Shown here piece after piece: positions 1 to 45,466 of a DNA stretch of 45,466 bases (positions are counted from its first letter, which is position 1; each line of letters opens with the position of its first letter). The DNA comes from Fidelibacterota bacterium. GTDB lineage: Bacteria; Pseudomonadota; Alphaproteobacteria; Rhodospirillales; Rhodospirillaceae. The notes under the pieces were generated by a model. The model was not told where the DNA came from, did not search any database, and saw nothing but the letters and a program-made list of their open reading frames with translations. A program made the translations under genes and the position numbers. The stretch is taken from assembly GCA_947476895.1 (NCBI GenBank), contig CANJRX010000016.1, positions 1 through 45,466 of the forward strand. Direction: 5' to 3'.

Positions 1-579
1 ACGGCAGTTGCCGGCTCAGACTATACTCAAGCTTCCGGCACACTGACTTTCGCGGCTAATGAGACATCTAAAACCATAACAGTCCAAATTCTCAGTGATG
101 CGGTTCAAGAAGGGGCGGAAACTTTCCAAGTCCAGCTGACAAACCCGTCCACAGGCGCGACCATCACCAACAATATTGCGACGGTGACCATAGCTGCTGA
201 CCCAGCCAATTCGCCTGCAACGCCCACTCCTTCAGGCCCCACGGCGTACTATATTTGGGGGGGGGCAGGTTATACTGTATACTTAGGAAACTTCACCTGC
301 TGGCCATGTAATGAATTCGGTTCAGAATCAATCAATAATCAGTTTGGAAATTACGGAAACCAGGTTTCATCAACTAGCATCCGAAACCAGTTTTCTCAAT
401 ACGGCAGTCTGTCCAGCTCGTACAGCGCCTGCAGCCAATTTGCCTTAACGCCGCCGAGGGTCTTCAACTCCACGAGGTCGATTCTTTACGGCGCGTTGAC
501 CGTAAATCAGTTTGCCGCAAACGCGATTACTGATGCCTCTATTGTTGCATGGTTAACCTACAACGTATGTTACCACTGA
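1..579 (+). CDS. Calx-beta domain surface protein, C-terminal part (5' end outside window)
   Basis: The frame is open from base 1 to the TGA ending at 579, so this is the 3' part of a longer gene. Residues 1-65 read as the end of a Calx-beta repeat: a GSDYTQASGTLTF strand, then a DAVQEGAETFQVQL strand-turn typical of the family, closing in TNNIATVTI. A Pro/Ala/Thr linker follows. The last 110 residues are a separate Asn/Gln/Ser/Tyr-rich module with two copies of S-[IV]-x-N-Q-F-x-x-Y-G and a few cysteines (CWPC, SACSQF). Calx-beta arrays are usual in large secreted or surface adhesins and bind calcium; a surface role is inferred here. No sorting signal is visible at the C-terminus. Base composition is more AT-rich than in the core genes, which fits an accessory gene. 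A stem-loop with a T-run follows at 652-679. Confidence 0.8.
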   Translation, partial: TAVAGSDYTQASGTLTFAANETSKTITVQILSDAVQEGAETFQVQLTNPSTGATITNNIATVTIAADPANSPATPTPSGPTAYYIWGGAGYTVYLGNFTCWPCNEFGSESINNQFGNYGNQVSSTSIRNQFSQYGSLSSSYSACSQFALTPPRVFNSTRSILYGALTVNQFAANAITDASIVAWLTYNVCYH

Positions 580-651
580 GGTGGACGGGCTTGGCCCCGC
601 ATTGTCAGGTTGCCGCCCCAATTCGGTCCCACAGGCGCTGACTGCTTACAG

Positions 652-679
652 GGCCTCGTCAACACCGGCGGGGCCTTTT
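652..679 (+). terminator. Rho-independent-like terminator after the Calx-beta gene
   Basis: GGCCTCG (652-658) pairs with CGGGGCC (669-675) over 7 bp with one T-G wobble and a 10-nt loop. TTTTGCTTT follows directly. It lies 73 nt after the stop codon of the Calx-beta gene. Confidence 0.55.
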
Positions 680-964
680 GCTTTGGTGCCTCCGCCATTG
701 ATATCAATGCCGCCGCCCAATGATAGCTCTGGGCGCTAATCCGAAATTTTGGAAAATTTTGCGCTACTCGGGCGCGACCGCGTGAACCTGAATAGGCTGG
801 GCGGGGTCGCTGTGGCGAAGTGCCTGGGTGGGGGTCGGGAAGTGGTGGCGCTGGACTTGGCGGCGAGGCGGACTGCCTGAACATCCGATAGGCGACATTG
901 TCGGGCAATAGGACGGGAAGGGACCGCAAAGCCATCCACAACTCAGCCACAGTTGGGCTAGCCC

Positions 965-992
965 TTGACGTTAAAATTTAACTGACCATAGT
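965..992 (+). promoter_or_regulatory. Sigma-70-like promoter of tRNA-Pro
   Basis: TTGACG (965-970) is separated by 16 nt from CATAGT (987-992). Transcription would start near 999, about 14 nt before the tRNA-like sequence. This is a match by eye, supported mainly by its position. Confidence 0.4.
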
Positions 993-1012
993 GAAAAAAC
1001 CGTGGATACATG

Positions 1013-1093
<81 letters not shown>

Positions 1094-1147
1094 TTTTTTA
1101 CAGCTAAGTCTAAAAGTCTGCATTGCCCGTTCGGCGTTGCACCGTGA

Positions 1148-2758
1148 ATGGAGAGGCACTTGCAAGACCTAGACTTGCTGAAGATTGGACCGCTCGACAT
1201 CGTGGTTTACCACGTCGGCGGAGACGACGGCTCTGGCCCGATCGGGGCGTTGTTCGAGATGGTCCCCAACGCCATTTTCGTGGTGTTCGAAATTCGCGAC
1301 GACGCCGCGCCGGTCAGCGTGACGCAGGCCGACGACGAAACGCGCCAGATCAGAATCAAAGTGAACCGTGCGGTCGACGGCGATGCCGGCACGAAGAAAT
1401 TCTACGTCACCAATCGGCCCAAGAGCAGCAGCCTTCTGAAACCATCGCCCATGGCGTTGAAGGAAGATCCGGGCTTCACCGACTGCCGGACCTGGGGCGA
1501 CAATACCAAAATCGAAAAAGTCCTCACGGTCGAGACGTCATCGATTCAGCAAATCATCGAAGAACTTGGGCTGCCCGCGCCCGACATCATCAGCAGCGAC
1601 GCTCAAGGCGCTGAGTTGAAAATCTTGAAGGGCGCAGGGCGCTTTCTCGACAATGCGCTGGGCGTTGTCACGGAAGTCGAATTCTCCGAGGTTTATCACC
1701 ACCAGCCTTTGTTCGACGATCAAATGACACTGCTGGGCCCCAAGGGATTCCGGCTGGTCAATTTATTGAACATGCAAGTGTGGCACCCAATCCCACGCAT
1801 GCGCGGAATGGGATTTCTCACAGTCAGTGAAGCAATCTTCGTAAAATATTTCCACGCCTTTGCGTCCGGCGAAGACCGTCCTCTGCGTGGTTATGTGGAC
1901 ATTACAACCGCGCCCACAACAACGCTTCTGAAGATGTGCATCATCGCCATGGGCTTCAGAATGATTTCTTACGCCCTTAAAATCGCGCAATACGTCAAAG
2001 CCGAACGCAAAGACTACCAGCAGTACATGCGTACGGTGCCGATGCTCGATCGCGCTTTCGAGATGTTGAAGACGTTCGAAGAGCACGAACAAAATCCCGA
2101 CCGACCGGTGGATTTTTATATTGGCGCGATTCAGTTCCCGGACTCGGTTTTCCTGAGAAACGCGGCGGCTGACTCCAGCACCGTCTACAAAGCGGAATAC
2201 GCGCGCGGTCTTCTGCTTCAGCAGGCCATCGACACCCATTTGCGCGGCGATCTCGCTGAAGCAAAAAGACTCTATGATCTGGTATTGGCGGAAAGCCCCA
2301 ATACGTTTGACGCGCGGCATATGCTTGGCGTCATGGCTATGCAAAATGGAAATGCGGCCGAAGCCATTTCAACCATGAACGAAGCTTTTTCGCATGTGGT
2401 TGAACACCGTCGTTATGTGCCGGCCTACATCAATCGGGGCGTCGCTTATAAATCGCTGGGTTACTATGCCGAGGCGCTCATGGATTTCGACAAGGCGCTT
2501 CAGCTAGGCGGCCCGCGCCCTGATGCATTGCTCAATCGGGGCATCTCACTTCTTAATTTGCAGCGCCAGGCCGACGCCCTCAGCGATTTCGATATCGTCA
2601 TCGCACTCGAGAAAACGAGCGCCGACGCCTATTACCACCGCGCCCTTGCTCTGGCCGGTATGAAGCGCCGCCCGGAGGCCATTGAGAGCCTTAAAAAGGC
2701 ACTGCAGCTCAGCCCAGCCCATGCTGAAGCCAAGGCTAAACTGGCTGAATTAAGTTAG
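1148..2758 (+). CDS. FkbM-type methyltransferase fused to C-terminal TPR repeats
   Basis: The first ~220 residues have the layout of an FkbM-family SAM-dependent methyltransferase: a modified glycine-rich SAM loop (HVGGDDGSGPIG, about residues 22-33), an acidic end of the second strand (VVFEIRDD), and the family signature IISSDAQGAELKILKGA around residues 145-161, where the usual D-x-E-G-x-E reads D-A-Q-G-A-E. From about residue 360 to the end lie roughly five tetratricopeptide repeats (for example RGVAYKSLGYYAEALMDFDKAL). FkbM enzymes usually O-methylate sugars or small-molecule hydroxyls, and TPRs mediate protein contacts; the substrate is unknown. The gene starts 54 nt after the tRNA-like sequence, with no strong ribosome-binding site before the ATG. 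A shorter protein starting further in would lose the SAM loop, so the first ATG is kept. Confidence 0.78.
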   Translation: MERHLQDLDLLKIGPLDIVVYHVGGDDGSGPIGALFEMVPNAIFVVFEIRDDAAPVSVTQADDETRQIRIKVNRAVDGDAGTKKFYVTNRPKSSSLLKPSPMALKEDPGFTDCRTWGDNTKIEKVLTVETSSIQQIIEELGLPAPDIISSDAQGAELKILKGAGRFLDNALGVVTEVEFSEVYHHQPLFDDQMTLLGPKGFRLVNLLNMQVWHPIPRMRGMGFLTVSEAIFVKYFHAFASGEDRPLRGYVDITTAPTTTLLKMCIIAMGFRMISYALKIAQYVKAERKDYQQYMRTVPMLDRAFEMLKTFEEHEQNPDRPVDFYIGAIQFPDSVFLRNAAADSSTVYKAEYARGLLLQQAIDTHLRGDLAEAKRLYDLVLAESPNTFDARHMLGVMAMQNGNAAEAISTMNEAFSHVVEHRRYVPAYINRGVAYKSLGYYAEALMDFDKALQLGGPRPDALLNRGISLLNLQRQADALSDFDIVIALEKTSADAYYHRALALAGMKRRPEAIESLKKALQLSPAHAEAKAKLAELS

Positions 2759-2925
2759 GCGGCGAGGCTTTAATTCAGTCCGGCACGCCCCAGGGCCAGG
2801 CCTTCTGCGGCCAGAGCCCAAATTTGCAATAAAATTACAACTTTTGCGCGTGTTTACTTATTGCAGGTCCGCCCCCAAATCCTTTATAAATCGTTAATGC
2901 CCAAACCGCTTGGGGCAAGGGGACT

Positions 2926-3399
2926 ATGACCATCAGCTTAGACACACTCTCACTGCAGCCTATTGCTGCGCCGATCGCCGCGTCACCCGCGCGTCAGGCG
3001 CCGGTGACGGCTGTGGGCGATCGCGATGGCGCTAACAATGATCGCCGCAATCCTTCGCGCGATTCACGCGGACGTTCGAGCATTGCGTTCCGCTCGTTAC
3101 TTGATGCCGCCACGCTGGCCGGCCTCACCAAGTCACTCAGCGGTCAATCCAAGACCGTGTCCACAGATGAAGCTCCTGCGCGGCCTACGCATCGTGCCAA
3201 GCTTCCCGATAAAGCCGAGCCGGAAGTGCTTTCGGCCTCTGAGTCAGAACGACTCTATCACTCCGCGAAAAACTCCGGGCAGGGCAGATCATCGCCTGCG
3301 CCGGAGTTTCTCGCCGCCACAACGCGCTATGCCAAGGCGTTCTTCGCCGTTTCCGGCACCTTTGCGCGCCCGGGCGAATCCCTCGAAGTAACGGCTTAA
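2926..3399 (+). CDS. Hypothetical protein, probably disordered N-terminal half
   Basis: This 157-residue protein is not assigned to a family. The ATG is preceded by a good ribosome-binding site (AAGGGGA, 5 nt spacing). The first ~60 residues are rich in Ala, Pro, Asp, Arg and Asn, with an Asn/Arg/Asp-rich stretch at about 34-50, and look disordered. No signal peptide or membrane segment is seen. The last 30 residues (EFLAATTRYAKAFFAVSGTF, then a short tail) look like a folded, amphipathic segment and may be the conserved part. It stands alone, with the next gene on the opposite strand. Codon usage resembles the neighbours, so it is probably expressed; its function is unknown. Confidence 0.55.
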   Translation: MTISLDTLSLQPIAAPIAASPARQAPVTAVGDRDGANNDRRNPSRDSRGRSSIAFRSLLDAATLAGLTKSLSGQSKTVSTDEAPARPTHRAKLPDKAEPEVLSASESERLYHSAKNSGQGRSSPAPEFLAATTRYAKAFFAVSGTFARPGESLEVTA

Positions 3400-3408
3400 T
3401 ACTGGGGC

Positions 3409-3666
3409 TTAAGAGCTGACTTGCTCTTGCAGGGCCGAGCGTCCTGAGACGGTCAGCTTGCAGATCATAAAATCTGGCTTCAGGTGGTTGGCGAACCACG
3501 GTTCAGCCCAACCTTCATCCATACACTTCTTGACGACTTGCTGGCTGATCTTGCGGCCATCGGAATCGAACAGCGGCAGCTTGCCGCCGGGCTGGGTAAG
3601 TCCGCGCTCCAGCCACTTGCGCTGAGCGGGAGAGAGTCGGACGATGTTGCGGTCGCCTCCGTCCAT
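3409..3666 (-). CDS. Conserved small protein, possible winged-helix fold
   Basis: The frame can be read from 3717, but the ATG at 3666 is preceded by AGGAA with a 7-nt gap, so I start there (85 residues). The protein begins MDGGDRNIVRLSPAQRKWLERGL and includes KLPLFDSDGRKISQQVV, GWAEPWF and a closing CKLTVSGRSAL. The pattern of an N-terminal helix, a central helix-turn and a final LTxxGR stretch resembles small winged-helix proteins, which would make it a possible DNA-binding factor. That is inference from the shape only. It converges on the gene ending at 3399, and cutA starts divergently at 3804. Confidence 0.6.
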   Translation of the reverse strand: MDGGDRNIVRLSPAQRKWLERGLTQPGGKLPLFDSDGRKISQQVVKKCMDEGWAEPWFANHLKPDFMICKLTVSGRSALQEQVSS

Positions 3667-3803
3667 GACGGGATTCCTATCCGTAGCGTTTTTTATGTTC
3701 CAAACGTTACACCTCAACGCAGCAGGAACCGCTTATACTCGCCGCGAGAAGTGAATTTTTCATAAAGCGCACCCAAGTCTAGGCAAAGAGCTTACCGCCG
3801 CAA

Positions 3804-4139
3804 ATGACTTCCCCCAACAAAGCCAGCAAACACTGCATGATCTACGTCACCGCATCTTCGCGTGACGAGGCCCTGAACATCGCCAAGACCCTGGTGGCCG
3901 AGAAGCTTGTGGCCTGCGCTAATGTGCTGGCCGAGGCCACGTCCGTCTACCGCTGGCAGGGCAAGGTCGAAGAAGCGCAAGAAATTGTGCTGATCGCCAA
4001 GACCCGAAACGACCTAGCCGAGGCGGCGTTAGCCCGTATCAAAACCTTGCACAGTTACGATGTGCCCTGCGCGGTTACATACGATATGGCCGCGGGCCTT
4101 CCGGCCTATCTGGCCTGGATCGACCAGGAAACGGCTTAG
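3804..4139 (+). CDS. cutA: CutA1-type divalent-ion tolerance protein
   Basis: The 111-residue length and whole-length pattern match CutA1, a small cytoplasmic trimer with a ferredoxin-like fold named for copper tolerance in E. coli. Visible landmarks are MIYVTASSRDEALNIAKTLV, KLVACANVLAEATSVYRWQG and a C-terminal SYDVPCAVTYDMAAGLPAYL, which correspond to the family core and the Cys-containing metal-site region. The protein has no signal peptide. The antiporter gene starts 9 nt after its stop codon, so the two are likely co-transcribed; this fits a shared role in ion homeostasis. The precise biochemical activity of CutA1 proteins is not settled. Confidence 0.9.
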   Translation: MTSPNKASKHCMIYVTASSRDEALNIAKTLVAEKLVACANVLAEATSVYRWQGKVEEAQEIVLIAKTRNDLAEAALARIKTLHSYDVPCAVTYDMAAGLPAYLAWIDQETA

Positions 4140-4148
4140 TCATTCAAA

Positions 4149-5801
4149 ATGCCTGATTTCATCAGCCAACTGCCCGGCATGATCGCCCACCTTCCTACGG
4201 TGCCTTTAGCCATAGCGCTGGCTTTTGCCCTTGGCATTAGCGCGCGTTACATCAACCTGCCGCCCATGGCCGGATTTCTGTTGGCGGGCTTTGCACTCAA
4301 CGGCCTGGGCGTTCACTCCAATGCGGTCATCAAAGACATCGCCGACGCGGGCGTGATGTTGCTGCTGTTCACTATCGGCTTGAAGCTGCGGGTGCAGACG
4401 CTCGGGCGGGCGGATGTCTGGGGCGTGGCAACGCTGCACATTGTCGGCACCATGGTCGCCTTCGGCGCGGTGATCTATGGGCTCTCAAGCCTCGGCCTCG
4501 GCATGCTTGCGGGTCTGACGCCCGTGACATCTCTGCTTATTGCCTTCGCTCTCACGTTCTCCAGCACGGTCTTCGGTGTGAAAGTCCTGGAAGAACGCGG
4601 TGAATCCAGCGCGCTGCACGGGCGTACGGCCGTCGGTATCCTGGTTATCCAGGATCTGTTCGCCGTCGCCTTCCTCACGTTGTCGGCGGCACGCGCACCC
4701 TCGGTCTGGGCTTTTGCGGTCGTGGGTCTGGTGTTCCTGCGCCCCATCCTCAATCGCCTTTTGGATCAGATAGACTACCGCGAGCTCATGGCGTTGTTCG
4801 GTTTGTTCACCGCCGTCGTTTTGGGGGCAGGCACCTTCCAGCTTGTGGGCCTGAAGCCTGATCTCGGCGCGCTGGTCATGGGCGTCATGATGGCGCCCCA
4901 CAAACGTTCGGAGGAGCTGGCGGACTCGCTGTTCAGTTTCAAGGAAATGCTGCTGATCGGCTTTTTCCTGGATATCGGCCTTTCCGGCAAACCCACTTTC
5001 GAGCATCTCAAGATGGCGGCCGGTTTGGTGCTTCTGCTGCCGATACAGGCGGGGCTGTTTTTCATCCTGATGACCCGCTTCCGCTTGCGGTCGCGGTCGG
5101 CCTTCTTTGCCGCGCTCAGCCTTTCGACCTATAGCGAATTCGGGCTAATTGTTTGCGCCGTGGCCGCCGAAAACCGTTGGATCAGCGAGGACTGGGTCAT
5201 GGTTCTGGCCATGGCCGTATCGATCTCGTTCTTCCTGGTGGCGCCGCTCAACATCAAGCCCCACAAGCTTTATGCCCGGCTTCATAGGGTCCTGCGCCGT
5301 TTTGAGACCAAGGGCCGCCACGCCGAGGACATGCCGTTGGAAATCGGTGACGCCACCATCGCAGTCTTCGGCATGGGACGCGTGGGGACGGGGGCTTACG
5401 AATACTTACGCCGGCGTTACGGCAGCGTCGTGATCGGCATTGAAAGTAACTTGGAGAAGGTTGAACAGCACCAGAAGGCCGGACGTAACGTCATCCACGG
5501 CGACGCCACGGACTCAGACTTTTGGACCAAGATGCATGCCGCCCCCCATCACTTGAAGGCGGTGTTGCTGGCCATGCCGGAGTACAGGGCAAACATGTAC
5601 GCCGTGCAGCAGATCAAGACCGGTGACTTTGAAGGCTTCATCGGCGCCTTGGCAAAATTTGGCGATCAGGTCCGGCGTTTAAAAGCAGCGGGTGTGCACG
5701 CGGTGTTTAACATGTATGCTGAAGCTGGCGCTGGCTTCGCAGCCAGTGTCGACGACGCAATGTCGCCAGGGGAGATGGGGCCGACGAAGGGGACTACCTG
5801 A
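4149..5801 (+). CDS. CPA2-family cation:proton antiporter with RCK (TrkA-N) domain, KefB/YbaL-like
   Basis: This 550-residue inner-membrane protein has about 12 hydrophobic segments across residues 10-385, with the family stretches LPPMAGFLLAGFALNG, LLLFTIGLKLRVQ and ALTFSSTVFGVKVLEERGE. A cytosolic Rossmann domain begins near residue 395 with the nucleotide-binding loop AVFGMGRVGTGAYEYL and continues to GRNVIHGDATDSDFW. CPA2 carriers exchange K+ or Na+ for protons, and the RCK domain gates them with a bound nucleotide. The domain order is that of KefB/KefC and YbaL; cargo and ligand cannot be told from sequence. It follows cutA by 9 nt. The last 40 residues are less typical and end in a polar tail. 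Confidence 0.9.
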   Translation: MPDFISQLPGMIAHLPTVPLAIALAFALGISARYINLPPMAGFLLAGFALNGLGVHSNAVIKDIADAGVMLLLFTIGLKLRVQTLGRADVWGVATLHIVGTMVAFGAVIYGLSSLGLGMLAGLTPVTSLLIAFALTFSSTVFGVKVLEERGESSALHGRTAVGILVIQDLFAVAFLTLSAARAPSVWAFAVVGLVFLRPILNRLLDQIDYRELMALFGLFTAVVLGAGTFQLVGLKPDLGALVMGVMMAPHKRSEELADSLFSFKEMLLIGFFLDIGLSGKPTFEHLKMAAGLVLLLPIQAGLFFILMTRFRLRSRSAFFAALSLSTYSEFGLIVCAVAAENRWISEDWVMVLAMAVSISFFLVAPLNIKPHKLYARLHRVLRRFETKGRHAEDMPLEIGDATIAVFGMGRVGTGAYEYLRRRYGSVVIGIESNLEKVEQHQKAGRNVIHGDATDSDFWTKMHAAPHHLKAVLLAMPEYRANMYAVQQIKTGDFEGFIGALAKFGDQVRRLKAAGVHAVFNMYAEAGAGFAASVDDAMSPGEMGPTKGTT

Positions 5802-5837
5802 GACTGCACTTCGCAACTTTTGCGGACATAATGCGTT

Positions 5838-5859
5838 AGTGCCATTAGTACGTGGCACT
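5838..5859. promoter_or_regulatory. Perfect hairpin in the leader of the H1-like gene
   Basis: AGTGCCA (5838-5844) and TGGCACT (5853-5859) form a 7-bp perfect inverted repeat around an 8-nt loop. It lies 36 nt after the antiporter stop and 34 nt before the next ATG. It could terminate antiporter transcription, act as an operator, or fold in the leader of the small basic-protein mRNA. No strong T-run follows. Confidence 0.4.
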
Positions 5860-5893
5860 TGTTATTCAGGAATCACAACAGTGAGGTTTGGCT

Positions 5894-6160
5894 ATGGCAA
5901 CTGCGAAATCCGCCGCGCGTAAAGCTGTGCGCAAGGCAAAATCAAAAGTTAAGAGCAAGACGAAGACCGTTCAGAAGAAAGTGAAGGCCTCGGTCGCGAA
6001 AGCGAAGAGCGCCGCGAAGAGCAAGAGCAAGACCCTGGCCGCGCGCGCCAAGCGCACCCAGAAGGTCGTTGCCAAAGACATCAGCTCCGCCGTCGATCAG
6101 CTCGCCTTGTTCGCAAAAAAGGCCGTCAAAAGCGGCCGCAAGAAGCTCGGAATCGCCTAA
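5894..6160 (+). CDS. Histone H1-like Lys/Ala-rich DNA-binding protein
   Basis: This small protein (88 residues) is dominated by Lys, Ala, Ser and Arg. The first ~60 residues are repeated K-S-K, K-A-K and A-A-K blocks, followed by a short amphipathic C-terminal helix (DISSAVDQLALFAKKAVKSG). This composition matches bacterial histone H1-like proteins, which bind DNA through a disordered basic tail and help compact the nucleoid. The ATG at 5894 is chosen because GAGG lies 7 nt before it; a TTG two codons earlier is also in frame. It is flanked by a perfect hairpin upstream and a 12-bp stem-loop downstream, so it probably forms its own transcript. The DNA-binding role is inferred from composition, not from a defined fold. 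Confidence 0.8.
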   Translation: MATAKSAARKAVRKAKSKVKSKTKTVQKKVKASVAKAKSAAKSKSKTLAARAKRTQKVVAKDISSAVDQLALFAKKAVKSGRKKLGIA

Positions 6161-6169
6161 CGTGTTTCA

Positions 6170-6198
6170 GCCGTGTGGAGTGCATAACTCCACACGGC
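6170..6198 (+). terminator. Strong stem-loop terminator after the H1-like gene
   Basis: GCCGTGTGGAGT (6170-6181) pairs perfectly over 12 bp with ACTCCACACGGC (6187-6198) around the loop GCATA. It starts 10 nt after the stop codon. The trailing sequence ACGCTTCTTC is only moderately T-rich. Confidence 0.65.
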
Positions 6199-6224
6199 AC
6201 GCTTCTTCATAGGGTCCAGTGACC

Positions 6225-6527
6225 ATGGACACCGTGACAATTATCGGCACGTTTGCCGCGCTGGCCTCAACGACCAGCTTCGCGCCCCAGGCGTGGAAAA
6301 TCATCAAATCCCGAAAAACCGAAGCGATTTCAGCCATTACCTATGGTCTGACAGTCTTTGGCTTTTTGCTTTGGACGATCTACGGCGTGCTGCTCATGCA
6401 ATGGCCACTTATCGTCACGAACAGCATTTGCCTCGTGCTGTCGGCCTTCATTCTGACAATGAAACTTCTGCCGCGCCGGAAGAAAGAGAAGGTTGCGGAC
6501 CTGCTGGACCCGGACGTTAAAGCCTAA
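6225..6527 (+). CDS. SemiSWEET-type sugar transporter
   Basis: The protein (100 residues) has the size and three-helix layout of bacterial SemiSWEETs, which dimerise to form a sugar uniporter in the inner membrane. Hydrophobic segments lie at about 5-22, 36-58 and 62-82. The first contains the PQ motif ([19 protein letters not shown]), which forms the hinge in this family, and the conserved basic/acid pair follows it. The ATG at 6225 is preferred over the in-frame GTG at 6219 because AGGG lies 10 nt before the ATG, whereas it is too close to the GTG. The 3' end overlaps the convergent ispDF by 11 nt. The substrate cannot be inferred. Confidence 0.88.
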
Positions 6528-7674
6528 CCGTCGCCACAGCCTGCGCAGCGATACCTTCCTGGCGGCCGGTGAATCCCAGGCCTTCGGTCGTCGTGGCTTT
6601 GACGCTGATGCGGTCTTCAGACACACCCAAAATTTTCGCGACCGACGTCACCATGGCGGCGCGGTGAGGACCGACCTTGGGTCGCTCGCAGATGATCGTG
6701 AAATCCAGGTGCACGAGGCTGCCACCGCGCGCCGTCAGCAAGTCGTAAGCATGACGCAAGAACTGATGTGATGCGGCGCCGCGCCATTTGGGGTCGCTTG
6801 GCGGGAAATGCTGGCCGATGTCTCCGGCGCCGATGGCGCCCAGGATCGCGTCGGTGGCGGCATGCAGCGCGACATCGGCATCGGAATGGCCGACCATGCC
6901 ATGCGTATGCGGAACCTTGAGGCCGCAGAGCATCACCGCATTGCCGTCTCCGAAAGCGTGAACATCGAAGCCTTGGCCGACGCGGGTTTCGCTTAGGGAC
7001 GCGGTGAGGCGCGCAAGATCATCCATGGTCGTAACCTTGATGTTGGTTTCATCGCCCAAAACTGTGACGACCCGGCCGCCCGCACGTTCCAAAACGGCGG
7101 CATCGTCCGTCAGCGTCTCGCCGGCAAATTTGCGGTGTGCAGCCAAGATGGGCGCAAAGCGGAAGCCTTGGGGTGTCTGCGCGCGGGCGAGGTTCTCGCG
7201 CGGCACGGTCTCGCCGACTGCGCCGCCGGCATCCACACGCTTCAGCGTATCGACCACCGGCACCACCGGCAGCACGCCTTCGGCTGTTGCGAGACCTTCG
7301 ATCACGCGGTCGATTAGACCGGCCGAAATCATCGGGCGTGCCCCGTCGTGAATGAGCACGAGGTCGGGCGGTGAGGCGACTAGGGCTTCGAGGCCCAGCC
7401 GCACGGAATCTTGACGCGCGGCGCCGCCATGAACCGATGTGACCTTTGCCAAGCCCGCAGCAGCCTCGGCGAACTGAGCGCCGTCGTCGGGATGGATCGC
7501 GACCACCACTTGAGTAACTTTGGGATGGTTGGAAAAAGCCCGAAGCGTCCGGCGCAACAGCAGCTCGCCCTTCAGCGGCGCATATTGCTTGGGAAGGCTG
7601 CCCCCAAAGCGTTGGCCACGGCCGGCGGCGACGACCAGCACGGCGCAGGTGGAGTTTGGTGGGCTGGGAGGCAA
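6517..7674 (-). CDS. ispDF: Bifunctional IspD/IspF isoprenoid enzyme
   Basis: This 385-residue fusion carries out two non-consecutive steps of the MEP pathway for isoprenoid precursors. The N-terminal half is IspD (MEP cytidylyltransferase): [20 protein letters not shown] is the nucleotide loop and [10 protein letters not shown] a core motif. The C-terminal ~160 residues are IspF (2-C-methyl-D-erythritol 2,4-cyclodiphosphate synthase): GFDVHAFG and [11 protein letters not shown] supply the zinc-binding Asp and His residues. The fusion is common in Alphaproteobacteria. The start is a TTG with AAGGA about 6 nt before it; no in-frame ATG lies before the IspD nucleotide loop. It is divergent from dusB across about 180 nt, the usual arrangement in this class. 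Confidence 0.96.
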
Positions 7675-7856
7675 GGGGGATCCTTAAACGGTGAGAAACG
7701 CACACTATGAAGCCCACAGCGCACGCGCAATTTGTGTTTTAGTCTAATGTGTTGCCAAGATGTAGTGCCATTTAGTCACACCGCCCGAAAGGCCTTGATT
7801 TCCGCGCCGTTTGTTGGGCAAATGCCTAACTTTTATGCAGTGTCTTCAAGGCAACA

Positions 7857-8876
7857 ATGGCCTCCGCCACCGCCCCAAATAAAGTTGACATCGGACCGTT
7901 ACAGATCGCCGGTAACGTCTTCCTGGCGCCTATGTCCGGGGTCACGGACCAGCCGTTCCGCAGGCTGGTGAAACGCTTCGGCTGCGGCCTGGTCTATTCC
8001 GAGATGATCGCCAGCGCTCAGATGATCCGCGCCCAGGGCGAATGCCTGCGTATGAGCACCAACTGCGCCGAAGAAGCGCCCCTGGCCGTGCAGTTGGCCG
8101 GCTGCGAGCCCGAGATCATGGCCGAGGCCGCGCGCATGAACGAAGCCCGGGGTGCGGCGCTGATCGACATCAATATGGGCTGCCCGGTGAAGAAGGTCGT
8201 CAACAGCCAGGCCGGTTCGGCCCTGATGCGCGACGAAGACAACGCCACGCGCATTGTCGAAGCCGTGGTCAAAGCCGTGAAAATCCCGGTGACCTTGAAG
8301 ATGCGCATGGGCTGGGACCACGAGAACCTGAACGCGCCGTCTTTGGCCAAGCGGGCTGAGGATGTGGGCGTGCAAATGATCACGGTACACGGCCGCACGC
8401 GCCAGATGCTTTACAATGGCACCGCTGATTGGGCCTTCATCCGCAAGGTGAAGGACGCCGTGAAGGTGCCGGTCATCGGCAATGGCGATGTCACCACGCC
8501 TGAACATGCCGCCGAACTGTTACGCCTTTCGGGCGCTGACGGCGTGATGATTGGGCGAGGGGCTTTCGGCAAACCCTGGTTTCCGGCGCAGGTTCAGCAG
8601 TTCCTCGACACCGGCGACGTCAAAGCCGCGCCCACATTCGCCGAGCGTTGCGCCGTGGTGCTGGAGCATTACGACGCGCTGCTCACACACTATGGACTCG
8701 ACGGCGGCATTCGCATTGCCCGCAAACATCTTGCGTGGTCTGCAGCCGGCATTCCCGGTGCGAATGCGTTCCGCGTCGCCGTGAATACGGAAACCGATTG
8801 CGAGAAGGTCAAAGGTTATATCTTGCAGCTGTTTGACGGCCGCTTCCCAGCCGATGTTATGAAGGAAGCCGCGTAA
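7857..8876 (+). CDS. dusB: tRNA-dihydrouridine synthase DusB (NifR3)
   Basis: This 339-residue FMN enzyme reduces specific uridines in the tRNA D-loop using NADPH. It opens as Dus proteins do ([17 protein letters not shown]), carries the catalytic-cysteine region [11 protein letters not shown], and has the FMN phosphate-binding stretches [22 protein letters not shown] and [13 protein letters not shown]. Length is normal. In Alphaproteobacteria this gene (nifR3) is the first cistron of the ntr operon, and the same holds here: its stop TAA shares one base with the ATG of ntrB. Operon promoters should therefore lie in the 182-nt gap shared with ispDF. Confidence 0.96.
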
Positions 8877-10000
8877 TGCCCGTGACGCTTCCTTTTTTCC
8901 GCACAGATCCGACGTCGAAGACCGCAATTCCGGGGCTGACCGCAGAATCCGTTTTAGGCGCTTTGCCGGCGGCGACGCTTGTCGTCGATGACAAACAAAT
9001 CATTCGTTACGCCAACAATGCCTGCGAGCAGCTGTTTCAAAGCGGCGCGCCGGTGTTGGTGGGTGGACCGCTCGCCGACATTCTGCCGCCGACGGGACCG
9101 TTGCTGGCGCTGGTAGAGCAGGCTGCAGCATCTGACGCGCCGATGTCGGCTTATGGCGTGGTGCTCGATACGCCCAAGACCGGCGTGCGCACGATGTCGG
9201 TGCACGTGGCACCCATCGCCGATACGACGGGATGGGTGGTGATTTCGCTGCAAGAGCAAACCCGCGCGCTAAAAATCGGCCAACAGCTTGAGCACCGCAA
9301 CTCCGCGCGCTCCATGACCGCCATGGCCGCGTTGCTCGCGCACGAAGTGAAGAACCCGTTGTCGGGCATTCGCGGTGCGGCGCAGCTTCTGGGTCAAAGC
9401 GCCCAAGAAGAAGACCGCAAACTCACACAACTGATTTGCGACGAAGCCGACCGCATTGTGGCGCTCGTCAACCGTATGGAAGTGTTTTCCGACGACCGCC
9501 CGCTAGAGCGTGAGTCCGTCAACATCCACGCCGTGCTGGAACGCGTGCGCCGCGTAGCAGAGAACGGCTTTGCGTCCTCCGTGAAGTTCACCGAGCGCTA
9601 CGATCCTTCGCTGCCGCCGGTAAGCGGCAATCATGATCAGCTGGTTCAAGTGTTTTTGAACCTAGTCAAGAATGCCGCCGAAGCCGTGCCGTCCAAAGGC
9701 GGCGAAATCATTCTCTCGACGTCATTCCAGCCCGGCGTGCGTGTGGCCGTATCGGGCAGTCGTGGGCGCATCCAATTGCCGCTGTTAGTGACGGTGCAAG
9801 ACAACGGCCCCGGCATTCCGGAAGATTTGCGGCCCTATCTGTTTGATCCCTTCGTGACCACAAAGCCTAAGGGCAGCGGGCTGGGTCTGGCGCTTGTCGC
9901 GAAGATCATCAGCGATCACGGCGGCATTATCGAATTCGAGAGCAGTCACGCGCGCACGGTCTTCAAGATCATGCTGCCGATCGTATTGGGAGAAAGTTGA
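8876..10000 (+). CDS. ntrB: Nitrogen sensor histidine kinase NtrB (GlnL)
   Basis: This cytoplasmic kinase of 374 residues has no membrane segments. Residues ~25-130 form a PAS domain. The H-box [20 protein letters not shown] contains the phosphorylated His156. The ATPase domain shows an N-box ([11 protein letters not shown]), a G1 box ([12 protein letters not shown]) and a G2 box ([10 protein letters not shown]). NtrB phosphorylates or dephosphorylates NtrC under control of PII, according to nitrogen status. Translation is probably coupled both ways: it overlaps dusB by one base, and its TGA overlaps the ntrC ATG by one base. Confidence 0.95.
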
Positions 10001-11436
10001 TGAGTACTGCCACGGTTCTTGTGGCCGACGACGATCACGGCATCCGTACAGTGCTGACGCAAGCCTTGGGTCGCGCGGGCTATGACGTACGCACGACGGG
10101 TAACGCGGCGACGCTGTGGCGTTGGGTATCTGACGGCGAAGGCGATCTGGTGATCACCGACGTCATCATGCCGGATGAAAACGGTCTCGATCTCATTCCG
10201 CGTATCAAAAAACTGCGGCCCGATTTGCGCGTCATCGTCATGAGCGCGCAGAACACGTTGCTGACCGCCATCAAAGCGGCCGAGCGCGGCGCGTTTGAGT
10301 ATCTGCCGAAGCCCTTCGATCTCGGCGAATTGGTGGCCGTGGTCAACCGCGCGCTCGCCATGAAGCCCAGTGAAGAAGCGCCGGCCAACGACATCACAGC
10401 TGAACGCTTGCCCATCGTCGGACGCTCCGCGGCTATGCAGGACATTTACCGCACGGTCGCGCGCCTGATGAACACGGACCTGACCGTGATGATCACCGGC
10501 GAGTCCGGCACAGGCAAAGAACTCGTTGCGCGCGCGCTGCATGATTTCGGACGCCGCCGTGGTGGCCCCTTTGTAGCCGTCAACATGGCCGCGATCCCGC
10601 GCGAACTTATTGAAAGCGAACTCTTTGGTCATGAGAAGGGCTCTTTCACCGGCGCTATGAACCGCGTTTCAGGCCGCTTTGAACAGGCCGAAGGCGGCAC
10701 GCTTTTCCTTGATGAAATCGGCGATATGCCGCCGGAAGCCCAAACGCGTTTGCTGCGCGTGCTTCAAGATGGAAAATACACCAGCGTCGGCGGACGCACG
10801 CCGATCAAAGCCAACGTGCGCATTGTCGCCGCCACGCACCGCGACCTGACGCAACTCATTAAGCTCGGTATGTTCCGCGAAGATTTGTACTATCGCCTCA
10901 ACGTCGTGCCGATCCGTATTCCGCCCTTGCGCCAGCGCAGCGAAGATATTCCCGAACTCATCAGCCACTTCCTGACGCAAGGCGTCAGCGAAGGCTTGCC
11001 TTCAAAAGCGCTGGAGCCGGCGGCCATTGATCGTCTGAAGACTCATCGCTGGCCGGGCAACGTGCGCGAACTCGAGAACATGATGAAGCGCATGGTCGCG
11101 CTTTATAACGAACCGGTCATTGGCGTCGACGTGGTCGAAATGGAACTGGCCGGCGCGGCTTCGCAGCAGGTCACCGATGGCGGCGAACCTGCGACCTTGA
11201 GCGGCACCATTGAGCGGCACCTGCGCGAATATTTTGACGGCCACAACGGCGCGTTACCGCCGCGTGGGCTTTATGATCGGGTTTTGCGCGAACTTGAACG
11301 CCCACTGATCTCGCTGACCTTGGTTGCCACGCGCGGCAATCAGGTGAAGGCCGCCGAAGTGCTGGGCCTCAACCGCAATACGTTACGCAAGAAAATACGG
11401 GAGCTGGATATCGGTGTCATGCGCGGGTCGAAATAA
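10000..11436 (+). CDS. ntrC: Nitrogen response regulator NtrC, sigma-54 activator
   Basis: The protein (478 residues) has a receiver domain with the acidic pocket VADDD and phospho-acceptor Asp54 ([10 protein letters not shown]). An AAA+ domain follows, with Walker A GESGTGKE, the sigma-54 loop as GSFTGA (the common form is GAFTGA) and Walker [12 protein letters not shown] Fis-type helix-turn-helix lies at the C-terminus ([20 protein letters not shown]). It activates nitrogen-assimilation promoters. The ATG at 10000 shares a base with the ntrB stop; a TTG one codon earlier is possible but less likely. A Ser for Ala in the loop is a mild, probably tolerated change. Confidence 0.96.
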
Positions 11437-11451
11437 CGATTGGTGCGCCAG

Positions 11452-13764
11452 ATGAACTCTGACGTCGCCAATCCTGAAGCTGCGGTGGAAGATGTTCTGC
11501 CACGCGCCTCGTTGCGCGCGCGCTTTGTTGCGCGCCTGCAAAAGGTGAGGGTGGCCGACACGATTGCGATTGTTCTGACCGCTGCAGCGCTGGCTTCGGG
11601 CATTGCAACATACGTCTCTATGTCCGGCTGGGGGTCCAAGGGTCCCAACGCTACGGCGACATTGGTTCTTCTTAATATCGACCTGCTCATCGTCATGGGC
11701 CTCACGGCCCTGGTCGCGACGCGATTAGTCGTTCTCTGGCGTGCGCATCGCGCCGGCACCATGGGATCGCGTTTGCACATCCGCCTGGTGTTGTTGTTCG
11801 GTGTCCTCGCTATGACGCCAACAGTCTTGATCGCGATTTTCTCGACGTTGTTCTTCACCTTCGGCGTGCAAGCCTGGTTTGGCGAGCGCGTCAAAACCGC
11901 CGTCACGGAATCAGCCGCCATTGCGCGCGCCTATCTCGAAGAGCATCAGCAGGCCATCAAGGCCGACGCGCTTGCCGTCGCAAATGACATCAACCGTCAA
12001 TGGGCGCAGCTCAGCAGCGGCGATCCGCAACTGCGGGATACGTTCTTGTCGTCGCAAGCAGCCTTCCGCGGTTTGACCGAAGCTGTGATGTTCACCTCCG
12101 ATCTCAAGGTGATCGCCAAAGCCGGCTACACCTTCGCGCTTCAAACCGGCGAACAGGTTCCGTTCCAGGCCCTTGCCACCGCCAATATCGGGCAGGTGGC
12201 CGTACTCACCGGCCAAAGTTCAGACCGTGTGCGGGCGCTGGTGAAATTGGATTCCTATCCGGCGGCGTATCTGTTGGTGGGACGCTTCGTCGACGCCAAT
12301 GTGCTGGCGCGCTTGAACCGCACCGAAGAGGCAGTGTCGGAATACCTGCGCCTGGAAGGCGAGCGCTCGGAACTCGAAATCAGTTTCACTCTGTTGTTCG
12401 CCGTGGTGGCCTTGCTGCTGCTATTGGTCTCGGTGTGGTTTGGTCTTGCCTTGGCGACACGTCTTGCGCGGCCGATCATTGAACTTATCAACGCCGCCGA
12501 ACGCGTGCGCGGCGGCGACTTGGCCGTGCGTGTGCAAGAAACGGAATCCGGCGACGAATTGGCCTACCTGGGGCGCGCTTTCAACCGCATGACTAAACGT
12601 CTGAGCGAGCAGCAAACCGCCTTGCGCGACACAAATGATCAATTGGATGAACGCCGCCGGTTTACGGAAACCGTGCTGGCGGGTGTCAGCGCCGGCGTGA
12701 TCGGTCTTGATCCTGCTGGTAACATCACGCTGCCGAACCGCTCGGCGACGGTATTGCTGGGGACAGATTTCACCAAGGCCATTGGGCGTCCGCTGGCGGA
12801 CTCCGTGCCTGAGTTCGCGCCGCTGATCAAGGAAGCCCGTAAATCTTCCCAGAAGAGCGTGCAGCAGGAAGTGCAAATCGTCAGCGGTAGCACCCAGAAG
12901 ACCTTCCTGGTGCGGCTGTCGGTCGAGCAACTCGAGGACGAAGTCGCCGGCTATGTCGTCACCTTTGACGACATCACAGCCCTGCAATCCGCGCAGCGCA
13001 AAGCCGCCTGGGCCGATGTCGCCCGGCGCATTGCTCACGAGATTAAAAACCCGCTGACGCCGATTCAGCTTTCGGCTGAGCGCTTGAAACGCAAATACCA
13101 GGACAAGCTGACGGACGACTCAGGACTGTTCGCGCAATGCACGGACACCATCATCCGTCACGTCGGCGACATCGGCCACATGGTCGATGAGTTTTCGTCC
13201 TTCGCGCGCTTGCCCAGCGCGGTGCTGAAACCCGCCGATATAACCGCGGTTATTCGCGATGCCGTCATGCTGCAGCGTCATGCTTATCCGCAGATTGCCT
13301 TTGCGATGGAAATGCCCAGCACGCCCTATCGCCTGCGGTGCGATGCCCGCCAAGTCGGCCAAGCGCTGACGAACGTTTTGAAAAACGCGGTTGAAGCCGT
13401 CGATGCGCGTTTTGGCCCCATTATTCTTGGACAAAAAGGGCCGGGCACAATCGTCGTGCGGCTCGAGAAGGTTGAGGACGGCACGGCTATTCGCGTCATA
13501 GACAATGGTGTGGGCTTACCGCAATCCGAGCGCGAACGTCTGACAGAGCCTTACGTCACCACCCGCGCTAAGGGTACAGGGCTTGGCCTCGCTATCGTTA
13601 AGAAGATCCTGGAGGACCATGGCGGCGACGTCACGCTTGAAGATTTGCCGATCATCCAGAACGCAGAGCCAGGCGGTGCCCAAGTTACGCTACATTTCCC
13701 TGCGACATTGGCCGTGGAGGACGCTGGCACGGCGGCCACGCCGTTGCGTCAGGCCGGAGAGTAA
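11452..13764 (+). CDS. ntrY: Membrane sensor histidine kinase NtrY
   Basis: This ~770-residue protein has three N-terminal membrane helices within about residues 30-125, a periplasmic/sensory stretch, a fourth helix near 310-335 (LLFAVVALLLLLVSVWFGLA), and a HAMP linker (AAERVRGGDLAVRV). A PAS domain follows, then the H-box RRIAHEIKNPLTPIQLSAER and an ATPase domain (VIDNGVGLP, KGTGLGLAIVKKI). This is the standard NtrY architecture. NtrYX responds to nitrogen and redox conditions in Alphaproteobacteria. The start is uncertain: TTG 11440, GTG 11443 and ATG 11452 are all in frame without a strong Shine-Dalgarno. I take the ATG, 15 nt after ntrC. Confidence 0.94.
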   Translation: MNSDVANPEAAVEDVLPRASLRARFVARLQKVRVADTIAIVLTAAALASGIATYVSMSGWGSKGPNATATLVLLNIDLLIVMGLTALVATRLVVLWRAHRAGTMGSRLHIRLVLLFGVLAMTPTVLIAIFSTLFFTFGVQAWFGERVKTAVTESAAIARAYLEEHQQAIKADALAVANDINRQWAQLSSGDPQLRDTFLSSQAAFRGLTEAVMFTSDLKVIAKAGYTFALQTGEQVPFQALATANIGQVAVLTGQSSDRVRALVKLDSYPAAYLLVGRFVDANVLARLNRTEEAVSEYLRLEGERSELEISFTLLFAVVALLLLLVSVWFGLALATRLARPIIELINAAERVRGGDLAVRVQETESGDELAYLGRAFNRMTKRLSEQQTALRDTNDQLDERRRFTETVLAGVSAGVIGLDPAGNITLPNRSATVLLGTDFTKAIGRPLADSVPEFAPLIKEARKSSQKSVQQEVQIVSGSTQKTFLVRLSVEQLEDEVAGYVVTFDDITALQSAQRKAAWADVARRIAHEIKNPLTPIQLSAERLKRKYQDKLTDDSGLFAQCTDTIIRHVGDIGHMVDEFSSFARLPSAVLKPADITAVIRDAVMLQRHAYPQIAFAMEMPSTPYRLRCDARQVGQALTNVLKNAVEAVDARFGPIILGQKGPGTIVVRLEKVEDGTAIRVIDNGVGLPQSERERLTEPYVTTRAKGTGLGLAIVKKILEDHGGDVTLEDLPIIQNAEPGGAQVTLHFPATLAVEDAGTAATPLRQAGE

Positions 13765-13770
13765 GGATCA

Positions 13771-15207
13771 ATGGTTCAGAGTTCAGCTTCCATGCAACCC
13801 GATATTCTAATTGTCGATGACGAGGCCGACATCCGCACGGCCGTGGGTGGAATCCTGCAGGACGAGGGCTACGCCACGCGCGATGCCGCGTCGAGCGAGC
13901 AGGCCCTGGAGCAGGTGAAGGCCCGCGCACCTTCCGCCGTCATCCTCGATATCTGGTTAGAGAACAGCAAGCTCGATGGCTTGCAGGTGTTGGCCGCCAT
14001 CAAAGCCATGCGTCCAGGCGTGCCGGTGGTTATGATCTCGGGTCACGGCACGATTGCCACCGCCGTCGAAGCCATCAAACAAGGTGCCTACGACTTTATT
14101 GAAAAGCCCTTCCAGGCTGATCGCCTGCTTTTGGTACTGGGCCGCGCGCTGGAAGCCGCGCGCTTGAAGCGCGAAAACTTGGAACTCAAAAGCCGGGCAG
14201 GAGAGCCGGAAGTTCTGATCGGCGCATGCCCCGCTATCGGTTCGCTGCGCCGAACCATCGAGCGTGTAGGACCCACAGGATCGCGTGTATTAGTGACGGG
14301 TCCCGCCGGTTCGGGCAAGGAAGTGGTCGCACGCCAGATTCATATGAATTCGCCGCGCGCGCAAAGTCCATTTGTGGTCGTGAACTGCGCCTCGCTTCAC
14401 CCGGACCGCATGAGCGAGTTGTTGTTCGGTACCGGAACCGCAGACGGCCCTACAGGTTTGTTGGAACGCGCCGACGGCGGCACTTTGATGCTGGACGAAG
14501 TGGCCGACATGCCGCTGGCCACGCAAAGCAGCATTATCCGCATTCTGCAGGATCAGCGCGTTGAGCTTATCAACGGTCATGCGCCGGTAGATATCGACGT
14601 GCGCGTTATCGCGACAACCAATCGCGACCTACGCGCTGAAATCAAAAAGGGCCTGTTCCGTGAGGAACTGTTTTATCGCCTGAGCGTCGTGCCGGTGCTC
14701 GTGCCATCGCTGGAAGACCGCCGCGAAGATATTCCCGACCTGATCCGTCATCTGATGGAGCGCGCTGCGGCTGCCGCGGGGTTGCCGCGCCGCGTGCTGG
14801 GCGAGGACGCCATCGCGGCCTTACAAAGCTATCCGTGGCCGGGCAACGTGCGCCAACTGCGCAACGTCATCGAAGGTTTGCTGATCATGGCGCCGGGCGG
14901 TGTCAACGATCCGATCCGCGCCGATATGTTGCCGACCGATATCAACAACGACACGCCGCAGATTCTGAAGCTGCAGCGCTCCGACGAAATCATGACGCTG
15001 CCCTTGCGTGAGGCCCGCGAGATGTTTGAGCGCGAATACCTCATGGCCCAGGTCGTGCGTTACGGTGGCAACATTTCGCGCACGGCGGACTTTGTCGGTA
15101 TGGAACGCTCGGCCTTGCACCGTAAACTCAAATCCCTCGGCGTCTCGACCGATGCCCGCCAACGCCGCGACAATGGTAACGGCAACGGCGACGACACCCA
15201 CATCTAA
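13771..15207 (+). CDS. ntrX: Response regulator NtrX
   Basis: This protein of 478 residues has a receiver domain (LIVDDEAD; phospho-acceptor Asp60 in AVILDIW), an AAA+ domain and a C-terminal Fis-type helix-turn-helix (NISRTADFVGMERSALHRKL). The AAA+ domain has a Walker A-like GPAGSGKE and Walker B LMLDEVADMP. The GAFTGA loop that contacts sigma-54 is absent: the stretch reads LFGTGTADGPTG. NtrX proteins of this class are known to lack that loop, so it probably regulates without activating sigma-54. GTAAGGA lies just before the ATG, and the gap after ntrY is 6 nt. The last 15 residues are a polar Asn/Gly/Asp tail. Confidence 0.95.
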   Translation: MVQSSASMQPDILIVDDEADIRTAVGGILQDEGYATRDAASSEQALEQVKARAPSAVILDIWLENSKLDGLQVLAAIKAMRPGVPVVMISGHGTIATAVEAIKQGAYDFIEKPFQADRLLLVLGRALEAARLKRENLELKSRAGEPEVLIGACPAIGSLRRTIERVGPTGSRVLVTGPAGSGKEVVARQIHMNSPRAQSPFVVVNCASLHPDRMSELLFGTGTADGPTGLLERADGGTLMLDEVADMPLATQSSIIRILQDQRVELINGHAPVDIDVRVIATTNRDLRAEIKKGLFREELFYRLSVVPVLVPSLEDRREDIPDLIRHLMERAAAAAGLPRRVLGEDAIAALQSYPWPGNVRQLRNVIEGLLIMAPGGVNDPIRADMLPTDINNDTPQILKLQRSDEIMTLPLREAREMFEREYLMAQVVRYGGNISRTADFVGMERSALHRKLKSLGVSTDARQRRDNGNGNGDDTHI

Positions 15208-15221
15208 CGGCAGCTTTCCAA

Positions 15222-16094
15222 ATGTCTCATATCGCTTACGTCAACGGACGCTATCTCCCGCAAGCCGACGCCTACGTCCACATCGAAGACCGTGGCTACC
15301 AGTTTGCGGATGGTGTCTACGAAGTCATGTGTATTTGGAACGGTCTGCCGGTGGATCTTACCGGACATATCGCGCGTTTGAACCGTTCGCTCAGGGAATT
15401 GAGCATGGCCTCGCCGGCCAGCGACGGCGCGCTGACGTTCATCATGAAGGAAGTCGTCCGCCGTAACCATGTCGAGAAAGGCACCGTCTACATTCAGGTG
15501 AACCGCGGCGTTGCGCCGCGTGCCCACGCTTTTCCGTCGAAGAACGTGAAGCCCAGCCTTGTCATCACCGCCAAGCACGGTGCCGGCCCGTCGGAATCTG
15601 TTGCGGAAGCGGGCGTAAAAGTGGTCACAACGCCCGATATCCGCTGGAAACGTGTCGATATCAAAACTGTTGGGCTTCTGCCGAATGCCATGGCCAAACA
15701 AGTGGCGGCTGAAGCAAGGGCCTTTGAAGCGCTGTTGCATGTGGACGGCACCGTCACCGAAGCCAGCTCATCCAACGCCTGGATGGTGACGCCGGACAAA
15801 ACCATTGTGACTCACCCGTCCACAAACGCCATTTTGTCGGGTATCACGCGCGCGACTGTCATCCGCATCGCCAAGGAAGCCGGTTACAAAGTGCAGGAGC
15901 GCGCTTTCACCGTGGCGGAAGCCCTGAAAGCCAAGGAAGTTTTTCTGACGGGGACAACCACCTTTGTGATGCCGGTGGTTCAGATCGATGAAAAGACTGT
16001 CGCGAACGGATCGCCTGGAACCGTCGCGCTCGATTTGCGCCAGCGCTACCGCGCTTTCATGGACGGCCTTACGGATACCGCCTGGAATGCCTAA
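15222..16094 (+). CDS. dat: D-amino-acid aminotransferase
   Basis: This 290-residue class IV PLP enzyme converts D-amino acids and 2-oxoacids, typically producing D-glutamate or D-alanine. It begins with the family's YVNGRYLPQADAYVHIEDRG, followed by FADGVYEVM. The PLP lysine is most likely Lys148 in VDIKTVGLLPN, and GTVTEASSSNAW carries the conserved Glu near the cofactor ring nitrogen. Branched-chain aminotransferases are relatives; the DIKT/LLPN and HIEDRG segments favour Dat. It starts 14 nt after ntrX and overlaps the next gene by 8 nt, so it is likely read with the ntr operon. That coupling suggests a link between nitrogen control and D-amino-acid or cell-wall metabolism. Confidence 0.92.
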   Translation: MSHIAYVNGRYLPQADAYVHIEDRGYQFADGVYEVMCIWNGLPVDLTGHIARLNRSLRELSMASPASDGALTFIMKEVVRRNHVEKGTVYIQVNRGVAPRAHAFPSKNVKPSLVITAKHGAGPSESVAEAGVKVVTTPDIRWKRVDIKTVGLLPNAMAKQVAAEARAFEALLHVDGTVTEASSSNAWMVTPDKTIVTHPSTNAILSGITRATVIRIAKEAGYKVQERAFTVAEALKAKEVFLTGTTTFVMPVVQIDEKTVANGSPGTVALDLRQRYRAFMDGLTDTAWNA

Positions 16095-16746
16095 ACAGCT
16101 CCCACGGCCACGCGCCATTCTATTCGATTGGGACAATACCCTGGTGGATACGTGGCCCTGTATCGGCCGCGCCACCAACATCACCCTGGAAGCCATGGGC
16201 CACGAGCCTTGGACCCAGGCCGAAATGAAGCAGCGGATCGCCGGCTCTTTGCGCGATACATTCCCCAAGATCTATGGCGACCGCTGGGAAGAGGCGCGCG
16301 ACATCTATTATCGTGCTTTTGCCGACATTCATTTGGAAATGCTTGTGGCTTTAACCGGCGCCGAAGATATGTTGCGTGAAGCTGCCAAAGCCGGGATCTA
16401 TCTCGGCGTTGTCAGCAACAAGACCGGCAAGTATCTCCGCGCCGAAGCGAATCACTTGGGCTGGACCAGCCTGTTCGGACGTCTTGTGGGCGCTCAGGAT
16501 GCCACCCGCGATAAACCGGCGGCCGACCCGGTCCACCTCGCGCTTTCAGACAGCGGCATCACGGCGGGGCCTGATGTGTGGTTTGTAGGCGACGCACCCA
16601 TAGATGTGGAGTGCGGTCGAAACGCCGGATGCAGCACGATATTCTTTGGAATTCAGCCAATGGATGCTGCCGGCGGTATCGCGCCAGCTGACCACAATGT
16701 GGCGGATTGCAAGGCTTTGGCGGGACTTGTGCGCGCCAGCCTGTGA
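16087..16746 (+). CDS. HAD-superfamily phosphatase, Gph-like
   Basis: The protein (219 residues) starts at the ATG at 16087, inside the last codons of dat (8-nt overlap). HAD motif I is ILFDWDNTLVDT, with the nucleophile and general-acid aspartates. The Ser/Thr motif II is in LGVVSNKTGK, the motif III lysine in RDKPAADP, and motif IV in WFVGDAPIDVECGRNAG. The alpha-helical cap between motifs I and II places it near phosphoglycolate phosphatase/beta-phosphoglucomutase-like enzymes. The true substrate may differ from phosphoglycolate. Overlap with dat suggests translational coupling. Confidence 0.9.
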   Translation: MPKQLPRPRAILFDWDNTLVDTWPCIGRATNITLEAMGHEPWTQAEMKQRIAGSLRDTFPKIYGDRWEEARDIYYRAFADIHLEMLVALTGAEDMLREAAKAGIYLGVVSNKTGKYLRAEANHLGWTSLFGRLVGAQDATRDKPAADPVHLALSDSGITAGPDVWFVGDAPIDVECGRNAGCSTIFFGIQPMDAAGGIAPADHNVADCKALAGLVRASL

Positions 16747-16892
16747 CTTACATTACCACTCCTACCGGATACGCGGTTGACCCCTTTACTTGAAAAATTC
16801 TAGTAATGAGGGGTGGGACGTCTAAAGGACGGCCCGCAACCCAGCGGGGCGAAGCCCAGAAAAGAAACAACAAAGAATAGGTGCCCACTCCG

Positions 16893-17159
16893 ATGTCCGC
16901 CGAAAAAGCACAAAACGTCCAGGACGTATTTCTCAACGCCATTCGCAAACATAAAACTCCGGTGACCGTTTTCCTGGTCAACGGCGTTAAGCTTCAGGGA
17001 ATTGTCACCTGGTTCGACAATTTCTCGATGCTGCTCCGACGCGATGGCCATACGCAGCTGGTCTATAAGCATGCGATTTCGACGGTCATGCCGTCCGCGC
17101 CGGTTCAGCTGTTTGAACCCAAAGATGAGGCAGGCGGGAAAGAAGAAGCGGCCCAATAA
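16893..17159 (+). CDS. hfq: RNA chaperone Hfq
   Basis: The protein (88 residues) carries both Sm motifs: Sm1 as [20 protein letters not shown] and Sm2 as [11 protein letters not shown]. The distal/proximal-face residues QDVFLN and the KH of YKH are present. Hfq hexamers pair small RNAs with mRNAs. The ATG at 16893 is used; an in-frame GTG at 16881 would add four residues not usual in the family. A 146-nt gap after the HAD gene contains TTGACC at 16777-16782, the only promoter-like element I could pick out, so hfq may have its own promoter. hflX follows 39 nt downstream in the same frame. Confidence 0.97.
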
Positions 17160-17198
17160 CTCAGCGATCCGCGCTTCGAACTCGGCTTAACAACACAT

Positions 17199-18512
17199 TT
17201 GCAGAACGTAACCAAGGTTGCCACGAGCACCGTCATCGTCCACCCGCGCTTAAAGAAGCGGGCGGTCACGGAAGACGGCTACGGCGAACGCTCGCGGCTT
17301 GAAGAAGCGCGCGGGTTGGCGGCGGCCATCAGCCTCAACGTCATTCACGCCGAGACCGTGAACATCGCCAAACCGAACCCGGCCACATATCTGGGCGAGG
17401 GTACGGTCGAGCGGTTGGGCGACTTCATCAAGCAAGAGAAAGTGGAATTGGTCGTGGTCGACGGACACCTGTCGCCGGGCCAGCAGCGCAATCTCGAGAA
17501 AGCCTGGAATGCCAAGGTCATCGACCGCACCGGGTTAATCCTGGAAATTTTCGGCGAACGCGCCCAAACGCGTGAAGGCATGCTGCAGGTCGAGCTCGCG
17601 CACCTTTCATATCAAAAGAGCCGCTTGGTCCGCAGCTGGACCCACCTTGAACGCCAGCGCGGCGGCTTCGGGTTCCTGGGCGGTCCTGGTGAAACCCAGA
17701 TCGAAATCGACCGCCGTTTGATCGGCGAGCGCATTACGCGCCTGAAGAAAGAACTGGAAACGGTTACGCGTACCCGCGGACTACACCGCGATGCGCGGCG
17801 GCGCATCCCGTACCCGATTGTCGCTCTGGTGGGCTACACCAACGCCGGCAAGTCGACGCTGTTCAATAAACTGACGTCGGCCGATGTCGTGGCCATCGAT
17901 CAGCTGTTCGCAACGCTCGATCCCACCATGCGCCAGTTGAAGTTGCCTTCGGGCCGCACGGTGATCCTGTCCGACACCGTCGGGTTTGTGTCGGACCTGC
18001 CGCACGAACTGGTGGCCGCTTTCCGTGCGACGCTGGAAGAAGTACTGGAAGCCGACGTCATCATTCATGTGCGTGATATCGCGCACCCCGAAACTGAAGC
18101 GCAAAAGCGCGATGTCATGGATGTATTGAAACAACTCGGCGTCGAAGCGGACAATGATAACCCCGTCATCGAAGCGCTGAATAAGATCGACCTGCTCGGC
18201 GAAGACGAAGCCCGCACGGTTTTGGGCGCGGCGGCGCGCAGCCCCGATGAAGTCGCCTTGTCGGCTTTGACAGGCGAAGGCACGGATCGTTTGCTGAACA
18301 TCATCGACCATGAACTCGGCCGCCGTCGCAAAGCCTTGCACATCAGCGTGCCGCTCGAAGACGGCGAAACCATCGCCTGGCTTTACCGACGCGGTGAAGT
18401 TCTAGAGCGTAACGACGGCGAGACCGCTGCTCAGTTCCAGGTTCTTCTGGACGCCGCGGATACCGCGCGTCTGGAAAAGCGCGGCCTTATTCAGGGCCGC
18501 GCCGCGGAATGA
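17199..18512 (+). CDS. hflX: Ribosome-associated GTPase HflX
   Basis: HflX (437 residues) splits stalled ribosomes and hydrolyses GTP. The N-terminal domain holds the family signature KVIDRTGLILEIFGERAQTR, then a coiled region with GFGFLGGPGETQIEIDRR. The G-domain has G1 GYTNAGKST, G3 DTVGFVSDLP and G4 NKID. Its only plausible start is TTG 17199, because there is no ATG or GTG near the N-terminus. The reading frame is open upstream to the hfq stop codon, with which it shares phase. hfq-hflX order is widely conserved. Confidence 0.96.
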   Translation: MQNVTKVATSTVIVHPRLKKRAVTEDGYGERSRLEEARGLAAAISLNVIHAETVNIAKPNPATYLGEGTVERLGDFIKQEKVELVVVDGHLSPGQQRNLEKAWNAKVIDRTGLILEIFGERAQTREGMLQVELAHLSYQKSRLVRSWTHLERQRGGFGFLGGPGETQIEIDRRLIGERITRLKKELETVTRTRGLHRDARRRIPYPIVALVGYTNAGKSTLFNKLTSADVVAIDQLFATLDPTMRQLKLPSGRTVILSDTVGFVSDLPHELVAAFRATLEEVLEADVIIHVRDIAHPETEAQKRDVMDVLKQLGVEADNDNPVIEALNKIDLLGEDEARTVLGAAARSPDEVALSALTGEGTDRLLNIIDHELGRRRKALHISVPLEDGETIAWLYRRGEVLERNDGETAAQFQVLLDAADTARLEKRGLIQGRAAE

Positions 18513-19324
18513 ACGTTCCCGACAGCCGCAAACTCGGCAAACAGACAGTCGCGGCCATACGCGAAGTGGCCGAGACCTACATCCTGCCGCGCTATAAGAA
18601 GCTTGAAGAGAGCGACGTCAGCTCCAAAACGCACCCCGGCGACCTGGTCACTGTGGCCGATGTGGAAAGCGAGCATGCCCTGACGCGTATGTTGCCGGCG
18701 TTCCTGCCAGGATCGGTCGTGATCGGCGAGGAAGCAGCTTCGGCCAATGCCGGTGTGCTCGATCTGCTCGCGGGCGATGATCCGGTGTGGATTGTCGATC
18801 CCGTCGACGGCACAGCCAATTTCGTTAATGGCTCGCCGACGTTTGCCGTGATCGTTGCGCTGGTGCGCAAAGGCGAAACCATCATGGGATGGATTCATGA
18901 CCCCGTAGAAAACCGCACGCTGTGGGCCGAGAAAGGCGCAGGGGCGTGGTTGGAAGATGGAACGCGCGTCCACATTCCACCTGTACAAAGTGAAGCGCTG
19001 GGTGATTTGACGGCCGGTCTTTACAGCCGCGACTTCCTCAAACTCAAAGGCAAATTCAAGCGTGTCGTGCGTTTAGGCAGTGCCGCGCACGATTATTGGT
19101 CTTTGACCGATGGCCGCACGCAGGTGCTGTCGTTCCGGCGTCTCAAACCTTGGGACCATGCGGCCGGGGCGCTTATCCATACCGAGGCGGGCGGCTATAA
19201 TCGGCTCACGTCGGATGTTCCTTATGCGCCCGCGCTGCCGGATCAAAACGGTATGCTGTGCACGCCGAACGAGGCGATTTGGCGGAAAATCATAGCGGCC
19301 AACGCTGAAGCCACACTCGCCTGA
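18509..19324 (+). CDS. Inositol monophosphatase-family enzyme
   Basis: The protein (271 residues) has the metal-dependent phosphatase fold shared by inositol monophosphatase, 3'-phosphoadenosine phosphatase (CysQ) and histidinol-phosphatase (HisN-type). Metal-binding motifs are visible: [21 protein letters not shown] (which supplies two Asp and the Thr) and a C-terminal LKPWDHAAG. The gene overlaps hflX by 4 nt (ATGA). The substrate is not clear; SuhB-like activity or histidinol phosphatase are both reasonable. No histidine genes lie nearby to settle it. Confidence 0.9.
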
Positions 19325-19362
19325 GATCGTCTCACCGGCTACACTGCAGCGCAGGAGACGCC

Positions 19363-20325
19363 ATGATTATCCGCCACCGCAAGGCATCGGACGTTCGCTC
19401 TCACGAGATCACGCCTGAAGGTGTGTATCTCAATCGCCGGCAATTTGTTCAATCCACGGGTCTAATCGCGGGCAGCCTCGCTTTAGGCGACATCGCGCGC
19501 GCGGCTGTTTTACCGGAAGCCGGCGGCAAGTTTGGCGCAATGCCCACAACCCATTCTAAGCTTGATCCCACGGATACGCCGACGCCCTTCGGCGATATCA
19601 TCAACTACAACAATTATTACGAATTCGGTTTGGACAAGACCGACCCAGCAAAATACGCCCCGGCCTTCAAGCCGCTGCCCTGGACGGTAAAGGTCGATGG
19701 CCTTTGCAATAAGCCCGGCACGCTCGATCTTGCCGATTTCCTCAAGCCGCACAATCTGGAGCAACGCATCTATCGCATGCGCTGTGTGGAAGGCTGGTCC
19801 ATGGTAATCCCGTGGATTGGAATTCCGCTGGCCGACATCATCAAAAACGTTGAGCCGCAAGGCAGCGCAAAGTTTGTGCGCTTCGAGACCATCGTGCGCA
19901 AAGAAGAAATGCGCGGCCAGCGTTCATCGTCACTGCCGTGGCCGTACATTGAAGGCTTGCGCATGGACGAAGCCATGCATCCGCTGACGCTTATGGCGGT
20001 TGGACTCTACGGCCAGCCGCTGCTGGGTCAGAACGGCGCGCCGTTTCGCTTGGTGGTGCCTTGGAAGTACGGCTTCAAAGGTGTGAAGTCGATTGTGCGT
20101 ATCAGCTTTGTCGAGAGCCAGCCGCAAAATACCTGGAAGGTTATGAATAGCGACGAGTACGGCTTCTACGCCAACGTCAATCCGAAGGTTGATCATCCGC
20201 GTTGGTCCCAGGCCAGCGAGCGGCGCATCGGCGAACTGCGCCGCCGTCCGACCTTGATGTTCAACGGCTATGAGGAAGAGGTCGCCGCGATGTACGAAGG
20301 CATGAACCTAGTGCGGCTTTACTAG
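19363..20325 (+). CDS. msrP: Periplasmic methionine-sulfoxide reductase MsrP (YedY), molybdoenzyme
   Basis: This 320-residue precursor has a twin-arginine signal ([10 protein letters not shown], residues 24-33) and should be exported folded by Tat. The molybdopterin-ligand cysteine is Cys141 in [15 protein letters not shown], the family signature of sulfite-oxidase-type Yed[18 protein letters not shown] near residues 228-244 is also typical. MsrP repairs oxidised methionines in envelope proteins, taking electrons from the membrane heme protein MsrQ. No msrQ adjoins it; the next gene is a DUF3300 protein. A good AGGAG lies 6 nt before the ATG. Confidence 0.94.
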
Positions 20326-20403
20326 GCGCTTTCGCCACCTTTTCGCCGCAGTCACATCCGATAGTATACCGGCTGCTTAAACCCCTTTAGGGCATTGCTT
20401 GCT

Positions 20404-22098
20404 ATGAACACAAAGTTGTTGGTTGGAGTTATGGTTGTCGGCGCCAGCTTGACGGTGTTCGCGCTCGCGGCGTCGATCCCCAAAACCGATCCGATCGAAC
20501 TGCCCGTGGCGGAAGCGCCAAAGCCCACTCCAAAACTGACACCCGTTGTTCAAGCAGGGCCAAAGCAGGTTGCAACAACTCTTGCGGCGCAAGTTTCGCA
20601 AGAGCAAACCCAGCCGCAGGTGATTAAAGTCGCGGCGGCTGCGAAGCCCGCGCCTAAACCCGTTCAGCCGGCTCCGGAACCCATTCCCGCTTCGGCGCGC
20701 CAGCTTGATGCGCTGCTCGCTTCCGTCGCGCTATATCCCGATCAGTTGCTGTCGCAAATCCTGATGGCTGCCACGTATCCGTTGGAAGTGGTGGAAGCGG
20801 CGCGCTGGATTGCGCGGCCGGAGAATGAAGGTTTGCAAGGCGACCGGCTCGCCGATGCCTTGGACCAACAAGATTGGGACCCCAGCGTCAAAGCGCTGGT
20901 GGCGTTCCCGCATATTCTCAAAATGATGGATTCCGATCTCGATTGGATGGGCAGACTTGGTGACGCCTTCCTTGATCAGGAAACAGAGGTCATGGATTCA
21001 GTCCAGCGTCTGCGCCGCGAGGCGCGGGATGCCGACAAGCTGCGTTCTGATGACCGCCGCCGCGTTCAGGTGCAAGACGAGCAGATCATTATTGAGCCGG
21101 CCAATCCGGAAGTGGTCTACGTACCATTCTATGATCCGCGCGATGCTTACGGCATCTGGCCTTACCCTGAATATCCGCCGGTCTATATTCCGCCGCCGGT
21201 GGGTTACGCCTATGTGCCCGGTGTTTACTACAGCTATGTCGCCATTCGCCCCTATTGGGGCTGGAGCCAATGGGATTGGCGTCGCCGCCAAATCCACATC
21301 ATCGATGTGCCGCGCTACACCTATTTCAACCGTGGCCGCCCGCCGATCAATCCGGGTGTCTGGCGTCACGATCCGGGCCGCGATGGCGGACGTGATCGTG
21401 GACGTCCGGGCAGAGGACCTGACCGCGATGGACGCGGCAATGATGGTCGTGGCCCGGATCGCCGCCCCCCAAATGCACCGCCGGGCGGCCCCGTTGTGCA
21501 GCAACCTAATCCTCCGCCGCAGGATGTCCCGACCTATGCCAGCCGCGATCCACGCCGGTATCGCACACCGCAAGCAAGTGATTCGCCTGCGCAAAATGTA
21601 GCGCCGCGCGGGGAGCGCCGGGCTATTGACGTTCCCAATATCGCGCCGCTTGCGCCCATTCCGCAGGTGCCAGCCGGGCCGACGCCGAATTACGCTAATC
21701 GCGACCCACGCCGCTATCGCACCCAGCAGGAGCCTCAAGCGGCTCCGCAGCCCGCCCTGGCGCCAACGCCCCAATTGCCGGACGTGAGCCCGCAATTACC
21801 GGCCGTTGGGCGGCCGCAGCAAGACTTCGGCCAGCGCCGTCAGCCGCAGGGCGACGAGGGCCAGCAACGCCAACGCATACCGCAGCAACAACCGCAGCAG
21901 GTTTTCCAAGCGCCGCCGATTGCTGCGCCCGTGCAGATGCCGGCTCCAGTCGCGCCACCGCCGCCTCCGCCGGTGATCAATACGCCGCAGCCAAGCGAAC
22001 CGGCTGCGCAACCGAACTTCCGCCGTGGTGGCGATCAGCAGAACTCTGATGGGAACAGTGGCGCGCCGTGCAATCCGCGCCGCGGAGAGTGCCGCTAG
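20404..22098 (+). CDS. DUF3300 exported protein with long Pro/Gln-rich tail
   Basis: This protein of ~564 residues starts with a signal-like hydrophobic stretch (LLVGVMVVGASLTVFALAAS). Residues ~100-310 form a DUF3300 domain: LDALLASVALYPDQLLSQIL, ATYPLEVVEAARWI, the EPANPEVVYVPFYDPR segment and a Tyr/Trp-rich stretch. The rest is low complexity: Arg/Asp/Gly repeats, then Pro/Gln-rich sequence. It contains two copies of Y-A-x-R-D-P-R-R-Y-R-T about 60 residues apart. The function of DUF3300 is unknown; an envelope role is likely because of the signal. A conserved Pro-rich tail of this kind may span or bind the wall. The gene abuts a convergent lipoprotein gene at 22098/22099. Confidence 0.82.
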   Translation: MNTKLLVGVMVVGASLTVFALAASIPKTDPIELPVAEAPKPTPKLTPVVQAGPKQVATTLAAQVSQEQTQPQVIKVAAAAKPAPKPVQPAPEPIPASARQLDALLASVALYPDQLLSQILMAATYPLEVVEAARWIARPENEGLQGDRLADALDQQDWDPSVKALVAFPHILKMMDSDLDWMGRLGDAFLDQETEVMDSVQRLRREARDADKLRSDDRRRVQVQDEQIIIEPANPEVVYVPFYDPRDAYGIWPYPEYPPVYIPPPVGYAYVPGVYYSYVAIRPYWGWSQWDWRRRQIHIIDVPRYTYFNRGRPPINPGVWRHDPGRDGGRDRGRPGRGPDRDGRGNDGRGPDRRPPNAPPGGPVVQQPNPPPQDVPTYASRDPRRYRTPQASDSPAQNVAPRGERRAIDVPNIAPLAPIPQVPAGPTPNYANRDPRRYRTQQEPQAAPQPALAPTPQLPDVSPQLPAVGRPQQDFGQRRQPQGDEGQQRQRIPQQQPQQVFQAPPIAAPVQMPAPVAPPPPPPVINTPQPSEPAAQPNFRRGGDQQNSDGNSGAPCNPRRGECR

Positions 22099-22785
22099 TT
22101 ACTTAAAATCGGCTTCCGGCTCGACGTTGAAGGCGCCCGAGCCGTTGTAGGCCGGAACGCCCGTGCGCGGATCGACGCCTAACCTCGCAGTAAAGTGCGG
22201 CACCGGATCGGTGAAGTTGCGGGGTCGCCAGTCATAGACCGTGAAGCCCGGCGCCGTGGATTTGCGGACGGTCTGGGCGTTCTGAGCTGTTACTTCCATG
22301 TCGGTCACGATCCGGAAAAGACCCTGGGATTTAATGCCCACTTCCTCGAAGCTTTTGGCATAGACCGCGCCTTTGCCGGAACCGTTGACCATGACGTCGC
22401 CGGTTTCGGTCGTGAGCACCCGGAAGATCGGGGCTTGGCGAGACACGAAGGTCACCATCTGGTGGCTGCCGGCGAAGCGGCCTTCGCGCTGATAGCGTAC
22501 GCGGTAACGCCCACGGCCCAGCGCCACCACTTCCTTGAAGTCGGTGTCGCGCTGAAGCTGTTCCATCATCATGCGGTCGTTGTCTTTGGCTTTTTCCTCG
22601 CTGATGGTGCCGCGCACGATCTGACCAAACAGAGGCGCATAGACCAGGATTCCGATGAAGGTGATGCCGTAGCTGCCGTCCTTAGTGAGGCGGATTTCGG
22701 CCTCGTACTGATCAGGCACATAGCAGCTGACCAGCAGCGCCAGGCACACGAAAGTCGAGGTGACCGTTTTGATTATTCTATTCAT
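22099..22785 (-). CDS. Predicted lipoprotein, family unknown
   Basis: The product (228 residues) has a type II signal: basic MNRIIK, a hydrophobic core, then LLVSC as a lipobox with Cys near residue 20. The mature part contains YEAEIRLTKDGSYGITFIGI and a mixed beta region up to the C-terminus, including PVPHFTARLGVDPRTG. I do not recognise the family. The start at 22785 is preferred over two upstream in-frame TTG codons. The Cys puts it in the membrane or envelope. It is convergent with the DUF3300 gene, which is also predicted to be exported. Confidence 0.75.
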   Translation of the reverse strand: MNRIIKTVTSTFVCLALLVSCYVPDQYEAEIRLTKDGSYGITFIGILVYAPLFGQIVRGTISEEKAKDNDRMMMEQLQRDTDFKEVVALGRGRYRVRYQREGRFAGSHQMVTFVSRQAPIFRVLTTETGDVMVNGSGKGAVYAKSFEEVGIKSQGLFRIVTDMEVTAQNAQTVRKSTAPGFTVYDWRPRNFTDPVPHFTARLGVDPRTGVPAYNGSGAFNVEPEADFK

Positions 22786-22821
22786 TGCCAACAACTTGGA
22801 TTCAGTGAATCACACATCACA

Positions 22822-23634
22822 TTAAGTGCCGCGTTCTTCGTTTTTAGCCTGCACCCACAGCGCTTCCATCTCGTCCAACGTCGCTTCGGCCGGCGCTTTG
22901 CCCTTTGCCGCCAGTAACGTCTCGACGCGGCGGAAGCGGCGGTCGAATTTCAGGTTCGTGCCACGCAGCGCCATGCCGGGGTCGATATTGGCCTTACGGG
23001 CGAGATTGACGCAAGCAAACAGCAGATCACCGATCTCGTCGGTCAGGCGGGCGTCATTGTCGGCCTTGCTGAACTCTTCGGCCACTTCCTCCAATTCTTC
23101 CCGGATTTTACCGAGAACGTCGCGGGCATCCGTCCAATCAAAGCCTACCCGGGCGGCGCGCTTTTGCAGCTTTTCGGCCTGTTTCATGGCCGGCATACCG
23201 GCTGGAATCCCATCTAAAACGCTGGGTGGGCCGGCTTTGTCACCGGACGCGGCCCGTTCTGCGGCCTTGATGTTCTCCCAGGACACGGTCTGGGCGGCGG
23301 CATCTGGGATGTGCGCATCGCCGAACACATGAGGGTGACGCCGCACCATCTTGTCGCCGATGGCTTTGGCCACGTCGGCAAAGGCAAACAGCCCGGCTTC
23401 CTCGGCCATACGGGCGTGGAAAACCACCTGCAATAACAGATCGCCCAGTTCCTCTTTGAGGGCCGGCATGTCCGAGCGGGCAATCGCATCGGCCACTTCA
23501 TAGGCTTCTTCAATGGTGTAGGGCGCGATGCTGGCGAAGGTTTGGGTCACGTCCCAGGGGCAGCCGCCCTTGGGATCGCGCAAGCGCTTCATGATTTCGA
23601 TCAGCGCATCAATTTCGGCAGTATTTGAAGACAT
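22822..23634 (-). CDS. mazG: Nucleoside triphosphate pyrophosphohydrolase MazG
   Basis: The protein (270 residues) hydrolyses NTPs and dNTPs to the monophosphate and pyrophosphate. The first MazG domain shows RLRDPKGGCPWDVTQTFASI, then the metal-binding EEAYEVADAI and EELGDLLLQVVFHA. The second half has an EELEEVAEEF helix and DEIGDLLFACVNLAR, so both tandem domains are present as in the classical long MazG. The ATG at 23634 is chosen, although a TTG two codons earlier is open. mazG often follows hflX in Alphaproteobacteria; here it is separated by six genes and on the opposite strand. Confidence 0.95.
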   Translation of the reverse strand: MSSNTAEIDALIEIMKRLRDPKGGCPWDVTQTFASIAPYTIEEAYEVADAIARSDMPALKEELGDLLLQVVFHARMAEEAGLFAFADVAKAIGDKMVRRHPHVFGDAHIPDAAAQTVSWENIKAAERAASGDKAGPPSVLDGIPAGMPAMKQAEKLQKRAARVGFDWTDARDVLGKIREELEEVAEEFSKADNDARLTDEIGDLLFACVNLARKANIDPGMALRGTNLKFDRRFRRVETLLAAKGKAPAEATLDEMEALWVQAKNEERGT

Positions 23635-23640
23635 TAGCAA

Positions 23641-23964
23641 AGCCTACATCAAAGAAGCCGCCTCACAATTTCTATATCATTCAACGGCCTGAGTGTAAGT
23701 CAGTATCGATGATCGGCGACGAGGGGGTGAGGGAAGGATGTGGGCGTCACCTTCGACGCGCCATAAATATCGCAGTGCACTACGCCCTATGAGGGCATCC
23801 CCAAAAACGTTGCTGAAAAAATTTCAAATTGTCAGACAAAGTTAATTTGGCGCGGGTGATTTAGAGGCCTACACTTTTACACCTCACGACCGGCGGAGTT
23901 CTCCGTTCTACGCACCCTCGAGACCCAAACTCGAAGCAGCCCGCTTAGAAGCAGGAGTACGGTG
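23641..23964. other. Gap between mazG and small protein gene, with leader structure
   Basis: No gene is evident in this 324-nt divergent gap. It contains a sigma-70-like promoter (23847-23875) reading to the right. Its ~80-nt transcript leader would include the perfect short hairpin CGGAG-TT-CTCCG near 23895-23910. A small ribosome-binding site AGGAG sits at 23953-23957. The rest, including the mazG promoter region, has no obvious structure. Confidence 0.5.
23847..23875 (+). promoter_or_regulatory. Sigma-70-like promoter of the 75-residue protein gene
   Basis: TTGGCG (23847-23852) is separated by exactly 17 nt from TACACT (23870-23875). Transcription would begin near 23882 and leave a leader of about 80 nt. 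This is a visual match. Confidence 0.5.
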
Positions 23965-24192
23965 ATGTTTGTAAAAGAATCCTCATCGCCTGAAGAGGCC
24001 TTAGATCGTTTCTATGACTTAGCGGCGACGTTGCGTGACAGCGGCATTCCGCAAGTCCATCTCGGCAAGCTGGAAAGAATCTGGCTGCAGCGACGTGACG
24101 TTCCCGCCCGTCTACATCCTTTTGCCGCCGCCGCTTTTTTCGCAGGCTTTACGGGCCTGCCGAAGCCCAACGTGAACACGACACTCAGCTAA
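23965..24192 (+). CDS. Small uncharacterised protein (75 residues)
   Basis: This gene is supported by AGGAG 7 nt before the ATG, a good promoter match upstream and an uninterrupted frame. An N-terminal acidic helical part (SSPEEALDRFYDLAATLRDSG) is followed by VHLGKLERIWLQRRDVPARL and a hydrophobic FAAAAFFAGFTGLPKP. That last segment is short for a membrane helix and might be an amphipathic end. No known family is recognised. It overlaps the convergent zinc-ribbon-like gene by 8 nt. The long leader suggests regulated expression. Confidence 0.55.
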   Translation: MFVKESSSPEEALDRFYDLAATLRDSGIPQVHLGKLERIWLQRRDVPARLHPFAAAAFFAGFTGLPKPNVNTTLS

Positions 24193-24466
24193 GATTGTCG
24201 CCCGGCAAGATCGGCGTCTTGCATGTCGTGCAGATAATCTGCAGTGGATAATTTGGTCCGCGGTCTCGGCTGGAAAAACCTTCACTCAGTTCGACTAATT
24301 TGCGCGGTGATTCGCGCTCCGATAGGTTGATTATTTCCCAACAGGCAATACCCATCATCCTGCAGTTAGGGCAGGTAATGGGCGCCTCAATTACTTTTAT
24401 ATTCACGTAATAGATCTTTGCGCCAAACGCCCGTCCGCGCTCTGGTGCGGAGGCAGAAAACCACAT
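24185..24466 (-). CDS. Small protein with CxxC pairs, zinc-ribbon-like
   Basis: The frame encodes up to 93 residues with CPNC at about residues 32-35 and CTTC near 80-83, spaced as in a four-Cys zinc ribbon. Between them lie a WEIINLSE strand and a stretch of basic and acidic residues. The first ~20 residues are less convincing; an in-frame GTG (VNIKVIEAP) may be the true start. The protein would be cytoplasmic and could bind nucleic acid or protein, but no function is known. The region is more AT-rich than its neighbours. I rate it real mainly for the two CxxC knuckles. Confidence 0.5.
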   Translation of the reverse strand: MWFSASAPERGRAFGAKIYYVNIKVIEAPITCPNCRMMGIACWEIINLSERESPRKLVELSEGFSSRDRGPNYPLQIICTTCKTPILPGDNLS

Positions 24467-24569
24467 CTTTGCGGCGGTGGGCCACTAACCGTGGGCCGTA
24501 AGAATCTGAATATACACGGGTAATAGATTCTAAATTCGCCCTTACTGCGGTCGATACGGCAACCTGAGC

Positions 24570-25184
24570 ATGGGCTATGCTGCCACTTTCCACGGTGACT
24601 ATGGGGAGACGCAGTTGCAAATCACGGAAAGGGCAAACCGGCGAGCTCAAGCGCCCGACTATGGGTGGGTCGCCAAGGCGCTTCACTGGATTGCATTTGC
24701 CGTTCTTGCCGCGCAATTCGGCGTGGGTTGGATGATGCCGCACATCGGGCGCGATACCCTCAAAGAAGGATGGGTCGCCTGGCATCTTTCGATTGGCATC
24801 GCGCTGCTATTTCTTTTTGTCGGGCGCTATGTGTGGCGGCTCACGCATCCGGTCGCATTTCCAGCCGACCTTAGCCTCTGGCAGAACCGTCTCGCTCATA
24901 TCACACACCTCGCGCTATACCTGCTGGTGATCGGCAACACGCTGCTCGGATGGGCGGCCGCGGGCTTTCGTGGTTGGTCGCTGAGTTTTCTTGGCATTGT
25001 CCCGATGCCATCCCTGGCGGAGAAGGGCACCGCTTGGGCCCACACCGCTGGCGATATCCATGTCGTGCTGGTGTATGTGCTGCTTGGACTCGCGGGGCTC
25101 CATGCCGCCGCCGCGCTGTATCACTACTTCATTACGCGCGACGGGATTTTACAGCGCATGCTTTTCAATTCGGCAAAACAGTAA
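24570..25184 (+). CDS. Cytochrome b561-type diheme membrane protein
   Basis: The protein (204 residues) has four hydrophobic helices around 40-57, 75-92, 110-130 and 165-190. Histidines typical of bacterial b561 heme ligands are present: ALHW in the first helix, WHLSIG in the second, HITHLALYLL in the third and DIHVVLVYV/LHAAAALYHY in the fourth. Members of this family move electrons between quinol and periplasmic acceptors. The N-terminal ~30 residues are polar and probably cytosolic; a start near residue 20-30 is also possible. It might serve MsrP (5 kb upstream), because no msrQ is seen, but this is only proximity-based. Confidence 0.87.
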   Translation: MGYAATFHGDYGETQLQITERANRRAQAPDYGWVAKALHWIAFAVLAAQFGVGWMMPHIGRDTLKEGWVAWHLSIGIALLFLFVGRYVWRLTHPVAFPADLSLWQNRLAHITHLALYLLVIGNTLLGWAAAGFRGWSLSFLGIVPMPSLAEKGTAWAHTAGDIHVVLVYVLLGLAGLHAAAALYHYFITRDGILQRMLFNSAKQ

Positions 25185-25191
25185 ACGGATA

Positions 25192-25965
25192 TCAGAACCC
25201 GATATCTATAATGAATTTTGCGGTGAGGTCGTTCGAGGCACTGTTCCATCCGTGTCCTATGCCGAAATTCACGCCCACCGGGCTGCCGGTGTAGTCGACG
25301 ACAAGAAACGTTTCGTGAGATTGCTGCGACATTGGATTGATGTGATCGATTGGTCCTAGACCGGCGTAGTGCTCCACCGCCACCGTCCACAGCGGCGACA
25401 CGATATAACCCAAGCGCGCGGCGGGATCGAAATCCGGCGTATGGTTACTCCCACTCAAGCTCATGCCTAGAATTGGATTGATGATTAACTCCCAAGAATT
25501 GGCGCGCCAGCCGAGCATGGGCCGCATTTCCATGTTGACGTGGTTGGGATCATACGAGGCTTTATAGTAGCCGAGCTCGAAGTTGAGTCCGTAAAAGAAC
25601 GAACGGTTCGCCGCGTCGGGCGAGACAAATAAGCTGCGAAGTTTCACCGATCCGATTTGTGCATTTCCGTGGGAGTCGATTTCGTAAGGAATGTACGCGC
25701 CGATCTCCCACCAATCTTCCACGCCATAAGCAAACTCGGGCGTGCCGTTGAAAGCATGGTGCGCCGGCGTGCCTCCCGGAAAGTCTGGCGTCTTAGCGCC
25801 GTCAAAAACGTAATTGCCGTGAAGCTGAAGACTGAATGTACCTGGCGCGTTGATTTCAGCGTTATAGACCTGAATCTCATCCGCGGCTTTTGCGGCCGGC
25901 GGGCAGGCGACTCCAATCGCGCAAGCCAAAACGCCCAGCCTTTGAATGGCACGTAATATATTCAT
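25192..25965 (-). CDS. Predicted outer-membrane beta-barrel protein
   Basis: The precursor (257 residues) starts at the ATG at 25965 with GGGGGAG about 7 nt before it; the longer frame to 26007 has no such site. A signal peptide runs to about residue 28 (LACAIGVACPPAAKAAD). The mature protein alternates short hydrophobic strands (FSLQLHGNYVF, WWEIGAYIPYEID, NFELGYYKASY, TAKFIIDIGF) and ends in Phe, the outer-membrane beta-barrel hallmark. It lacks a recognised substrate motif. Family members of this size are usually simple channels or solvent/metabolite-sensing barrels. It converges on the b561 gene with 7 nt between the stops. Confidence 0.75.
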   Translation of the reverse strand: MNILRAIQRLGVLACAIGVACPPAAKAADEIQVYNAEINAPGTFSLQLHGNYVFDGAKTPDFPGGTPAHHAFNGTPEFAYGVEDWWEIGAYIPYEIDSHGNAQIGSVKLRSLFVSPDAANRSFFYGLNFELGYYKASYDPNHVNMEMRPMLGWRANSWELIINPILGMSLSGSNHTPDFDPAARLGYIVSPLWTVAVEHYAGLGPIDHINPMSQQSHETFLVVDYTGSPVGVNFGIGHGWNSASNDLTAKFIIDIGF

Positions 25966-26162
25966 GAATTTCTCCCCCTGCGTTCTTGAATGGAGGTACG
26001 GAATCATAACCGCAGTGCTGGGTCAATTTATTTGCCCCTCGAAGAGGCAATATGCATTCATTTCGAACATTGATGCGGATGACTTTCAGAATGAATAGCG
26101 AAACGCTAGTCAGGAAACACGCCGCCATGCGATAATTGTTTCCTCAAATAATGGGGGTTCCT

Positions 26163-26942
26163 ATGGATCTCGGCCTTTCCGGAAAAACAGTTCTCATCGG
26201 CGGCGGCTCAAAGGGCATCGGCCTTGCATGCGCGCAGTTGTTTTTGGGCGAGGGGGCCAAGGTCGCCATCACCTCGCGTGATCCGGCGAATATCGCGGCG
26301 GCAAAGGCGAAACTGGGCGCGAACGTGCTCGGCCTCGCTGCCGATCTCACCGATGCGGCCCAAGCCGCCAAGCTGGCCGCCGATGTAGAGGCGCAGTTAG
26401 GCCCCATCGACATTCTGGTGAATAGCGCCGGTGCGGCCAAACGCACGCCCATCGCCGACCTCACACCGCCGGCCTGGCGCGCCGCCATGGATGCCAAATA
26501 CTTCTCGACCATCAACCTGTTGGACCCCGTGCGGAAGCTGATGGCCGCGCGCAAACGCGGCGTGGTCATCAACATCATCGGCAGCGGCGGAAGATCAGCG
26601 AATGTCGTGCACATTCCCGGCGGCGCGGCCAACGCCGCGCTAATGTTGGCGACGGCGGGCTTGGGCGCGGCTTACGCCAAGCAAGGTATCCGCGTGGTCG
26701 GAATTAATCCCGGCACGACGAACACAGGCCGGGTCGAGACCGGCCTTCAAGCCCAAGCCAAAAACGACGGCATCACGATTGAGGAAGCCCGCAAAAAAGT
26801 GCTGGGCAAAATCGCCATGGGCCGCATGGCGGAGCCGGAGGAGATTGCAGCGACCGTGGTGTATTTAGCGTCGGAGAAAGCGAGCTATATCACCGGGATT
26901 ACCATCACGATGGATGGGGCGGCTAATCCGGGGGTTCTTTAA
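26163..26942 (+). CDS. Short-chain dehydrogenase/reductase lacking the YxxxK motif
   Basis: The protein (259 residues) carries the SDR nucleotide loop GGGSKGIGLACA (residues 13-24) and the conserved NSAG (87-90), and ends normally with ASYITGITITMDGAANPG. A serine (S141) is present. The catalytic Tyr/Lys motif is missing: positions expected for Tyr and Lys hold Gly153 and Asn157 in HIPGGAANAAL. The fold should be intact and NAD(P)-binding, but activity is uncertain; it may be a pseudo-enzyme or use another residue, such as His150. The ATG at 26163 is selected because GGGGG lies 6 nt before it; an ATG at 26151 is also in frame. Confidence 0.85.
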   Translation: MDLGLSGKTVLIGGGSKGIGLACAQLFLGEGAKVAITSRDPANIAAAKAKLGANVLGLAADLTDAAQAAKLAADVEAQLGPIDILVNSAGAAKRTPIADLTPPAWRAAMDAKYFSTINLLDPVRKLMAARKRGVVINIIGSGGRSANVVHIPGGAANAALMLATAGLGAAYAKQGIRVVGINPGTTNTGRVETGLQAQAKNDGITIEEARKKVLGKIAMGRMAEPEEIAATVVYLASEKASYITGITITMDGAANPGVL

Positions 26943-27243
26943 GCAACTGTCGAATCGAAAACGCGTTCGGAAAAATTCTGCCACCGCTCTCACATTTCGT
27001 GTGATTGCACATTAGAAACGAACGCGATATCACGCAGGCTTCATGCTGGTGCAACGCGCCTTAAAGATTAGCGCCCAATAGCGTTACATCTCTGTCAGGA
27101 AGTCCGCTGCGGATTTATTCCGACAGATAGGCGCCTGCGATTCATCGCACGCATGTTAGTCCTCGCGCGTTCGCGTTTTCCTCGCGACATTCGCAGGTAA
27201 ACGGCGACATTGTCGCTACTAAAAACCTTATCGAAAGCCAATC
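26943..27243. other. Gap upstream of the Cyc2-like gene, with imperfect hairpin
   Basis: No gene is evident in this 301-nt gap. The only structure is TCTGTC (27091-27096) pairing with GACAGA (27122-27127), with inner pairing of GGAA with TTCC and CCG with CGG. It would lie in the leader of the gene starting at 27244. Promoter elements are not clear by eye. Confidence 0.45.
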
Positions 27244-28620
27244 ATGACCATGTTCCGGAACTTGCGTGTACCGTTATCGCGTCTATGCCTTGCTATCTGC
27301 GCCGCAGTGGTCGCAGCACTTTTCGCCAGCTCACCAGCCGCTGCGCTTCCGAGCTTCGCGCGCCAAACAGGAAATGCCTGTACCGCCTGTCACGTCGGCG
27401 GATTTGGTCCACGCCTGACCAACTATGGGCGCTTGTTCAAACTCAACGGCTACGTCTGGGGCGCGGAAGAACAGAACTTGCCGCCAGTGGCAGGTATGGT
27501 GGTCGGATCGTTCACAAATACAAAGAAGGATCAAGCCGGCGGGGCTGCGACTCACTATGGCGACAACAACAACGCCACTCTCGATGAAGCGAGCGTCTTC
27601 TACGCCGGAAGAATTCTTCCAAAGCTAGGCGCGTTTATTCAGGCCACATACGACGGTATAGAACGTTCATTCGCTCTCGATAACGTCGATATTCGCTATG
27701 CCGATCAGGCCACGCTCGCCGGGAAAAACGTCGTCTACGGCGTCTCCTTGAACAATAACCCGACCGTGCAGGATCCTTGGAACACTACGCCGGCGTGGGG
27801 CTATCCGTTCTCGAGTTCCGGACTCGCACCAACGCCTGGCACCAGTACGCTGATCGACGGCGGTCTTGAGATGCAGGTTGCGGGCCTGACGGCCTATGCC
27901 TTGTGGAATGATCTGCTTTATCTCGAAGGCGGCGTGTACGGCACCCAACCGCGACATGCGCAGTCCACCCTGGGGATCGATCCCAACGGCGAAAGCCAGA
28001 TCCACGGAGCGGCGCCGTATTGGCGGGCAGCAGTCCAACATTCCGTTGGTGAGCAGTACGTGGCAGCGGGGGTATTCGGACTCGATGCGCACATTTATCC
28101 CGAACGCGACAAGACGGCGGGAACGGATCATGTGACCGACGTCGGCGTCGATGCGAACTATCAGGTGAACTTAAACGAACAGTCGACCATTACCGCCAAC
28201 GCGGTCTTCATCCGAGAGTCGCAAAAGCTCGGCGCCAGTCAATCCCTCGGTTTAGCTGCCAATAGCTCGAACACGTTTCAGACGTTCAAGGCAAACGCCG
28301 GCTACTACTACAACAATACCTATGGACTAACCGGCGGCTATTTCACGTCGTGGGGAAGCAAGGATACTGGCCTGTTCAGCGCCGATCCAATCGGCGGAAG
28401 CAGGACGCAGAAACCCAACAGCACCGGGTACCTGGTCGAGGCCACCTATACGCCGTTCGGCAAGGACGACTCCTGGCTGGCACCATTGGCGAACCTGCGT
28501 CTGGGGCTGCAATACGTGGGCTATACGAAGTTCAACGGGGCAAAGTTGGATTACGACGGCTCGGGCCGGAATGCGTCCGACAACAACACGATGTTCCTGT
28601 TTGCGTGGCTAGCGTTCTAA
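27244..28620 (+). CDS. Cyc2-like monoheme cytochrome fused to outer-membrane porin
   Basis: The precursor (458 residues) has a signal peptide ending near ASSPAAA (residue 34). A single heme site CTACH (C46, C49, H50) follows directly, in PSFARQTGNACTACHVGG. Next comes RLFKLNGYVWG, then ~390 residues of alternating polar and hydrophobic strands ending in ...FLFAWLAF, the typical C-terminal Phe of a barrel. This order, with a FAR-x-T-G...CxxCH start, matches the fused cytochrome-porin proteins to which Cyc2 (an outer-membrane Fe(II) oxidase) belongs. It may take part in extracellular electron transfer. The evidence for iron oxidation itself is only familial; other proteins of this architecture have unknown donors. 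The gene stands alone. Confidence 0.8.
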   Translation: MTMFRNLRVPLSRLCLAICAAVVAALFASSPAAALPSFARQTGNACTACHVGGFGPRLTNYGRLFKLNGYVWGAEEQNLPPVAGMVVGSFTNTKKDQAGGAATHYGDNNNATLDEASVFYAGRILPKLGAFIQATYDGIERSFALDNVDIRYADQATLAGKNVVYGVSLNNNPTVQDPWNTTPAWGYPFSSSGLAPTPGTSTLIDGGLEMQVAGLTAYALWNDLLYLEGGVYGTQPRHAQSTLGIDPNGESQIHGAAPYWRAAVQHSVGEQYVAAGVFGLDAHIYPERDKTAGTDHVTDVGVDANYQVNLNEQSTITANAVFIRESQKLGASQSLGLAANSSNTFQTFKANAGYYYNNTYGLTGGYFTSWGSKDTGLFSADPIGGSRTQKPNSTGYLVEATYTPFGKDDSWLAPLANLRLGLQYVGYTKFNGAKLDYDGSGRNASDNNTMFLFAWLAF

Positions 28621-28834
28621 ACGCGCACAGCTACCTTGAAAGACGTCCGCGGACGGAGGCTCGTTACGGAAGCACGAGCCTCCGGATGCGCACTCAAACC
28701 AAGCGGCAGGACGGAGCGGACCACCATCGGCGGGCATGCTTGAGGCCGGCAGCGCCCGGGCCAGTGGCACCGTAAGAGGGCAAACAGGCCAGCCTCAGAT
28801 GACGGAAAAAACCTAGGAACACCGCCATCTTGCA

Positions 28835-28864
28835 CAATCAAATTGTCGCATAATGTATATTATG
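28835..28864. repeat. Two adjacent short palindromes between convergent genes
   Basis: ACAAT-CAA-ATTGT (28834-28846) and CATAAT-GTAT-ATTATG (28849-28864) are both perfect inverted repeats, and together they form an AT-rich patch in a GC-rich region. They lie between the 3' ends of the Cyc2-like gene and the esterase gene. They may be bidirectional terminators or a protein-binding site. Confidence 0.5.
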
Positions 28865-28881
28865 TACTGTATTAGGTGGTG

Positions 28882-29838
28882 TTATAGGCGGGCCGCTAAG
28901 CTGTCCCGAAGCATCTCTTTGGCTTTCAATAGCGCTGCCAGAACGTCGGCCTGGCCGGACGGCAACTTCCGCCTGAGACTGGCAAACGCATGGATCGTTC
29001 CTCGCGCTTCGATGTAGGCCGTCGGCACGCCGGCGGCAGCGGTCTTGTCAGCATAGGCCCGGCCTTCGTCGCGCAATGGGTCGAGCCCGGCCGTCAGGAT
29101 CACTGTCGGCGGCATCCCAGTTTGATCGGCCACAATCGGCGTGGCGCGCCAATGACCAAGCTGCGGCTTATACAAATCGTCCAGCCATCGTCTATCGACC
29201 TCGTCGAGACCGTAGCCTTCGCCGAAGGCTTTGGCTGATTCGGTGTCGAAGCTAAATTCGATCACGGGATAAATCGCAAACTGAAGCGCGACCGGAACTG
29301 TTGCTGGACGATCCCTCAATGCCAGCGACGTGACGATAGCAAGATTGCCGCCAGCACTGTCGCCACACAGGACTAAGCTCGTAATATCCAGGTTGAAGGC
29401 CGCACCGTTGTCGGCAATCCAGCGCGCCGCTGCTTCCGCGTCGTCTGGCGCTGCTGGCCACACGTGCTCGGGCGCAAGACGGTAGTCGACTGAGATCACA
29501 GGCACATCGAGCTGCCGCGCGATCTCTGCGCACAGGAAGGCAGCACTATCGTTGTTGCCGATGATAAATCCACCGCCATGAAAAAAGACCGCGACAGGCC
29601 CCGGGCTGCGGCTCTCGCGCACATCGAAAAGCCGCAGCGGAATTTGCCCGCCCGGACCCGGCATAAGAATATCGCGCGTGACGGCCAACTCACCGATGGG
29701 TGGATCAAGCGCGGCGTAAATCTCCCCCATTTTCGGGCGCACGGCCGGAAGCATCTCAACTGTCAACTTAGGACGCGGGTTGGCTTTCAACCCGTCCAAG
29801 TGGGCGCGCACATCGGGATGCACAAAATGTTCGGTCAT
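28882..29838 (-). CDS. Alpha/beta-hydrolase esterase, hormone-sensitive-lipase family
   Basis: The 318-residue protein shows the family oxyanion-hole motif HGGGF (residues 87-91), nucleophile Ser161 in GDSAGG, catalytic Asp253 in DPLRDEG and His283 in GTIHAF. This is the complete HSL-type (family IV) triad. Such cytoplasmic carboxylesterases hydrolyse short-chain esters; the natural substrate is unknown. No signal peptide is seen. The ATG overlaps the stop codon of the VOC gene by 4 nt (ATGA), so the two are co-translated. Confidence 0.94.
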   Translation of the reverse strand: MTEHFVHPDVRAHLDGLKANPRPKLTVEMLPAVRPKMGEIYAALDPPIGELAVTRDILMPGPGGQIPLRLFDVRESRSPGPVAVFFHGGGFIIGNNDSAAFLCAEIARQLDVPVISVDYRLAPEHVWPAAPDDAEAAARWIADNGAAFNLDITSLVLCGDSAGGNLAIVTSLALRDRPATVPVALQFAIYPVIEFSFDTESAKAFGEGYGLDEVDRRWLDDLYKPQLGHWRATPIVADQTGMPPTVILTAGLDPLRDEGRAYADKTAAAGVPTAYIEARGTIHAFASLRRKLPSGQADVLAALLKAKEMLRDSLAARL

Positions 29839-30194
29839 GCAGGTTCGGTTCCTGTCGCCACACTAATGAAGTAAATCGGATACCCGTCCGGGTCTTTGAT
29901 CAGCGCGGCGCGGCCGCCGCCGTCGCCTGTGAATGGGTCTTTCTCGAACTCCAGGCCTTTGGCTTTGAGGTCGCGGGCGATCTCGTCGACGTCGCCGTTC
30001 CAGAATGTCAGCTGTGCTACCGGCGGATCGAGATAACCCTGGTACAGCGCGATCCGGCATTCGGCTTTCTGAACTGTGACGACCCGGATATCGATACTGC
30101 CGTCGACAATCTCGAATCCCAGCGCTTCATAGAACGCCACGGACTTTTCGATGTCGCGCACGTCGAGGCTGAGTTCGCATTGTCCTAGTTCCAT
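29835..30194 (-). CDS. VOC-superfamily (glyoxalase-like) protein
   Basis: This single-domain protein of 119 residues has the vicinal-oxygen-chelate layout: a first beta-alpha-beta half (CELSLDVRDIEKSVAFYEALGF) and a second half ending in GGRAALIKDPDGYPIYFI. The second half is the usual glyoxalase signature with a DPDG loop and the Tyr/His positions near the metal. Members bind a divalent metal and act as lyases, dioxygenases or drug-sequestering proteins; the activity here is unknown. It overlaps the esterase start by 4 nt. Confidence 0.9.
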   Translation of the reverse strand: MELGQCELSLDVRDIEKSVAFYEALGFEIVDGSIDIRVVTVQKAECRIALYQGYLDPPVAQLTFWNGDVDEIARDLKAKGLEFEKDPFTGDGGGRAALIKDPDGYPIYFISVATGTEPA

Positions 30195-30223
30195 TGGCCT
30201 AATTCCATCGCCCCAGTTCCATA

Positions 30224-30997
30224 TCAGACCTCAATCACCATGCCGTCGTATCCCGGCGTAACGCCGGCTGGCAGCGTCGCGGTCAGCGTCTCGAAATCCA
30301 GTGCGTTGCTCATATGCGTGATGATGGTGCGCTGGGGCTTCAGTTCATCAATCCATTCCAGCGCTTTGGCCACGTGAACGTGGGTTGGATACGGCATGTC
30401 GCCCAGCACGCCCAAGATCCAGACTTTCGCGCCTTTGATGGCGGCTTTGGACGCTTCGGGCAATTCCACCAGGTCGGTTGAATAGACCACATCACCGAAG
30501 TTGAACCCGAGGCTGGTCTGGCCAAAGCCATGGTCTTGCAGGAATGAACTGATCTTGATGTCGCCGACCGTGAACGGCACGGCTGGATCGATGAGGTTTG
30601 GGATCAGCCACGGCCGGAACACGGGCTTGCCGGCGGGAATGCCCTCGAAGGCATAACCAAACCGCGCCTCGATCTTTTGCATGGTCTCGGGCGTGGCGAA
30701 GGTTTGCAGCGGGCCCTGGGAAATGCGGCACATTTCGCGCAGTTCATCGAGGCCATGCAGGTGGTCGGCATGGGCGTGGGTGTAGATGACGGCGTCGAGG
30801 CGGCGGAGGTTGGCGGCTAGCATCTGTTCGCGCAGGTCCGGCGAAGTATCGACCAGGATGGTGGTTGGCCCCTGCTCTACCAAGATCGACGCGCGGCGGC
30901 GGCGGTTTTTGGGATTGGACGCATCACACTTGCCCCAGCCGCCCGAAACCGAAGGCACGCCCGCCGCCGATCCGCTGCCGAGGATGGTGACCTTCAT
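30224..30997 (-). CDS. MBL-fold metallohydrolase, PhnP-like
   Basis: The protein (257 residues) has the metallo-beta-lactamase signature HAHADHLHG (about residues 75-83), preceded by ILVDTSPDLREQM. A later acidic metal ligand lies in VVYSTDLVELP, and a terminal His in TIITHMSNALDFE. The N-terminal GSGSAAGVPSVSGGWGKCDA is typical of the PhnP/phosphodiesterase branch, which hydrolyses cyclic phosphates. The gene follows tatD by 3 nt in the same direction, an arrangement found with metG and tatD in many Alphaproteobacteria. The precise substrate is not known. Confidence 0.92.
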   Translation of the reverse strand: MKVTILGSGSAAGVPSVSGGWGKCDASNPKNRRRRASILVEQGPTTILVDTSPDLREQMLAANLRRLDAVIYTHAHADHLHGLDELREMCRISQGPLQTFATPETMQKIEARFGYAFEGIPAGKPVFRPWLIPNLIDPAVPFTVGDIKISSFLQDHGFGQTSLGFNFGDVVYSTDLVELPEASKAAIKGAKVWILGVLGDMPYPTHVHVAKALEWIDELKPQRTIITHMSNALDFETLTATLPAGVTPGYDGMVIEV

Positions 30998-31000
30998 TGG

Positions 31001-31810
31001 CTATACCGGGGCTTTGGCTTTCGAGAACAGCCGGAAGAAATTGGCGGATGTTTGCGTGGCCAGTTCGTCGCGCGTCAGGCCCTTTAACTCCGCTACCAGC
31101 GCAGCGGTGTGCGTCACAAAGGCCGGCTCGTTGGTTTTGCCGCGTTGGGGCATGGGCGCCAGATAGGGGCTGTCGGTTTCCACCAGAATGCGGTCGAGTG
31201 GCACGGTCTTTGCGACCTCGCGCAAGGTGTCGGCCTTCTTGAAGGTCACGATGCCGGAGAAGGAAATGTAGAATCCTAATTCCAACGCCTTTGCAGCCAG
31301 TTCCGGGCCAGAGCTAAAGCAATGGATGACTCCGGTGAAGGAGCCCTTCTCCATCTCTTCGGTCAGCATGGCGGCGGTTTCGGCGTCGGCGTCGCGGGTG
31401 TGCACGATGATCGGCAAACCCACGGCGCGCGCGGCGTCCATGTGGACGCGGAAGCTGCGGATTTGATCGTCCTTGGGGCCGTGGTTGTAATAGAAGTCGA
31501 GGCCGGTTTCGCCAAAGGCCACGACCTTTGGGTGCTTGGCCAAGGTGGTGAGTTTCTCGACATCCATGGCCGGCTCAACGCCGGCTTCATGCGGATGAAT
31601 GCCGACGGAACAGGACACATTGTCGAAGCGCTCGGCCACGGCCAGCACGCCGTCGAATTTGGTGATCTTGGTGCCGATGGTCAGCATGTGGCCAACGCCG
31701 GCCTTCTGCGCGCGCGCGATGACACCGGCGGTGTCCTCGGCGAACTCGGGGAAATCCAGGTGGCAGTGGCTGTCCACTAAGTAAGGCTGGGTGAGATAGG
31801 GCTGGGTCAT
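31001..31810 (-). CDS. tatD: TatD-family DNase/hydrolase
   Basis: The protein (269 residues) shows the TatD metal-binding motifs: DSHCHLDFPEF at the N-terminus, FGETGLDFYYN, PIIVHTRDADAET and, near the end, LVETDSPYLAPMP. TatD proteins are Mg-dependent 3'-5' exonucleases implicated in DNA repair. The ATG at 31810 is selected because AAGAAG lies just before it; a GTG seven codons earlier is in frame but sits inside an intergenic palindrome. It lies between metG and the MBL gene on the same strand. Confidence 0.94.
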   Translation of the reverse strand: MTQPYLTQPYLVDSHCHLDFPEFAEDTAGVIARAQKAGVGHMLTIGTKITKFDGVLAVAERFDNVSCSVGIHPHEAGVEPAMDVEKLTTLAKHPKVVAFGETGLDFYYNHGPKDDQIRSFRVHMDAARAVGLPIIVHTRDADAETAAMLTEEMEKGSFTGVIHCFSSGPELAAKALELGFYISFSGIVTFKKADTLREVAKTVPLDRILVETDSPYLAPMPQRGKTNEPAFVTHTAALVAELKGLTRDELATQTSANFFRLFSKAKAPV

Positions 31811-31825
31811 GGCTTCTTGTTTTTT

Positions 31826-31934
31826 CGTCACCCTCGGACTTGATCCGAGGGTCCAGGGTTACGAAACGCAATCCGAGACGTCTGCATCTCTAGTGGTGAC
31901 TACCCTGGGTCCTCGGGTCAAGCCCGAGGACGAC
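31826..31934. repeat. Pair of inverted palindromic repeats (alphaproteobacterial RPE-like)
   Basis: Copy 1 (31826-31860) contains CCTCGGACTTGATCCGAGG, and copy 2 on the other strand (31901-31934) contains CCTCGGGCTTGACCCGAGG. Each is an inner palindrome, and each continues into a CCAGGGT tail. The two copies face each other across ~40 nt between metG and tatD, so the whole makes a long cruciform-like inverted repeat. This pattern, CGTC...CCTCGGGCTTGACCCGAGG...CCAGGG, is a familiar dispersed element in this class of bacteria. Confidence 0.85.
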
Positions 31935-31942
31935 AGGGAAAC

Positions 31943-33508
31943 TTAACTCCCCTTCCCGGCTTTCGGATCGCCGTAGCGCGGGAATACGCCGGTCGGCGTG
32001 GGCAGCGCGGTGCCACCCTTCATGGCGTGGGCCTTATCCAGATGCGCGAACGTCCGCGCGTCTTCCGGCACGGCCAGCTGGTCGAGCATCTTGGCAGCTG
32101 AGGTCGGCACGAAAGGCTGCATCAAAATCGCCAGGTGGCGCACGCATTCGGCCAGCACATACAGCACGGTGTTCATGCGCGCGGGGTCGGTTTTCTTCAA
32201 AGCCCAGGGCGCTTGCACATCGACGTAACCATTGGCCGCGCGCACGACTTCCCAAATGCGTTCGATGACATCGTTCAAGGCTTGGCGATCTATAGCGTCG
32301 CGACACTGTGCCAACAGGCCGTGGCAAGCCTTCAGCAGCTCGTCGTCGGCAGGCTGAAGCGCGCCCGGTTCTGGCAATATGCCGCCCAGGTTCTTGCCGA
32401 TAAACGACAGGAAGCGCTGCGCCAGGTTTCCGAACGCATTGGCTAACTCGCCGTTGATGCGCCCCGCGATGGCGGCTTCCGAGAAGTCGCCGTCATTGCC
32501 GAAGGGAATCTCGCGCATCATGAAATAGCGCAGCTGATCGAGGCCGTACTTTTCCACCAGCATGTTGGGATCGATGGCGTTGCCCAGAGACTTTGACATC
32601 TTCTGGCCTTCGACCGTCCACCAGCCGTGAGCATAGACGCGCTTGGGCAACGGCAATTTGGCCGCCATCAGGAAGGCGGGCCAATAGACGCAGTGAAAGC
32701 GCACGATGTCCTTGCCGACCACGTGCATGGCGACCGGATTGTCTTTGGGCCAGAACTTGCCCATCTCGCCGGATTCATCGGGGTAGCCCAGCGCGGTGAT
32801 GTAGTTGGTGAGCGCGTCGATCCACACGTACATGACGTGTTTCGGATTGCCCGGCACAGGTACGCCCCAGGAGAACGCCGTGCGGGAAATGGAAAGGTCG
32901 TTCAATCCGCCTTTGACGAAGCTATAGACCTCGTTGAAACGGCTCTTGGGTCCGATGAAGTCGGGATTGGCGTCGTAGAAATCGAGCAGCGGCTGTTGCC
33001 ATTTGGACAGCGGGAAGAAGTAGCTTTCCTCCTCGACCCATTCCACCGGCGCGCCTGTGGGCGCGAGCTTTTCGCCCGTCGGGCCTTTGGTCAGTTCAGA
33101 TTCATCGTAGAAAGCTTCATCGCGGACCGCGTACCAGCCGGCATATTTGCCCAGCGTGATCGCGCCGTTGTCTTCCAGGCGCTTCCACAAAGCCTGGCAG
33201 GCTTTCTTGTGGCGCTCTTCGGTCGTGCGGATGAAGTCGTCGTTGGAAATGCCAAGTGTCTTCGCCAGATCGCGGAAATTCTGTGAGTTCTGATCGCAGA
33301 GGTCTTGCGGCGCGATGCCTTTATCGGCGGCGGCTTTCGCGACCTTCTGGCCGTGCTCATCGGTACCGGTCAGGAACTTCACATCGAAGCCGTCCAAACG
33401 CTTGAAACGCGCCAATACATCGCAGGCTATGGTCGTGTAGGCATGACCAATGTGCGGCTTGTCGTTGACGTAGTAGATGGGCGTCGTGATGTAGAACGCC
33501 TTGGACAC
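31943..33508 (-). CDS. metG: Methionyl-tRNA synthetase
   Basis: This class I enzyme (521 residues) charges tRNA-Met. HIGH is present (residues 19-22 in NDKPHIGHAYTT), and KMSKS lies at 303-307 (GQKMSKSLGN). The GTG at 33508 is taken as start: it yields MSKAFYITTPIYYVN, the normal N-terminus of the family, and GGAG sits about 9 nt before it; a TTG eight codons earlier is less likely. No zinc-knuckle CxxC pairs are present in the CP domain, and the C-terminal EMAP-like tRNA-binding domain is absent. Both features occur in short bacterial MetRS. Confidence 0.97.
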   Translation of the reverse strand: MSKAFYITTPIYYVNDKPHIGHAYTTIACDVLARFKRLDGFDVKFLTGTDEHGQKVAKAAADKGIAPQDLCDQNSQNFRDLAKTLGISNDDFIRTTEERHKKACQALWKRLEDNGAITLGKYAGWYAVRDEAFYDESELTKGPTGEKLAPTGAPVEWVEEESYFFPLSKWQQPLLDFYDANPDFIGPKSRFNEVYSFVKGGLNDLSISRTAFSWGVPVPGNPKHVMYVWIDALTNYITALGYPDESGEMGKFWPKDNPVAMHVVGKDIVRFHCVYWPAFLMAAKLPLPKRVYAHGWWTVEGQKMSKSLGNAIDPNMLVEKYGLDQLRYFMMREIPFGNDGDFSEAAIAGRINGELANAFGNLAQRFLSFIGKNLGGILPEPGALQPADDELLKACHGLLAQCRDAIDRQALNDVIERIWEVVRAANGYVDVQAPWALKKTDPARMNTVLYVLAECVRHLAILMQPFVPTSAAKMLDQLAVPEDARTFAHLDKAHAMKGGTALPTPTGVFPRYGDPKAGKGS

Positions 33509-33589
33509 AGGTGAGCACTCCGAAACCGGCAAAAGATGGCACTGATATAAACGCTTAGCGCGCCTGGGGAAAGAGGCCGGGGCCTGCTT

Positions 33590-34705
33590 TTAGGCCGCTT
33601 TGCCGTGCGTGGCGGCGGTTTCCACGGTCATCAGCATCAGCATGAGGCTGCGTTTCTTGTCCAGATTGACGGCATCGGTGCGCCGGGCCAGGTGGCCGAT
33701 CTTGTCCCAGACATCGGCCCAGGCGGCCGGTGTGGCCGACGACAGCAGTTTGCGCGCAAGCTCGCGTTCGCCGGGAATGATTTCAGCCAGGGTCTCGAGA
33801 TTACCCCGCGCCCCTTCGGTCGCCATGCGCGCCAGCCACCACGACAGCAAACCGGTGAGCGTGCGAAAGGCGTCGCCCTTCATGGCTTTGTCGCTCAGGG
33901 CATGAAGCCGCGAGATGTTGAGGCGGGGCGCATCACCCAACAGCGACATCAAATCGCGGAACAAGGCGACGCCGCCCTCGTCCGCCAGTTCCATGGCGCG
34001 GCCGATAGAGCCATCGGCCAAAACGCTGAGCGCCGTGACGTCGGCGGCTTTGATGTCAGGGCGATAGCGGCCCATGAGGGTGGTGACTTGGGTTTGCGTA
34101 AGCGGACGCAGATCAAGGCGACGACAGCGCGAGCGGATGGTCGGCAGCAGCCGGTCGGGGTTGTGCGCGACCAAAAACAAAAGTGCCCGGCGCGGCGGCT
34201 CTTCCAGAACTTTCAAAACGGCATTGGCGGCGTTGGCGTTCATTTCATCGGCGGCATCGATGATCACCGCGCGCCAGCCGCCTTCGGCCGGAGTCATCGA
34301 CATAAACGTGCCGATCTCGCGCACTTCATCAACGCCGATCACGGTCTTGCGTTTGGTCTGTTTGGTGTCGGACCAGGGGCGTTCGACGATACGGAAATCG
34401 CCATGGCCTCCCGCAGCCACGCGCCGGAACACCGGATCATTTTCCGACATGGCGAGCGACTTTGGCGGCGGCGGTGCGCCGAACATATCGGCACCCTGAT
34501 CGTCGCCGCCTTGCGCCAGCGCAAACCGCGCCATGCGATACGCCAGCGTCGCTTTGCCGATGCCGCGCGGTCCGCAGATCATCCACGCATGAGCAAGCCG
34601 GCCGCTGGACCAGGCGTTGAGATAGTCTTTTTCCGCGGCCTCGTGGCCCATCAGGTAGGGATTGGTGCGTGACTCTGGAATCTCTGTCGGATCCTCGTCG
34701 CGCAC
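33590..34705 (-). CDS. holB: DNA polymerase III delta-prime subunit
   Basis: This clamp-loader subunit has 371 residues. The Walker-A-like GPRGIGKATLAYRMA (residues ~45-59) is degenerate, as expected for delta-prime. The sensor region LLPTIRSRCRRLDLRPL and the preceding EEPPRRALLFLVAHNPDR are typical. Delta-prime opens the clamp loader ring with delta and gamma/tau. A GTG start shares one base with the tmk stop (TAGTG), so they are tightly coupled. The order tmk-holB-metG-tatD is conserved in many bacteria. Confidence 0.95.
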   Translation of the reverse strand: MRDEDPTEIPESRTNPYLMGHEAAEKDYLNAWSSGRLAHAWMICGPRGIGKATLAYRMARFALAQGGDDQGADMFGAPPPPKSLAMSENDPVFRRVAAGGHGDFRIVERPWSDTKQTKRKTVIGVDEVREIGTFMSMTPAEGGWRAVIIDAADEMNANAANAVLKVLEEPPRRALLFLVAHNPDRLLPTIRSRCRRLDLRPLTQTQVTTLMGRYRPDIKAADVTALSVLADGSIGRAMELADEGGVALFRDLMSLLGDAPRLNISRLHALSDKAMKGDAFRTLTGLLSWWLARMATEGARGNLETLAEIIPGERELARKLLSSATPAAWADVWDKIGHLARRTDAVNLDKKRSLMLMLMTVETAATHGKAA

Positions 34706-35328
34706 TACAGGACCTTCTCCACTTCGGCGAGGATGATCTTGTGAATGGCCTCGATGCTTTGCGTGCCGTCGATCACCTTGCAGCGATCCGGTTCGGCCTT
34801 GGCGATTTCCTTGAAGCCGTTGCGCACACGTTCATGGAACTCGGTGCCCATGCTTTCGTAGCGCGTTTCTTTGCCGACGCGCTGCGCGGCGCGGGCAAGC
34901 CCGGCTTCTACCGGCAAATCCAAAATCAAAGTCAGCGCAGGTTTGAAATCACCGATGGCGCTTTTGTAAAGCGTGGCCAGCGCCGTGCGGTCAACGCCGT
35001 AAGCGTAACCTTGATAAGCCGTCATAGAATCGACAAAGCGATCCGAGATCACAACCTTGCCGGCTTCCAGCGCGGGCCACACGGCGTTGACCAAGTGATC
35101 GCGGCGCGCGGCGGTGTGCAGCAAGGCTTCGGTAATGCCGTCCCATTTTCCGCCCGGGCCTTCGACCAGAAGTTTGCGAATGGCTTCAGCGCCGGTCGTG
35201 CCGCCCGGCTCGCGCGTTAAAAGGACGTTGCGGCCTTTGTCTTCCAGCGCGGTGCCCAGCATGCGGGCCTGGCTGGATTTACCAGCACCCTCGCCGCCCT
35301 CAAGCGTGATGAAAATACCTTTAGCCAC
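34705..35328 (-). CDS. tmk: Thymidylate kinase
   Basis: The protein (207 residues) phosphorylates dTMP to dTDP. It shows the P-loop EGGEGAGKSSQ near the N-terminus, the DR(F) motif in VVISDRFVDS and the DLPVEAGLARA region of the lid. The GTG start is supported by GGGGGA shortly before it. holB starts on its final base. The length matches the bacterial norm. Confidence 0.96.
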   Translation of the reverse strand: MAKGIFITLEGGEGAGKSSQARMLGTALEDKGRNVLLTREPGGTTGAEAIRKLLVEGPGGKWDGITEALLHTAARRDHLVNAVWPALEAGKVVISDRFVDSMTAYQGYAYGVDRTALATLYKSAIGDFKPALTLILDLPVEAGLARAAQRVGKETRYESMGTEFHERVRNGFKEIAKAEPDRCKVIDGTQSIEAIHKIILAEVEKVL

Positions 35329-35352
35329 ACGTCCCCCAGAATATCGGAATTA

Positions 35353-36537
35353 TTATTGAGCCGGCGTCGGCGCTGGTGCAGGCGCTGCGTTTTGCGGCGG
35401 GCCTAAGAAGATGTATTGCGCGGCGGCCTTGAGACGTCCGACGAAACCGAGACGGCCCACATCGTTCGCGGCGCGCAACGGAATCTCGATGGGCGCAATG
35501 TCTTTGACGTTGATGATGACCTTGGCGACCTCGGTGTCTTTCTGAATCGGCGCGGGCAACGGGCCGCGGTAGACCACTTTCACATCCAACGATCCGCTCG
35601 CCGCGCGCGGTACAGTGATGGCCACGTCCTGTGCGATCACCAAGGGCACACTGGGCTTATCGCCCAACCAGACTTCAGCATCGGTGACGACTTCGCCGGC
35701 CTTGAACAGTTCACGGTTGGTGAACTCGCGGAAGCCCCAGTCGAGAAGCTTCGAGGTTTCTTCGTCGCGTGCACGGATGCTGTCCATGCCATTGGCGACC
35801 ATGATCAGGCGGCGGCCATTGCGCGTGGCCGAAGCGGTCAAGCCATAGCCGGCCGCTTCTGTGTGGCCGGTTTTCAAACCATCAGCACCGCTGCCGACGC
35901 GGTACAGCAGCGGATTACGATTGCCCTGCGTGATGTTGTTATAGGTGAACGAGGTCTCGCTATAGATCGTGTAGTACTCGGGAAATTCAGTGATGAGATG
36001 CTTCGCCAAGGTCGCGAGATCGCGCGGCGTCATATAATGCTCGGCGTCCGGCAGACCGGTGGCATTCGTGAAATGGCTGTTGGTCATGCCAAGTTCTTTA
36101 GCCTTATCGTTCATCTGCTTGGCGAATTCTTCTTCGCTGCCGGCAAGGCCTTCGGCCAGCACGATGCAGGCATCGTTGCCCGATTGAATGATCATGCCGC
36201 GGATCAGGTCTTCGACCTTCACCATCGAAAGCGGATCGAGGAACATGGTCGAACCTTCGGTGGCCGCGCCGCCCAGCTGCCAGGCGTTACGGCTGACGGT
36301 GAAGGTATCCGTCAGCGAAATGCGGCCCGCCTTCAGCGCGGTGAAAACCATGTAGGCCGTCATGAGTTTGCTCATGGACGACGGCGGCATTTTCCGGTCC
36401 GGGTCTTTGGCATCCAGCAGCGTGCCGGTCTGGGCATCGAGCAGAATGTACTCGCGCGCTTTGATGTCGATGGCCCACGACGGTGTCGCACCGAAGGCAA
36501 AAACCGAGCACAGCAAAACCGAAACGAAACTTTTCAT
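35353..36537 (-). CDS. D-alanyl-D-alanine carboxypeptidase (penicillin-binding protein 5/6-like)
   Basis: This 394-residue exported enzyme has a signal peptide ending near residue 22 (ATPSWA). Ser54-Met-Ser-Lys57 is the SxxK active site, SGN (IQSGNDAC) the second motif, and LKTGHTEAAG the KTG motif. The C-terminal ~120 residues form the beta-sandwich domain of the PBP5/6 class, followed by a Pro/Ala tail. It trims the terminal D-Ala from peptidoglycan stem peptides. It lies between rlpA and tmk on one strand. dacA/dacC and dacD names differ by organism, so no symbol is given. Confidence 0.94.
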   Translation of the reverse strand: MKSFVSVLLCSVFAFGATPSWAIDIKAREYILLDAQTGTLLDAKDPDRKMPPSSMSKLMTAYMVFTALKAGRISLTDTFTVSRNAWQLGGAATEGSTMFLDPLSMVKVEDLIRGMIIQSGNDACIVLAEGLAGSEEEFAKQMNDKAKELGMTNSHFTNATGLPDAEHYMTPRDLATLAKHLITEFPEYYTIYSETSFTYNNITQGNRNPLLYRVGSGADGLKTGHTEAAGYGLTASATRNGRRLIMVANGMDSIRARDEETSKLLDWGFREFTNRELFKAGEVVTDAEVWLGDKPSVPLVIAQDVAITVPRAASGSLDVKVVYRGPLPAPIQKDTEVAKVIINVKDIAPIEIPLRAANDVGRLGFVGRLKAAAQYIFLGPPQNAAPAPAPTPAQ

Positions 36538-36605
36538 CTGAGGGGTACCTGATTGTCTTTTATGGCCGTGAGCGAGGCATTTTATAACGTATTGCGGCGG
36601 TGTCG

Positions 36606-37583
36606 CTACTCGCGCACGACCTTGGCGTCGTTGTAACCGAAGGACTTGACCTTACCCAGCAGCGCCGAGGCGGTATTGGCATCCACCACAGGTCCAAGTC
36701 GAACGCGGTAAAGCTTCTTCTTGTTCACGGTCGTGGGCACGATATGCACCTGCCCCAGTTCACCTAAGCGTTGTTCGAGCTTGCGCGCATTGGCCTCTTC
36801 AGAGAACGCGCCCGCCTGAACGTAGAGACCAGACGGTGTGGCCGACGGTTTCTCTGGGGCTTGGAACTTGGGCTTGGTCGGCACCTGCGCCGTGTTCGCG
36901 GTGGCCCTCGGCGGCGGCGGAGCTGGTGGCGGTAGCGCGACCGGCTGCACGACCCGGACCGGAACGTTTACGGCGCCTGGCACCGGATCAAGGTTCATCG
37001 CGGAAACCGTCGCCCGCGGTGCTGCGGCAATCTGCGGCATCTCGCCTGGGTTCTTTTTCAGGGCGATGTTCTTGAGGTTCATGCTTTCTTCGGGGTCGAT
37101 CTCGACCCGCACATGCGCAGTGCCGGCTTCATAGAAACCCAACAACTGCGCGGCTTTCTTTGAAACGTCGATGATGCGCTTGCTGTGGAACGGGCCACGG
37201 TCGTTGACCGTCACTTTCAGCGTGCGCCCGTTATCGAGATTGGTCACCTTAACCACGCTCGGCATGGGCAACGTTGGATGGGCGGCCGTGATGTCGTCCA
37301 TGTTATAGCGCTCGCCGTTGGCGGTGCGCTTGCCGTGAAAGTCCGAGCCGTACCACGACGCGATGCCTTCCTGGACGTAGGCATAGTCTTCGGCCGGGTA
37401 GTACCAGATGCCTTCGATCTGATAGGGCTTGCCGACTTTATAGATACCTTCGGGTTCGGCATCTGCCGTCACGACAGGCGGCGCCACGATGGCAGGCGGC
37501 CGCGCGCCCGATGCGCAAGCAGCCAGCGCCAGGGGAGAGCACATCATAAGTGTGCGGAGTGCCCGGTTGAACGGGACCGTCAA
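36606..37583 (-). CDS. rlpA: Septal-ring lytic transglycosylase RlpA family lipoprotein
   Basis: The product is ~325 residues. A hydrophobic signal ends in LAAC (lipobox; the Cys is about residue 23 from the chosen TTG). The double-psi beta-barrel starts at GIASWYGSDFHGKRTANGE and continues to VTVNDRGPFHSKRIIDVS, with the catalytic Asp/His region. A Pro-rich linker leads to a C-terminal SPOR domain (GLYVQAGAFSEEANARKLE) that binds denuded septal peptidoglycan. The true start is uncertain: TTG 37583 follows GGGGTAGA, and a TTG further up at 37649 is open; the ATGs at the lipobox would truncate the signal. Confidence 0.93.
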   Translation of the reverse strand: MTVPFNRALRTLMMCSPLALAACASGARPPAIVAPPVVTADAEPEGIYKVGKPYQIEGIWYYPAEDYAYVQEGIASWYGSDFHGKRTANGERYNMDDITAAHPTLPMPSVVKVTNLDNGRTLKVTVNDRGPFHSKRIIDVSKKAAQLLGFYEAGTAHVRVEIDPEESMNLKNIALKKNPGEMPQIAAAPRATVSAMNLDPVPGAVNVPVRVVQPVALPPPAPPPPRATANTAQVPTKPKFQAPEKPSATPSGLYVQAGAFSEEANARKLEQRLGELGQVHIVPTTVNKKKLYRVRLGPVVDANTASALLGKVKSFGYNDAKVVRE

Positions 37584-37661
37584 ATGGTATCTACCCCATG
37601 AGAACACTACAAGATTTGGTAGTGTAATGAAGGAGATGGCCGCTGGCAAGAATTTGGACTG

Positions 37662-38984
37662 TTAGGTTCCAGAGGCCTTGGCGTGGACTGCGCCAATCAA
37701 TAGCCGGCTGGGATATCCGTCGGGGACCAGGCCGTTGGCGAGCTGGAACGCCCTGATGGCCTGGCGGGTGCCGCTGCCCATGACGCCGTCGGCAGTCTTC
37801 AAAAAGCCCAAGGTCACAAGACCTTCCTGAAGACCAACGACCGCTTCACGTCGCAAAGGATCGCCCTCGCTACCCGGATTACTCAAGCCGCCGGCCCCGA
37901 TCAGCCTGTCGGCCAGATGGCCGATCGAGATCGCATAAAACGCCGAACGGTTGTATTTCAGGATGACCCGATAATTGTCATAGAGCAGCAGCGCCGGCCC
38001 GTTTCGCCCCGCCGGCAAGACGACCGAAGCTGGAATGTCCTGCGCTGGTAAAGGTTGACCATCGACACGCGTCACGCCCAAGGCCGACCACTCGGACAGG
38101 GATTTCATCGTCTCTTTGGCGTCCACATCCAGACTGACGAGCTTCAGGTCGAAATTTTTCGGCAGGCGGACTTCCCTGCCCCACGTGCGCTCGCTGTTCC
38201 ACCCCAAAGCTTTGGAGATGAAGTTGGCGCTGGATCCCAAAGCATCGGGAACGCTGCCCCAGATATCGATACGGCCATCTTTGTCTTCATCGACGGCGTA
38301 TTTGAGGAAGTTCGAGGGCATAAACTGCGTCTGGCCCATGGCCCCGGCGTAAGAGCCCTTCATTTTATCGAGCGTGATATGGCCGCGATCCAAAATGGTC
38401 AGGGCGCTGAACAACTCGTTCCTAAACATGTCGCCGCGCCGGCCTTCAAAGGCCAGCGTCGCCAAGGATTGCACGACTGAATACCCACCGGCATCGCGGC
38501 CGAAATCGCTTTCCATGCCCCAGAAGGCGACAAGGAAGCGCCCCGGTACGCCGTATTCACGTTCAAGTCTGGCCAGAAGCTCGGCGTGCTTTTCCATCAT
38601 GGCGCGGCCGTTCGCGATCCGGCGTTCCGAAGCCAGGCTGTTGAGATAGCGTGTGAAGGTATTACTGAATTCCGGCTGGCGTCCGTCCGCCTCGATGATG
38701 CGGTGATCGAGCGTCAGGGTGTTGCCCAAAGCTTGCGAAATCGTCGGCGCCGTAATGCCGCGTTTGGCGGCATCTAGTCGTGCGCCTTCAAGCCATGTCG
38801 CGAAGGCCGCGTCGGAAAGGCGGGGATCAACGGCTGCATCCGGCGGTGCGGCGGCGGGCGCTGCCTGAGCGACTTGAGCCGGTTGTTTGGGGGCTTGCGC
38901 GCTGCCTTGGCAGGCGGTCATTAGGCCCGCCAATGCCAATGTCGGTGCAATCAACCACAGTCCGCAACGTAACTTTAGCTTCAT
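37662..38984 (-). CDS. MltB-type lytic murein transglycosylase with peptidoglycan-binding domain
   Basis: The precursor (440 residues) is a lipoprotein (APTLALAGLMTAC lipobox). The catalytic part shows FLVAFWGMESDFGRDAGG, with the active-site Glu, followed by KMKGSYAGAMGQTQFMPSNF and YAVDEDKDGRIDIWGSVPDA. These are the signatures of the MltB/SltB lytic transglycosylase class. A C-terminal PG-binding_1 module ends with VMGSGTRQAIRAFQLANGLVPDGYP. It cuts peptidoglycan between MurNAc and GlcNAc to form anhydro ends. The start at 38984 is chosen by AGGG spacing of 9 nt; an ATG two codons upstream is also open. It is divergent from the cyclase operon. Confidence 0.93.
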   Translation of the reverse strand: MKLKLRCGLWLIAPTLALAGLMTACQGSAQAPKQPAQVAQAAPAAAPPDAAVDPRLSDAAFATWLEGARLDAAKRGITAPTISQALGNTLTLDHRIIEADGRQPEFSNTFTRYLNSLASERRIANGRAMMEKHAELLARLEREYGVPGRFLVAFWGMESDFGRDAGGYSVVQSLATLAFEGRRGDMFRNELFSALTILDRGHITLDKMKGSYAGAMGQTQFMPSNFLKYAVDEDKDGRIDIWGSVPDALGSSANFISKALGWNSERTWGREVRLPKNFDLKLVSLDVDAKETMKSLSEWSALGVTRVDGQPLPAQDIPASVVLPAGRNGPALLLYDNYRVILKYNRSAFYAISIGHLADRLIGAGGLSNPGSEGDPLRREAVVGLQEGLVTLGFLKTADGVMGSGTRQAIRAFQLANGLVPDGYPSRLLIGAVHAKASGT

Positions 38985-39165
38985 ATGCATGGACCCTTTG
39001 TAGACGGTGCTGCCCACGATTTCCAGCGGCTGTGTAAGGGTTTGCGGGACGCGCGCAAGAGTGGCAATGCGCTAACCTTTCGGCTAAACTTTGTTTTCAC
39101 GGGGCAATGCATCGGCCAGACATCGCGTATCAAGCGACAAGCCGATTGAGTGGGGATTACGGGAT

Positions 39166-40293
39166 ATGGCTCAAGATGAAGTCTTCAATTCGTACGCAAG
39201 TCCTGCGTCGCAAGAACTAGCCAAAGTCCCAGAGAGCGGTGGCTTCTTCACCGACTGGTTCTTCAACATGTTCGCCGGCGCGATTGATATGCAAATCCAT
39301 TCGCCGATTTTGTCGCTGGTGTACGCGGGCATCCTTCTCGGCCTCGTTATTCTGCGCCTCTACACCGAGAACCCCATCAAGTCCTTAGGGTGCGCCCTCC
39401 TCTATATCTACACCACTGTCCAAGCCTTTACGCTTTTCCGCACCTCGGGCTTCGTGCTCGACTCTACGCCGGAGGGCTGGCTGGTGACGGCCAAAGCCCT
39501 TTGGTTCGCCGCTCTGTTTACGGGCATTTGGGCGTGGGGCGTTTCGCGCCTTCTGCAATCGTTGATCGTGGCCCTGGTGCCCATGGGCTTGGGGCAACTA
39601 TTAGCGCCCATCAATCCGCTGCGGCTTTTGAATAAGATGCGCAAGAGCGATGCCGAGCTTGAAGGCATGGAGGAAGGCTCCTCTAAGAATCCCAAGCGTC
39701 AGCTGACCGCCATTATGTTCACCGACATCGTCGGATACTCGAAACAGATGGGCGCGAACGAAGCGGCCATGGTGAAGAAGCTGAACATTCACAACGAAAT
39801 CATGCGCAATCAAATCGTGCGCAACCGCGGTACGGTTATTAAGACCATCGGTGACGCCTTCATGGTGCGCTTCCGCTCGGCCGAAAACGCCGTGCAATGC
39901 GCCATGGATTGCCAAAAAGGCATCGCCGACTACAACAAAGGCAAGCCGGACAACGATCAGTTCCATATCCGCATCGGTTTGCACATGGGTGAAGTCATTC
40001 ACACCGGCACCGACGTGTTCGGCGAAGGCGTGAACATCGCCGCGCGTATCGAGCCGAAAGCCGATCCGGACGGAATTGCGGTTTCTGATGTCATTGCCAA
40101 TGCCGCGCGCAACAAAGTGCCCGCGCACTTTATGTCGATGGGCCGCTTGCCGATGAAAAACATAGCCAACCCGCCTGAGCTGTTCAAAGTGTTCCCCATC
40201 GAAGAAAACGCGACGCAGAAAGTCGCCAAACCGGGCGCTGCGGCTGCTGCCGCCCCCGCCGGCAGCGCGCCGGGCGGTGTGTTTAAGATTTGA
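39166..40293 (+). CDS. Membrane class III adenylate/guanylate cyclase
   Basis: This 375-residue protein has an N-terminal membrane region with about three helices (46-66, 72-90, 108-126) and a cytosolic class III cyclase domain from residue ~178. The metal aspartates are Asp187 (FTDIVGYS) and Asp230 (GDAFMVRF), and the transition-state pair Asn290/Arg294 lies in GVNIAARIE. A substrate-selecting lysine is in VIKTIGDAF, so cAMP is the expected product. It has an Ala/Gly-rich tail. ATG 39166 is taken because GGGGA precedes it; the frame upstream of it lacks any such site. It is first in a five-gene run in which each gene overlaps the next by 1-4 nt, so the cyclase is expressed with an ABC transporter. 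Confidence 0.92.
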   Translation: MAQDEVFNSYASPASQELAKVPESGGFFTDWFFNMFAGAIDMQIHSPILSLVYAGILLGLVILRLYTENPIKSLGCALLYIYTTVQAFTLFRTSGFVLDSTPEGWLVTAKALWFAALFTGIWAWGVSRLLQSLIVALVPMGLGQLLAPINPLRLLNKMRKSDAELEGMEEGSSKNPKRQLTAIMFTDIVGYSKQMGANEAAMVKKLNIHNEIMRNQIVRNRGTVIKTIGDAFMVRFRSAENAVQCAMDCQKGIADYNKGKPDNDQFHIRIGLHMGEVIHTGTDVFGEGVNIAARIEPKADPDGIAVSDVIANAARNKVPAHFMSMGRLPMKNIANPPELFKVFPIEENATQKVAKPGAAAAAAPAGSAPGGVFKI

Positions 40294-41276
40294 TGGTGTC
40301 GCCGCTCCTCCGCGTAGCGGCGTTCCTATCGCTTCTGCTCGCGTTCAGTACCGCACAGGCTGCCGATAAACTCACCGTCGGCACCGATTGGCGCGCTGAG
40401 GCGGAACATGGCGGCTACTATCAGGCGCTCGCGACAGGGCTTTATGCCAAGGCCGGATTAGACGTCACGATCCGCCAAGGCGGGCCGCAGGTAAATCATT
40501 CGCAGCTTCTGGCCGCCGGCAAGCTCGACATCAGCATTGCGCCGAACTCGTTCATTCCGCTGAACTTCGTCGAGCAGAAAGTTCCCGTGGTCGCGGTCGC
40601 CAGTATGTTTCAAAAAGATCCGGCGGTGCTGATCGCGCATCCGGGCCAGGGCAACGACACGCTCGCCGCCCTCAAGGGCAAAAAAATCATGATCTCGCCG
40701 GATACCCGTATTGGGTTTTGGCGCTTCCTGAAATCCAGTTATGGATTCACCGACGATCAGATCGCGCCGTATACGTTCAACCTGGCGCCGTTCCTCGCCG
40801 ATCCTAAATCCATTCAGCAAGGCTACATCACCAGCGAGCCGTTTCAGATCGAACGTGTCGGCATAAAGCCCGTAGTGATGCTGCTCTCGGACGCTGGATA
40901 TACGAGCTACGCGTCGCTGGTGGTCGTGCCACGCAAAATGGCGCTAGAGCGTCGCGAACTTGTGCAGCGCTTCGTTGACGCCACTATCCTCGGCTGGGCG
41001 AGCTATTTGAACGGCGATCCGACGCCGGCCAATGCGCTGATCAAACGCGACAACCCCGATATGACCGATGAATTGCTGGCTTACGGCCGCGACAAGCTGA
41101 AAACCTACGGCATCATTGAATCCGGCGCCGCGACGTCACGCGGGATCGGCGCTATGGACGACGCGCGCTGGAAAGCCTTTTTTGATGTCATGGCCGCCGA
41201 CGGCCTCTATCCCAAAGACATGGATTATCGCCAAGCCTATACGGTCGACTTTGTCGGCAAGGGTGTAGGGCGTTGA
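40293..41276 (+). CDS. ABC transporter substrate-binding protein, NMT1/THI5 or NitT/TauT type
   Basis: The precursor (327 residues) has a signal peptide (AAFLSLLLAFSTAQA) and then the family layout: LTVGTDWRAEAEHGGYYQAL, AKAGLDVTIRQGGPQVN and LLAAGKLDISIA. The binding family covers hydroxymethylpyrimidine/thiamine precursors, sulfonates, nitrate and aromatic acids. The GTDWRAEAEHGG and EQKVPVVAVASMFQKDP stretches are closest to the pyrimidine/NMT1 branch, but the cargo cannot be fixed. The ATG overlaps the cyclase stop by one base. Confidence 0.9.
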   Translation: MVSPLLRVAAFLSLLLAFSTAQAADKLTVGTDWRAEAEHGGYYQALATGLYAKAGLDVTIRQGGPQVNHSQLLAAGKLDISIAPNSFIPLNFVEQKVPVVAVASMFQKDPAVLIAHPGQGNDTLAALKGKKIMISPDTRIGFWRFLKSSYGFTDDQIAPYTFNLAPFLADPKSIQQGYITSEPFQIERVGIKPVVMLLSDAGYTSYASLVVVPRKMALERRELVQRFVDATILGWASYLNGDPTPANALIKRDNPDMTDELLAYGRDKLKTYGIIESGAATSRGIGAMDDARWKAFFDVMAADGLYPKDMDYRQAYTVDFVGKGVGR

Positions 41277-42049
41277 GCGGAGAAGACGCTCCACCCGCCG
41301 TAGCGCTCCGTGCGGTGAGCAAAACATTTCCGAACGGCACGACGGCCCTCAGTTCTATCGATCTCACGATTTCCGCTGGCAGTTTTACCAGCCTCGTCGG
41401 ACCTTCGGGGTGCGGCAAGTCGACACTGCTGAGGGTGATCGCCGGATTGATACCGCCAACTGCCGGCACTGTTGCCTGGAGCAAAGCAGCGCGTTCGCTT
41501 TCGATGGGGTTTGTTTTTCAGGATGCGACCCTGATGCCATGGGCCACCGCCGCCGAAAATGTGGCTCTGCCCTTACGCTTGGCCAATCTGCCGGAGTCCG
41601 ACATCACCGCGCGCGTCAGCGAAGCCCTTGAGCGTGTTGGGTTGGCGGACTTTACCCAGGCCTATCCGCGTGAATTGTCGGGCGGCATGAAGATGCGCGT
41701 TTCCATTGCGCGCGCGACTGTGACAGGTCCCGAACTTCTTTTGATGGATGAGCCCTTCGCCGCGCTGGACGAATTCACGCGCTTCAAACTGAACGAAGAC
41801 CTGCTGGCACTATGGCAACGCAACCGCTGGACGGTCGCGTTCGTCACGCACTCCATCCGCGAGGCGGTGTTTTTATCCGAGCGCGTTGTGGTGATGTCGC
41901 CGCACCCCGGTCGCATTGTTGCAGACCTGGCAGTTGCCTTACCCGGTCAACGCGATGCTGCTTTGCGCCTCGGCCACGCCTTCGCTGACGAATGCGCCCG
42001 CGTAACGCAAAGCCTGGGCGATGCTTTTTCACAGCGGGCTGCATCATGA
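41273..42049 (+). CDS. ABC transporter ATP-binding protein, NitT/TauT type
   Basis: The protein (258 residues) shows Walker A GPSGCGKST, Q-loop FVFQDATLMPW, signature LSGGMKMR, Walker B LLLMDEPFAALDE and the H-loop TH in VTHSIREAV. The Gly-Met-Lys after LSGG replaces the usual Gln, as in many members of this subfamily. The start TTG overlaps the stop of the binding-protein gene by 4 nt, supported by AGGG. It pairs with the permease for import across the inner membrane. Confidence 0.94.
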   Translation: MSGEDAPPAVALRAVSKTFPNGTTALSSIDLTISAGSFTSLVGPSGCGKSTLLRVIAGLIPPTAGTVAWSKAARSLSMGFVFQDATLMPWATAAENVALPLRLANLPESDITARVSEALERVGLADFTQAYPRELSGGMKMRVSIARATVTGPELLLMDEPFAALDEFTRFKLNEDLLALWQRNRWTVAFVTHSIREAVFLSERVVVMSPHPGRIVADLAVALPGQRDAALRLGHAFADECARVTQSLGDAFSQRAAS

Positions 42050-42840
42050 ACGGCCTGAAGAAACTCAGCCGTGCGATCCTTCCGCTCATGTTCGGGATAG
42101 CGGTGTTGGGCGTTTGGGAAGTCTTGGTGCGAGTCTATGACGTGCCGCCCTATGTCCTGCCCGGACCTTCGGCCATCGTCTTGGCACTTTGGCAAAGTGG
42201 CGGCGAGCTCCTTCAGGCTTTGCTGGTGACGCTCGAGGTCACGATCGCCGCACTTGTGCTCGCGGCCATCACCGGTGCGGGCATTGCGTTTCTGTTGGCG
42301 CAATCGAAGCTCGCCGAGAAAACTTTATTTCCCTACGCCGTGTTTCTACAGGTCACGCCGATCGTCACCATCGCGCCCTTTATCATTATCTGGGTTGATA
42401 ACACTTACATCGTGTTGCTGATCCTGGCCTGGATCGCGGCGGTCTTTCCCATCATCTCCAACACGCTGCTTGGCCTTAAAAGCGCCGATGCCAATTTGCG
42501 TGAATTATTCCGCCTTTATGGCGCCAGCCGCGGGCAGACTTTGCTGCGGCTTCTCGCACCCAGCGCCCTGCCCTATTTCCTGGGTGGATTGCGGATCAGC
42601 GGCGGCCTCGCTCTCATAGGAACAGTGGTTGCTGAAATGGTCGCGGGAACGTCGGGCACACGCTCAGGGTTAGCGTCGCGTCTGCTAGAAGCCAGCTACC
42701 GGCTGGAACTCGCCCGGGCGCTCGCGTGTTTTGCGCTGTTGAGCGCAGCGGGATTTGCGCTTTATATTTCCCTCGACGCTCTTTCGCGACGTCTTTTGCG
42801 TCATTGGCACGAAAGTGCGAGCACGCTGGAAACCGAATGA
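42046..42840 (+). CDS. ABC transporter permease, NitT/TauT type
   Basis: The protein (264 residues) has about six membrane helices with the family's cytoplasmic EAA-type loop (ELFRLYGASRGQTLLRLLAPSALPYFLGGLR, quoted in parts: ELFRLYGASRG, LAPSALPYFLGG). The N-terminal LPGPSAIVLALWQSGGELL is characteristic of SsuC/TauC-like permeases. The start at 42046 is the ATG that overlaps the ATPase stop by 4 nt; the frame extends upstream to 41992 without support. It overlaps the FkbM gene by 4 nt. Confidence 0.93.
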   Translation: MNGLKKLSRAILPLMFGIAVLGVWEVLVRVYDVPPYVLPGPSAIVLALWQSGGELLQALLVTLEVTIAALVLAAITGAGIAFLLAQSKLAEKTLFPYAVFLQVTPIVTIAPFIIIWVDNTYIVLLILAWIAAVFPIISNTLLGLKSADANLRELFRLYGASRGQTLLRLLAPSALPYFLGGLRISGGLALIGTVVAEMVAGTSGTRSGLASRLLEASYRLELARALACFALLSAAGFALYISLDALSRRLLRHWHESASTLETE

Positions 42841-43589
42841 CGCAGCCGCCCGATCAGAACACGCTTTTCCCGCGCGATACGCTGATCACACCGCTGATTA
42901 TGATGGTGAACAACGGCGTGCCGGTGTCGACTTTCATCGACATCGGCGCTGCGGACGGTACCTTCGGCCTCTCGGTGCTGGATGCCATCAGTCCCTCGCT
43001 CCACCTTCTCAACATCGACGCTCAGGAAACCTATCGCCCCAGCCTCGCGCGCATTGAAGCGATGTTAGGCGAACCCTATCGGATTACAGCGGTGGGAGAG
43101 CAGGATGGCGTCATCCGCGTCAACGCTCCGCAACATGAGTATTGGCTTTCGACCGCCCAGCACATGAACAGTGCGAATGCGCAGATTGAGTTGCCGTGCC
43201 GCAAGCTCGACAGCATTTGCGCTGAGATCGCCTTGAAGGGCCCTGCCTTCATTAAGCTGGATGTCGAAGGCGCCGAGATGAGCGCTTTGCGCGGGGCGGA
43301 GGAAACACTTGCTGATACATGCGGCCTGCTGATCGAAAGCCCCGTGCGTAGCGCGCCCGGCCCGCAATTTTTAGAGATTTATACTTTCTTGGCGGCGCGC
43401 GATTTTTCGCTGTTCGACATCGTGCGGATGTCGCATCGCGGCACCGATTCAACGCTTTATCAGTTTTATTCCGTCTTTATCGCCAACCGAGCGGCAAACA
43501 AGGTTTGCGCTCGAAGACTCAGCAGGCCGAAGTACTCGCCGCGGTATCCGATCGCCGCGACCAGCTCCGCACTGAGAACACGCTTCTGA
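42837..43589 (+). CDS. FkbM-family methyltransferase, likely frameshifted near the 3' end
   Basis: The protein is read as 250 residues. The SAM-binding loop FIDIGAADGTFG (about 33-44) and the family core FIKLDVEGAEMSALRGAEE (about 144-162) are intact. From ~residue 220 the reading becomes a poor Arg/Ser-rich tail (CARRLSRPKYSPRYP). A different frame over the same bases reads GLRSKTQQAEVLAAVSDRRD and then a charged coiled tail to a TAA at 43631-43633. A one-base deletion near AACAAGG (43498-43503) would explain the switch. It is the last gene of the cyclase-ABC run (ATGA overlap). FkbM enzymes O-methylate small molecules; the substrate may be linked to the transported compound. Confidence 0.85.
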   Translation: MTQPPDQNTLFPRDTLITPLIMMVNNGVPVSTFIDIGAADGTFGLSVLDAISPSLHLLNIDAQETYRPSLARIEAMLGEPYRITAVGEQDGVIRVNAPQHEYWLSTAQHMNSANAQIELPCRKLDSICAEIALKGPAFIKLDVEGAEMSALRGAEETLADTCGLLIESPVRSAPGPQFLEIYTFLAARDFSLFDIVRMSHRGTDSTLYQFYSVFIANRAANKVCARRLSRPKYSPRYPIAATSSALRTRF

Positions 43590-43636
43590 TGTCGTCGATC
43601 AAGCTCAAGCGTTCGATGATACCCCGCGCCTAATCG

Positions 43637-44743
43637 CTACTCGGCCGCCTCGCGTGCGCGTTCAGGATATAAGCCAATCAATCCCTCACGGGTGGCTTTG
43701 CAGACTCCACGCTCGGTAATCAAGCCGGTGACGTAGCGCGCCGGAGTCACATCAAACGCGACGTTCAGCGCAGGACTGCCATCCGGAATAAGTTGAACGG
43801 TTTCGATCTTGCCGGCGGCGTTGCGGCCAGAGATGTGGCTGAGTTCGCGTGCGTCGCGCTCTTCGATGGGAATATCGCTGCCGTTTTTGAGCGTCCAGTC
43901 GATGGTTGTCGACGGCAAGGCCACATAAAACGGCACGCCATTATCGTGCGCAGCCAATGCCTTCAAATACGTTCCAACTTTATTGCAGACATCGCCATGA
44001 GCCGTGGTGCGGTCGCTGCCCACAATCGCCATTTGAACGCGGTCATGTTGCATAAGATGACCGCCGGTGTTGTCGGCGATCACGGTATGCGGCACGCCGT
44101 GCGCGCGCAGTTCAAAGGCCGTGAGAGATGCGCCCTGGTTGCGCGGCCGCGTTTCATCCACCCACACATGCACGGGTATTCCGGCGTCATGTGCCTTGTA
44201 GATAGGTGCCAGCGCGGTACCCCAATCGACGCAGGCGAGCCAACCCGCATTACAGTGAGTCAGCACATTGAATCGCGCAGGTTCCCCACTAGATTTCCAC
44301 AGACGTGTTATGATGTCGCATCCGCTCTCGCCGATCGCTTGGCATTGAGCGACATCGTCTTCGCAAATTTGCGCCGCGCGCGCATAGGCTGCGGCCACCC
44401 GATCCCCTGGGCTTAGGGGCGCCAAATATTGCTGCATTTCGTTTACGGCCCACGCCAGGTTTACGGCCGTGGGGCGAGCTGCTTTAAGAAGCCCAAGAGA
44501 TTGAGTTAAATGAGTATCCGACTTATCGAACTTCATCGCCAAGGCGACGCCGTAGGCGGCGGTCGCTCCAATGAGGGGCGCGCCCCGCACAGTCATGTCA
44601 CGAATAGCCTGGGCCGCATCTTCAACGGTTTTGAGGCTTACGACAGCAAACTCGAACGGCAGCCGCGTCTGATCGATGACCTGCACCGTCCAGCCGTCGT
44701 CTGCCAACCAAATCGTTCGATACCAGCGTCCGTCAATTTTCAT
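43637..44743 (-). CDS. mtnA: S-methyl-5-thioribose-1-phosphate isomerase
   Basis: The protein (368 residues) converts MTR-1-P to MTRu-1-P in the methionine salvage pathway. It contains the family motifs MTVRGAPLIGATAAYG and LTHCNAGWLA with the catalytic Cys164, and AIVGSDRTTAHGDVCNKVGT with Asp244. C-terminal PALNVAFDVTPARYVTGLITERG matches MtnA and the related eIF2B-like fold. No mtnB/mtnD or mtnK is nearby in the window. It is convergent with the FkbM gene (its stop lies near 43637, just after the frameshifted tail) and divergent from the IclR gene. Confidence 0.94.
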   Translation of the reverse strand: MKIDGRWYRTIWLADDGWTVQVIDQTRLPFEFAVVSLKTVEDAAQAIRDMTVRGAPLIGATAAYGVALAMKFDKSDTHLTQSLGLLKAARPTAVNLAWAVNEMQQYLAPLSPGDRVAAAYARAAQICEDDVAQCQAIGESGCDIITRLWKSSGEPARFNVLTHCNAGWLACVDWGTALAPIYKAHDAGIPVHVWVDETRPRNQGASLTAFELRAHGVPHTVIADNTGGHLMQHDRVQMAIVGSDRTTAHGDVCNKVGTYLKALAAHDNGVPFYVALPSTTIDWTLKNGSDIPIEERDARELSHISGRNAAGKIETVQLIPDGSPALNVAFDVTPARYVTGLITERGVCKATREGLIGLYPERAREAAE

Positions 44744-44844
44744 TTTTTACTCTCGTCTGTCGCGCGCATTTTTAACAATAGCCGCGCATGTCTTATCTAT
44801 TGGCGTCGTTATGCATGTACATGAATTCTTTGCGAGATTGTTTG

Positions 44845-44869
44845 ACTTTCGCTCCCGGTAATCGAAAGT
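44845..44869. promoter_or_regulatory. Inverted repeat between mtnA and the IclR gene, candidate operator
   Basis: ACTTTCG (44845-44851) and CGAAAGT (44863-44869) form 7-bp perfect arms separated by 11 nt. The site lies in the ~195-nt divergent gap, about 100 nt before mtnA and 70 nt before the IclR start. A separate 10-bp palindrome CATGTACATG lies at 44814-44823. IclR-type regulators bind such imperfect palindromes next to their own gene, so an operator is possible. Confidence 0.45.
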
Positions 44870-44938
44870 GAGCCAATCGAATTTTCACCGGCGATCTTTC
44901 CCGCCCTGTTTGCAATTTAACAATTTTCTGTGTGGTTT

Positions 44939-45325
44939 ATGAACGACTCCGTCGTGAAGTCGGTCGGCCGTGTGTTTGAAGTGTTAGAGTTGTTCGACAC
45001 CGAACGTACGGCGCTTTCCGCGACCAATATAGCGCGTACTTTGAAGTATCCAGCGTCGAGCACGGTGGCTTTGTTAAAAAGCGTGGTGCATCTGGGTTAC
45101 CTTACTTACGATCATACAGAACGCATGTATTTTCCGACCGTACGCCTCGCGGTCATTAGTCATTGGCTCGAGAATTCCTTCTTCTTTGAAGGGCACTTGC
45201 TAGAGTTGATGGATGAGATTAGCACCGCTACCGATGAGAGTACTTTCCTAAGTTGGCAGTCCGATCTCGAAATTCAGTACGTGCAATTCCGGATCGGATC
45301 CCACGGAATGGCCCCGTCACCCTGA
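44939..45325 (+). pseudogene. IclR-family transcriptional regulator, truncated by an insertion sequence
   Basis: The start at ATG 44939 gives an N-terminal winged helix-turn-helix (SVGRVFEVLELFDTERTALSATNIARTL, quoted in parts: SVGRVFEVLELF, LSATNIARTL) followed by PASSTVALLKSVVHLGYL and YFPTVRLAVISHW. IclR proteins are normally ~250 residues with a ligand-binding domain. This frame ends after ~128 residues at TGA 45323-45325. The last residues (FRIGSHGMAPSP) look unlike IclR and probably come from the IS end. The ligand-binding half is thus lost or separated. It was likely the regulator of divergent mtnA, or of other genes now interrupted. Confidence 0.75.
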
Positions 45326-45466
45326 CCTGACGGCTTTTTTTGTACCGGTTGATTTGAGAGAATTGACCCCAACAGGAGGAGCTGAACATGGCGAGACGTG
45401 GATTAGGCGCGGAGCAGATTGTTTCGAAGTTAAGGCAGATCGAGGTGCTGATGGCGCAGGGCAAGT
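45310..45466 (+). mobile_element. Left end of an IS3-family insertion sequence (partial)
   Basis: The IclR frame degenerates near 45300-45315, and downstream an IS-type open reading frame begins at 45388 with its own ribosome-binding site. The exact left boundary and target duplication cannot be set from one end. The element runs out of the window at 45466. Confidence 0.6.
45388..45466 (+). CDS. IS3-family transposase OrfA, N-terminal part (3' end outside window)
   Basis: The ATG at 45388 is preceded by AGGAGGA with a 7-nt gap, an ideal site. The visible 26 residues read MARRGLGAEQIVSKLR followed by QIEVLMAQGK. This is the helix-turn-helix start of IS3/IS407-group OrfA proteins (AEQIV-K-LRQ-EVL-AQG). 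OrfB would follow beyond the window. Only the family, not the IS name, is supported. Confidence 0.85.
   Translation, partial: MARRGLGAEQIVSKLRQIEVLMAQGK

Follow-up and report, generated by a model that had tools for sequence, protein, structure and literature searches.

The window, the whole stretch of 45,466 nucleotides that was analysed, carries five open reading frames in a row on the forward strand, each with its expected domain in profile searches: a putative membrane-anchored class III adenylyl cyclase (375 aa; 39166..40293), an NMT1/THI5-type periplasmic binding protein (327 aa; 40293..41276), an ABC transporter ATPase (258 aa; PF00005; 41273..42049), an ABC transporter permease (264 aa; PF00528; 42046..42840), and an FkbM-family methyltransferase (250 aa; 42837..43589). 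With the starts as used here, successive genes overlap by 1, 4, 4, and 4 nt. Open reading frames, domains, and junctions all bear out the initial annotation, which described five genes in a row with overlaps of 1-4 nt; it placed the end of the operon at 43633, however, and the open frame of the methyltransferase stops at 43589 instead. Two reverse-strand genes flank the operon and lie outside it: a divergent gene for an MltB-type lytic transglycosylase (37662..38990; PF13406), which keeps its position in relatives and is a marker of conserved synteny, and a convergent gene for methylthioribose-1-phosphate isomerase, MtnA (43637..44743; TIGR00512), which is on the same side of the operon in many relatives. 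Promoter and terminator scans gave signals no better than those in shuffles. CRP-like sites number nine in the window against 12 expected by chance, and none lies in front of the cyclase gene; one of the nine falls inside it.

The binding protein (PF09084 NMT1, E 2.8e-25), which by eye has a signal peptide, is encoded in one operon with an ATPase and a permease, as the definition of an NMT1/THI5 ABC importer demands. Permease orthologues are present in 34 of 73 family genomes. Searches with the binding protein confirmed at least 591 related stretches, of which 80 were kept; among the matches listed, the importer has a wide distribution, with most occurrences in Alphaproteobacteria and cyanobacteria, and has no cyclase or FkbM gene beside it. 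Both genes were missing next to the importer in all 73 non-family loci examined, some of which have short flanks. One of these loci, L120, has a 27% match to the cyclase about 5 kb away from the importer.

The ligand is probably a small pyrimidine-like nitrogen heterocycle, as judged from importer relatives that are distant and lie outside the clade itself. The binding-protein profile matches 4nmy, and its nearest solved relatives include the pyrimidine-binding protein 3ix1 and THI5. Among distant relatives, amidohydrolase genes directly follow the importer in nine of 36 neighbours scanned (34 of the 52 listed downstream open reading frames, picked by hand, plus those of L102 and L087), and the single amidohydrolase tested passes the cytosine deaminase cut-off. 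Two other ligand classes were considered and rejected. No TPP riboswitch reaches the gathering score in the window or in 15 scanned relative loci, whereas thiC of this genome carries such an element, which weakens the case for a thiamin precursor. The importer occurs in seven of nine family genomes that lack ThiC and in 27 of 64 that have it (Fisher p 0.07), but the seven come from two genera and five of them form one clade in the importer tree (support 89), so that the pattern may reflect one event; a thiamin-precursor importer was not favoured on these two grounds. A sulfonate or taurine importer was set aside because the score is far below the cut-off of the SsuA model. Only two loci, L089 and L093, have a taurine-dioxygenase-like gene after FkbM, and the L089 copy scores below the NCBIfam cut-off.

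The methyltransferase scores above the cut-offs of both PF05050 (E 6.7e-13; 49.5 against 22.7 bits) and TIGR01444 (58.8 against 37.7 bits). Aligned with 11 relatives, its frame departs from theirs after about aa 218, and their final ~40 residues correspond to the alternative frame that runs to 43633; the window copy therefore carries a frameshift, either real or an assembly error. FkbM occupies the last-gene slot in 12 of 33 loci and is absent from 21, varying independently of the cyclase: of the 29 genomes scorable for both genes, 11 combine a full-length cyclase with the absence of FkbM. In L087 and L101 its place is taken by a polysaccharide-pyruvyl-transferase-like gene, and in L102 by what is read as a TylF-like gene. 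Sequence searches found no relative of FkbM with a solved structure, and no tie between FkbM and the imported compound was found.

The cyclase matches PF00211 with an E-value of 3.5e-20 (72.8 bits against a gathering score of 21.9). Its N-terminal hydrophobic domain (roughly aa 25-150), in which hydropathy gives two segments above the threshold used and inspection by eye perhaps three or four, precedes a catalytic domain (aa 181-331) that matches the solved structure 3mr7; a variable Ala/Pro/Gly linker and a conserved C-terminal tail, GGVFKI, follow. The catalytic residues of class III cyclases are two metal-binding Asp residues, a Lys and an Asp for the substrate, and an Asn and an Arg for the transition state. 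The window cyclase has all of these, in the motifs F-T-D, K-T-I-G-D, D-V-F-G, and V-N-I-A-A-R. In an alignment of 21 of the 22 full-length copies, L082, L088, and L199 have M-T-D, L076 has D-A-F-G, and L082 also has Ser for the transition-state Asn, which may make that enzyme inactive. Full-length copies are strongly constrained; dN/dS for the catalytic domain is 0.00-0.10 in eight of nine pairs, the ninth being saturated, and is below the membrane-domain value in all eight unsaturated pairs. The codons for the last five residues of the tail, G-V-F-K-I (40276..40290, forward strand), end just before the stop codon that overlaps the binding-protein start. The tail, of the form G-x-[V/T]-F-K-I, is conserved at the protein level with synonymous codon changes, and the cyclase is the only match in its own genome to the back-translated pattern. 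When full length, the cyclase is most probably an active enzyme that produces cAMP. Eight matches to cNMP-binding domains occur in the same genome.

The cyclase is present in 28 of 73 family genomes and was not detected in any of 384 further genomes from the class (E<=1e-60), in a search that scored at most five candidates per genome and could have missed a copy. Its membrane domain is lineage-specific, occurring in only four of 199 genomes of the order, all of the same family and including the genome studied here. The binding-protein gene lies directly downstream in 26 of the 28 genomes, and the cyclase is the conserved first gene of the importer operon in several genera; because this order recurs in relatives, it is not due to chance. 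Nor do all relatives lack the cyclase or FkbM gene next to the transporter, as both recur there in some. The link of the cyclase to the importer is thus real but confined to one group, and one origin of the pairing is the simplest reading of the importer tree. The cyclase has also been lost repeatedly: 22 of the 32 assessable importer loci have a full-length open cyclase, and the importer persists in the other ten, where the cyclase is deleted, nonsense-bearing, a remnant, or absent. In G233 an inserted reverse-strand gene separates a full-length cyclase from the binding protein, an arrangement compatible with a functional or a positional view of the pair.

One reading of the locus has a somewhat better than even chance of being right. 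The stable core would be an ordinary importer of the NMT1/THI5 class for a pyrimidine-like heterocycle. The ancestor of one alphaproteobacterial clade would have gained, at the head of the operon, a class III adenylyl cyclase with a membrane anchor; some members of that clade would also have acquired an FkbM methyltransferase at the operon's end. The cyclase would be co-expressed with the importer, so that cAMP would be made in step with importer expression and read by CRP-type receptors elsewhere; the membrane domain, which evolves faster, may detect a cue from outside or in the membrane. The enzyme would be an optional modulator and not a transport component, although the strong constraint on its catalytic domain could point to a tighter role than "optional". 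FkbM would be unrelated cargo, its most likely target being a sugar or glycan rather than the imported compound.

It is doubtful, but deserves some weight, that the cyclase is a positional neighbour between mltB and the importer, using or sharing a promoter and translationally coupled at most, with no function in import. One origin and repeated decay are what such a neighbour would show, and the three internal cyclase deletions (in G235, G202, and G243) preserve the frame and the 3′ end adjoining the binding-protein start, as coupling would favour. Adjacency has nevertheless been maintained across several genera, and strict coupling fits poorly with G183, in which the cyclase has two internal stops and the binding protein is still open.

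A dedicated unit, in which the membrane domain senses ligand or importer occupancy, the FKI tail docks to the importer or a partner, and cAMP reports the arrival of substrate, is unlikely. The close adjacency of cyclase and binding protein (26 of 28), the pairing of a lineage-specific membrane domain that evolves faster with a catalytic domain under very strong constraint, and the tail conserved after a variable linker despite synonymous codon changes all argue for it, and a receptor role has been proposed for the membrane anchors of class III cyclases (PMC4821796). Against this, ten of the 32 assessable loci keep the importer although their cyclase is damaged, reduced to a remnant, or absent; G235 has lost the membrane domain in frame while its catalytic domain is 90-92% identical to that of the window; and a single acquisition offers no independent repeat of the pairing. 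A clade-specific importer-cyclase complex, with the membrane domain reading transport state, G-x-[V/T]-F-K-I docking, and cAMP reporting flux, is improbable.

Uptake of 5′-methylthioadenosine or a related 5′-deoxynucleoside or sugar, for cAMP-controlled salvage through mtnA, mtnP, and aldolase as in a DHAP shunt, is decidedly improbable. In many family loci the importer does have convergent neighbours encoding MtnA, MtnP, and a class II aldolase or an aldolase-dehydrogenase, and CRP controls the E. coli DHAP shunt operon, which includes a putative transporter (PMC12632272). These salvage genes are on the opposite strand, however, and mtnA is found almost as often in genomes without a permease match (26 of 39, two of which carry the binding protein) as in those with one (27 of 34); no mtnA match was obtained in G183 and G245 (98-100% complete), both of which have the importer, and distant importer relatives often adjoin amidohydrolases instead.

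The initial annotation's association of five genes holds insofar as the cyclase comes first in several genera and FkbM last in some, but a single unit of all five is not supported, and its proposal that a compound is sensed, imported, and methylated by FkbM with cAMP as the report is hardly credible: the permease-FkbM overlap and the 12 loci with FkbM in place are outweighed by the 73 non-family loci without either gene, the ten damaged or absent cyclases, the 21 loci without FkbM, the 11 genomes with a full-length cyclase and no FkbM, and the replacement of FkbM in L087, L101, and L102.

The importer itself is common; what is extra is the clade-confined cyclase and, in some members, the methyltransferase. 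The open-licence PMC literature yielded no description of an adenylate cyclase in an operon with an NMT1-type or other binding-protein ABC transporter, and no report joining an FkbM methyltransferase to an ABC transporter with a substrate-binding protein. Which signals bacterial class III cyclases sense through their membrane domains is described as an open question (PMC4821796). Here the cyclase is linked genetically to a single importer, and natural in-frame deletions have removed its membrane domain in G235 and its catalytic domain in G243, so that comparing such copies can put the question to the test. Should the link be purely positional, the locus would illustrate clearly how an operon order can resemble a system without being one.

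Among known systems, the importer is of the same class as ThiXYZ (formyl-aminopyrimidine) and SsuABC/TauABC in its binding protein, ATPase, and permease; it differs in falling below the cut-offs of the NCBIfam importer models listed (for the ATPase, the best 25 of 187), in being headed by a cyclase, and in having no TPP riboswitch. The methyltransferase resembles the FkbM family (TIGR01444) in its domain, above the family cut-off, and differs as the last gene of an importer operon. The E. coli DHAP shunt operon (PMC12632272) likewise brings mtnA, an aldolase, a transporter, and cAMP into one neighbourhood, whereas the salvage genes of the window's clade are convergent and outside the operon. 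The cyclase is closest in kind to membrane-anchored class III enzymes of the Rv1625c type, in which the membrane domain is likewise described as diverging faster than the catalytic domain (PMC4821796). Those enzymes have six membrane segments, compared with two above threshold and perhaps three or four here, and, unlike them, the window cyclase has a C-terminal FKI tail and is genetically linked to an importer.

In the window, five genes lie on the forward strand with the domains that the initial annotation assigned to them: a class III cyclase (39166-40293), the binding protein (40293-41276), ATPase (41273-42049) and permease (42046-42840) of an NMT1/THI5-type ABC importer, and an FkbM methyltransferase. 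The overlaps it reported are also present, the successive junctions being 1, 4, 4, and 4 nt. The cyclase is built from a hydrophobic domain at the N-terminus (windows of 19 residues that exceed the threshold start at residues 42-50 and 120-134), a catalytic domain spanning residues 181-331, and a tail of low complexity. By eye, the binding protein carries a signal peptide. The methyltransferase end first placed at 43633 is where the relatives' frame would end; within 42837-43633 the frame of the window copy departs from 11 relatives after about residue 218, near the C-terminus, and the frameshift may be either real or an assembly error. Further downstream, an ORF for an IclR-type regulator (44939-45325) is short at 128 aa; it is followed, from 45388 to the window end, by what we take to be the start of an insertion-sequence transposase.

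Within the family of the window, the permease is found in 34 of 73 genomes and the cyclase (E<=1e-40) in 28. Two of the latter (G228 and G237) have no permease match and carry the binding protein and a partial ATPase up to the contig end, so at least 36 family genomes have the importer. A search of 384 other class genomes (at most five candidates scored per genome) gave no full cyclase, and its membrane domain occurs in only four of 199 genomes of the order, all from the window's family and including the genome that holds the window. Locus maps from the family show a recurrent block: divergent rlpA and mltB, then cyclase, binding protein, ATPase, permease, and sometimes FkbM, with convergent mtnA and mtnP on the 3' side; the interval from permease to mtnA often holds an aldolase-dehydrogenase or a class II aldolase. 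Both MtnP and the aldolase-dehydrogenase score above a named cut-off, and the small aldolase falls under every cut-off shown. At L070, L074, L079, L094, and other loci, the grouping of mtnA with mtnP, a bifunctional aldolase-dehydrogenase or a class II aldolase resembles a DHAP-shunt salvage cluster.

One clade preserves the cyclase-importer order. The binding protein directly follows the cyclase in 26 of the 28 cyclase matches, with gaps of -4 to +46 nt in 24 of these pairs. The other two of the 26 are G236 (L095, 963-3035), where both genes share one open frame with the cyclase tail FKL at the junction, and G183, where only a short gap separates a broken cyclase from the binding protein. Outside the 26 are G233 (L072, 4141-6564), with a reverse-strand gene of 807 codons, perhaps a penicillin-acylase-type hydrolase, between them, and G231, whose junction is lost at a break between contigs.

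Cyclase state was scored in 36 importer genomes, 32 of them assessable. An open, full-length gene is present in 22; in two (G225, G240) a contig end interrupts it, with the visible part open; and in two more (G234, G205) it is not visible. It is damaged or absent in 10 of the 32: the membrane domain is missing in frame (G235), together with half of the catalytic domain (G202), or most of the catalytic domain is missing (G243); there are two stops (G183), a C-terminal fragment (G248), a short remnant (G246, G209), or no trace (G244, G245, G201). Most genomes are draft assemblies, so single damaged cases may be assembly errors. Three distinct internal deletions (L069, L085, L100) are all in frame and spare the 3' end, which adjoins the start of the binding-protein gene. 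None of the 34 permease matches contains a stop, and the binding protein and ATPase are long open frames wherever the contig covers them. In a phylogeny built from the three importer proteins, some branches of which are weak (support 35-67), damaged loci are scattered over several places, which is most simply read as one gain followed by several losses.

Where the cyclase is kept it matters, as its catalytic-domain dN/dS is low. Of nine pairs with both copies full length, the eight that were not saturated give 0.00-0.10, below the membrane domain in 8/8; synonymous sites approach saturation in several of the comparisons. In G242 (L082) a full-length copy carries Ser where the transition-state Asn is expected, and this enzyme may lack activity. 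The cyclase ends in G-x-[V/T]-F-K-[I/L] (40276-40290 in the window), a few copies having N or G ahead of V/T; the linker in front of it is variable in both length and sequence. This tail is kept with synonymous codon changes, and it also survives in the copies with deletions (G235, G202, G243, and G248) and in the broken one of G183; the pattern has no other match in the genome that holds the window. Besides the window, its conservation was noted at L069, L073, L081, L085, and L100. Its retention would be explained either by a role as a docking peptide or by selection to sustain translation into the start of the binding-protein gene.

FkbM is present in 12 of 33 importer loci with a visible downstream side (the 34 permease loci minus G202, cut at the permease; G236 shows only 338 nt). 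In 29 genomes where both could be scored (G202, G205, G225, G228, G234, G237, and G240, with one side cut or unseen, being left out of the 36), nine have both genes, 11 a full-length cyclase without FkbM, one FkbM with a damaged cyclase, and eight neither; cyclase and FkbM thus vary independently. At L087 and L101 a polysaccharide pyruvyl transferase-like gene (below cut-off) occupies the slot after the permease, and among 36 scanned neighbour proteins (34 of 52 listed downstream ORFs, plus L102 and L087) one matches TylF, taken to be that of L102 in the same slot. These replacements hint at tailoring of sugars or glycans and not at action on the imported compound. A taurine-dioxygenase-like gene follows FkbM at L089 and L093.

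The importer core is of an ordinary, known kind. A profile search gave at least 591 binding-protein relatives encoded in named genomes, by record title mostly Alphaproteobacteria with some cyanobacteria and a few others among the matches listed. Of the 80 kept, seven (L108-L112, L116, L118) have a cyclase or mltB/rlpA as neighbours, as in the window's family. The remaining 73 loci have no adjoining cyclase match and no FkbM match at E<=1e-8, an absence that is incomplete where flanks are short; at one of them, L120, a 27% match to the cyclase lies some 5 kb downstream. At E<=1e-90 the binding protein is found in nine of the 199 order genomes, and in the retrieved stretches the cyclase adjoins it in four, all from the window's family.

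By profile, the solved relatives of the binding protein are the thiamin-bound protein 4nmy, the formyl-aminopyrimidine-binding protein 3ix1, and THI5 or THI13. Amidohydrolases lie directly downstream of the importer in nine of the 36 scanned neighbours, the one tested passing the PRK07583 cytosine deaminase cut-off, and some loci have a creatininase-like gene upstream (one tested, below cut-offs). Together, relatives and neighbours point to a pyrimidine-like heterocycle as the probable ligand. Thiamin precursors would fit the presence of the importer in seven of nine ThiC-less family genomes; however, no TPP riboswitch was found at the importer, though thiC has one. The seven (G202-G205, G188, G240, G241), which lack a ThiC match and all have the importer, come from two genera, and the five of them in the tree fall in a single clade. 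For MTA-type compounds the neighbourhood is the sole point in favour, and mtnA scarcely follows the importer (27/34 genomes with a permease match, 26/39 without).

The genome that holds the window encodes three further class III cyclases and eight matches to the cNMP-binding domain, some of them adjacent to one another on a single contig; any cAMP effect of the operon cyclase, one of four, would therefore be shared. It is possible that this cyclase senses or docks to the importer. The proposal that all five genes form one system that senses, imports, and methylates a compound, with cAMP as the report, is not supported. The operon is best seen as an importer of known type, joined by an accessory, selected yet dispensable cyclase and an independent methyltransferase.
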